Source: a bacterium
GTDB lineage: Bacteria; JAUVQV01; DATDCY01
DNA length: 40,048 nucleotides
Direction: 5' to 3'
NCBI GenBank assembly: GCA_036524115.1
Contig: DATDCY010000176.1
Span: 1-40,048 of the forward strand
This document shows, in pieces, positions 1-40,048 of the stretch. The notes beneath the pieces are model-generated. The model was given only the letters and a program-made list of their open reading frames with translations, was not told the DNA's origin and made no database searches. Positions within the stretch are counted from its first letter, which is position 1; each line of letters begins with the position of its first letter. The position numbers were made by a program, and so were the translations under genes.

Positions 1-183
1 ATCGCGCGCGCTGCGGCGGCTGCGGCGCAGGCGTCGGCTGCAAAGGCAGCCAAGGCCCCGGCACCGTCGCTGGCCGCGCAGCCCGCGCCAGCCCCGGCAC
101 GGCGCCGCGCCCCGGCAGGCCTCGACGAGGCGATCATGGCCTACCTGGAGGAATACGCGGCGACCGCCGCCGCGCACGGATAA
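1..183 (+). CDS. C-terminal 60 residues of an Ala-rich protein (partial)
   Basis: The frame is open from base 1 and ends at TAA 181-183. The visible part is an Ala/Lys/Pro-rich low-complexity stretch (about residues 1-40 of the fragment) followed by a short, likely helical tail containing LDEAIMAYLEEY. No catalytic motif is visible and the fold cannot be told from this piece. It ends 59 bases before ctpA on the same strand, so both may be in one transcript. Murein hydrolase activators of the EnvC type often precede ctpA, but this tail does not look like a LytM domain, so I do not make that call. Confidence 0.55.
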   Translation: MARAAAAAAQASAAKAAKAPAPSLAAQPAPAPARRRAPAGLDEAIMAYLEEYAATAAAHG

Positions 184-242
184 ACGAACGGCAACGCCGG
201 GCGGAAGAGCCCGTTTCGGCAACGGAAGGAGCCACACTCGTC

Positions 243-1598
243 ATGGGAGTGCTCAGGAACAGGAACCTCGGGCCGGGGACCTTCGTGCTGCTGGCCCTGC
301 TCGCCAGCCTGATCATCGGGGTCGCCCGCTTCGACGCCGCCGCCGGCCGCGAGACCTACGACCGCCTCAAGCTGTTCTCCGAGGTGCTCTCGCTGGTGGA
401 GGCCAACTACGTCGACGAGGTGGACTCGGGCAAGCTCGTCCAGGGCGCGATCCGCGGCATGCTCAAGGAGCTCGACCCCCACACCGCCTACATGACCGAG
501 GACATGTTCAAGGAGATGCAGGTCGACACGAAGGGCGAGTTCGGCGGCCTCGGCATCACCATCGGGCTCAAGGACGACACGCTCACGGTGATCGCCCCCA
601 TCGAGGACACGCCGGCCTGGCGCGCCGGCATCAAGGCCGGCGACAAGATCGTCAAGGTCGACGGCGAGTCCACCAAGGACATGAGCGTCGAGAACGCCGT
701 GAAGAAGATGCGGGGCGTCCCCGGGACGTCGGTCACCATCGCGGTCATGCGCGAGGGCCTCACCGAGCCGAAGGACTTCACGATCGTCCGCGACATCATC
801 AAGCTCAAGAGCGTGAAGTCGCGGGTCATCGACGAACAGGTCGGCTACGTCCGCATCACGCAGTTCCAGGAGCGGACCGACGACGACCTCGAGCAGGCGC
901 TGAACGACATGTGGACGAAGAACCCCGCGCTCAAGGGGGTGGTCCTCGATTTGCGCAACAACCCGGGCGGTCTCCTGGACCAGGCCGTGCTCGTCTCCGG
1001 CTCTTTCCTCGAGAAGGGGAAGCTCGTCGTCTACACCAAGGGGCGCAAGGCGAGCAACAACGCCGAGTACAAGGTCCGCGACGGCGACGGGCGGACGAAC
1101 TTCCCGATGGTCGTGCTCGTCAACCACGGCTCAGCGTCCGCCTCCGAGATCGTCGCGGGCGCCCTCCAGGACTGGGGTCGGGCCGTGATCCTCGGCGTCG
1201 ACACGTTCGGCAAGGGCTCCGTTCAGACCGTTATCCCGCTCGACGACGGTTCGGGGCTGCGGCTGACGACGGCCAAGTACTACACGCCGAAGGGACGCTC
1301 GATCCAGAACACCGGCATCAAGCCGGACATCCTCGTCCCCAACGCCACGATCCAGGTGAAGAAGGTGCCGCCGGGTCACAGTGAAAAAGAGAAGGATCTC
1401 GAAGGCCACCTGCCGACGGAGGCGCCGCCGGCCGAAGCCGCCCCCGCGGGCGCGACGCCCGCCCCCGAGGAGCCCGAGGCCGACGGCGAAACCCTGAGCG
1501 ACGCGGAGGACTTCCAGCTCCAGCGGGCGCTGGATCTGCTCAAGACCTGGGACATCTTCCAGAAGACGCGGGGCGCGTCCACGCCGCAAGCGAACTGA
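243..1598 (+). CDS. ctpA: S41 family C-terminal processing peptidase (CtpA-like)
   Basis: 451-residue serine protease of the Prc/CtpA family, which trims C-termini of periplasmic or envelope proteins with a Ser-Lys dyad. A hydrophobic segment at residues 13-28 should act as a signal or membrane anchor, placing the enzyme in the periplasm. A PDZ domain covers about 98-180 (GGLGITIG at its start). The catalytic core contains GSASASEI with Ser299, then Lys324 in FGKGSVQ and Gln328; the 25- and 4-residue spacings match the Ser-Lys-Gln arrangement of Bacillus CtpB. A Pro/Ala/Glu-rich linker and a helical tail (QLQRALDLLKTW) follow. The ATG at 243 has GGAAGGAG 11 bases upstream. The next gene starts 1 base after its stop, so they are probably cotranscribed. 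Confidence 0.95.
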   Translation: MGVLRNRNLGPGTFVLLALLASLIIGVARFDAAAGRETYDRLKLFSEVLSLVEANYVDEVDSGKLVQGAIRGMLKELDPHTAYMTEDMFKEMQVDTKGEFGGLGITIGLKDDTLTVIAPIEDTPAWRAGIKAGDKIVKVDGESTKDMSVENAVKKMRGVPGTSVTIAVMREGLTEPKDFTIVRDIIKLKSVKSRVIDEQVGYVRITQFQERTDDDLEQALNDMWTKNPALKGVVLDLRNNPGGLLDQAVLVSGSFLEKGKLVVYTKGRKASNNAEYKVRDGDGRTNFPMVVLVNHGSASASEIVAGALQDWGRAVILGVDTFGKGSVQTVIPLDDGSGLRLTTAKYYTPKGRSIQNTGIKPDILVPNATIQVKKVPPGHSEKEKDLEGHLPTEAPPAEAAPAGATPAPEEPEADGETLSDAEDFQLQRALDLLKTWDIFQKTRGASTPQAN

Positions 1599-1599
1599 C

Positions 1600-2700
1600 G
1601 TGGCCCCGCGCCAGCGCAGGCGACGGAAGGCGGCGCCAAAACGCCGGCTGCGCCGCTGGTTCCGCCGCCAGGACCGCCTGACCCGACGCCTCCTGCTCGC
1701 CGTGGCCGTCCTCGGCGTGATCGTCGCCGCGCTCGTCGTGCCGCTTCGCGACCGGGAGCGCCCGGAAGCGGGGGCTCCGGTTCCGACGGCGGAGACGGCG
1801 GCGCGCAAACCCGCCGAGCGGACGCGCGCCACCGCCAAGGCCCGGCCGGCGGTGGTCGCGGCGCGTCCCGCCACCCGGCCCGACCGCCCGCCGAAGGAAG
1901 CGCCGCCCGTTGCCAGGCCGGCGGCTCCGCCAGGCGCCGCGCACACCGACAAGAGCCCCCGCCTGGCGATCGTGATCGATGACCTCGGGCAGAGGATCTC
2001 GCATCTCGAGGCGCTCGCGGCGCTGGAGCTGCCCCTGACCGTGGCCGTCATCCCCGGCCTGCCGGCGACGGCGCCCACGGTCCGCGAGGCCGGGCGCCTC
2101 GGGCTCGAGATGATCCTGCACCAGCCGATGGAGCCCCGGGAGGAGGGGGGCAAGGACGCCGGGGCCGGTGTTCTGCTCGTCTCCATGAGCGCGGCGGAGG
2201 TGCGCGCCCGCCTCGGCGAGAGCCTGGCCGCGGTGCCCCGCGCGGTCGGCGTGAACAACCACATGGGCTCGCGCTTCACCGAGGAGACCGCCGGACTCGT
2301 CCCCGTGATGGAGGAGCTCAAGGCCCGCGGCCTCTTCTGGCTCGACAGCCGCACGACGGCCGCCACGCGCGGCGCCGAGACCGCGCGGGCGGCGGGCGTC
2401 CCGGTGCTCGAGCGCGACGTCTTCCTCGACGCCGAGGTGAAGCCGGAGTTCATCCGGGCGCAGCTGCGCCGCGCCGTCGCCATCGCGCACGAGCACGGCC
2501 AGGCGATCGGGATCGGCCACCCGCACCCGGAGACGATCGCGGCGCTCCGCGAGCTGCGCGGCGAGCTCCTCGACTCCGGGGTCACGCTCGTGCGGCTCTC
2601 CGCCCTCGTGCCGCCCGCGGCCGGCGCCGGCACCGCCGTCGCCAGCCAGTCGCGTCCGGCGAAGGAGCGCGCGGGACGGACCGCGGTCGCCCTCCCGTAG
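1600..2700 (+). CDS. Divergent polysaccharide deacetylase (YibQ/DUF610) family protein
   Basis: 366 residues starting at GTG 1600, one base after the ctpA stop. Residues 1-30 are strongly basic, 31-48 form one membrane segment, and 50-118 are an Ala/Pro/Arg linker, so the C-terminal domain should lie in the periplasm. That domain begins with RLAIVIDDLG (Asp127-Asp128) and carries the family marks HQPMEP, NNHMGSRFT, FWLDSRTT and IGIGHPHPET. It is a NodB-fold relative; the His and Asp positions suggest a metal site, but the substrate of this divergent branch is not established. The neighbouring Ctp protease suggests a role in envelope or peptidoglycan maintenance (inference). GTG is the only start that keeps the basic-TM N-terminus and the tight spacing. 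Confidence 0.88.
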   Translation: MAPRQRRRRKAAPKRRLRRWFRRQDRLTRRLLLAVAVLGVIVAALVVPLRDRERPEAGAPVPTAETAARKPAERTRATAKARPAVVAARPATRPDRPPKEAPPVARPAAPPGAAHTDKSPRLAIVIDDLGQRISHLEALAALELPLTVAVIPGLPATAPTVREAGRLGLEMILHQPMEPREEGGKDAGAGVLLVSMSAAEVRARLGESLAAVPRAVGVNNHMGSRFTEETAGLVPVMEELKARGLFWLDSRTTAATRGAETARAAGVPVLERDVFLDAEVKPEFIRAQLRRAVAIAHEHGQAIGIGHPHPETIAALRELRGELLDSGVTLVRLSALVPPAAGAGTAVASQSRPAKERAGRTAVALP

Positions 2701-2705
2701 AGACC

Positions 2706-3749
2706 ATGCTCATCCTCGGGATCGAGACCTCCTGCGACGAGACCGCGGCCGCTCTCGTCGAGCGCGGCCGGCGGGTGCGCTCCTCGATCGTCGCCTCGCA
2801 GATCGACGACCACCGCCCCTACGGCGGGGTCGTCCCGGAGATCGCCGGGCGCAAGCACCTGGAGAACCTCGTGCCCGTGACGCAGGCCGCGCTCGCGGAC
2901 GCCGGCGTCCAGCCATCGGAAGTCCGCGCGGTCGCCGTGACCTCCAGCCCGGGCCTGATGGGCGCACTGCTGGTCGGCACGTCCTTCGGCAAGGCGCTCG
3001 CGCTCGGCTGGGGCGTGCCGCTGATCGAGGTCAACCACCTTCACGCGCACGCCCTCGCCATCCTCCTCGCGAAATCCCGGCCGCGCTTCCCCTACCTGGC
3101 GCTGGTCGTCTCCGGCGGGCACACGACGCTGTTCCGCGTGGATTCCCCGCTCTCGCTCGGCGTGCTCGGGCAGACCCGCGACGACGCGGCGGGCGAAGTG
3201 CTCGACAAGGTCGCCAAGTTCCTCGGCCTCGGCTACCCCGGCGGGCCCGCCATCGACCGGCTCGCCGCCGGCGCGAACGTGCACGCCGTGCGCTTCCCGC
3301 GCGGCCTGCAGCGCGCCGCGACCTTCGACTTCTCGTTCTCCGGCCTCAAGACCGCCGTCGTCAACCACGCGCTCGGCACGCGCCGTGTCGAGGGCCGCCT
3401 CAACGACCAGCCCGTGCCGGCCCTCTCCGACAGGCAGTTGCGGGACCTGGTCGCCTCGTTCCAGGAAGCGGTCGTGGACACCCTCGTGGGGACGACGCTG
3501 CGCGCCGCCGCCGCCGAAGGGCTGGCGACGGTCGTCGTCTCCGGCGGCGTGGCCGCCAACTCCCGCCTGCGCGAAAAGATGTCGTTGCAGGGGGCCGCGG
3601 CCGGGTTGCGCGTGCTCTTCCCCGAGCCGGGCCTGTGCACTGACAACGCGGCGATGATCGCCGCCGCGGCCTGGCACCTCGCGCGCCGCGGGCGCTTCGC
3701 CGGCCTGGACCTGCGCCCCGCCGCGAAGATGAAGCCGGGCGTGTGCTAG
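2706..3749 (+). CDS. tsaD: tRNA N6-threonylcarbamoyladenosine transferase TsaD
   Basis: 347 residues, the usual TsaD length. The enzyme moves the threonylcarbamoyl group from TC-AMP to A37 of ANN-decoding tRNAs, together with TsaB and TsaE, in the cytoplasm. Hallmarks: LGIETSCDETAAA at the N-terminus, the metal-binding HLHAH at 111-115 (His111 and His115), SGGHTTLF, GEVLDKVAKFLGLGYPGGP, SFSGLKTAV, SGGVAANS and TDNAAMIA near the end. ATG 2706 lies 5 bases after the previous stop, so translation is likely coupled. The next gene starts 1 base after its stop. Nothing is missing from the family core. Confidence 0.97.
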   Translation: MLILGIETSCDETAAALVERGRRVRSSIVASQIDDHRPYGGVVPEIAGRKHLENLVPVTQAALADAGVQPSEVRAVAVTSSPGLMGALLVGTSFGKALALGWGVPLIEVNHLHAHALAILLAKSRPRFPYLALVVSGGHTTLFRVDSPLSLGVLGQTRDDAAGEVLDKVAKFLGLGYPGGPAIDRLAAGANVHAVRFPRGLQRAATFDFSFSGLKTAVVNHALGTRRVEGRLNDQPVPALSDRQLRDLVASFQEAVVDTLVGTTLRAAAAEGLATVVVSGGVAANSRLREKMSLQGAAAGLRVLFPEPGLCTDNAAMIAAAAWHLARRGRFAGLDLRPAAKMKPGVC

Positions 3750-3750
3750 G

Positions 3751-4935
3751 ATGCCCCCCGTGAGCGGCACCGGCGCGACGATCTACCTCGACAACGGCGC
3801 GACCTCCTTCCCGAAGCCGCCATCGGTCGCGGCGGCCATGTCCCACTTCACGCTCGAAGTCGGCGGCAGCCCGGGGCGTTCCGGACATCACCGCTCCCAG
3901 GAGGCCGCCCGCGCGGTCTTCGCCTGCCGCGAGGCGCTCGCGGCGCTCATCGGCGCGCCCGATTCGCGGCGCGTCGCGTTCACCCTCAACGCCACGCAGG
4001 CGCTCAACACCGCCATCTACGGCATCCTGCGACCGGGCGACCGGGTGCTCACGACCTCGATGGAGCACAACTCGACGATGCGGCCGCTGCGGGACCTGGA
4101 GCACCGCGGCGTGATCTCGCTGGAGGTGCTCCCCTGCGACGGCGCCGGGCGGCTGGACCTGGCGGCGCTCGAGCGCGCGCTGCGCTCGCGGCCGCGGCTG
4201 CTGGCGGCGGTGCACGCCTCGAACGTCAGCGGCGCCATCCTGCCGCTGCGGGAGGTCGGGGCGCTGGCGCGCGCCGCCGGGACGCTGCTGCTCGTGGACG
4301 CCGCGCAGTCGGCCGGCGCGCAGCCGATCGACGTGATCGCGGACGGCGTCGACCTGCTGGCGTTCACCGGGCACAAGGCGCTCTTCGGGCCGCAGGGGAC
4401 CGGCGGTCTCTGGGCGCGCGAGGGGGTGGAGCCGGAGCCCCTCTTTCGCGGCGGCACGGGCAGCAACTCCGAGCTCGAGGAGCAGCCCGTCTTCTGGCCG
4501 GACCGGCTCGAGAGCGGCACGCCCAACGGCGTCGGGCTCGCCGGGCTGCTCGCCGGGGTGTCGTTCATCGCCGAGACGGGCCTCGAGCTGATCCGCGCCC
4601 GCGAGGAGGCGCTGACGCGCCGGCTGATCGCGGGGCTGGGCGCGCTGCCGGGGATCACCGTCCACGGCCCCGGCGCCGACGAGAGACGCGCGCCGACCGT
4701 CTCGGTGACCTTCGAGGGGCTGGTGCCCTCGGAGGCGGGCTTCCTCCTCGAGGAGGGCTTCGGCGTGCTCACGCGCGTCGGCCTGCACTGCGCGCCGGCC
4801 GCGCACCGCACGATCGGGACGTACCCGCAGGGGACGGTGCGGTTCGCGCCGGGGTTCTTCACGACCGAGGCGGACATCGACGCGGCGATCGCGGGCTGCC
4901 GCTACCTGGCGACGAAGAAGGGGAGGGCGCGGTGA
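3751..4935 (+). CDS. Cysteine desulfurase-like class V aminotransferase (EGC type)
   Basis: 394 residues. It is a PLP enzyme expected to take sulfur (or selenium) from cysteine (or selenocysteine) to a persulfide. The PLP lysine is Lys209 in FTGHKALFGPQGTGGLW; upstream are YLDNGATSFPKP, SMEHNSTMRP and the cofactor Asp-Gln pair in LVDAAQSAGA. The catalytic Cys is Cys347 in RVGLHCAPAAH, the arrangement of the NifS/SufS-like branch called am_tr_V_EGC. Its stop overlaps the start of the DUF3343 gene, and selC lies about 550 bases downstream. From memory, comparative work on SelD-bearing genomes links this branch and DUF3343 to selenium use. A GTG at 3760 is an alternative start, nearer the family's usual N-terminus. 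Confidence 0.9.
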   Translation: MPPVSGTGATIYLDNGATSFPKPPSVAAAMSHFTLEVGGSPGRSGHHRSQEAARAVFACREALAALIGAPDSRRVAFTLNATQALNTAIYGILRPGDRVLTTSMEHNSTMRPLRDLEHRGVISLEVLPCDGAGRLDLAALERALRSRPRLLAAVHASNVSGAILPLREVGALARAAGTLLLVDAAQSAGAQPIDVIADGVDLLAFTGHKALFGPQGTGGLWAREGVEPEPLFRGGTGSNSELEEQPVFWPDRLESGTPNGVGLAGLLAGVSFIAETGLELIRAREEALTRRLIAGLGALPGITVHGPGADERRAPTVSVTFEGLVPSEAGFLLEEGFGVLTRVGLHCAPAAHRTIGTYPQGTVRFAPGFFTTEADIDAAIAGCRYLATKKGRAR

Positions 4936-5192
4936 GCGACGCGCCCCGCTTCGCCGTCGCGACGTTTCACTCGACGCACGCCGTGCTCAAGGCCGAGAAG
5001 ATCCTCAAGGACGCGGGCGTGGCCGACGTGCGTCTGGTGCCGGTGCCGAGCCAGGTGTCGTCCGACTGCGGCGTGACGGTGCGCTTCGCGGCGGCGGAGT
5101 CCGCGCGGGCGCGGGAGCTGCTGCGGCCGCTCGCGGACGACCTGCAAGGCCTCTACGTCGAGGCGCCGGGGGGCTGGGTCCCGTTTCAGTAG
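4932..5192 (+). CDS. DUF3343 protein, putative Se/S carrier
   Basis: 86 residues starting at a GTG whose last two bases are part of the previous gene's TGA (4-base overlap), so it is almost surely translated with the desulfurase. The family features are visible: a start resembling FHSTHAVLKAEKILK, a middle SSDCGVTVRF with the single conserved Cys46, and a C-terminal helix plus strand ending in YVE. Pfam names this family a putative selenium or sulfur carrier. With the desulfurase before it and tRNA-Sec after it, the natural reading is that Cys46 accepts persulfide or perselenide (inference). No partner protein or electron donor is visible in the operon. Confidence 0.85.
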   Translation: MSDAPRFAVATFHSTHAVLKAEKILKDAGVADVRLVPVPSQVSSDCGVTVRFAAAESARARELLRPLADDLQGLYVEAPGGWVPFQ

Positions 5193-5470
5193 CGATCCGG
5201 CCGAGCCGCGACGGCGCGGGCTTGTCCCCGTGCCGGGCCACGACCCGGCGGCGCCTGTTCACTTCCGTCTCGCCCTTCGCCCCTCAGCCCGCGAGCGCAC
5301 TCAGCGGCTGCTCGACTGTCAATGCGCCGGCCACACTCAGCGGACACAGCCTGCGGCCGACGCATTATGACCGTTCACAGGCGCCCCCGGGCCGTGGCCC
5401 TGTCACGAGCCTGGCCCTGTGCGAAAGCGTGGCCCGGCACGAGCACGGTGGCGTTTTGCGCCTTCTGCCG
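5193..5470. other. Intergenic region before selC
   Basis: About 280 bases with no credible gene. A 10-mer, CACTCAGCGG, occurs at 5298-5307 and again at 5334-5343 (36 bases apart). No terminator with a T tract and no riboswitch that I recognise. Translated frames here show no conserved peptide. Confidence 0.4.
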
Positions 5471-5476
5471 TATAAT
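5471..5476 (+). promoter_or_regulatory. -10 element of selC promoter
   Basis: A perfect TATAAT lies 11 bases before the first base of tRNA-Sec, so transcription would start 0-5 bases upstream of the mature end. At the 17-base spacing the -35 region (GTGGCG) is poor. Confidence 0.6.
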
Positions 5477-5487
5477 CCTGCCCACAC

Positions 5488-5586
5488 GGGAGCGGATGGG
5501 TCACTGGTGGGCCCCCCGGACTTCAAATCCGGTCGGCGGGCGCTAATCACGTCCGCGGTAGGTTCGATTCCTACACGCTCCCGCCA
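5488..5586 (+). tRNA. selC: tRNA-Sec (anticodon TCA)
   Basis: 99 bases including an encoded CCA (5584-5586). The anticodon stem-loop is CCGGA-CTTCAAA-TCCGG with TCA at positions 34-36, the standard selenocysteine loop. The variable arm is long: GCGGGCG pairs over 7 bp with CGTCCGC. The T arm is GTAGG-TTCGATT-CCTAC, and the D arm is GGGTC/GGCCC. Acceptor GGGAGCG pairs with CGCTCCC; the eighth pair expected of bacterial tRNA-Sec would be G with A, a mismatch. Discriminator is G. The tRNA is charged by SerRS and converted by SelA; selA, selB and selD are not in this window. Confidence 0.95.
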
Positions 5587-5685
5587 CACGCCCGACACCC
5601 GCGCGAACGGCGAAGGCACGGAACGGCAGGGGGACAGAATTCAATGCTGTCCTCCTACGAAAGGAACGAAGAAAGGGGAACGGGA

Positions 5686-5889
5686 ATGCCGTACGTCAAC
5701 GTCCGCATCACCAGGACCGGCGTCACCGCCGAGCAGAAGGCCGCCGTCATCAAGGGCGTCACCGACGTCCTCGTGAAAGTCCTCGGCAAGGACCCCCAGT
5801 CGACCTTCGTGGTCATCGACGAGGTCGACACGGACAACTGGGGCATCGCCGGCGAGACGATCACCGCGCGACGCGCGAAGACGAAGTAG
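5686..5889 (+). CDS. 4-oxalocrotonate tautomerase family protein
   Basis: 67 residues. The start is ATG 5686, giving M-PYVNVRITRTG; after Met removal Pro becomes the N-terminal residue, the catalytic base in this family. GAAAGGGG sits a few bases upstream, and an earlier in-frame ATG at 5644 would bury the proline, so it is rejected. The rest fits the small tautomerase fold: helix AEQKAAVIKGVTDVLVKVLGK, then strand STFVVIDEVDTDNWGIAGE. Such proteins are hexamers of short subunits acting on 2-hydroxymuconate-like enols, but many homologues have unknown substrates; the neighbours here (selC, a lipoprotein) give no pathway hint. Confidence 0.9.
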   Translation: MPYVNVRITRTGVTAEQKAAVIKGVTDVLVKVLGKDPQSTFVVIDEVDTDNWGIAGETITARRAKTK

Positions 5890-5942
5890 CGCCCGCGCCG
5901 CCGCATCCGGGGACGTCGCCGTCAGACCACTGGCTGAAGGCG

Positions 5943-5976
5943 AGGCGCCCCCGCCGGGCACGCGGCGGGGGCGCCT
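5943..5976. terminator. Bidirectional hairpin terminator
   Basis: Perfect 14-bp stem (AGGCGCCCCCGCCG with its complement) and a 6-base loop between the convergent tautomerase and lipoprotein genes. No long T tract, so it may act as an mRNA end-protector as much as a terminator. Confidence 0.75.
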
Positions 5977-5997
5977 TGGACGAGGACCTCGGCGTTC

Positions 5998-6480
5998 TTA
6001 CTGCCGGATGATCGCGTCCCGCTTCGAAACGCCGAGATCGGACTCCCCGGGCGCAGCGGAGACGCCGAGATCTCCCGCCTGCAGCGTGTTGCTGACCCTG
6101 ATGATGTCGTACGAAACCTGGTAGGTCCCGTCGGTGCCCGACAAGACCATGTGATCTCCTTCAACGGTGCCTGACACGACGTCGGGCGCCCAATTGTTGC
6201 GGTACCTGAACACGAGCTCGATCTTGTTCCCATCGACCGTCCCGGACACATCGCATCCGGTGCGGGTGGTCCACTGGGATGTCCCGGCCACGTTGCTGCC
6301 GTCTTGCACCAGCTTGACGATGACCGGGGCGCCCGGTCCGGGGACCTGCGTCATCTTGTACGCCCCCCGCCACGTCCCGACCACGTTTGCGGGATCGTCG
6401 CCCCCATCCCCACCGCCGCTGCACGCCGCCAGACCCACCACAATTGCCGCCGCGAACAAGAGCCGACCGATCTTCTTCAT
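5998..6480 (-). CDS. Small lipoprotein of unknown function
   Basis: 160 residues from ATG at 6480, with GGGGG 4-9 bases upstream. Residues 1-20 form a lipoprotein signal: basic start MKKIGR, hydrophobic core, lipobox LAAC with Cys20, followed by a Gly/Asp linker. The mature part reads as alternating beta strands with VVGTWRGAY near its start and motifs such as SQWTTRTGCDVSGTVDGNKIEL and YQVSYDIIRV. It looks like a small lipocalin-like or beta-sandwich protein, but I cannot assign a family. Cys20 is acylated; a second Cys (TGCDV) is single. A weak promoter (TTGTGC, 17 bases, TAGGGG at 6497-6525) precedes it. It stands alone between the PurM-like gene and a terminator. Confidence 0.8.
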   Translation of the reverse strand: MKKIGRLLFAAAIVVGLAACSGGGDGGDDPANVVGTWRGAYKMTQVPGPGAPVIVKLVQDGSNVAGTSQWTTRTGCDVSGTVDGNKIELVFRYRNNWAPDVVSGTVEGDHMVLSGTDGTYQVSYDIIRVSNTLQAGDLGVSAAPGESDLGVSKRDAIIRQ

Positions 6481-6541
6481 CACGTCCCCCTTTCCACCCC
6501 TATCCCCCTCGGAACAGTGGCACAACGAGACCGCACCGTGA

Positions 6542-6558
6542 TCTCGACCACATCGAGA
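6542..6558. promoter_or_regulatory. Possible operator palindrome
   Basis: TCTCGA, 5 bases, TCGAGA: a 6-bp inverted repeat 62 bases upstream of the lipoprotein start and just upstream of its possible -35. A chance match cannot be excluded. Confidence 0.25.
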
Positions 6559-6686
6559 ACGGCTCAGGGCGAATGCAGCTGCACCCGACATCCGCTCCCG
6601 CGCCGCTAAGAACTGCGCGCCTGCCGAAGATCTGGCTGCGAAGGACGCGTCAACCCTAGCACCGGAGGCGGGACGATGGCAAGGGC

Positions 6687-7766
6687 TCAGCGATCCCCTT
6701 CCGCGATGGCCTTCCCAAAGGCCGCCCAGAATGGGTCGACGCGCGGGTGCTCGAGCGGGCGGGCTCGTCCCCCGTCGACCAGCGTGATCCCCTCGGCCTC
6801 CGGCAGCGTCTCGCCGATGCGCGCGGCCGCGATCCCCTTCGCGGCGAGGCGCGCGAGCACCTCCTGCGTGCGGTGGCGGCGGCAGGTCAGCACGAGCGTC
6901 CCCTCGCTGATGGCGGAGAACGGGTCGATCCCGAACAGCGCGCACACCTTCGCGACCTCTTCGGGCATGGGGATCGACTCGCGCTCGATGCGCATCCCGA
7001 CCCGCGACGCGCGCGCCACCTCGTAGAGGCCGCCCCAGAGCCCGCACTCGGTCGCGTCGTGCATGGCGGTCACGCCCTCGTCGCGCACGCCGACCGACGC
7101 CGCCGTCAGCGCATCCTCGACGACGCTCATCTGCCAGAACAGCCCGTCGGCGCGCCGCGCGAACTCCTCCCCGTGCGCCGCCGCCACGCGCCGCGGGAAG
7201 GTCGCCGCGAACAGCGCGCTCGCCTCGATGGCGGGCCCTTTCGTGATCACGACGTCCTCGCCGGCGCCCGCCAGCGCCGGGGTCACGTAGCGCTCGCACG
7301 GGCCCGTGGCCATCACCGTGGCCCCGCCGATCATCGGGTAATCGCAGCCCTGGTAGCGGGCGGTGTGCCCGGCGACGACCGCGATGCCGAGCTTCTCGCA
7401 CTCCGCGGCCATGCCGCGCCAGAGGGCGACAAACTGCTCCTTGGCGATGCCGAGCGGCAGGTTCAGGTCGATCGTCATCCAGCGCGGCGCCAGCCCCGAC
7501 ACGGCCGCGTCGGAGGCGAGGATGTGCACCGCGAACCACGCGGAGCGCTCCCAGCCGTACTGCGGGACGACGAAGACGGGATCGCACGTGACCGCCATGA
7601 CCTGGCCGCCGCCGATGTCGACGACGCCGATGTCGACGCCGTGCTGCGGCGGGACGAGCACCGCGGGGTCGCGGCGCCCCAGCCGCGGGTAGATGATCTC
7701 CTCGAAGATCTCGGGCGAGATCTTGCCGATCTCGGGCAGGTCGTGACGGGACTCGTTCTGGCTCAT
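6687..7766 (-). CDS. AIR synthase (PurM/HypE-fold) family protein
   Basis: 359 residues from ATG 7766, with GGAGGGAAAG just upstream and a GATAAT -10 at 7785-7790. Layout is that of the PurM superfamily (PurM, PurL, HypE, SelD, ThiL), whose members activate a substrate with ATP. N-terminal half: CDPVF, then HILASDAAVSGLAPRW, the metal and ATP region; then GHTARYQGCDYPMIGGATVMATG. C-terminal half: TAMHDATECGLWGGLYEVA and ALFGIDPFSAISEGTLVLT. These fit a HypE-like group common in archaea and anaerobes without an assigned reaction. It lacks the glycine-rich start with Cys/Sec of SelD and the C-terminal PRIC-type end of HypE. The family's usual DATEGG is DATECG here. Substrate unknown. Confidence 0.8.
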   Translation of the reverse strand: MSQNESRHDLPEIGKISPEIFEEIIYPRLGRRDPAVLVPPQHGVDIGVVDIGGGQVMAVTCDPVFVVPQYGWERSAWFAVHILASDAAVSGLAPRWMTIDLNLPLGIAKEQFVALWRGMAAECEKLGIAVVAGHTARYQGCDYPMIGGATVMATGPCERYVTPALAGAGEDVVITKGPAIEASALFAATFPRRVAAAHGEEFARRADGLFWQMSVVEDALTAASVGVRDEGVTAMHDATECGLWGGLYEVARASRVGMRIERESIPMPEEVAKVCALFGIDPFSAISEGTLVLTCRRHRTQEVLARLAAKGIAAARIGETLPEAEGITLVDGGRARPLEHPRVDPFWAAFGKAIAEGDR

Positions 7767-7863
7767 CGCTTTCCCTCCGCGGGCATTATCCCGACAGGTT
7801 ACGGGGTCGGCCCCCCCTGGGCCCTCTCAGCCGTCCTCGACGACAGCTCCCCCAAGCAACACC

Positions 7864-7891
7864 CCGGAACCGCCGACATCAGCGGCTCCGG
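7864..7891 (-). terminator. Stem-loop after the DegT gene
   Basis: CCGGAACCGC pairs with GCGGCTCCGG (one mismatch) around an 8-base loop, starting 7 bases beyond the aminotransferase stop. No T tract follows, so this is a weak candidate. Confidence 0.4.
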
Positions 7892-7897
7892 AACGGA

Positions 7898-9004
7898 TCA
7901 GTTCTTCACGAAGAACTCCTTGATCGCGGCTGCGACCGTGCCGATCTGCTCCGGCGTCAGGCCCGGGAAGATCGGCAGCGAGAGCACCTCCTCCTGGATG
8001 CGCTCGGTCACCGGGAAGTCGCCGGCCGCGTACCCGAGGTGCGCGAACACCGGCTGCTGGTGCAGCGCCCGCGGGTAGTAGACCATCGTCGGCACGCCCC
8101 GCTCCTGCAGGTGCGCCCGCAGCTGGTCGCGCCGGTCGGTGAGGATGCTGAACTGGTTGTAGGTGTGGTGCGCCCCCGGGATCTCGACGGGGAGCGCGAT
8201 CTGGTCGACACCGCCGAGCAGCTCGCGGTAGCGCGCCGCGTTGGCGCGGCGCTGCTCGTTCCACCCCTCGAGCAGCGGGAGCTTCAGCGAGAGGACGGCC
8301 GCCTGGACCGAGTCGAGCCGGCTGTTGTACCCGAGCAGCTCGTACGTGTCGCGCACCTTCGCGCCGTGCCCGCGGAGCATGCGCACCTTCTCGGCGACGG
8401 TGTCGTTGTCGGTGAGCACGATGCCGCCGTCGCCGATGGCGCCAAGGTTCTTCGTCGGGAAGAACGAGAAGGCCCCGGCGTCGCCGATGGCGCCGACGAC
8501 CTTCCCCATCCAGCGCGAGCCCGTGGCCTGCGCGCAGTCCTCGATCACCTTGAGCTTGTGCCGCGTGGCGATCCTGCCGATCGCCGTCATGTCGCACGCC
8601 AGCCCGTAGAGGTGCACCGGGATGATCGCGCGCGTGCGCTCCGTGAGGGCGGCTTCGATCTGCGTGACGTCCAGGTTGAACGTCGCCTCGTCGATGTCGA
8701 CGAACACCGGCCGCGCGCCGGCGTGCTCGATGACCTCCGCCGTCGCGACGAAGGTGAACGGCGTCGTGATGACCTCGTCCCCCGACCGCACGCCCGCGCC
8801 GAGCAGGCCCAGCAGCAGCGCGTCCGTCCCCGACGCGCAGCCGATCGCGTGGCGCACCCCGTGCATCCGCGCCATCTCCTCCTCGAAGCGCCCGACGGCG
8901 GGGCCGAGAATGTACTGCGCGCCCCCCAGCACCTCCGCGAAGACCGACGCCAGCCGGTCCTCGAGCGGGCGATGCTGGCAGGAGAGATCGATGAACGGGA
9001 TCAT
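7898..9004 (-). CDS. DegT/DnrJ/EryC1/StrS family sugar aminotransferase
   Basis: 368 residues from ATG 9004, with GGAGGAGG 6-9 bases upstream. A PLP-dependent aminotransferase of nucleotide keto-sugars. Marks: MIPFIDLSCQ at the start, GAQYILGPAVGRFE, CASGTDALLLGL, VHLYG, the PLP-binding EDCAQATGS, and the Schiff-base Lys185 in FFPTKNLGAIGDGG; GYNSRLDSVQAA and VYYPRALHQQPVF follow. It resembles WbpE/WlbC-type enzymes that aminate C3 of UDP-2-acetamido-3-keto sugars. The start overlaps the stop of the Gfo/Idh gene by 4 bases (ATGA), so the two are translated together and probably catalyse successive oxidation and amination of a nucleotide sugar for surface glycan (inference). Confidence 0.92.
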   Translation of the reverse strand: MIPFIDLSCQHRPLEDRLASVFAEVLGGAQYILGPAVGRFEEEMARMHGVRHAIGCASGTDALLLGLLGAGVRSGDEVITTPFTFVATAEVIEHAGARPVFVDIDEATFNLDVTQIEAALTERTRAIIPVHLYGLACDMTAIGRIATRHKLKVIEDCAQATGSRWMGKVVGAIGDAGAFSFFPTKNLGAIGDGGIVLTDNDTVAEKVRMLRGHGAKVRDTYELLGYNSRLDSVQAAVLSLKLPLLEGWNEQRRANAARYRELLGGVDQIALPVEIPGAHHTYNQFSILTDRRDQLRAHLQERGVPTMVYYPRALHQQPVFAHLGYAAGDFPVTERIQEEVLSLPIFPGLTPEQIGTVAAAIKEFFVKN

Positions 9005-10029
9005 GCCTTGCCTCCTCCTGCGACCCGGACCTCCCGGCCCCCGGCGCGCTGCGAGCGCTCTGCCGCCTCGAGCACCCTGAGTATCGCCACTGCGTTCTCG
9101 CCGCCGGCGCGCGGCTGGCGGCGCCGGCGGATCGCCGCCAGGAAGTCCCGGCACTCGGCCTCCAGCGGCTGGCCCCCCTCGACCGCGACGGCCGTCGCCC
9201 CCCCGTCCAGATACTCGAAGGGCCGGCCGCCCCGCGGGACGCGGACCGAGCGCGCGAAGTGCTTCAGGTGCGCGCCGTCGGCCGCCAGCTCGTCGAAGAG
9301 GAGCATCCCCTTCTCGCCCACGGCGAGCAGCTGGCGGTCGCGCTGCGGCGCCAGCCAGCTCTCCTCGATGTGCGCGAGCGCGCCGCCCGCGAGCGCGATC
9401 GCCATGAACGAGACCTCGGGCAGCCCGGGCTGGATGAACGCCTTCCCGACGCTCGACACCGCCGCGGGGGCCAGTCCGGTGACCATGAGCGCGATGCTCA
9501 CGTCGTGCGGCCCGAGGTCCCAGAGCACGCTGCAGCCGCGGGAGAGCCGCCCGAACGCGCACCGGCGGATCCCCAGGTAGCGGATGCGGCCGATCCGGCC
9601 GGCGCGGACGAGGGCCGCCATCTTCACGATCGCCGGGTGGTACATCAGCAGATGGCCCACCATCAGCGTCAGCCCGCGCCCGCGCGCCAGATCGACCAGT
9701 CGCTGCCCCTCGCGGCTCGAGAGCGCCAGCGGCTTCTCCATGAAGAGGTGCTTGCCGGCCAGCAACGCCTCGCGGCCGATGCGGTAGTGGGTCTCCGAGG
9801 GGGTCGCGACCGCGACGGCCTCGATCGCCGGATCATCGAGGACCTCGCGGTAGTCGCGGGTGAGGGTTGGCCGCTCGCCGGGGAATTCGAGCGCGCCGAG
9901 ACGGCCGGGGTCGAGGTCGGCAACCCGCCGCACGGCGCACCCCTCGATCGACGCGAAGGTCCGGGCGACGTTCGGCCCCCACGAGCCGAGGCCGATCTGG
10001 CCGAGCGCGATCTGCCGAGCCTTCGTCAC
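9001..10029 (-). CDS. Gfo/Idh/MocA family oxidoreductase
   Basis: 342 residues from GTG 10029 with GGGGAGAGG upstream; reading further upstream would enter the tRNA-Phe terminator, so the longer frame is rejected. The Rossmann start is IALGQIGLGSWGPN, followed by VADLDPGR, VAVATPSETHY and the conserved FMEKPLAL with its Lys. The C-terminal domain has GHLLMYHPAI, SVLWDLGPHDVSIALM (the His of the active-site region) and HIEESWLAP. WbpB/WlbA-type members oxidise C3 of UDP-linked amino sugars with NAD. The 4-base overlap with the aminotransferase supports a two-step pathway. It lies directly downstream of the tRNA-Phe terminator, so it needs its own promoter; none is obvious. Confidence 0.9.
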   Translation of the reverse strand: MTKARQIALGQIGLGSWGPNVARTFASIEGCAVRRVADLDPGRLGALEFPGERPTLTRDYREVLDDPAIEAVAVATPSETHYRIGREALLAGKHLFMEKPLALSSREGQRLVDLARGRGLTLMVGHLLMYHPAIVKMAALVRAGRIGRIRYLGIRRCAFGRLSRGCSVLWDLGPHDVSIALMVTGLAPAAVSSVGKAFIQPGLPEVSFMAIALAGGALAHIEESWLAPQRDRQLLAVGEKGMLLFDELAADGAHLKHFARSVRVPRGGRPFEYLDGGATAVAVEGGQPLEAECRDFLAAIRRRRQPRAGGENAVAILRVLEAAERSQRAGGREVRVAGGGKA

Positions 10030-10051
10030 GAGTGCCTCTCCCCGCCCGGGG

Positions 10052-10081
10052 AAAAAAAACAACGGGGAGCACCGCCCCCCG
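10052..10081 (-). terminator. Rho-independent terminator of tRNA-Phe
   Basis: On the minus strand a CGGGG...CCCCG hairpin (10063-10081) is followed by TTG and eight T (10052-10059). It lies 12 bases past the CCA end of tRNA-Phe. Confidence 0.8.
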
Positions 10082-10092
10082 TCGCGAGCGCC

Positions 10093-11174
<1,082 letters not shown>

Positions 11175-11196
11175 GGCCGGCCTGCCCCCGGCCCTC

Positions 11197-11937
11197 TCAC
11201 CCGAGGTCGCCCCAGCGCTGCTGGAGAACGGCGAGCGCGGCGACGCCCGCGGTCTCGCTGCGCAGGATGCGCGGGCCGAGGCGCACGTCGATGAACCCGG
11301 CCCTCAGCGCCAGCTCGGCCTCCTCGGGCGACCAGCCGCCCTCGGGCCCGACCGCCACGAGCACCTCGGACGGCGGGGCGGCGAGCCCGAGCACCTCGCC
11401 GATGCCGCGCGCCGCCCGCTCCCACAGCAGCAGCCGCAGCGCCGGGAGCCCCGGTGCCGCCATCAGCTGCGGCCAGCGCATCGGCTCGTGCAGCTGCGGC
11501 AGGCGGGTGCGGCCCGATTGCGCCAGCGCGCCCTCGACGATGCGCCGCCAGCGCGCGGCAGCCTGCGCCCCGCCCGCCGCGGTCGGCACCGTGCGGCCGG
11601 AGAGCACCGGGATCACCGCAGAGACCCCCAGCTCCACCGCCTTCTCGAGGACGAGCGCGAACCGCTCGCCCTTCGGCATCGCCTGCGCCAGCACGGTCCG
11701 CAGCGGCGACTCGCGCGCGGGCACGCTGCGCTCGCGGACCCTGGCCGTCCCCGTCGCCGGGCCGAGCCGTTCGATCACCGCAATGTACTCGGCGCCTGCG
11801 CCGTCCGTCACCGCCAGCTCGTCGCCCGGCCGGAGCCTCAGCACCGTCCGCGCGTGACGCAGCCGCTCGCCTTCGAGGAGCAGCTCGTCGCCCGCGAACG
11901 CCTCGGGAGGAACGAAGATGCGGCGCAGCTCGGCCAC
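11197..11937 (-). CDS. rsmE: 16S rRNA (uracil-1498-N3) methyltransferase RsmE
   Basis: 246 residues from GTG 11937. The protein starts AELRRIFVPPEAF, then a PUA-like domain (LRHARTVLRLRPGDEL), then the SPOUT domain with its knot: VLVAVGPEGGWSPEE and LGPRILRSETAGVAALAVLQQ, which bind SAM. RsmE methylates N3 of U1498 in the 30S decoding region. AGGTGAG lies 6 bases before GTG 11937 and contains the stop of the histidine kinase gene, a compact coupled junction. A longer frame from GTG 11955 has no ribosome site and is less likely. The gene sits in the dnaA-gyrase run, with no functional link to the kinase beside it. Confidence 0.93.
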   Translation of the reverse strand: MAELRRIFVPPEAFAGDELLLEGERLRHARTVLRLRPGDELAVTDGAGAEYIAVIERLGPATGTARVRERSVPARESPLRTVLAQAMPKGERFALVLEKAVELGVSAVIPVLSGRTVPTAAGGAQAAARWRRIVEGALAQSGRTRLPQLHEPMRWPQLMAAPGLPALRLLLWERAARGIGEVLGLAAPPSEVLVAVGPEGGWSPEEAELALRAGFIDVRLGPRILRSETAGVAALAVLQQRWGDLG

Positions 11938-11944
11938 CGGCGGC

Positions 11945-12703
11945 TCACCTCGCACGGCGGCGCGCCGGGGCGTCCGCCGCCGGCCGCGGGATCGTGAAGC
12001 GCACCGTGAAGTCGCGGCCGTAGCGGGACGTGGCGCGGATCGAGCCCCCGTGCAGGCGCACGATGCGCTGCACGTTGTAGAGGCCGAGCCCCGTCCCCGG
12101 CTGCTGCGGCATCTTCTCGTCCTGCACGCGGTAGAACTTGGTGAAGATCTTCCCGAGCGCCTCGGGGCGCACCCCCTGGCCCTCGTTGGCGACGAACATC
12201 TCCCACGCCCGCCCGCGCACGGAGCAGCCCCAGGTGATCGTGCCGTTCGTGCGCCCGTACTTGAGCGCGTTGAAGAAGAGATTGTCGTAGACCGTCAGCA
12301 GCAGCTGGCGGTCGGCGAAGACCCGGACCGGGGAGCCGCACCGTTCGCGCTGCACCCGCGCGAGCCGGGCGCTGTAGCTCGGGAACTTCGCCTCCAGGTC
12401 GCGCAGCGTCGCCTCCACCACGTCGGCGCGCAGGTCCAGCCACTCGCGGTGGAGCGCCTCCTCGCCGCCGTCCGCGCGGCGCAGGTTGAGAAAGTCGCCG
12501 GCCATGTGCTCGATGCGGTAGCCGCTGGCCAGGATGCGCCGGATGATTTCCTGCTGCTGCTGCGGCATGGGCCCGTAGGCGCCTTCCATCAGCAGGTTGC
12601 CGAACATGATGATCGAGTTGAGCGGGTTGCGGATCTCGTGGGCGATGAAGTCCAGCAGGAACTCGTAGAGGTCGAGCTTGCGCTGCACGGAATCGGTCGG
12701 CAT
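11945..12703 (-). CDS. Soluble histidine kinase without sensor domain
   Basis: 252 residues from ATG 12703, with AGGAGGAGAG upstream. Only a kinase core is present: H-box DFIAHEIRNPLNS with the phospho-acceptor His22, N-box DNLFFNALKYG (Asn145), G1 VANEGQGV and G2 GTGLGLYNVQRIV for ATP binding. There is no membrane span, PAS, HAMP or receiver domain, and only about 20 residues precede the histidine box, so the input must come from a partner protein. No response regulator gene is adjacent. The preceding TPR protein, 17 bases away, is a candidate partner (inference). The position, sharing a transcript with gyrase genes, is unusual for a two-component kinase. Confidence 0.88.
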   Translation of the reverse strand: MPTDSVQRKLDLYEFLLDFIAHEIRNPLNSIIMFGNLLMEGAYGPMPQQQQEIIRRILASGYRIEHMAGDFLNLRRADGGEEALHREWLDLRADVVEATLRDLEAKFPSYSARLARVQRERCGSPVRVFADRQLLLTVYDNLFFNALKYGRTNGTITWGCSVRGRAWEMFVANEGQGVRPEALGKIFTKFYRVQDEKMPQQPGTGLGLYNVQRIVRLHGGSIRATSRYGRDFTVRFTIPRPAADAPARRRAR

Positions 12704-12720
12704 GGCGGCTCTCTCCTCCT

Positions 12721-13569
12721 TCAGGGGGCGTGCGGCGCGGCCAGGTCGCCCCGGCGCGCGATGCGGTCGCGGATCCGGGCGATGCGCTGGCCGACGAGGG
12801 CCGGGTTCGGGTAGACCGGCCGGACCCGCTCGAACTCCGCGAGCGCGCCGGTCAGGTCCCCCGCCTCCTCCAGCGCGGAGGCGGCGCCGAAGCGCGCCTC
12901 GGCGGCCAGCGCCTGGTCCGGCGCGGCGGCGAGCGCCTCCCGGTAGCGCTGCAACGCCTGCGGGTAGCGGCCGGTGACGTACCAGGTGCTGGCGACGCCG
13001 AGCAGCGCCTGCGCGCGCAGGGGATTCGCCGGGTGGCGCTCGAGCAGCTGCTCGAACTCCGCGCGGGACTGATCGTAGTCCCCGAGCGAGAAGGAGCAGC
13101 GAGCCACCGCGAACCTGGCCGCATCGCTCCCCTCGCCGTCGGGCGTCAGGGTGATCAGGCGCTGGTACTCGACGATGGCCTGCCGGCAGTCGCCCTTGCG
13201 CTCCTCGAAGACCTCCCCGAGCAGCTGCTGCGCCTTCAGCGCCCAGCTCCCCGCGCCCTCGCGCCGGGCGAGCTGGCGCAGCACGCGGATCGCCCCTTCC
13301 TGGTCGTTGAGGAAGAGCGAGGCGGTCCGCGCCTGCCGATAGAGCGCCTCCGGGACGCGGGGGTCGCGCGCGTGGTGCTCGGCGAACTCGGCGAAGAGGG
13401 CCGCGGCGCGCCGGTGGTCGCCGCGCTCGGCGGCGGCCTCCGCCTGCGAGAAGAGCTTGTTCTCGCCCAGGCGGTCGCAGACGAGCACGAGCAGGAAGGC
13501 CGCCACGACGCCGCCGGCGAGGCTCGCCAGCAGGCGACGCGTCCACCGGGAGGACAGCAGCGAGCGCAT
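12721..13569 (-). CDS. Membrane-anchored TPR protein
   Basis: 282 residues from ATG 13569. Basic start (MRSLLSSRWTRR), one hydrophobic segment at about 13-31, then helical TPR-like repeats for the rest of the chain: ARGDHRRAAALFAEFAEHHARD, YRQARTASLF, DCRQAIVEYQRLITL, LGDYDQSRAEFEQLLERHP, TGRYPQALQRYREALAAAPD and AGDLTGALAEFERVRP. It resembles YfgM/YbgF-type periplasmic scaffolds, but I see no specific family. The repeats should face the periplasm if the single span is a signal anchor. The weak ribosome site and the 42-base gap after gyrA suggest it is part of the same transcript. No catalytic motif. Confidence 0.82.
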   Translation of the reverse strand: MRSLLSSRWTRRLLASLAGGVVAAFLLVLVCDRLGENKLFSQAEAAAERGDHRRAAALFAEFAEHHARDPRVPEALYRQARTASLFLNDQEGAIRVLRQLARREGAGSWALKAQQLLGEVFEERKGDCRQAIVEYQRLITLTPDGEGSDAARFAVARCSFSLGDYDQSRAEFEQLLERHPANPLRAQALLGVASTWYVTGRYPQALQRYREALAAAPDQALAAEARFGAASALEEAGDLTGALAEFERVRPVYPNPALVGQRIARIRDRIARRGDLAAPHAP

Positions 13570-13611
13570 CGTGGCCCCGTCCGTCTGCGGGCCCGCGGCC
13601 GGCCGCTGCGG

Positions 13612-16104
<2,493 letters not shown>

Positions 16105-16126
16105 GGTCTCGTCTCTTCCCGTTCGT

Positions 16127-18823
<2,697 letters not shown>

Positions 18824-18827
<4 letters not shown>

Positions 18828-19945
18828 AGGCGCATCGGCATCACGACGCTGCGGTACCCCTCGTCCCCGAGCGGCCGCACGAGCACCGGGCTGAGGACCT
18901 CGTTCATTTCGATCACGACCTTCTCCTGCTCGATGACCGAGAAGACGTCCAGCACGTACCGGGCGTTCATCCCCAGCTCGATGTCGCCGCCGGTGCACTC
19001 CGCCGCGACGTCCTCGCTGGCCTCGCCGACCTCGGGGTTGACCGCGGTCACCACGATCCTGTCCGCGAAGAACCCGAAGCGCACCAGGCTCACGCGGTCC
19101 GCCGTCACCGTGGAGACGCGGCGCACCGCCCGATAGAACTCCTCCCGCTTGACGGTGGCAATGCGCGTGCCGCCGCTGGGGATGACCTGCCGATAGTCGG
19201 GGAACTGCCCGTCCACGAGACGCGTGACGAGCAGCGCCGACCCGACCCGCATGAACAGCCGGTTCTCCTGGAGCGAGATCTCCGCAGCGGCCCCGGCAGC
19301 CTCCTCGCCGAGGAGCTTGCGCAGCTCCGTGATCGCCTTGCGCGGCACGATCATGCCCCGCGAGCCGGCGACGGTGGCGCGGCAGCGCCGCTGGATGAAC
19401 GCCAGCCGGTGGCCGTCGGTGGAGACCAGGCGCAGATCGGCCTCGTCGCCGCCGGCCGCCTCGATCTCCAGCAGCACGCCGTTGAGCGCCTGGCGGGTCT
19501 GGTCGTGCGACATGGCGAACTCCGTCTTCTCGATCGCCTCGACCAGCTGCGCCGGCGGCATCTCGATCTTCTCGCCGTCCGCGCTCTCGGGCAGGGCCGG
19601 GAAGTCCTCCTTCGGCAGACTCATCACCTTGAAGCGCGAGCGGCCCATCTCGATCCTGACCCAGCCCTTGTCCCCGGTGACGAGGTGCACGTCCCCCTCG
19701 GGCAGCTCGCGCACGATCTCGAAGAGCTTCTTCGCCGGCGCGGTGACCGAGCCCTCCTTCGCGACGGTGGCCCGGTGGCGGCTGCGCAGGAAGATCTCCA
19801 GGTCGGTGGCCGAGAGCGACAGCTCGGAGCCGCGCGCTTCCAGGAGCACGCAGGAGAGGATCGGGACGGTGTTCTTCCGCTCGACGATGCCTTGCACCCG
19901 CGCGAGGGCTCCAACGAGTTCCGCCTTGGTCACCATGATGTCCAT
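18824..19945 (-). CDS. dnaN: DNA polymerase III beta subunit (sliding clamp)
   Basis: 373 residues from ATG 19945, with GGGGGAAAA about 9 bases upstream; the longer frame to 20041 runs into the dnaA-dnaN spacer and is rejected. The three clamp domains are visible: KAELVGALARVQGIVERKNTVPILSCVLLEA, then SLPKEDFPALPE and RQALNGVLLE with VSTDGHRLA, then VDGQFPDYRQVIP and the C-terminal PVLVRPLGDEGYRSVVMPMRL, which forms the partner-binding pocket. As a dimer it holds polymerase III on DNA. Its stop overlaps the start of the small ORF by 4 bases. Confidence 0.97.
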
Positions 19946-20179
19946 GAGGTTTTCCCCCGTTTGCTGGAGATCAGTTGCTGTTTGTGATCGAGATTGAAAG
20001 AACACCGCCGTCGCCACCGGTGGTGTTGGATGTGTTGGCAAGACCGCACCGGCCGCCGTCCCGTGAAGTTACGCGTCGCCGGGCCTGTGGACGCCGGCCG
20101 GAGATTTCCCCGGAGCGCCCTGGCGCGCGGCATCCACAGCCTGTCCCGCCGCCGTCCACACGCGGGCTGTTGAAAGCGC
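19946..20179. other. dnaA-dnaN spacer with TCCACA boxes
   Basis: 234 bases without a gene. Three 9-mers share the TCCACA core of DnaA boxes: 20086-20094 (reverse strand), 20130-20138 (GCATCCACA) and 20152-20160 (CCGTCCACA). They match the consensus TTATNCACA at 6-7 of 9 positions. In many bacteria this spacer is part of oriC. Confidence 0.4.
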
Positions 20180-21523
20180 TCACCCCTGGATCCTTTTGGC
20201 GATGGTGTCGATGGAGGTGTTCACCTCGACGCTTGTCTTCATCTTCTCCGCGACGACGTTCAGCGAGTGGATCACCGTCGAGTGGTCGCGGCCGCCGAAC
20301 ATCTTGCCGATCACCGGGAGCGAGGCGCTCGTGAGCTGGCGACAGAGGTGCATCGCGATCTGGCGCGGGTAGACGAGGTTCTGGGAGCGGCGCTTGGAGG
20401 CGAGGTCGGCGACCTTGATGCCGAAGTACGCGGCGACCTCGCGCTTGATGTCGTCGATCGAGATCGTCTTGGCCGCATCGTCGATCAGGCCCTTGAGGAC
20501 CTCGCGGGCAAACTCCAGGGTGATTTCGCGCGCCTGCAGCGAGGCGTACGCCCCGAGGCGGATCAGCGAGCCCTCGAGCTCGCGGATGTTCGACTTGATC
20601 GAGCCGGCGACGAACTGCGCGACGTCGTCGGGCAGGTTGATCGCGTTGTGCTCGGCCTTCTTGCGCAGGATGGCGATCTTCGTCTCCAGGTCCGGGCTCT
20701 GGATGTCCGCGATCAACCCCCACTCGAAGCGCGAGCGCAGCCGCTCCTCCAGGTCCGGGATGTCGCGCGGCACCTTGTCGCTGGAGAGGACGATCTGCCG
20801 GTGCGACTCGTAGATGGAGTTGAACGTGTGGAAGAACTCCTCCTGCGTCTTCTCCTTGCCGGCGATGAACTGGATGTCATCGATGAGGAGCAGGTCCATG
20901 TTCCGGTAGCGGCTGCGGAACGAGGGCATGCGCTCGTAGCGGATCGAGTTGATCAGCTCGTTGATGAAGGTCTCCGAGGTCACGTACATCACCCGCGCGC
21001 CCGGCGTGCGCTCGAGGAACCGGTGCCCGATCGCGTGCAGCAGGTGCGTCTTGCCGAGCCCGACCCCGCCGTAGAGGAAGAGCGGGTTGTACGTCTTGGA
21101 GTGCCCGTCGGCCACGGCGCGGCTGGCCGCGTGGGCCATCTGGTTGCTCGAGCCGACCACGAACGTCTCGAAGGTGTACCGCGGGTTCAGGACCGTGCTG
21201 CCGTGGTGGATGGTCCGCGTGAACGGCAGGTCGTCCTGGCGCGGCTTCAGCTCCTCGGGCGCGCCGCGCTCGGCGATCTGGAACACGACGGTGCACTCGC
21301 GGCCGGCGATCGCGGAGGCCGTCTCCCGGATGAGCACCTGGAAGTTGTCGGTCAGCCAGTCGCGCGCGAACTTGCTGGGGACCGAGACCGTGAGCGTCCC
21401 GTTCGAAAAGTCCGTCTGGGCGGTGGGGACGAACCAGGTCGAGTAGTTCTGCTCGTTGACGTGCGAGCGGACCCGCTCCTTGACCTGTTCCCAGAGGTCG
21501 GCCGGCGGCAGGGCGTTCACCAC
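20180..21523 (-). CDS. dnaA: Chromosomal replication initiator DnaA
   Basis: About 447 residues from the GTG pair at 21523/21520; a run of G lies 9 bases upstream. A TTG at 21559 would add 12 residues with no family likeness. Domain I starts PPADLWEQVKERVRSHV; after a short linker, domain III starts at NPRYTFETFVVGSSNQMAHAA, with Walker A YGGVGLGKTHLLHAIG, Walker B LLLIDDIQFIAGKEKTQEEFF and sensor II with SNIRELEGSLIRL. Domain IV ends with KVADLASKRRSQNLVYPRQ and the DnaA-box-binding signature GGRDHSTVIHS. It opens oriC and likely represses its own promoter. First gene of the run dnaA-dnaN-ORF-gyrB-gyrA. Confidence 0.97.
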   Translation of the reverse strand: MVNALPPADLWEQVKERVRSHVNEQNYSTWFVPTAQTDFSNGTLTVSVPSKFARDWLTDNFQVLIRETASAIAGRECTVVFQIAERGAPEELKPRQDDLPFTRTIHHGSTVLNPRYTFETFVVGSSNQMAHAASRAVADGHSKTYNPLFLYGGVGLGKTHLLHAIGHRFLERTPGARVMYVTSETFINELINSIRYERMPSFRSRYRNMDLLLIDDIQFIAGKEKTQEEFFHTFNSIYESHRQIVLSSDKVPRDIPDLEERLRSRFEWGLIADIQSPDLETKIAILRKKAEHNAINLPDDVAQFVAGSIKSNIRELEGSLIRLGAYASLQAREITLEFAREVLKGLIDDAAKTISIDDIKREVAAYFGIKVADLASKRRSQNLVYPRQIAMHLCRQLTSASLPVIGKMFGGRDHSTVIHSLNVVAEKMKTSVEVNTSIDTIAKRIQG

Positions 21524-21899
21524 GAGCGATGCCCCCCCCGCCGCGGCATGCGATACCAAAGCATCGTACTCGTCTTGAGAAGAATCACGCTAAATCCTTG
21601 CGGGACAAGACGAAATCTTGCGCACGAAGCCCCTTGTTTCGCACATCCTTTTCAACATCTGTGGAGAACAAGAAAAACGCTTCTTGTTCAACGAATTCAA
21701 AGATTGCACCCCCTCGGATCCAGCGGCATATCCGCCGGCCGTCCGATCATGGGGCGCATGATAGCCCAGCGGCTCGAGGAATTCAAGGGAAAATTGCCAT
21801 GTTCCGGGTGCTGCGGGTCGCTTGACTGCGGCCGGAAGGCTGTGATTACATCGCCTCCGGGAAGGTTTCCGGCGCGGGCATCGGGGGGAGGGGCTGCGC
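21524..21899. other. AT-richer dnaA upstream region, candidate oriC
   Basis: 376 bases between divergent dnaA and cheC, clearly less GC-rich than its surroundings at 21560-21740. Three DnaA-box-like 9-mers lie within 32 bases: TTTCGCACA (21637-21645), TTTTCAACA (21649-21657) and TTCTCCACA on the reverse strand (21660-21668). They match TTATNCACA at 7-8 of 9 positions. The region also must hold the dnaA promoter, which I could not place with confidence. Confidence 0.5.
21822..21851 (+). promoter_or_regulatory. Possible promoter of cheC-cheD
   Basis: TTGACT (21822-21827), 18 bases, TTACAT (21846-21851), about 50 bases upstream of the cheC start. The -35 is good, the -10 weak. Confidence 0.4.
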
Positions 21900-22523
21900 G
21901 TGTTCGAGCGGATGGACGAGTCCCGTCTGGACATCCTGCGCGAGATCTGCACCATCGGCGCCGGCCACGCCGCCACCGCCCTCTCCCAGTTGACGGGAAG
22001 GCGCATCGAGCTGGAGGTCCCGCGCGTGCGCTTCGAGCGGGTGGAGGCCGTGCCCCGCATCGCAGGGGGCGCGGAGACGGTCGTCGACGGGCTCTTCTTC
22101 CGGATCCTCGGCGATGCCCGCGGCGTGATCCTCATGATCTTCCCGGAAGAGAGCGGGCGGGAGATCGTGCGGCTCGCCCTCGGGGGCCGCGAGCCCGAGC
22201 CGGAGGACCCGCTCTGCGTCTCGGCGATGCGCGAGATCGGCAACATCCTGGCGTCGGCGTTCCTCTCCGCGATCGGGCAGCTCGCCGGCCTCTCGCTCAT
22301 CCCCTCGGTGCCCGGCTACGCGCGCGACATGGCGGGCTCGATCCTCGATCTCGTGCTCATCGAGCTTTCGCGCCACGAGGACACGGCGCTGGTGATCGAG
22401 ACGCTGTTCCGCGAGGCCGGCGAGGGGATCCACGGGCATTTCTTCCTGCTGCCCGACCCGCGGACGCTGGAGGCGACCCTCGAGGCCGCCGAGCGCGCCG
22501 GGAAGGCCGGGACGGGCCCGTGA
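21900..22523 (+). CDS. cheC: Chemotaxis protein CheC
   Basis: 207 residues from GTG 21900, with a GGGGGGAGGGG ribosome site 6 bases upstream. CheC dephosphorylates CheY-P and binds CheD. The family carries two copies of the phosphatase motif [D/S]-x3-E-x2-N-x22-P. The second is intact: Ser108, Glu112, Asn115, Pro138 in SAMREIGNILASAF. In the first (Asp11, Glu15, Pro41, in DILREICTIGAGHAATALS), the Asn is Thr18, so this site is probably weak or dead. The protein overlaps cheD at its stop, fitting the known CheC-CheD complex. No methyl-accepting receptor, CheA or CheY gene is in view; cheW lies 15 bases beyond cheD on the other strand. Confidence 0.92.
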   Translation: MFERMDESRLDILREICTIGAGHAATALSQLTGRRIELEVPRVRFERVEAVPRIAGGAETVVDGLFFRILGDARGVILMIFPEESGREIVRLALGGREPEPEDPLCVSAMREIGNILASAFLSAIGQLAGLSLIPSVPGYARDMAGSILDLVLIELSRHEDTALVIETLFREAGEGIHGHFFLLPDPRTLEATLEAAERAGKAGTGP

Positions 22524-23008
22524 GCCGCCGGGTGGTCGGAATCGCGGACCTGGGGACGGCCGGTCCGGGCGAGGTCCTCGCCGCCATCGGCCTCGGCTCC
22601 TGTGTCGCCGTGGCCATCCGCGACCGGCGCGGCCGCCGCGGCGCGCTCGCGCACATCATGCTGCCGCGCCAGAGCGACGGGCGCCGCCGCGAGGGCGAGA
22701 ACATGCGCAAGTACGCCGACGTCGCGGTCGGCGAGGCCGTGCGCACGCTCGAGGGCGGCGGCTGCCGGCGCGCCGACCTGGAGGCCAAGATCGCGGGCGG
22801 GGCGAGCATCTTCGACCTGGGGCGCGGCACCGACGGCGGGGAGATCGGCGCGCGCAACGTCGAGGCGGTCGTGCGCGCCCTGGAGGCCGCCGGCGTGCGC
22901 CTGGTGGCCTCGGACGTCGGCGGGCGCGAGGGACGGACGGTGGAGTACTCGATCGAGACCGGCGAGCTGGCGGTCAGGACCGTCCGCGGCCTGCGCCGCA
23001 GCATCTGA
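22520..23008 (+). CDS. cheD: Chemoreceptor glutamine deamidase CheD
   Basis: 162 residues from GTG 22520, whose bases overlap the cheC stop (GTGA). CheD converts receptor glutamines to glutamates, and CheC sequesters it. The catalytic Cys28 lies in IGLGSCVAVAI and His45 in ALAHIMLP, spaced as in the Thermotoga enzyme (Cys27, His44). The residue six before the Cys, the catalytic Thr in the Thermotoga triad as I recall it, is Ala22 here, with no Thr in the neighbouring positions. Further family marks are EAKIAGGASIF, EIGARNVEAV and VGGREGRTVEYSIETGE. Confidence 0.92.
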   Translation: MSRRVVGIADLGTAGPGEVLAAIGLGSCVAVAIRDRRGRRGALAHIMLPRQSDGRRREGENMRKYADVAVGEAVRTLEGGGCRRADLEAKIAGGASIFDLGRGTDGGEIGARNVEAVVRALEAAGVRLVASDVGGREGRTVEYSIETGELAVRTVRGLRRSI

Positions 23009-23023
23009 AGGGCCGGCGGCCTC

Positions 23024-23512
23024 TCAGCCCGCGGCGGGCTCCTCGCGCGGCAGCAGCGACTCCTCCTGCGCGGTGAGCAGGCGCGCAGGGTCCACGAGCA
23101 CGAGCAGGCGCCCCGGGATCTTCGCGAGCCCGGCGACGACGTCGGAGCGCATCCAGGCTGGCCCGTCCCCGACGTCCTCGAGCAGCGCCAGCGGGATGTC
23201 GAGCACCTCCGAGGCGCCGTCCACGAGGAAGCCGATCAGCTGCGCGCCCGAGCGGGCGACCAGGATCCGCGTCCGCTCCGCCGGGGCGCGGTCCGGCAGC
23301 CCGAGCTTGCGCCTGAGGTTGATCACCGGCACCACCCGGCCGCGCACGTTGATCGCCCCCAGCGCGAAGTCCGGCATCCGGGGGAACGGCGTGATCTCCA
23401 CCATGCGGAGGATTTCCTGCACCTGCCGGATATCCACGCCGAAGAAGCTCCCGTCGAGGGCGAAGACGACCGCCTGCAGCAGCTCGCCGTGCTCCTCGTG
23501 CGCCTCGGCCAT
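23024..23512 (-). CDS. cheW: Chemotaxis adaptor CheW
   Basis: 162 residues from ATG 23512. CheW links receptors to the kinase CheA. The SH3-like double barrel is visible: LLQAVVFALDGSFFGVDIRQVQEILR, ITPFPRMPDFALGAINVRGRVVPVINLRRKLG, then TRILVARSGAQLIGFLVDGASEVL and the end ARLLTAQEESLL. No Shine-Dalgarno sequence lies before the ATG. Instead, a promoter-like pair TTGCTT, 17 bases, TACACC puts the start of transcription only a few bases before it. It converges on cheC-cheD with a 15-base gap. A longer TTG-started frame (23551) would run through that promoter and is rejected. Confidence 0.92.
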   Translation of the reverse strand: MAEAHEEHGELLQAVVFALDGSFFGVDIRQVQEILRMVEITPFPRMPDFALGAINVRGRVVPVINLRRKLGLPDRAPAERTRILVARSGAQLIGFLVDGASEVLDIPLALLEDVGDGPAWMRSDVVAGLAKIPGRLLVLVDPARLLTAQEESLLPREEPAAG

Positions 23513-23600
23513 CGCGTCGGTTGGTGTAGCACCCCCCCGGGGGAAAAGCAACCGCGCCGGGGCGGCTCGTGATCCGCGCTTGCGCGGCGATGGCGCGCGA

Positions 23601-23630
23601 TTGACAGCCCCCCGACGCTGTGCCTAGAAT
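23601..23630 (+). promoter_or_regulatory. Promoter of ilvE
   Basis: TTGACA (23601-23606), 18 bases, TAGAAT (23625-23630): near-consensus sigma-70 type, with start expected near 23637 and a leader of about 53 bases. Confidence 0.75.
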
Positions 23631-23689
23631 CGCGCCCGCGACGCGCACCGGCGAAGCCCGCGCGCGGCGAGCGGCAAAGGAGGCCGGCG

Positions 23690-24607
23690 ATGCTCCAGGA
23701 GACCTCGAAGATCTGGATGGACGGGAAGTTCGTGGACTGGAAGGACGCGACCGTCCACGTGCTCACCCACACGCTGCACTACGGCCTCGGGGTCTTCGAG
23801 GGGATCCGCTGCTACAAGACCGTGGACGGCCCGGCGGTCTTCCGGCTCGCCGAGCACGTCGAGCGCCTCTACGCGTCCGCGCACATCTCGGGGCTGCAGG
23901 TCCCCTTCACGAAGGAGGAGTTCTCGGCGGCGATCCTCGAGACGCTCCGCGTGAACGGCATGGAGGCCGGCTACATCCGGCCGCTGATCTACGTCGGCTA
24001 CGGCGCGATGGGCGTCTATCCGGGCCGCAACCCGATCCGCGTCGCGATCGCCGTCTGGCCGTGGGGGGCGTACCTCGGCGACGAGGGGCTGGAAAAGGGC
24101 ATCCGCGTGCGGACCTCCTCGTACACGCGCCAGCACGTGAACATCAGCATGACCAAGGCGAAGGTCTGCGGCAACTACACCAACTCGATCCTGGGCAAGG
24201 TCGAGGCGATCAGCGACGGCTACGACGAGGCGCTCTTCCTCGACGCCAGCGGGCACGTCGCCGAGGGCTCGGGCGAGAACGTCTTCATCGTGCGCCGCGG
24301 GGCGCTGGCCACGACGCCGCGCTCGGCCGTGCTCGAGGGGATCACGCGCGACGCGGTGCTGACGCTCGCCGCCGACCTGGGGCTGGCGGCGCGCGAGGAG
24401 TTCTTCACGCGCGACCAGGTCTACGCCGCCGACGAGGCCTTCTTCACCGGCACCGCCGCCGAGATCACGCCGATCCGCGAGGTCGACCGCCGGGCGATCG
24501 GCCGCGGCGCCCGCGGGCCGGTCACCAAGGCGATCCAGGAGGCGTTCTTCAGCGCGGTGCGCGGCGAGAACGCGAAGTACCGCTCCTGGCTGACCCCCGT
24601 CCGCTAG
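23690..24607 (+). CDS. ilvE: Branched-chain amino acid aminotransferase
   Basis: 305 residues from ATG 23690 with AAAGGAGG upstream. Class IV aminotransferase that makes Val, Leu and Ile from their keto acids with glutamate. Marks: [33 protein letters not shown], with the PLP Lys158 in [17 protein letters not shown], then [22 protein letters not shown], where the Glu and Asn bind cofactor, and [12 protein letters not shown]. Length and motifs match IlvE. A D-amino acid aminotransferase or ADC lyase is less likely given the [12 protein letters not shown]-like middle (GYIRPLI) and substrate loop. It is followed 3 bases later by the DUF1015 gene, probably one transcript. Confidence 0.95.
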
Positions 24608-24610
24608 CCG

Positions 24611-25906
24611 ATGCCGAGGATCCTGCCCTTCCGCGGCGTGCGCTACGACCCGGCGCAGGCCCCCGACCTGACGCGGGTCACGGCGCCGCCCTACGACATG
24701 ATCTCCCCCGCGGAGCAGGAGGAGCTCTACCGGCGCGACCCGCACAACGTCGTGCGCCTGATCCTGGGGCGCACCGAGGAGGCGGGCCGCCCGGTGGACC
24801 GCTACGCGAGCGCGGCGCGCGACTACCGCGCCTGGCGCGCCGCGGGGGTGCTGGCGCAGGACCCGGCCGACTCCCTGTATCTCTACCGCGAGGACTACGC
24901 GTGGGCGGGGCGCGTCTACCAGCGCCTCGGGCTGATCTCGCGCGTCGGCCTCGACGAGTTCGGCGGCGGGGCGTTCGCCCACGAGGCGACGATGAGCGGA
25001 CCGAAGGCCGACCGGCTGCGGCTGCTCGAGGCCTGCGAGGTGAACTTCAGCCAGATCTTCGCGCTCTACTCCGACCCCGACGGGTCGGTGGAGGCGCCCC
25101 TGGTCGCCGCGACTGCCGGCGCCCCGCTGGTGGCCTTCGACGACGGGCGCGGGGTGGTGCACAACCTCTGGCGCGTCGACGACCCGGCGCTCATCGCGCG
25201 GGTGCGCGCGGGCTTCGCGGGCAAGCCCTTCATCATCGCGGACGGGCACCACCGCTACGAGACGGCGCTCGAGTACCGGCGCCTGATGCGCCAGCGCCCG
25301 GGGCGGTTCCGCGAGTCGATGGACGCCGTGATGATGTGCCTCGTGCGCATGGAGTCGCCGGGGCTGACGATCCTGCCGTTCCACCGGCTGCTGGCGGCGC
25401 CGGCGGACGGTCCGCTCCAGGAGCGGCTGGCGCCGGCGTTCACCTTCGAGGAGCGCGCGCTCCCCGAGGACCGCTCGACGTGGACCGCCGCCGCGCAGGA
25501 GCTGCTCTCCGGCGCCGGCGGGATGGCCTTCGGGCTGCACCGGGGGGGGACGAAGATCGCGCTGCTGCGGCCGAGGCCGGGCTACGACTTCTCGCGGCAC
25601 CTGCGGCCCGGGACCTCGCCGCTGGTGGTGGAGCTGGACGTGACCGTGCTGCACCAGGGCATCTTCGGCGGGCTGCTCGGCCTGGACGAGCAGCGCCTCG
25701 TGCAGGAGGGGGGGGTGCGCTTCTTCCCGAAGGCGGAGGACGCGGCCGCCGAGGTCGACGCGGGGCGCGGCACGGCGGCGTTCTTCCTGCGGCCGACGCG
25801 CATGGAGCAGGTCTGGCGGATCGCGACCGCGGGCGTGCGCATGCCGCAGAAGTCGACGAACTTCTACCCCAAGCTCATCTCCGGATTGGTGTTCAACGAG
25901 CTGTAG
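24611..25906 (+). CDS. DUF1015 family protein
   Basis: 431 residues from ATG 24611, 3 bases after ilvE, so likely cotranscribed. The family signature is intact: ILPFRGVRYDP and TAPPYDMISPAEQEELY at the start, DPHNVVRLILG, then YQRLGLISRVGLDEF, HEATMSGPKADRL, and the highly conserved FIIADGHHRYETALEY with two adjacent histidines, likely a metal or active site. The end has KSTNFYPKLISGLVFNEL, also a family mark. Its biochemical role is not established; the sequence is annotated in other genomes as an uncharacterised conserved protein, sometimes near serine or amino acid genes. The ilvE neighbour fits amino acid metabolism but proves nothing. Confidence 0.9.
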   Translation: MPRILPFRGVRYDPAQAPDLTRVTAPPYDMISPAEQEELYRRDPHNVVRLILGRTEEAGRPVDRYASAARDYRAWRAAGVLAQDPADSLYLYREDYAWAGRVYQRLGLISRVGLDEFGGGAFAHEATMSGPKADRLRLLEACEVNFSQIFALYSDPDGSVEAPLVAATAGAPLVAFDDGRGVVHNLWRVDDPALIARVRAGFAGKPFIIADGHHRYETALEYRRLMRQRPGRFRESMDAVMMCLVRMESPGLTILPFHRLLAAPADGPLQERLAPAFTFEERALPEDRSTWTAAAQELLSGAGGMAFGLHRGGTKIALLRPRPGYDFSRHLRPGTSPLVVELDVTVLHQGIFGGLLGLDEQRLVQEGGVRFFPKAEDAAAEVDAGRGTAAFFLRPTRMEQVWRIATAGVRMPQKSTNFYPKLISGLVFNEL

Positions 25907-25956
25907 TCCCCCGCGTGTTGCGGATCACAAAGGCCGGCACCCTCCGGGCCGTATCC

Positions 25957-25986
25957 TTGACAGTGGCAAACCGCCGGGAATAGGAT
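25957..25986 (+). promoter_or_regulatory. Promoter of the cpoB-like gene
   Basis: TTGACA (25957-25962), 18 bases, TAGGAT (25981-25986). Same layout as the ilvE promoter. An imperfect GGCCGG/CCGGGCC hairpin at about 25932-25950 just upstream may end the DUF1015 transcript. Confidence 0.7.
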
Positions 25987-26047
25987 CAAACGGCACGTTT
26001 TGCCCGCACCGCACCATCCGGCCGCACGCGCAGGGGAGGGACGGTTG

Positions 26048-26902
26048 ATGATCGCACGAGGGCTCAGGTTGACCGGGGCGGCCCTGCCCCTGCTGCTGCT
26101 CGGCTGCGTCGTCGAGCAGCGCGACTTCGAGGCGCTCAAGGAGCAGGTCCGGGTCCAGCAGCGGCAGATCAACGAACTCAAGGCCCGGCAGGAAGAGCAG
26201 GGCCTGCGGATCGACACGCTCAACAACGGCTTCAAGATCCTCGGTGACAAGGCCGAGGAGAACGGCCGCCGCATCGACGGGCTCGAGGAGCGCGGGGGCG
26301 TCTCCGGCGGCGCCTCCATCGCCGTTCCCGAACCGTCGCCGTCCGCGGCGGCTCCCGCTGCCCCCGAGGCCGCGGCCCCGACGGTCCAGCCGCTGCCCGC
26401 CGCCGTTGCAGCGCCCGCCGCGAGTCCGGCCGCCGCCCCGGCGGCCGCGACACCGCCGCCCGTCCTGCTGACGAACCTCCCCAAGACGCCGGCGCCGGCG
26501 AGCGGCGGCGAGCTTATCTCCTCGTCGTCGAAGGCCGAGAAGCTCTACGCCACCGCGCTCGGCCTCTTCTCCAACCGCGACTACACCCCGGCTGCCGCGA
26601 AGTTCGAGGAATTCGTCACCGACTACCGCGACCACAAGCTCGCCGGCAACGCGCAGTACTGGATCGGCGAGTGCCAGTACTCGCAGCGGCATTTTGCCGA
26701 GGCGGCCGACGAGTTCGGGAAGGTGGAGAAGCTCTTCCCGGCCAGCCCGAAGGTCGCGGCGGCCCTGTACAAGAAGGGGCTCTCGCTCTGGGAGCTCAAG
26801 CGGACGGCCGACGCCCAGGCCGCGCTCCAGCGGCTGATCGAGAAGTACCCGCAGTCCGAGGAGGCGGGAAAGGCCCGCGAGCGGCTCGAGCGCTGGAAGT
26901 AG
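26048..26902 (+). CDS. CpoB/YbgF-like TPR lipoprotein
   Basis: 284 residues from ATG 26048 with GGGGAGGG upstream. Signal with lipobox LLGC (Cys20), so outer-membrane or periplasmic lipoprotein. Residues 24-75 are a coiled coil (RDFEALKEQVRVQQRQINELK...), as in YbgF/CpoB, where it makes trimers. An Ala/Pro linker spans about 90-160. The C-terminal third holds TPR units: KLYATALGLFSNRDYTPAAAKF, GNAQYWIGECQYSQRHFAEAADEF and YKKGLSLWELKRTADAQAALQRLIEKYP. CpoB links Tol-Pal constriction to peptidoglycan synthesis. Here tolQRAB and pal are not adjacent, and E. coli CpoB is not lipidated, so the role is inferred from domain order only. Confidence 0.85.
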   Translation: MIARGLRLTGAALPLLLLGCVVEQRDFEALKEQVRVQQRQINELKARQEEQGLRIDTLNNGFKILGDKAEENGRRIDGLEERGGVSGGASIAVPEPSPSAAAPAAPEAAAPTVQPLPAAVAAPAASPAAAPAAATPPPVLLTNLPKTPAPASGGELISSSSKAEKLYATALGLFSNRDYTPAAAKFEEFVTDYRDHKLAGNAQYWIGECQYSQRHFAEAADEFGKVEKLFPASPKVAAALYKKGLSLWELKRTADAQAALQRLIEKYPQSEEAGKARERLERWK

Positions 26903-26946
26903 GCCCGGGGCCATTCCCCGCAGCGGTAAAACGGAAGGAGCAAGCC

Positions 26947-28050
26947 ATGAAACGGACGATGCACGGTTGGACCGCCGTCCTCGCGTGCGCGGTCGCGCTG
27001 GCGACCGCGGCCGGTGCGCACGCCGCGGCGGCGCCGGCGGCGGGGGAGCGGGCAGGCTTCGAGACCTACGTCGTGCGCCGCGGCGACACGCTGTCGGGCG
27101 TCGCCAAGCGCGTCCTGGGGGACCAGAAGCGCTGGCGCGAGATCCTGAAGGACAACCCCCAGGTCACCAACGCGAACCTCATCTACCCGGGGGACTCGCT
27201 GCTCGTGCCGGTGCCGCAGCAGGCCGTCGCGGCCGCTCCGGCGCCCGCGGCGGAGGCAGCGGCCGCGGCGACGCCCGCGCCTGCCGCCACGTCTGCGCAG
27301 ACGGCAGGGACGGCGAGTGCGGCCGGCGGCGGCGCTTCGGAGCGGGCGGCGACCGTCGAGGTCCCCGAGTTGCCCGTGGAGAAGGCGCGCGTGACCGGGA
27401 CGGTCAACCCCGCGCTCTACCGCTCGGCCGGCTACATCGCGGACGGCCTGCCCGCCATCGCCATCGTGGCCTCCGAGGACGAGCGCGAGCTGATCGGCTC
27501 CGACGACGCGGCGGTCATCAACGCGCCGGTCACGCCCGGCCGGGTCTTCACCGTGGTGCGGGCCGACCGCCGCGTCTTCCATCCGCTGACGGGCGCGTAC
27601 CTGGGGTGGCTGACGCGGGTACTCGGGACCGCGGAGGTCACCTGCCGCGACCTGCTGACGTCCACCGTGGTGCTGCGCGGGATGCGCGATGCCGCGGGCG
27701 TCGGCGACTACCTCGTGCCCTTCAATCCCGACGACCGGCTCGCGGAGGACGCTCTTCCCGGGAAGCAGCTGCCCGAGTGCGTTCCGGCGGGCCCGGCGGA
27801 CGGCGTGGTCGTGGCCTTCGACGAGGACCGGCTCGGCGTGGCCGAGGAGGACCTCGTCTACCTCGACCAGGGGACGGCGGCGAGCGTCGGCCCCGGCAAG
27901 CGCTACGTCGTCTACCGCGAGGGCTACGGCGGCTGCCGGGCGCCCATCGGCGAGGTGCAGGTGCTGCGCGTTCAGGAGCAGAGTTCGACCGCCCTGGTGA
28001 CGGCCAGCGTCGGCGAGGTGCTGGTCGGGGACCTGCTGCGCGCCCGGTAG
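26947..28050 (+). CDS. Secreted LysM-domain protein
   Basis: 367 residues from ATG 26947, with GGAAGGAG upstream, 44 bases after the CpoB-like gene. Signal peptide to about residue 27 (AAGAHA-AAA). One LysM domain at about 40-88: YVVRRGDTLSGVAKRVLGD through NLIYPGDSLLVP, which binds peptidoglycan. An Ala-rich linker follows to about 125. The remaining 240 residues are beta-rich, with several sugar- or SH3-like repeats (PGRVFTVVRADRRVF, GDYLVPFNPDDRL, GKRYVVYREGYGG, VGEVLVGDLLRAR); this resembles the C-terminal part of LysM proteins common in Geobacter-like genomes. No hydrolase motif, so structural or regulatory envelope role is more likely. It converges on dciA with no gap. Confidence 0.85.
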   Translation: MKRTMHGWTAVLACAVALATAAGAHAAAAPAAGERAGFETYVVRRGDTLSGVAKRVLGDQKRWREILKDNPQVTNANLIYPGDSLLVPVPQQAVAAAPAPAAEAAAAATPAPAATSAQTAGTASAAGGGASERAATVEVPELPVEKARVTGTVNPALYRSAGYIADGLPAIAIVASEDERELIGSDDAAVINAPVTPGRVFTVVRADRRVFHPLTGAYLGWLTRVLGTAEVTCRDLLTSTVVLRGMRDAAGVGDYLVPFNPDDRLAEDALPGKQLPECVPAGPADGVVVAFDEDRLGVAEEDLVYLDQGTAASVGPGKRYVVYREGYGGCRAPIGEVQVLRVQEQSSTALVTASVGEVLVGDLLRAR

Positions 28051-28521
28051 CTACGGGGTCTCGTCCGCGAGCGCGGCCAGGATGAGCCGGCGGACCGCCT
28101 CGCGCACCTCGCCGTCGCCGATCGCGTCGAGCTCGCCCGCCAGCTCCGCGGGGAGCGCGGCGGCGGCGCGGCGCGGGCGGGCGGCAGCCGCCTGCGGGGC
28201 CGGCGCGGGGTCAAGTCTCCCGGTGACGAAGAAGAGGTCGGTCACCGCCTCGGCGCCGAAGCGCGCGGCGATGCGCCGGAGCAGGTCGGGCTTGAGCAGC
28301 GCGAGCTGCTGGGTCCACACCGGGCTCTCGGTGACGACGGTGAGCCGGCGGTTGACGACGTGCGAGGGGCGCGCGTGGGCGGCGATCTGGGGCCCGACCG
28401 CGGCGTCCCACGCGGTGAGCACCTCCTCCTCGCGCAGGCGGCGCTCCCACCCGAGGGCGGCGATGCGCTCCTTCAGGACGTCGCCGACGCGCGCGGGGCG
28501 CCTGGAAGCGGATGATCCCAT
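28051..28521 (-). CDS. DUF721 (DciA-like) protein
   Basis: 156 residues from ATG 28521. The DUF721 core is at about 12-100: RVGDVLKERIAAL, EEVLTAWDAAVGPQIAAHARPSHVVNRRLTVVTESPVWTQQLALLKPDLLRRIAARFG, with AVTDLFFVTG. DciA is the ancestral loader of the replicative helicase DnaB in bacteria lacking DnaC; the fold is KH-like. The C-terminal Pro/Ala linker and helix (AELAGELDAIGDGEVREAVRRL) match longer DciA versions. No ribosome site precedes the ATG; a promoter (TTGTCC, 18, TACAAT) ends 6 bases before it, so the mRNA may be leaderless. Absence of recF and dnaC in the region agrees with a DciA-type system. Confidence 0.85.
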   Translation of the reverse strand: MGSSASRRPARVGDVLKERIAALGWERRLREEEVLTAWDAAVGPQIAAHARPSHVVNRRLTVVTESPVWTQQLALLKPDLLRRIAARFGAEAVTDLFFVTGRLDPAPAPQAAAARPRRAAAALPAELAGELDAIGDGEVREAVRRLILAALADETP

Positions 28522-28527
28522 GCCGGT

Positions 28528-28557
28528 ATTGTAGGGCGGGGCGGGAAGGCTGGACAA
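28528..28557 (-). promoter_or_regulatory. Promoter of the dciA-like gene, leaderless layout
   Basis: Minus strand: TTGTCC (28552-28557), 18 bases, TACAAT (28528-28533), then 6 bases and the ATG. Start should fall on or next to the A of the start codon. Confidence 0.6.
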
Positions 28558-28578
28558 GGGCGCACCAAAGGGGGCGGC

Positions 28579-29490
28579 ATGGAAGAGGCGCAGATGCACG
28601 AGCGGATCCGGCGGCTCGCGCGCGAGAAGGGCGCGATCATCCTCGCGCACAACTACCAGCGCTACGAGGTGCAGCAGGCGGCGGACCTCGTCGGCGACTC
28701 GCTCGGGCTCTCGGCGAAGGCGGCCGAGACCGACGCGCGGATGATCGTCTTCGCGGGCGTGCACTTCATGGCCGAGAGCGCGAAGATCCTCTCGCCGCGC
28801 AAGAAGGTCGTCATGCCGCGCGCCGACGCGGGCTGCCCGCTGGCCGACACGATCACCGTCGAGAAGCTGCGCGCGCTGCAGGCCGAGCACCCCGGCGCGC
28901 CGACGGTCTGCTACATCAACTCCGCGGCGGCGATCAAGGCCGAGGTGGACGTCTGCTGCACGTCGGCGAACATGGACAAGGTCGTCGCCTCGCTCCCCGA
29001 CAGGAAGGTCCTCTTCGTGCCGGACGGGAACATGGGCCGCTACCTGCAGAAGCTGCTGCCGGAAAAGGAGATCGTCACCTGGAAGGGGGTCTGCCCGACG
29101 CACAACCGGCTGCGCGTCGACCAGGTCCTCGAGCAGAAGCGGCTGCACCCCGCGGCGAAGTTCATCGCGCACCCGGAGTGCCGGCTCGACGTGATCGAGC
29201 TGGCGGACGCGGTGCGCTCGACGACGGGCTTCCTGCGCTATGCGAAGGAGAGCGACGCGACGGAGTTCATCATCGGCACGGAGGTCGGGCTGATCCCGCG
29301 GCTGGAGGCCGAGAACCCGGGCAAGCGCTTCTACCCGGCGTCCGAGGAGATGGTCTGCCCGAACATGAAGATGACGCACCTCGAGGACGTGCTGGCGGTG
29401 CTCGAGACCGAGGACAACGAGATCCTCGTGCCGGACGAGATCCGCGTGCGCGCGGTGCGGGCGCTCGAGCGGATGTTGAAGATCACCTGA
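28579..29490 (+). CDS. nadA: Quinolinate synthase NadA
   Basis: 303 residues from ATG 28579 with AAAGGGGG upstream; ATG 28594 is an alternative. NadA condenses iminoaspartate with dihydroxyacetone phosphate to quinolinate for NAD synthesis, using an oxygen-sensitive 4Fe-4S cluster. The three cluster cysteines should be Cys86 (DAGCPLADTI), Cys172 (KGVCPTHNR) and Cys260 (EEMVCPNMKMT), with the spacing of the Thermotoga enzyme. Other marks are ILAHNYQ at the start, CYINSAAAIKAEVD and FIAHPECRLDV. Extra cysteines (VDVCCTSAN) are also usual in NadA. NadB and NadC are not in view. The gene ends 44 bases before serS. Confidence 0.96.
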   Translation: MEEAQMHERIRRLAREKGAIILAHNYQRYEVQQAADLVGDSLGLSAKAAETDARMIVFAGVHFMAESAKILSPRKKVVMPRADAGCPLADTITVEKLRALQAEHPGAPTVCYINSAAAIKAEVDVCCTSANMDKVVASLPDRKVLFVPDGNMGRYLQKLLPEKEIVTWKGVCPTHNRLRVDQVLEQKRLHPAAKFIAHPECRLDVIELADAVRSTTGFLRYAKESDATEFIIGTEVGLIPRLEAENPGKRFYPASEEMVCPNMKMTHLEDVLAVLETEDNEILVPDEIRVRAVRALERMLKIT

Positions 29491-29504
29491 CCTCGGCGTA
29501 GAAT
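29476..29504 (+). promoter_or_regulatory. Promoter of serS
   Basis: TTGAAG (29476-29481, inside the end of nadA), 17 bases, TAGAAT (29499-29504); leader of about 24 bases. Confidence 0.6.
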
Positions 29505-29534
29505 CCGCTCCCCGCACACCACGGAGGGTTGCCC

Positions 29535-30812
29535 GTGCTCGATCTGAAGTTCGTCCGCGAGAACCTCGACCTGCTGCGCGAGCGGCTCGCCACGCGCGGG
29601 ATGGACGTCGACCTGGCCCCCTTCCGCGCGCTCGAGGGCGAGCGGCGCGCGCTCATCCTGGAGATCGAGGAGCTGCGCGCGCGGCGCAACGCGGTGTCCA
29701 AGGAGATCGCCGCGGCGAAGAAGCGCGGCGAGGACGCGGCCGCGGCGGTCGCCGCGATGCGCGAGGTCGGCGATCGCGTCCAGGCGCTCGAGGCCCGCCA
29801 GCGCGCCAACGACGAGGCGCTCATCGAGCTGATGCGCAACGTCCCGAACCTGCCGCACGCGTCGGTGCCGGTCGGCGCGAGCGAGGAGGACAACCTCGAG
29901 GTGCGCCGCTGGGGCGCGCCGCCGGCGTTCGACTTCGAGCCCAAGGCGCACTGGGACCTCGGCGAGACCCTCGGCATCCTGGATTTCGAGCGCGCCGCGA
30001 AGATCTCCGGCGCGCGCTTCTGCGTCTCGTTCGGCCTCGGTGCGCGGCTCGAGCGCGCGCTCATCTCCTTCATGATCGACCTGCACGTGAACGAGCACGG
30101 TTACCGCGAGGTGCTGCCGCCGTTCCTCGTCAACCGCGAGAGCCTCATCGGCACCGGTCAGCTGCCGAAGTTCGAGGCCGAGCTGTTCCGCAGCGACCCT
30201 TCGGGGTACTACCTCATCCCGACGGCGGAGGTCCCGGTGACCAACATCCACCGCGGCGAGATCCTCGAGGGGGCGCGGCTGCCGGTGAAGTACGTCGCGT
30301 GGACGCCGTGCTTCCGCGCGGAGGCGGGCGCAGCCGGCAAGGACACGCGGGGGCTGATCCGCCAGCACCAGTTCAACAAGGTCGAGCTGGTGAAGTTCGC
30401 CGACCCGGCGACCTCCTACGACGAGCTGGAGGCGCTCACCCGCGACGCCTGCACGGTGCTCGAGCGGCTGGGCCTGCCGTATCGCGTCGTCGCGCTGTGC
30501 ACCGGCGACCTCGGCTTCTCGTCGGCGAAGACCTACGACATCGAGGTCTGGATGCCGGGGCAGGGGCGCTACCGTGAGATCTCCTCCTGCAGCAACTTCG
30601 AGGACTTCCAGGCGCGTCGCGCCGAGATCCGCTTCCGGCCGGAGCCGAAGGCCAAGCCGGCCCTCGTGCACACGCTCAACGGCTCGGGCCTCGCGATCGG
30701 CCGGACCGTCGTCGCGATCCTCGAGAACTTTCAGCGCGCGGACGGCTCGGTGGCCATCCCCCCCGCCCTGGTCCCGTACATGGGCGGTGCGACGGAGATC
30801 ACGGCGCCCTGA
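29535..30812 (+). CDS. serS: Seryl-tRNA synthetase
   Basis: 425 residues from GTG 29535 with GGAGGG 7 bases upstream; the protein begins [18 protein letters not shown], the normal SerRS start. The N-terminal coiled-coil arm (residues about 30-100, [16 protein letters not shown] and [13 protein letters not shown]) grips the long variable arm of tRNA-Ser. The class II core has motif 2 [29 protein letters not shown], then the serine-pocket region [29 protein letters not shown], and motif 3 [20 protein letters not shown]. The enzyme charges the four tRNA-Ser species, all of which lie within 8 kb downstream, and tRNA-Sec at 5.5 kb. It is monocistronic or follows nadA. Confidence 0.97.
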
Positions 30813-30837
30813 AAGATCACCGGAACGCGCGCTCCCG

Positions 30838-30866
30838 TTGTCAGAACCGGGGGCTGGTTGTATAGT
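30838..30866 (+). promoter_or_regulatory. Promoter of tRNA-Ser(TGA)
   Basis: TTGTCA (30838-30843), 17 bases, TATAGT (30861-30866), starting near 30873, 8 bases before the tRNA. Confidence 0.75.
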
Positions 30867-30880
30867 ACGCGCTCGCGAGC

Positions 30881-30974
30881 GGAGGGATGGCCGAGCTGGT
30901 TTAAGGCGACGGTCTTGAAAACCGTTGTTCCGTGCTGAACGGAACCGTGGGTTCGAATCCTACTCCCTCCACCA
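30881..30974 (+). tRNA. tRNA-Ser (anticodon TGA)
   Basis: 94 bases with encoded CCA. Acceptor GGAGGGA/TCCCTCC; anticodon arm ACGGT-CTTGAAA-ACCGT; long variable arm (GTTCCGTGCTGAACGGAAC); T arm with TTCGAAT. The discriminator base is A; the other three tRNA-Ser genes in this window have G. Confidence 0.95.
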
Positions 30975-31026
30975 GGACCGTGCGAGGTGGAGGGCCAGCC
31001 GCCGCGACGGTGGGCAGAACGCACAC

Positions 31027-31119
31027 GGAGAGGTGGCCGAGTCGGCTGAAGGCAACCGCCTGCTAAGCGGTTGTCCTGGGAAACCGGGACCCCGGGTTCG
31101 AATCCCGGCCTCTCCGCCA
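31027..31119 (+). tRNA. tRNA-Ser (anticodon GCT)
   Basis: 93 bases with encoded CCA. Acceptor GGAGAGG/CCTCTCC, discriminator G; anticodon arm ACCGC-CTGCTAA-GCGGT; long variable arm; T arm CCGGG-TTCGAAT-CCCGG. No promoter in the 52-base gap, so it is probably cotranscribed with tRNA-Ser(TGA). Confidence 0.96.
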
Positions 31120-31128
31120 AGACACAAT

Positions 31129-31152
31129 CCCGCGCCGGCATCTTGGCGCGGG
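31129..31152 (+). terminator. Hairpin after the tRNA-Ser pair
   Basis: Perfect 8-bp stem CCCGCGCC/GGCGCGGG with an 8-base loop. It overlaps the -35 of the next tRNA promoter. Only three T follow. Confidence 0.5.
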
Positions 31153-31171
31153 CGCCGCTTTCGGGTATAGT
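31143..31171 (+). promoter_or_regulatory. Promoter of tRNA-Arg(ACG)
   Basis: TTGGCG (31143-31148), 17 bases, TATAGT (31166-31171); start near 31178, 10 bases before the tRNA. Confidence 0.7.
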
Positions 31172-31187
31172 ACGCGGCCTGTAGTAC

Positions 31188-31264
31188 GCGCCCTTAGCTC
31201 AGCTGGATAGAGCGACGGACTACGAATCCGTAGGTCGGGGGTTCGAATCCCTCAGGGCGCGCCA
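31188..31264 (+). tRNA. tRNA-Arg (anticodon ACG), island target
   Basis: 77 bases with encoded CCA. Acceptor GCGCCCT/AGGGCGC, discriminator G; anticodon arm ACGGA-CTACGAA-TCCGT with ACG; T arm GGGGG-TTCGAAT-CCCTC. The gene is complete; its 3' two thirds (from 31217) are repeated at 35823, marking it as the integration site of the island. Confidence 0.97.
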
Positions 31265-31283
31265 CCTACTCCCTCGGGAATTC
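31217..31283 (+). repeat. Left attachment repeat (att) of the island
   Basis: 67 bases, identical to 35823-35889. They run from the anticodon stem of tRNA-Arg through its CCA end and 19 bases beyond. The pair flanks the integrase remnant and the protease gene. Confidence 0.9.
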
Positions 31284-31617
31284 CGCTGGTTAGCGTCCAT
31301 CTCCGAAATGGGAGTTGGCCACCTTCCGGACCTCTGTGTCCAAAAAGTGTCCATCGGTGAGCCGGCAAGGGTTTCGACTGCCCGTTGCTTGTGCGGCTGG
31401 GAGAGGTGGGCGTAACGCAGGTCATTCGAGTGACGCACCAGGATCTGGTTGCGGCCGAAGTCGACGTCGTTCCACTCCAGGTTCATCAGCTCGCCGCGGC
31501 GCATGCCGGTGTTCAGCGCCGCGACGACCATTGGCCGGAAGCAGGCCGGGCAGGCCCCGAGGGGGAGGCGATCTCGTCGCGCAGGAGGAAGCGCAGCCGG
31601 CGTTTCTCGGCGAGCAT
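31220..31617 (-). pseudogene. Degenerate tyrosine integrase
   Basis: Reading leftward towards the tRNA, pieces of a phage-type integrase survive. MLAEKRRLRFLLRDEIASP (from 31617) is in one frame. After a frameshift near 31560, LGACPACFRPMVVAALNTGMRRGELMNLEWNDVDF follows with the catalytic-box Arg (TGMRRGEL). Then NQILVRHSNDL jumps directly to RYAHLSQPHKQRAVETL, the region around the nucleophilic Tyr. The stretch between, some 70-80 residues with the Lys and H-x-x-R boxes, is missing. The N-terminal arm and core-binding domains are absent. The end overlaps the tRNA 3' part, typical for island integrases. The enzyme cannot be active, so the island is fixed unless helped in trans. Confidence 0.85.
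31334..31353 (+). repeat. 20-bp repeat, left island end
   Basis: CTGTGTCCAAAAAGTGTCCA; a copy with one change lies at 35673-35692 near the other end. It also codes for MDTFWTQ in the integrase remnant. Confidence 0.55.
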
Positions 31618-31652
31618 TGACCCACCTGGTTGGATGCAGGCAACATAGCCAA

Positions 31653-34600
31653 ATGCGTTCCTCGTGCGTCGCAAGGCTCAAGGAGTCCGTCCCCGCGTTG
31701 CTGGCGGCCGGCTTTCTCCTCGTGGCGCCCCCGTGGTTGGAGCACGCCGGGGCGATGGTTCGAGAGAGCCCGGCGGCGGTCGCGGGCCCCGAGCGGGCCG
31801 GGGGCTACCTCCCTTCGGAAATCGTGGTGAAGTTCAAGCCCACGTCCACCGGGCGGGAACGGGCGGCCCTGCACCTCAGTCATGGGGGCAAGCCTCTCAG
31901 GGAGTACCGCGGACTCGACATGCAGAGGATCGGGCTGCCCGCGGGGCTGACGGTAGAGGAGGCGATCGCCCGGTACGAGCGGGACCCGAGTGTCGAATAT
32001 GCGCAGCCCAACCGTCTCTTTGAGGTCCTGGCGAAGCCGAACGACCCGCGCTTCGCGTTCCAGTGGGGGCTCCAGGTGATGGAAGCGGCGCGGGCGTGGG
32101 ACCTCACCGTGGGGAGCCCGGAGGTCGTTGTAGCCGTGATAGACACCGGCGTGGACTACACCCATCCGGACCTCGCCGCGAATATCTGGACCAATCCGGG
32201 TGAGATCCCGGGGAATGGCATCGACGATGACGGCGACGGCTACATCGACGACGTCCACGGCGTCAACACGATCCTGGCGCACACGGATCAGAAGGCGGGC
32301 GATCCCATGGACGACCACGGCCATGGAACTCACGTCGCCGGCACGATCGGAGCCGTAGGAAACAACGGGATCGGCGTGGTCGGCGTCAACTGGGATGTGA
32401 AGATTCTGCCCTGCAAGTTCATTGCCGCAAGCGGTTGGGGCTCAACCGCCGATGCCATCGAGTGCCTGGAGTACGTCCGGGGGCTGCGGGACCGGGGGGT
32501 GCGCATCGTGGCGACGAACAACAGTTGGGGCGCCGTAGGGTCCGTTGACCGCGCGCTCGAGGATGCGGTTCGCGCCCAGGCCAACGCGGGAATCATCTTT
32601 GTTGCGGCAGCGGCCAATGATTCGGCCGACATCGATCGCACCGGGTACATGCCGGCGGGGATCAAGATGCCCAACGTGCTCACGGTCGCCGCGACGAGCA
32701 GCACCGATGCTCTCGCCTCTTTTTCCAACTTTGGCGTGCTCGGTGTCCACCTTGGGGCCCCGGGGGAGGGCGTCTTGAGCACCTACCCCGGCTCCTATTC
32801 CCTGTTGTCGGGGACATCGATGGCCGCGCCGCACGTCGCCGGCCTCGCCGCTCTCCTCGCTGCCGACGACCCGAGCCTTGACGCCGGGGCCATCCGCAGC
32901 CTGATTCTTGCCGACGCCGAGCCTGCCGCGTCCCTCTCAGGCGGCACGCTGACCGGAGGACGGGTGAACGCCTACCGGTCTCTCACCTGCACCTCTTCGC
33001 CCTTCTTTGCCCCGACCCAGTACCCGACGCAGTCGTATCCGGTGGGCTTCGCGGTGACCCTCTCCGCGGTCAGTGTCAACTGCGCCACGCCGGTCGGGCC
33101 GGTGACGGTCGCCAGCGGTCTGGGGCAGACGATCGCGCTGCGCGATGACGGCGTGGCCCCGGACGTGGTGGCCGGAGACGGCACGTTTGCCGGGACGTGG
33201 TATCCGTCACGTCCTGGCGAGCAATTGACATTTTCCTCGCCGCTGGGAAGCAGAACGGTCACGACGCCGCTACTGACGATCGCGACCTCGGCCCTGCCCG
33301 ACCCGGCGGTCGGGCGGCCCTATTCAGTCGTCCTCGGCGCCCAGGGAGGGATTCCGCCGTACACCTGGTCGCTGGTCTCCGGCGCACTGCCCCCCGGCCT
33401 TTCCCTCGCGGCCTCCGGCGTGATCTCCGGGTCGGCGGAGAACGCCGGGAAGTACCCTGTTCGGCTGGCTCTCGCCGATTCGGTCGGCAACGTGCACGCC
33501 CGCGACCTCCTCCTCCTGCCGAGGCTCGCGAGCAATCTCTCGCTTTCCTGGACGCGGGCCTACGACTCCCCGAGTTCGTTTGAGGAGGCGAGGAGCATCG
33601 CCTTCGACGAAGGCGGCGGCCTGCTTGTCGCCGGGGCCCGGCTCCTCTCTGCGAACAGCGGCATGGAAGACTTCGTCACGAAGCTCGATGTCGAGGGATA
33701 CGGCATCTGGACGCGTTCGATCCCGGGCGCCAATTATGACGCGGCTGATGACGTCGCCGCCGACGGGCTGGGGAACATCTATGTGAGCGGGCGGACGGGA
33801 ACGTCCACCGAGCAGCGGCTTTTCCTGGCAAAGTATGACTCGGCGGGGACCCTGCTCTGGATTCGGGACTATCCTTCCACCCTCAATCCTGTGTCCTGGG
33901 GCAGCATGGCAGTTCTGAGCGTTGCCGGGCCCGACGCGATATTTCTCAGCGCACCGGATTCGACGGCTTATTGCTGGACCACGTTGACGCTCAAGTACGA
34001 CGCCTCCGGGAACCTGCTCTGGATGCGCCGGTCCCCGATCACGGTTCAGTCCGGCGGCGCGCGCTCGAGCTTGAACTCGAGCGCAATCGTCACGGACGGG
34101 GCAGGAAACGCGTACCTGGCGGGGACCCGTGCGAACAATTCCGGGGATTACCCGGAGGTGCTCAAGTACCTTCCTGACGGATCTGTGGCGTGGGACCGCA
34201 CCTATGAGCCCGACGCGAGCGATCCGGGCGATTGCCGTGGGGCGGACATCGCCAGGGACGATCAGGGGAACCTCTATGTGTCCGGCTGGGGGCGGGTGTG
34301 GGGCACAGAAATCTACCGCTGGTTCGTCATGAAGCTCGACCCGGCCGGAGATCTGGTGTGGACCCGGACCTTTTCCGACTTCGTCGCAGACTATCAGTAC
34401 CAGAGGGCCATCGCGCTCGATGGGCGCGGTCACGTCTACCTGGTGGGGGAGTCGGGTGACGGGCAGAAGTCCAACGCAGGCCAGGGCCTGATTCTCACCT
34501 ACGACACCGGCGGCACCTTCCTCGGGAGCACCTTCTACGGGAGCAGCCGTGACGACGACGTGTTCAACGAGATTGTGGCAGATGATGCCGGCGGGGTCTT

Positions 34601-35486
34601 CGTCGTCGGCGGCCGGATGGGCTCGGCCGGGACTCCGTACACCGTCTTGAAATACCAGAACCCGTTGCTCAAGCTCGCGGAACCGATTCTCACGCCGCCG
34701 CCGGGGACCTTCCAGTCTCCCCCGGAGGTCACCGTTTCGAGCGCGGACCCCGGGGCGATCCTGCGCTACACCATGGACCGAACTGCGGCCTCCCGCACCC
34801 ACGGGACGCTGATCTCGAGCGGCGCCTCCATCCCGGTCACGGCCACGTCGGTGCTCAACGTGTACGCCTACACGGCGGACGGTGGATATGACCCCGCGGC
34901 CACCGGCGGGACCTACACTCTTGCCGCGGCGCCGCCAACCTTCAGCCCCGCCGGCGGGGCCTTCAGCAATCCCCTGGCTGTCAGGATCCAGAGTTCTTCC
35001 CCGGGTGCGGTCATACGCTATACGCTCGACGGATCCACCCCGTCGGCTTCACACGGCGCCCGACTCGTCAGCGGGTCGGCGGTCTGGATCAACAGGCGTG
35101 CGACGCTCAGGGCGGTTGCCGTTGTTCCGGGCTGGGACGCTTCTCCAGCGCAGGGCGCGACCTATTCCTTCGAGGTGGCGCCGCCGACCTTCGCGCTTGT
35201 GGGTGGGGCGTCCAGCCCTCGCGCCGCCGCCGGACACGACAAGTCCAGCCTGACGGTCAAGATCACGAGTCGGACGAACGCCGCGGTGATCAAGTACACA
35301 ACGAACGGCGAAACGCCCAGCCGCGCCACCGGGACGGTGCTTCCCGACCACGGGACGGTGGCCATCAGCAGGTGGTGCACCTTAAAGGCATTCGCCTACA
35401 GACCATATCCCCCGGACTGGCCGGATTCCCGGGTCAGCTCGGTGACCTATCGTCATTCGGCGCCCCCGTCCGAGGGGGAGAAGTAG
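31653..35486 (+). CDS. Secreted subtilisin-like (S8) protease with repeat domains
   Basis: 1277 residues from ATG 31653. Signal peptide at about 1-33. A fervidolysin-like propeptide spans about 50-125 (YLPSEIVVKFKP...EYAQPN). The S8 domain spans about 135-445 with Asp164 (AVIDTGVDYTHPDL), His224 (GHGTHVAGT), oxyanion Asn290 (NNSWG) and Ser389 (SGTSMAAPHVAG); GIDDDGDGYIDD is a likely calcium loop. Then an Ig-like domain (about 535-620, GIPPYTWSLVSGALPPGLSL), a beta-propeller of SBBP-like repeats (about 630-1005; FVTKLDVEGYGIWTR, GNIYVSGRTG, LKYLPDGSVAWDRTY, GNLYVSGWG), and three chitobiase C-terminal-like repeats (about 1010-1265; RYTMDRTAAS, RYTLDGSTPS, KYTTNGETPS). No sorting tail seen. All catalytic residues are present, so it should be active outside the cell. 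It is the only intact gene between the att repeats and is less GC-rich than its neighbours. Confidence 0.93.
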   Translation: MRSSCVARLKESVPALLAAGFLLVAPPWLEHAGAMVRESPAAVAGPERAGGYLPSEIVVKFKPTSTGRERAALHLSHGGKPLREYRGLDMQRIGLPAGLTVEEAIARYERDPSVEYAQPNRLFEVLAKPNDPRFAFQWGLQVMEAARAWDLTVGSPEVVVAVIDTGVDYTHPDLAANIWTNPGEIPGNGIDDDGDGYIDDVHGVNTILAHTDQKAGDPMDDHGHGTHVAGTIGAVGNNGIGVVGVNWDVKILPCKFIAASGWGSTADAIECLEYVRGLRDRGVRIVATNNSWGAVGSVDRALEDAVRAQANAGIIFVAAAANDSADIDRTGYMPAGIKMPNVLTVAATSSTDALASFSNFGVLGVHLGAPGEGVLSTYPGSYSLLSGTSMAAPHVAGLAALLAADDPSLDAGAIRSLILADAEPAASLSGGTLTGGRVNAYRSLTCTSSPFFAPTQYPTQSYPVGFAVTLSAVSVNCATPVGPVTVASGLGQTIALRDDGVAPDVVAGDGTFAGTWYPSRPGEQLTFSSPLGSRTVTTPLLTIATSALPDPAVGRPYSVVLGAQGGIPPYTWSLVSGALPPGLSLAASGVISGSAENAGKYPVRLALADSVGNVHARDLLLLPRLASNLSLSWTRAYDSPSSFEEARSIAFDEGGGLLVAGARLLSANSGMEDFVTKLDVEGYGIWTRSIPGANYDAADDVAADGLGNIYVSGRTGTSTEQRLFLAKYDSAGTLLWIRDYPSTLNPVSWGSMAVLSVAGPDAIFLSAPDSTAYCWTTLTLKYDASGNLLWMRRSPITVQSGGARSSLNSSAIVTDGAGNAYLAGTRANNSGDYPEVLKYLPDGSVAWDRTYEPDASDPGDCRGADIARDDQGNLYVSGWGRVWGTEIYRWFVMKLDPAGDLVWTRTFSDFVADYQYQRAIALDGRGHVYLVGESGDGQKSNAGQGLILTYDTGGTFLGSTFYGSSRDDDVFNEIVADDAGGVFVVGGRMGSAGTPYTVLKYQNPLLKLAEPILTPPPGTFQSPPEVTVSSADPGAILRYTMDRTAASRTHGTLISSGASIPVTATSVLNVYAYTADGGYDPAATGGTYTLAAAPPTFSPAGGAFSNPLAVRIQSSSPGAVIRYTLDGSTPSASHGARLVSGSAVWINRRATLRAVAVVPGWDASPAQGATYSFEVAPPTFALVGGASSPRAAAGHDKSSLTVKITSRTNAAVIKYTTNGETPSRATGTVLPDHGTVAISRWCTLKAFAYRPYPPDWPDSRVSSVTYRHSAPPSEGEK

Positions 35487-35672
35487 CTCGCTCTGTCGCA
35501 ACACGCCGCGGAAGCAGTGGTCAGCCGCGGGTCTCAGTCTGCAAGGCCGTGCCGTCTCGGATGCACGTCGGGGTGGATGAGGGACCTTGCACGGGACAGC
35601 GTCTTATCGGCCGCCGGCATGGCAAGTTGCTCTGTTGGCTGAGCCGGGTGCCGTCTTCGGGCGGGCAACCAT

Positions 35673-35692
35673 CTGTGTCCCAAAAGTGTCCA
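35673..35692 (+). repeat. 20-bp repeat, right island end
   Basis: 19 of 20 bases match 31334-31353, in the same orientation. Possibly an integrase arm site or the relic of the integrase 3' end. Confidence 0.55.
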
Positions 35693-35765
35693 ACCAGAGG
35701 CGAAAACCGGTCACAAGGCGTCAAACGCAAAGAACATCGATCATAGTCGCAAGTCGTTTAAGAAC

Positions 35766-35817
35766 GGGGGGTTGAAGCAGAATCTTCAATGTTCCCGAAG
35801 ACTTGCTCCAACCCCCC
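35766..35817. other. Long imperfect hairpin next to the right att repeat
   Basis: GGGGGGTTG-A-AGCA...CTTC faces GAAG...TGCTCCAACCCCCC: about 18 paired of 21-22 positions, with a 9-base loop (AATGTTCCC). It ends 5 bases before the right att repeat. It could be a terminator, a recombination accessory site or a mobile-element end. Confidence 0.55.
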
Positions 35818-35822
35818 TGGAG

Positions 35823-35889
35823 GGACTACGAATCCGTAGGTCGGGGGTTCGAATCCCTCAGGGCGCGCCACCTACTCCCTCGGGAATTC
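35823..35889 (+). repeat. Right attachment repeat (att) of the island
   Basis: Perfect 67-base copy of 31217-31283, including the tRNA-Arg 3' end with CCA. It lacks the tRNA 5' part, so it is a remnant and not a gene. Confidence 0.9.
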
Positions 35890-35980
35890 AGCGGGTCGTC
35901 CTCATCGGCGAGGCGGCGACCCAGCGTCGATCGTGGCCGTCGCCTTCGCGGAGCACTCGAGTCAAAGAGTGAAGCGATCC

Positions 35981-36009
35981 TTGACGGCCTCCGCGCGTGT
36001 AATTACGAT
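35981..36009 (+). promoter_or_regulatory. Promoter of the toxin-antitoxin pair
   Basis: TTGACG (35981-35986), 17 bases, TACGAT (36004-36009). Start near 36016, leader of about 24 bases. Confidence 0.75.
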
Positions 36010-36017
36010 GTGATCAC
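35999..36017. promoter_or_regulatory. Twin-palindrome operator of the toxin-antitoxin pair
   Basis: Two perfect 8-bp palindromes, GTAATTAC (35999-36006) and GTGATCAC (36010-36017), with centres 11 bases apart, i.e. one helical turn. They cover the -10 and the start point. MazE/AbrB-type antitoxins repress their own operons through such sites. Confidence 0.6.
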
Positions 36018-36039
36018 CTGTGGTGCAGGGAGGTTGTCC

Positions 36040-36294
36040 ATGAAGACGAAGCTGATCCGGATCGGCAACTCGCGCGGCGTGCGTATCCCCAGGAGCCTGT
36101 TGCAGGAGGTCAACCTCGGCGAGCAGTTCGAGATGGTGGCGGTTCGGGATGAGATCATTCTGCGTCCCTCGCGGCTGCCGCGGGCAGGGTGGGAAGACCA
36201 GTTCCGCGCCATGGCGGCGCAGCGTGACGATCGGCTCGTCGACAAGGCGGCCGAGGCGCCCACCGAGTTCGACCGGGGCGAGTGGGAATGGTGA
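36040..36294 (+). CDS. AbrB/MazE-type antitoxin
   Basis: 84 residues from ATG 36040 with GGGAGG 6 bases upstream. The N-terminal 45 residues are a swapped-hairpin DNA-binding domain: MKTKLIRIGNSRGVRIPRSLLQEVNLGEQFEMVAVRDEIILRP. The C-terminal part is acidic and probably disordered until bound (WEDQFRAMAAQRDDRLVDKAAEAPTEFDRGEWEW), as in MazE, where this tail blocks the toxin. The stop codon overlaps the toxin start region. Likely binds the two palindromes at 35999-36017. It lies 150 bases outside the right att repeat. Confidence 0.93.
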   Translation: MKTKLIRIGNSRGVRIPRSLLQEVNLGEQFEMVAVRDEIILRPSRLPRAGWEDQFRAMAAQRDDRLVDKAAEAPTEFDRGEWEW

Positions 36295-36650
36295 CGGCGT
36301 CGGATATCGCCAGGGGGACGCGCCCGATTGTCATCCGTCGGTTCGACGTCGTGCTGGTCAACCTCGACCCGGTCGTCGGCCACGAGATCAGGAAGACCCG
36401 GCCCTGTCTCGTCGTCTCCCCGGATGAGATGAACCGCACGATCGACACCTTCATCGTCGCGCCGATGACGACCAGAGGGCGCGCCTACCCGACCCGCGTG
36501 TCCTGCACCTTTCACGGAAAGAGCGGCCAGATTGTCCTCGACCAGATTCGGACGATCGACCGGGCGCGCATCGCCGGCCGTCTCGGCCGCATCGCCGAGG
36601 AAACACAGCGTACGGTCCTCGCCGCAGTCCAGGAGATGTTCGCCGAATAA
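36288..36650 (+). CDS. PemK/MazF-type endoribonuclease toxin
   Basis: 120 residues from ATG 36288 (GTG 36282 or 36291 are alternatives), overlapping the antitoxin stop. The fold marks are RRFDVVLVNLDPVVGHEIRKTRPCLVVSPDEMN, then FIVAPMTTRGRAYPTRV, and SGQIVLDQIRTIDRARIAGRLGRI. These give the catalytic Arg (TRP context: KTRP) and Thr (PMTT) of the family. MazF-type toxins cut single-stranded mRNA at short sequences; the specificity here cannot be told. The antitoxin-toxin order and overlap are the usual ones. It ends in a hairpin shared with the DUF502 gene. Confidence 0.93.
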   Translation: MVTASDIARGTRPIVIRRFDVVLVNLDPVVGHEIRKTRPCLVVSPDEMNRTIDTFIVAPMTTRGRAYPTRVSCTFHGKSGQIVLDQIRTIDRARIAGRLGRIAEETQRTVLAAVQEMFAE

Positions 36651-36704
36651 AAGGGAGAAGACCGCGCCGCGCAACGCACTCAGGGCGCGCCAGCCTTCTC
36701 CCCT
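36651..36704. terminator. Bidirectional hairpin between toxin and DUF502 gene
   Basis: AAGGGAGAAG (36651-36660) pairs with CTTCTCCCCTT (36695-36705, one bulge), with an inner CGCGCC/GGCGCG stem. It starts right after the toxin stop and covers the last codons of the DUF502 gene. A 14-base match to the tRNA-Arg 3' end (36679-36692) is inside it. Confidence 0.6.
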
Positions 36705-37306
36705 TCGGTTTCGCACGGCTCGCCCTGCTCCCGGTGCTCGCGCAGGTGGATCAGGCCGCCGGAGACGATGAACTTCATCGCCTCCTGCGCCGGGATGTCG
36801 AGCACGCGGACCCGCCCGCGCGGGACGATGAACAGCTCCCCCGAGAAGTTGTACGAGTGGGGGAAGTAGACCGCCACCTTGTCCAGCAGGCCGAGCTCCG
36901 CGAGGTCCTCCTGGGTGATGAAGCCCAGCTTTTCGAGGTCGGACACGCCGCTCATCTGCACGAGCACCGGGTGGCTGAACCTGCGCTCCTTGGCGAAGAA
37001 CGCCGAGAGCAGGTCGCGCACGGCGCCCTCGATGGTCCCGATCAGCGGCGTGCGCTCGATGGTCCGGCGGAGGAAGCCCTTCAGAGGGGCGGCGATGATG
37101 GTCGAGCCGAGCCACCCGAAGACGGTCATCAGGGCGACGACGGAGAGCAGTCCGAGGCCGGGGATGTGCGCCCCGAAGAATGCCACCTCGATCTTGCGCA
37201 CCGGCTCGTCCACGAGCATGAAGATCTGGTAGAGGATGTACGCCGTCACGACGAGCGGCGCGATGTAGACGAACCCCTGGAAGAAATAGCCGATGAGGCG
37301 CTTCAC
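36680..37306 (-). CDS. DUF502 family membrane protein
   Basis: 208 residues from GTG 37306 (MKRLIGYFFQGFVYIAPL), the usual start of this family; TTG 37324 would add six residues. Two membrane segments: about 8-28 (GFVYIAPLVVTAYILYQIFML) and about 50-72 (GLGLLSVVALMTVFGWLGSTII). Then comes the conserved RTIERTPLIGTIEGAVRDLLSAF and the soluble C-terminal half with FSHPVLVQM, KVAVYFPHSYNFSGELFIVPRGRVRVLDIPAQEAMKFIVSGG. The family is widespread in bacteria and plants (LIKE COV-like); its biochemical role is not established. The gene is single and diverges from tadA over a gap of about 110 bases. Confidence 0.92.
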   Translation of the reverse strand: MKRLIGYFFQGFVYIAPLVVTAYILYQIFMLVDEPVRKIEVAFFGAHIPGLGLLSVVALMTVFGWLGSTIIAAPLKGFLRRTIERTPLIGTIEGAVRDLLSAFFAKERRFSHPVLVQMSGVSDLEKLGFITQEDLAELGLLDKVAVYFPHSYNFSGELFIVPRGRVRVLDIPAQEAMKFIVSGGLIHLREHREQGEPCETEGEKAGAP

Positions 37307-37408
37307 GCCCTCATTCTGGCCCAATCTCCCGCAGCGTCAAGTTGATTCCCGCCGATCGCCGGGTCTCTGACGTGCCTTGCCGGCGCCCGGCGCCCCTTGC
37401 TTCCGTGC

Positions 37409-37414
37409 TACAGT
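37409..37414 (+). promoter_or_regulatory. -10-like element directly before tadA
   Basis: TACAGT followed by 6 bases and the ATG, as in the dciA-like gene; no ribosome site between them. A convincing -35 is missing at the right spacing. Confidence 0.35.
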
Positions 37415-37420
37415 TCGCCC

Positions 37421-37906
37421 ATGGCGGCCGCAACGAAGCGCCCCGCCGCGGACGACGAGCGTTTCATGCGCCTGGCCCTGCGCGAGGCGGCGCGCGCCGG
37501 CCGCTCGGGGGAGGTGCCGGTGGGCGCTGTGCTTGTCGACGGTGCCGGCCTGGTGATCGCCCGCGGGCTCAACCGGCCCGTGGCGGGCTCCGACCCGACG
37601 GCGCACGCCGAGATCGTCACCCTCAGGCGCGCCGCCCGGCGCCTCGGCAACTACCGCCTCCCCGGGACAACGCTCTACGTCACGGTCGAGCCGTGCGCGA
37701 TGTGCGCCGGCGCTCTCGTGCAGGCGCGGGTCTCACGGGTCGTCTTCGGCGCCGCCGACCCGAAGGGGGGCGCCGCGCGGACGCTGTATCGCATTCTCGA
37801 CGACCCGCGGCTGAACCACCGGGCGGAAGTCACCAGCGGAGTCCTCGAATCCGACTGCCGCGAAATGATTCAAGAATTCTTTCGTGTCCGCCGTCGCCGG
37901 TCCTGA
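37421..37906 (+). CDS. tadA: tRNA-specific adenosine deaminase TadA
   Basis: 161 residues from ATG 37421. TadA deaminates the wobble adenosine of tRNA-Arg(ACG) to inosine; the substrate tRNA is encoded 6 kb upstream. Zinc site and proton shuttle: His62 and Glu64 in AHAEIVTLRRA, and Cys92/Cys95 in VEPCAMCAGALVQARV. NYRLPGTTLYVT, VFGAADPKGGA and the C-terminal helices match the enzyme family well. An earlier ATG (37397) has no family likeness. The start has no Shine-Dalgarno sequence; a -10-like TACAGT lies 6 bases upstream. The stop overlaps the promoter of tRNA-Ser(CGA). Confidence 0.95.
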   Translation: MAAATKRPAADDERFMRLALREAARAGRSGEVPVGAVLVDGAGLVIARGLNRPVAGSDPTAHAEIVTLRRAARRLGNYRLPGTTLYVTVEPCAMCAGALVQARVSRVVFGAADPKGGAARTLYRILDDPRLNHRAEVTSGVLESDCREMIQEFFRVRRRRS

Positions 37907-37908
37907 AT

Positions 37909-37937
37909 TTGCATCCCGCCCCGCCCGCCGCTATACT
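37909..37937 (+). promoter_or_regulatory. Promoter of tRNA-Ser(CGA)
   Basis: TTGCAT (37909-37914), 17 bases, TATACT (37932-37937); start near 37944, at the first base of the tRNA. Confidence 0.7.
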
Positions 37938-37944
37938 CCGCGCC

Positions 37945-38034
37945 GGAGAGGTGTCCGAGTGGCCGAAGGAGCCGGTCTCGAAAACCGGTAGAGCCGTAAG
38001 GTTCTCGTGGGTTCAAATCCCACCCTCTCCGCCA
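37945..38034 (+). tRNA. tRNA-Ser (anticodon CGA)
   Basis: 90 bases with encoded CCA. Acceptor GGAGAGG/CCTCTCC, discriminator G; anticodon arm CCGGT-CTCGAAA-ACCGG; long variable arm; T arm GTGGG-TTCAAAT-CCCAC. Confidence 0.96.
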
Positions 38035-38098
38035 ACGCGACCCCTCCGCGGCGCGATGTTCCCGTGGGGTGGAGGTCCTGGTGCTCGGGGTCGCGTTC

Positions 38099-38379
38099 GG
38101 CGGCCGATCGGATCGGGGCGCCGTAACTGCGCGGTGGCGCTTCGCGCCGCCTTCTTCCTGCGAATCCCTCGCGGCAGCGCCCTTCGAGGTCTTTCTGTGG
38201 AATGTGCTCGGGATTCGAATTCGGGGCGCGATCGGAATCGCGCCCCGTGACTGCGCGGAGCTTCGCGCTTCTTCCGGGGCGGCCGATCCGATCGGCCGCC
38301 GTAACTGCGCGGTGCTTCGCACTTTTTCCTGGGCCGCGATCGAAATCGCGGTCCGTGACTCGCGAAGGCGCTGCGCGCC
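38099..38379. repeat. Array of 54-bp units with covarying hairpins
   Basis: Four recognisable units lie between tRNA-Ser(CGA) and tRNA-Ser(GGA). Each has a 10-bp hairpin (B arm 38223-38232, C 38278-38287, D 38331-38340; imperfect in A, 38099-38122), then CCGTRACT at 38121, 38245, 38299 and 38353, then a small TTC or TGC-loop hairpin. The spacings are 124, 54 and 54 bases. The arms differ between units but stay complementary: GGGGCGCGAT, GGCGGCCGAT and GGGCCGCGAT. A worn unit may sit between A and B. Function unknown. Confidence 0.75.
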
Positions 38380-38471
38380 GTCTCTCGTCTGTCCGTCCCG
38401 TCCGAACTCAGTCCATGGGCGCAGGCGGCAATTCCTTGCCTTATGCGTGATTTTCGTCTATTTTCGCCGGC

Positions 38472-38562
38472 GGAGAGATGTCCGAGTGGTCGAAGGAGCA
38501 CGCCTGGAGAGCGTGTAGGGTCCTAAAGGCCCTCGCGGGTTCGAATCCCGCTCTCTCCGCCA
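38472..38562 (+). tRNA. tRNA-Ser (anticodon GGA)
   Basis: 91 bases with encoded CCA. Acceptor GGAGAGA/TCTCTCC, discriminator G; anticodon arm CACGC-CTGGAGA-GCGTG; long variable arm with GGGTCC/GGCCC; T arm GCGGG-TTCGAAT-CCCGC. A weak promoter (TTGCCT 38436-38441, CTATTT 38458-38463) precedes it. Confidence 0.96.
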
Positions 38563-38639
38563 GCCGCCGGGGCTCCGGGGAGAGCGGCGGGAGGGTGGAT
38601 TGTGTTTGGCGCGGGCCGACATCGGCCGGCGGGCGGGGA

Positions 38640-38738
38640 TGACCTGGTCCTGCGCGGCGGGAACCTGTGAACCCCGTCAGGTCCGGAAGGAAGCAGCGGT
38701 AAACAGGACCTCCCGGGTGCCGCAGGGGCGCCTGGCCT
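38640..38738 (+). ncRNA. ffs: Signal recognition particle RNA (4.5S type)
   Basis: The SRP domain IV signature GTCAGGTCCGGAAGGAAGCAGC is at 38677-38698 (shown in two overlapping parts here: GTCAGGTCCGGAAGG and AGGAAGCAGC), with the GGAA tetraloop and Ffh-binding bulge. Flanking arms pair outward: CCTGT with ACAGG, GGGA with TCCC, and CTGCG with CGCAG. The length of about 100 bases is the small bacterial type; ends are approximate. It sits about 70 bases before dnaX, a frequent arrangement. Confidence 0.93.
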
Positions 38739-38805
38739 GAACCGTCCCGCCGGTCGATGCCGGCCCGCGGTGTCCCCGGGCGCGGGACGACGACAGGAGG
38801 GGTGA

Positions 38806-40048
38806 GTGGCCGATTCCTACCAGGTTTTCGCGCTGCGCTGGCGGCCCCAACGCTTCGCGGACGTCGTCGGGCAGGAGCACGTCACCCGCCCCCTGCAGAA
38901 CGCCCTGCGCGAGAACCGCGTGCCGCACGCCTTCCTGCTCACCGGCGCCCGCGGCGTCGGCAAGACGACCACGGCCCGCATCCTCGCCAAGGCGCTCGTC
39001 TGCGAGAAGGGCCCGGCGGCCGAGCCCTGCAACGAGTGCCGCTTCTGCCGCGAGGTGACCGCCGGCAACGCGATCGACGTCATCGAGATGGACGCGGCCT
39101 CGAACACCGGCATCGACGACGTGCGCGACCTCAAGGAGAGCCTGATGTACGCGCCGGCGGCGGCGCGGCTCAAGGTCTACATCGTGGACGAGGTCCACAT
39201 GCTCTCGAAGGCGGCCTTCAACGCCTTCCTCAAGACGCTCGAGGAGCCGCCGGCCCACGTCAAGTTCATCTTCGCGACGACCGACCTGCACAAGGTCCCG
39301 GTCACCATCCAGTCGCGCTGCCAGCGCTACGACTTCCGTCTCCTGGACCGCGCCGAGATCGTCGAGCAGCTGCGGCGCATCGTCGAGGCCGAGGGGATCT
39401 CGATGAGCCCGGCGGCGCTCGGCGCCGTCGCCTCGGCGGGCGAGGGGAGCATGCGCGACGCCGAGAGCCTCCTCGAGCAGGTGGTGGCCTACTGCGGCCG
39501 CACCGTCGCCGACGACGAGGTCGCCAGGGCGCTGGGGCTCCCCGAGGAGAAGCTGCTGCTGGCTTTCTGCGCCGACCTGCTCGCGCGCCGCGGCGGGGCC
39601 TGTCTTGCGGCGCTCGACCACGTTGCCGCGCTGGGCATGGACGCCCGCATCTTCGCGCGCGAGGTCCTCGGCATGCTGCGGCACCTCGCCGTGCTGCGCG
39701 CCGTCCCCGAGGCGACGGATCTGGTGCCGACGACCGCGGAGACGCTCGCCGAGCTGCGGCGCCTCGCCGCGCAGGCCAGCCCGGGGCACCTGCAGTCGCT
39801 CTTCGAGATCTTCCTGCGCGTCGAGACGGAGGTGCGCCAGGCGACGTTCCCGCGGCTGCTGCTCGAGCTGGCGGTGCTGCGCGCGGTGGGCCTGGAGGAG
39901 CTGCAGCAGATCGAGACGCTGCTCGCGCGGCTCGAGGGGCTCGAGCGCCGGCTGGCCGGCGCGGTGCCGCCCGACGGGGGGGAGGGCGAGGGCGCCTTCG
40001 CTCCGCCGCCCCCGGCCGTCGCCGGCAACGGCGCGTCCGATGCGCCGT
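38806..40048 (+). CDS. dnaX: DNA polymerase III gamma/tau subunit (partial, 3' end cut)
   Basis: 414 codons are visible from GTG 38806 to the window end; AGGAGGGG lies 5 bases upstream. DnaX is the ATPase of the clamp loader. The start is MADSYQVFALRWRPQRFADVVGQEHV. Walker A is GARGVGKTTTAR (Lys53), the zinc module is Cys66, Cys75, Cys78 and Cys81, Walker B is VYIVDEVHMLS, followed by FNAFLKTLEEPPAHVKFIFATTD and VTIQSRCQRYDF; then the lid and collar domain (GSMRDAESLLEQ). After about residue 385 a Pro/Gly linker begins, as before the tau-specific part. The frame remains open at base 40048. The SRP RNA gene precedes it. Confidence 0.96.
   Translation, partial: MADSYQVFALRWRPQRFADVVGQEHVTRPLQNALRENRVPHAFLLTGARGVGKTTTARILAKALVCEKGPAAEPCNECRFCREVTAGNAIDVIEMDAASNTGIDDVRDLKESLMYAPAAARLKVYIVDEVHMLSKAAFNAFLKTLEEPPAHVKFIFATTDLHKVPVTIQSRCQRYDFRLLDRAEIVEQLRRIVEAEGISMSPAALGAVASAGEGSMRDAESLLEQVVAYCGRTVADDEVARALGLPEEKLLLAFCADLLARRGGACLAALDHVAALGMDARIFAREVLGMLRHLAVLRAVPEATDLVPTTAETLAELRRLAAQASPGHLQSLFEIFLRVETEVRQATFPRLLLELAVLRAVGLEELQQIETLLARLEGLERRLAGAVPPDGGEGEGAFAPPPPAVAGNGASDAP

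Follow-up and report, generated by a model that had tools for sequence, protein, structure and literature searches.

A cysteine desulfurase and a DUF3343 protein encoded next to selC: a possible relay to selenophosphate synthesis

The form in which selenium reaches SelD in vivo, and the system that donates it, are described as still incompletely elucidated (PMC13188914). A locus in which genes for a cysteine desulfurase and a DUF3343 protein lie directly upstream of the selenocysteine tRNA gene raises the question of whether the two proteins supply SelD with selenium. The window (the whole stretch of DNA analysed, 40,048 nucleotides) makes up contig 176 of an assembly that comprises 374 contigs and 3.9 Mb, about 95% complete and with 4% contamination, and the locus is composed of four features:

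2706..3749, plus strand: tsaD, a subunit of the tRNA t6A enzyme (TIGR03723, 397.2 bits, cut-off 296.1), in a gene order common to a second genome, G001
3751..4935, plus strand: TIGR01977 (EF2568) family cysteine desulfurase, a selenocysteine lyase-like PLP enzyme (411.7 bits, cut-off 377)
4932..5192, plus strand: DUF3343 (PF11823), a putative Se/S carrier of 86 aa (61.8 bits, gathering score 25)
5488..5586, plus strand: selC, selenocysteine tRNA with anticodon tca (ARAGORN; Rfam RF01852)

The locus and the selenocysteine machinery of its genome

A single base separates the tsaD stop codon from the ATG of the 394 aa desulfurase frame, which in turn shares bases 4932-4935 with the DUF3343 frame, whose start codon is GTG; the four-base overlap reported by the first-pass annotation is thus correct. 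Because of the one-base gap, tsaD, the desulfurase gene and DUF3343 are likely to form one transcription unit, of which tsaD is probably the first gene, with selC (an RF01852 match at 5488-5582 of 71.9 bits, gathering score 47) lying further on. The same annotation had placed selC 296 bases beyond DUF3343: it is indeed the adjacent feature on the same strand, the gap being 295 bases. The unit may be co-expressed with selC; a search of 2600-5800 for sigma-70 promoters and for terminators gave no match, but shuffled sequences lead one to expect only 0.0 and 0.6 of them, so this result is uninformative on co-transcription.

The residues that the proposed chemistry would need are in place, as the first-pass annotation had stated. 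In the desulfurase, the PLP lysine, Lys209, follows GH (GHK) and the catalytic Cys347 lies inside GLHCAP. The enzyme scores 330.9 bits against the model for the selenocysteine lyase SclA (NF040779, cut-off 525), and membership of that group was rejected on this score. Cys46 is the only cysteine of DUF3343, in the context SSDCG. Its column is at least 90% conserved in an alignment of 27 diverse DUF3343 sequences, and it is present in 69 of 69 sequences of the close set. An AlphaFold2 model built from these 69 sequences (mean pLDDT 88.8) is ferredoxin-like, strand-helix-strand-strand-helix-strand-strand, with Cys46 in the loop linking strands 2 and 3, a prediction compatible with a small carrier whose cysteine is exposed. 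With the window DUF3343 as query, no relative was confirmed among viral contigs or plasmids, and no solved structure was matched at E 1.

Is the genome one that uses selenium? The search of the genome that the first-pass annotation had proposed found selD (358.5 bits, over cut-off) on another contig than the window, and selA (594.8 bits) and selB (345.1 bits), both over cut-off, side by side on a third. The selD frame contains a single in-frame TGA, which falls within the active-site region near the N-terminus, and a possible hairpin 3' of it has a z of -2.54 over 48 bases and -0.89 over 66 bases. With selA, selB, selC and selD all over cut-off, the genome is that of a full selenocysteine (Sec) user. 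DUF3343 is present as a single copy, and yedF (TIGR03527) had no match at E 1e-10 either in this genome, at its completeness of about 95%, or in G001.

G001 is the only other genome of the phylum in our comparison set and belongs to the same order and to another family. There the order tsaD, desulfurase, DUF3343, selC recurs, with 66 bases between DUF3343 and selC. Its contig breaks just upstream of DUF3343, and the broken end is identical to the start of another contig, which holds the desulfurase and tsaD, over an exact 141-base overlap. Identity between the two genomes is 67% for TsaD, 68% for the desulfurase and 63% for DUF3343, and 94 of 99 bases of selC match. We have set aside a linkage of DUF3343 and selC by chance on the basis of this conservation, yet two genomes of one order are few. 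A place for tsaD in the selenium system was also considered and rejected: TsaD is not thought to act on selenium, and outside G001 a tsaD match occurs at none of the 75 close DUF3343 loci described below (up to 10 kb searched on each side).

Distribution of DUF3343 relative to selD

If the pair served SelD, DUF3343 would be expected to accompany selD, and this was examined in 192 genomes of 172 families, with tests that make no correction for common descent other than through the spread of the sample. DUF3343 occurs in 35 of these genomes (34 above cut-off), selD over cut-off in 92 and TIGR01977 over cut-off in 29. The presence of selD in 30 of the 35 DUF3343 genomes, as against 62 of the 157 without DUF3343, gives an odds ratio of 9 (Fisher 4.9e-7). 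The association is kept when the source genome (G000) and G001 are left out (Fisher 1.8e-6), and also without the two doubtful DUF3343 rows, G036, which is under the Pfam cut-off, and G179, whose frame is doubtful (28/33 versus 64/159, Fisher 2.3e-6). For the desulfurase family the corresponding figures are 24 of 29 genomes versus 68 of the 163 others.

The first-pass annotation had also called for the pair itself to be compared with selD over many genomes, and the pair proved not to be equally frequent where selD is missing: selD is present in 20 of the 22 pair genomes versus 72 of the 170 others (Fisher 1.5e-5), a pair being a TIGR01977 match (E 1e-80 or better) and a DUF3343 that share a contig and are no more than about 1.5 kb apart, assigned by hand. 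This count includes three TIGR01977 matches below the model cut-off (G042, G064, G122) and G001, entered across its contig break; in a further pair genome, G053, other frames intervene, and without it the figures are 20/21 versus 72/171. For selC a threshold of 57 bits was applied (82 genomes, among the matches listed), since lower-scoring matches include other long tRNAs; on this basis selC is present in 17 of the 22 pair genomes versus 65 of the 170 others; G082 (52.8 bits) and G187 (51.9 bits) possibly hold true selC genes below this threshold. All 25 genomes with yedF over cut-off have selD. Position adds to presence: of the 30 genomes having both selD and DUF3343, 8 have them no more than 5 kb apart, where 0.14 would be expected. 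Of 14 control genomes, E. coli and M. jannaschii were the two that gave a DUF3343 match; both are also among three controls with a selD match, and in two controls selD is over cut-off.

The association has limits in both directions. The absence of DUF3343 from 62 of the 92 selD genomes implies that it is not required for SelD generally and is one route of several. Conversely, DUF3343 is not exclusive to selD genomes, five of the 35 (G043, G053, G087, G089, G188) being without selD over cut-off; these five have no selA at 1e-20 and no selB over cut-off, and in two of them (G053 and G087) DUF3343 is near a TIGR01977 desulfurase nonetheless.

Neighbourhoods in a wider collection point the same way. 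A scan of a genome collection with three close DUF3343 sequences returned 77 loci, of which two, from G001, were dropped, leaving 75 in 72 genomes labelled delta-proteobacteria, Chloroflexi, Planctomycetes, Fibrobacteres and others; at least one genome (L123, which is G121) is shared with the 192-genome sample. Neighbours, defined as tblastn matches of at least 60 bits up to 10 kb, often less, on each side of DUF3343, were desulfurase at 57 loci, YedF at 51, SelD at 16, SelB at 3 and SelA at 2. The most compact case is a locus from Pontiellaceae (L138), where selC, selA, selB, yedF, the desulfurase gene, DUF3343 and selD all lie within 6.5 kb. In the first 50 of the 72 genomes, in listing order and of unstated completeness, selD was matched in 43; one of the seven without a match, that of L139, has a selB match near DUF3343.

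The residues around Cys46 vary in a way that may bear on selD. The motif S-[DENS]-CG is found in 18 DUF3343 genomes, all 18 with selD, versus selD in 12 of the 17 genomes without the motif (n=35; Fisher 0.019), a lead only, as the motif was picked post hoc from the alignment. Two loci, L027 (G011) and L033 (G159), encode a variant of DUF3343 that is extended at its N-terminus, Trp in G011 standing at the position of the Cys of G159; TIGR01977 has no match at 1e-80 in either genome.

Fused forms of DUF3343

DUF3343 occurs in two kinds of fusion. In G120, DUF3343 and SelD form one frame of 420 aa behind desulfurase and YedF frames, with 44.7 bits for PF11823 (cut-off 25) and 374.1 bits for SelD (cut-off 125). 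DUF3343 was found in 9 of the 24 genomes of this order that were searched, representing five genera, and in all nine the gene continues into SelD, with DUF3343 at the front. The fused frames are complete in seven of the nine, that of L168 running off the contig end and that of L171 containing unknown bases. Both the DUF3343 cysteine and the SelD cysteine are retained in the fusions, and a desulfurase-like frame lies upstream in 9/9. That of G120 has a TIGR01977 score (376.8 bits, rated over together with its neighbours); the remaining eight were recognized by eye from the frame end and CAP motif. At L138, the Pontiellaceae locus, DUF3343 and SelD are separate, overlapping frames, and its SelD is the top scorer against the G120 SelD among the other named loci.

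Fusion of SelD to a presumed delivery partner has precedents: SelD is known with N-terminal NifS-like or NADH-dehydrogenase-like domains, usually in its Cys form (Mariotti 2015, PMC4561486). The DUF3343-SelD proteins resemble these in having an N-terminal selenium-delivery partner and a Cys in SelD, and differ in that the fused domain is DUF3343, a word absent from the available text of that paper. We found no DUF3343-SelD fusion in the open-access literature searched, including the accessible parts of PMC5322559 and PMC4561486. The fusions are consistent with a hand-over to SelD.

A second kind of fusion occurs in one of the genomes without selD (G089), at the following places:

L028:1498-2895 and L079:9587-12095: DUF3343-desulfurase fusion with mnmA

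Here DUF3343 (PF11823, 60.3 bits) is joined to the front of an IscS/NifS-type desulfurase in a protein of 466 aa. The desulfurase part passes the IscS subfamily model NF002806 (318.8 bits, cut-off 304) and fails the NifS model TIGR03402 (505.4 bits, cut-off 530.75). The mnmA gene (451.2 bits, cut-off 284) follows 13 bases downstream. The arrangement, seen in one genome, suggests that tRNA thiolation, too, can receive sulfur by way of the DUF3343 carrier.

The acceptor and role of the carrier

In the E. coli IscS-TusA-MnmA sulfur relay, a desulfurase passes sulfur by way of a small Cys carrier to an acceptor enzyme. We propose that the desulfurase and DUF3343 of the window work alike, as a chalcogen relay feeding selenophosphate synthesis, and put the probability of this at about 0.55. 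In this relay, the PLP desulfurase, with its Lys209, would act on selenocysteine or on cysteine and leave the selenium of the one as a per-selenide, or the sulfur of the other as a persulfide, on Cys347. The chalcogen would then be transferred to Cys46 of the ferredoxin-like DUF3343, which would hand it on to SelD at its active-site Sec. The selenophosphate formed by SelD would be used by SelA on the tRNA encoded by the adjacent selC. The differences from the E. coli relay are that DUF3343 belongs to another Pfam family and that the acceptor here would be SelD. As far as sequence can tell, DUF3343 is best read as a Cys-based sulfur/selenium shuttle, loaded in this genome by the desulfurase and discharged to SelD. 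Three findings, its selC-adjacent place, its fusions with SelD, and the DUF3343-desulfurase fusion ahead of mnmA, jointly argue for a route that leads from the desulfurase via DUF3343 to an acceptor, probably SelD here. Weighing against the proposal are the DUF3343 genomes without selD, the sulfur setting of the fusion before mnmA, the location of selD on another contig, the desulfurase score below the SclA cut-off and the many selD genomes that have no DUF3343.

The core of this idea is already published. A role of DUF3343 in selenium trafficking was predicted in 2015 by Lin et al. (PMC5322559), who proposed it as a chaperone beside a Sec lyase and YedF, allowed a role in either Se or S handling, and found no selenium-specific branch of the family; its Pfam name is 'Putative Se/S carrier protein-like'. 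The window system shares with theirs the family, the desulfurase partner, the proposed role and the conserved cysteine, and differs in its place beside selC and tsaD and in its genome, where yedF was not found. A word search of the available text of PMC5322559 gave no mention of SelC, TsaD or MnmA, nor of a fusion found by its authors. The new points are thus the conserved selC-adjacent place, the DUF3343-SelD fusions and the DUF3343-desulfurase-mnmA arrangement. On the desulfurase side, Haft and Self (2008, PMC2276186) called TIGR01977/EF2568 a probable selenocysteine lyase; the window enzyme exceeds the cut-off of this family, with the difference that EF2568 lies in a selD operon and selD of the window genome on another contig. 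SclA of Enterococcus faecalis, proposed to supply SelD from Sec (PMC13188914), is a related PLP enzyme from which the window desulfurase is set apart by its score.

The relay may not be dedicated to selenium. Besides SelD, the carrier could supply MnmA, for tRNA 2-thiouridine, or further acceptors of sulfur, its proximity to selC being incidental. The fusion ahead of mnmA and the five DUF3343 genomes without selD speak for such a double service, and the Se or S role allowed by Lin et al. (PMC5322559) would accommodate it. Against this, the association with selD is strong, selD is within 5 kb in 8 of 30 genomes, and DUF3343 is fused to SelD itself in one order, the mnmA setting being that of one genome; we regard the undedicated relay as rather unlikely for this locus.

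The first-pass annotation's central claim, a selenium delivery pair acting on SelD, stands only in part. Of the two outcomes that it had named as refutations, a genome lacking selD and a pair just as frequent where selD or selC is missing, neither was observed. The selD association and the DUF3343-SelD fusions bear it out; the DUF3343 genomes without selD and the fusion before mnmA do not, and the idea was in print beforehand. A further formulation, which we offer tentatively at slightly less than an even chance, is that DUF3343 is a general chalcogen shuttle domain that also gives selenium directly to SelD, a donor so far missing from the pathway; a desulfurase would load it, and it could be fused to SelD as a carrier arm. 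In some organisms that do not use selenium, it would be fused to an IscS/NifS-type desulfurase and feed MnmA, and the window pair would represent the arrangement in which DUF3343 stays unfused and supplies a SelD that contains Sec, YedF being absent.

A role in sulfur transfer only, with the pair supplying tRNA thiolation or another sulfur product, SelD receiving free selenide and the adjacency to selC being accidental, appears distinctly improbable. It would agree with the location of selD, selA and selB on contigs other than the window, with the failure to find yedF, and with tsaD, a tRNA-modification gene, as the other frame of the unit; it fits poorly with the recurrence of the selC-adjacent place in another family of the order and with the co-occurrence with selD. 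Least credible of all is that DUF3343 is a regulator or scaffold that binds the desulfurase or SelD in the manner of PII or ACT proteins: such proteins, together with microcompartment proteins, rank high in comparisons of the model with PDB folds by Foldseek and VIA-align, and two of the 35 DUF3343 frames lack the cysteine at its place (Trp in G011, none in G128), but none of the matches is strong or specific (best E 3e-3, best Z 6.8), the scores reaching only what a shared arrangement would give, and Cys46 is conserved to the extent given above.

Because the carrier is fused to SelD in one order and, in another phylum, accompanied by a desulfurase next to selC, the question of the donor could be put to the test with a single recombinant protein and two mutants of its cysteines, and the DUF3343-SelD fusion lets the existing prediction of selenium trafficking be tested directly.

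The window continues beyond selC with a gene of the 4-oxalocrotonate tautomerase family (5686-5889, plus strand, 3' of selC; TIGR00013, 85 bits, cut-off 56.9). At 6687-7863, a gene of the AIR-synthase family on the minus strand is preceded by a TPP riboswitch that reaches its start codon (60.8 bits, gathering score 54.3). This gene is below the cut-offs for HypE (82.3 versus 251.6), ThiL (74.0 versus 184.15) and SelD (52.1 versus 125), and behind its riboswitch it is perhaps an unnamed thiamine gene.

Follow-up and report, generated by a model that had tools for sequence, protein, structure and literature searches.

A tandem cluster of two-hairpin palindromic repeats behind a tRNA-Ser gene probably belongs to a lineage-specific, REP/BIME-like family of mobile DNA

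Results

An array of two-hairpin units between two tRNA-Ser genes

The DNA analyzed here, referred to as the window, comprises 40,048 nt of a contig from an uncultured bacterium (DATDCY010000176.1, assembly GCA_036524115.1). Close to its right end, a 437-nt spacer separates tRNA-Ser(CGA) from tRNA-Ser(GGA) and contains an array of four repeat units (A to D), all of which lie on the + strand and which together extend from 38035 to ~38388. The features of the locus are as follows, R2 being the model of the full unit:

37945-38034, + strand: tRNA-Ser(CGA), left neighbor
38035-38158, + strand: unit A, full two-stem unit (model R2, 74.5 bits over 38035-38134; tail to 38158 by comparison)
38035-38096, + strand: stem 1 of A, arms 38035-38044 (ACGCGACCCC) and 38087-38096 (GGGGTCGCGT), from the minimum free energy fold and comparison
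38098-38121, + strand: stem 2 of A, imperfect
38133-38158, + strand: second small hairpin of A, 8 bp, with a TTCTTCC tail, terminator-like
38159-38275, + strand: unit B, full two-stem unit (model R2, 91 bits over 38159-38258)
38161-38217, + strand: stem 1 of B, arms 38161-38168 (CGAATCCC) and 38210-38217 (GGGATTCG)
38223-38246, + strand: stem 2 of B, arms GGGGCGCGAT and ATCGCGCCCC
38276-38328, + strand: unit C, right half only, with stem 2 at 38278-38300, then CCGTAACTGCGCGG
38329-38388, + strand: unit D, right half only, with stem 2 at 38331-38354 (one G-T pair)
38436-38464, + strand: promoter-like TTGCCT-17-TATTTT before tRNA-Ser(GGA), outside the array (by eye, 8 of 12 positions)
38472-38562, + strand: tRNA-Ser(GGA), right neighbor

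A full unit is ~120 nt long and consists, in order, of stem 1, stem 2, CCGKRACNGCGCGG and a pyrimidine-rich tail. Stem 1 has 8-10 bp and closes a ~40-nt loop ending in GTGCTC, as is the case in unit A, or in AAGCTC in one of the copies outside the window (C207, see below), while TCGG lies between this loop-end motif and stem 2 in the full copies. A comparison of the left flanks places stem 1 immediately 5' of stem 2 in every full copy. Unit A abuts the CCA end of tRNA-Ser(CGA). Units A and B are both full, whereas C and D consist of the right half only and are devoid of stem 1. The CCGTAACTGCGCGG of unit C is followed by a small hairpin, GTGC-TTC-GCAC, with a TTTTTCC tail, and stem 2 of unit D by CCGTGACT and then the hairpin GGCGC-TGC-GCGCC.

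A preliminary description of this stretch had correctly counted and placed the four units, but it covered only their right half and missed the upstream stem in A and B. Its remaining observations were all found again, including CCGTRACT at 38121, 38245, 38299 and 38353 (spacings 124, 54 and 54), the tandem 54-bp units (TRF array 38222-38364, score 152, by far the top score among the 13 arrays of the window), the hairpin arms of B, C and D as written, the imperfect hairpin of A, and the second small hairpins. The anchored pattern CGATC..ATCG..CGKRACTGCGCGG is present three times in the window vs. zero times in shuffles, and no shuffle folds as well as the 437-nt spacer on either strand (z about -4). 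Only the two tRNAs exceeded the gathering score in an Rfam scan of the spacer, and the sub-threshold matches overlap the tRNAs.

The second small hairpins of A (38133-38151) and C (38311-38323) are terminator-like and have T-rich tails, and it is plausible that they serve as the terminator of tRNA-Ser(CGA), with the number of terminator-like sites (3 found vs. 1.3 expected by chance) being barely above expectation. The promoter-like sequence listed above (TTGCCT at 38436, TATTTT at 38459, 17-nt spacer) falls below the scan threshold.

Pairing is conserved in both stems

In stem 2 of B, C, D and a fifth copy, E, 97.7% of the cells are paired and four pairs exhibit two-sided changes. This percentage was reached by 0 of 500 shuffles, and registers that were slid along the alignment pair at 32-45%. 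For the full unit, the alignment of five copies (A4) has two-sided changes in 12 of 21 pairs, seven in helix 1 and five in helix 2, whereas shuffles yield 6.2 and slid registers 0-2; its two-sided cells number 18 vs. 7.2 in shuffles. The rows of A4 were padded by hand in the loops for register, which biases the alignment somewhat in favor of the structure. An artifact of the alignment is disfavored by the slid control and by the fact that stem 1 was discovered independently. These comparisons with shuffles and slid registers concern five related sequences, too few for a phylogenetic test. Within these limits, the two-sided changes in both stems bear out the earlier proposal that pairing is kept beyond what a plain duplication would leave.

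Among B, C, D and E, the changes of stem 2 are mostly G-C to C-G flips, whereas those of stem 1 include G-C to A-T and C-G to T-A. Between B and C, the arms show three differences on each side vs. one in the 12-nt linker, whereas the linkers of the B/D and D/E pairs are diverged as much as the arms or more. We also considered the asymmetry between G-T and A-C as a discriminator between RNA and DNA. Stem 2 of B, C, D and E contains three G-T and no A-C, the alignment of full elements has equal numbers of both (2 and 2, small numbers), and the 27-copy repeat described below has 13 G-T vs. 12 A-C cells, most of which derive from two columns; the counts are too sparse for this criterion to decide.

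Dispersed copies of the unit

A BLAST search of the genome located a second site on contig C30 (E=1.9e-8) prior to the construction of any model. Model R1, which was made from the hairpin reported in the preliminary description, added copies on contigs C207 (E=0.001) and C6 (E=0.16, weak), so the covariance model search proposed in that description did yield further covarying copies within the genome. All of the copies found by BLAST and R1 carry stem 1, even though it is not contained in R1. With model R2, the number of full copies in the genome is exactly five (74-91 bits, next match ~20 bits), namely the two in the window and those on C6, C30 and C207, to which the two half units can be added. 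The copies outside the window match over ~100 nt with 80-88 bits, and their left ends align. Their stem 1 arms are ACTCGACCGC/GCGATCTCGT in C30 (7 of 10 pairs), ACTCGACCGT/ACGGTCTCGT in C207 (8 of 10 pairs) and ACGAAATC-A-GCGAGC/GCTCGC-C-GATTTCGT in C6. Instead of a tail, the C6 copy runs into a partial second copy with a tandem period of 116.

None of the copies outside the window is near a tRNA. The C6 copy is intergenic, between surE and an inositol-monophosphatase gene, the C30 copy is located in the divergent intergenic region upstream of mpl, and the C207 copy lies antisense within an MFS transporter gene. The element consequently occurs on either strand relative to its neighbors, being antisense in the MFS gene, within a divergent promoter region, and between co-directional genes. 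Its left end, ACKCGACC, is similar in three copies and its right end is pyrimidine-rich, and the only duplication seen is an imperfect ACTC/GTGCTC one in the C30 and C207 copies.

R2 detected no copy in the sibling genome G001, which belongs to the same order and is the one other genome of the phylum that was compared, or in 143 further genomes searched with stricter filters; the genome search scored a limited number of candidates and may miss degenerate copies. The element was likewise not found among plasmids, phages and viral contigs. Weak R1 matches in G001 were rejected, as they lack the conserved loop and were not recovered by R2. Similarly, 17 exact-pattern matches from 84,980 species genomes all lie in long open frames, have mostly poor model scores, and were attributed to chance.

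A second palindromic repeat and a composite insert in an MFS gene

The same genome contains a second repeat, a long hairpin of ~89 nt with 27 dispersed copies (e.g. L114-L140) and the pattern GGGGTCCTGTCGCTGCG..ACCCCC..GTGCTC..GGGGG..CGCTTCGCGCCACCCC. This repeat covaries as well, with 96.8% of cells paired and 40 two-sided cells vs. 9.8 in shuffles in a fitted alignment. It was not found in G001, and its GGGGTCCTG core is not present within the window. Both the C30 and C207 copies of the two-hairpin unit are nested in the loop of a long-hairpin repeat (L034 and L036). In the MFS gene, the resulting composite (L014:1410-1575) lies in frame in the central loop at approximately residues 164-218, adding ~55 residues. 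Judged by match coordinates, four MFS homologs connect their two halves by a loop that is shorter by 44-57 residues, a difference of about the length of the composite, which therefore reads as an in-frame insert.

The equivalent spacer of a sibling genome lacks the element

The results for open reading frames, tRNAs and SRP RNA indicate the same order in G001 and in the window, namely tadA, tRNA-Ser(CGA), tRNA-Ser(GGA), SRP RNA and dnaX. However, the spacer between the two tRNA genes is 90 nt in G001 vs. 437 nt in the window, with ~83 nt of the latter lying beyond the array. The G001 spacer contains no match to either model and folds no better than shuffles. The simplest reading is that the element was inserted right after the CCA end in the lineage of the window; with a single relative for comparison, this difference is presumably, but not certainly, a gain there and not a loss in G001. 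The preliminary description had named two observations that would jointly count against conserved structure, namely a related genome whose spacer lacks the hairpins and the absence of further copies. Such a relative does exist, but so do further copies in the genome, and these covary.

At the same locus, the SRP RNA of the window (38641-38740) matches the small bacterial type and that at the syntenic place in G001 (L077:1186-1454) the large type. Antisense open frames run through the tRNA-Ser genes of both genomes (window 37870-38322, - strand; L077:841-1458, - strand; GWDLNPREPYGSTGF, GWDSNPRGHHCPTAF) and could easily be taken for proteins in annotation.

Discussion

We interpret the array as tandem copies of a palindromic DNA repeat that is non-autonomous, lineage-specific and REP/BIME-like in character, and not as an RNA linked to the tRNA, with a probability of roughly three in four. 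Its dispersal, nesting, intragenic copy, the relative's locus lacking the element and tandem growth all argue for a mobile repeat of this kind. Of the three guesses made in the preliminary description, "REP-like element" is the one that agrees with the dispersed, covarying and nested copies. Presumably, the repeat spreads by copying at the DNA level, with its hairpins being exposed as single-stranded DNA at replication and potentially serving as the substrate of a recombination or transposition enzyme. It would have inserted right next to the 3' CCA of tRNA-Ser(CGA) and then grown locally by tandem duplication, for which the anatomy suggests two full units followed by two half units. The complementarity of the arms could be maintained either because the hairpin is the recognized form or because template switching restores one arm on the basis of the other. 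Transcription of tRNA-Ser(CGA) is probably also terminated at the T-tailed hairpins of A and C, whereas tRNA-Ser(GGA) may rely upon its own promoter-like sequence. Several points weigh against a mobile repeat. Y1_Tnp (PF01797) was not found in this genome (assembly ~95% complete), although the search detected two in G001 and was positive in 5 of 14 control genomes. Furthermore, the copy number is low, neither a target-site duplication nor a terminal inverted repeat is cleanly developed, and the comparison involves a single relative.

Among known repeats, the tagged REP superfamilies are characterized by an unpaired GTAG/CGTC tag at the foot of the palindrome, a palindrome of 20-40 bp, a high copy number and a RAYT (PMC3733652). 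Like REPs with RAYT/TnpA-REP (PMC3733652, PMC8266576), the present element consists of palindromes dispersed in one lineage, mostly intergenic (window, C6 and C30 copies) and in part intragenic (C207), with possible roles as RNA hairpins or terminators. Since REPs inside genes are already known (PMC3733652), the MFS copy has a precedent. Unlike REPs, the element comprises two stem-loops within ~120 nt and is limited to five full copies plus two half units; in the aligned copies, the feet of stem 2 are CGTT-CGG and CCG-KRAC, without GTAG or CGTC, and no Y1 transposase was found in the genome. Because it departs from REPs in tag, size, copy number and RAYT, we do not call it a REP but a REP/BIME-like variant. 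BIMEs (PMC2817692) share with it the composite tandem of full and half units and the way in which it nests with another palindromic repeat beside a common module, here GTGCTC. However, BIME units alternate in orientation, whereas those of the window all have the same orientation.

MITE-type elements are short, non-autonomous and non-coding, with terminal inverted repeats and a target-site duplication. The present element is similarly short, lacks coding capacity, and is found both between genes and in frame within a gene, but neither terminal inverted repeats nor a target-site duplication could be recognized convincingly. The RPE of Rickettsia are intragenic palindromic repeats and resemble the MFS copy in that a palindromic repeat is inserted in frame in a protein gene; they differ in sequence, and the MFS insert is a composite, a repeat within a repeat. 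Integron attC sites, which have RYYYAAC ... GTTRRRY core sites and are accompanied by gene cassettes and an integrase, were rejected by eye, as AAC is preceded by CCGT or CCGG with GTT on the left, and no cassettes lie between the units.

The covariation itself could be explained differently. One possibility, which we regard as doubtful though it is the strongest of the alternatives, is that it is purely mutational, with template switching (quasipalindrome correction) at replication keeping functionless palindromes perfect. This process is documented to produce multi-base compensatory changes and perfect stems (PMC8794818), and both the excess of arm over linker changes between B and C and the flips of stem 2, which lack a G-U intermediate, are as it would predict. 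However, stem 1 would have to be corrected across a ~40-nt loop and its changes extend to other base-pair classes, while the B/D and D/E linkers are no better conserved than the arms. As template switching concerns how the pairing is kept, it is compatible with a mobile repeat, and the two likelihoods are not exclusive. It is rather improbable that RNA-level selection on the tRNA-Ser(CGA) transcript is responsible, with the array being a structured non-coding RNA or an element for tRNA processing or attenuation. The position immediately behind the tRNA, the strong fold (z about -4 on either strand), the two-sided changes in both stems and the G-T pairs without A-C in stem 2 are all consistent with an RNA, but copies occur in both orientations relative to their neighbors, no Rfam family matches, and the 2 and 2 or 13 and 12 counts of G-T and A-C reveal no RNA-type strand preference, small as these numbers are. 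The tRNA-linked function that had been proposed earlier is further contradicted by the location of the other copies away from tRNAs, with one even residing in a coding gene, and by the sibling's 90-nt spacer.

A plain cluster of tandem terminators of local origin, with its likeness to the other copies being coincidental, would account for the T-tailed hairpins in A and C and for the position of the cluster, which lies precisely in the interval from the tRNA 3' end to the promoter-like sequence that follows. Yet, matches of ~100 nt at 80-88 bits with aligned left ends, together with a C30 copy found by BLAST before any model, make such a coincidence very improbable. The chance that the array is an 18-codon coding repeat (54 = 3 x 18), as had also been raised, is close to nil; there are open frames on both strands (e.g. 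38069-38518, + strand, and 38013-38501, - strand), but they continue into the tRNA-Ser genes, overlapping open frames abound throughout this GC-rich window, the changes between units conserve pairing, and the A to B spacing of 124 is not a multiple of 3.

Returning to the mobile palindromic repeat, a bolder version of it, which we consider unlikely, would be a novel type of miniature mobile DNA, in which a two-hairpin unit is recognized by its shape, not its sequence, and moved without a RAYT by another enzyme, while nesting in a palindromic repeat, landing in frame and multiplying as a terminator behind a tRNA 3' end. In either case, a structurally maintained family of palindromic repeats is added in a barely sampled phylum, for which two genomes were compared, and between its copies within one genome it is the pairing and not the sequence that is conserved. 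The family could serve as a small test case for distinguishing hairpin selection from template switching and for determining what moves palindromes without a RAYT.

Two minor observations were made in addition. The window also encodes a tRNA-Sec gene and a TPP riboswitch (5488-5586 and 7755-7863, - strand). Lastly, two ~45-nt direct repeats that are 80% alike and share a CGCGCSCYGTGACTTCCTGAT core lie at ~1255-1420 of L002, upstream of a ferredoxin/nitroreductase-like gene, and could possibly be operator sites.
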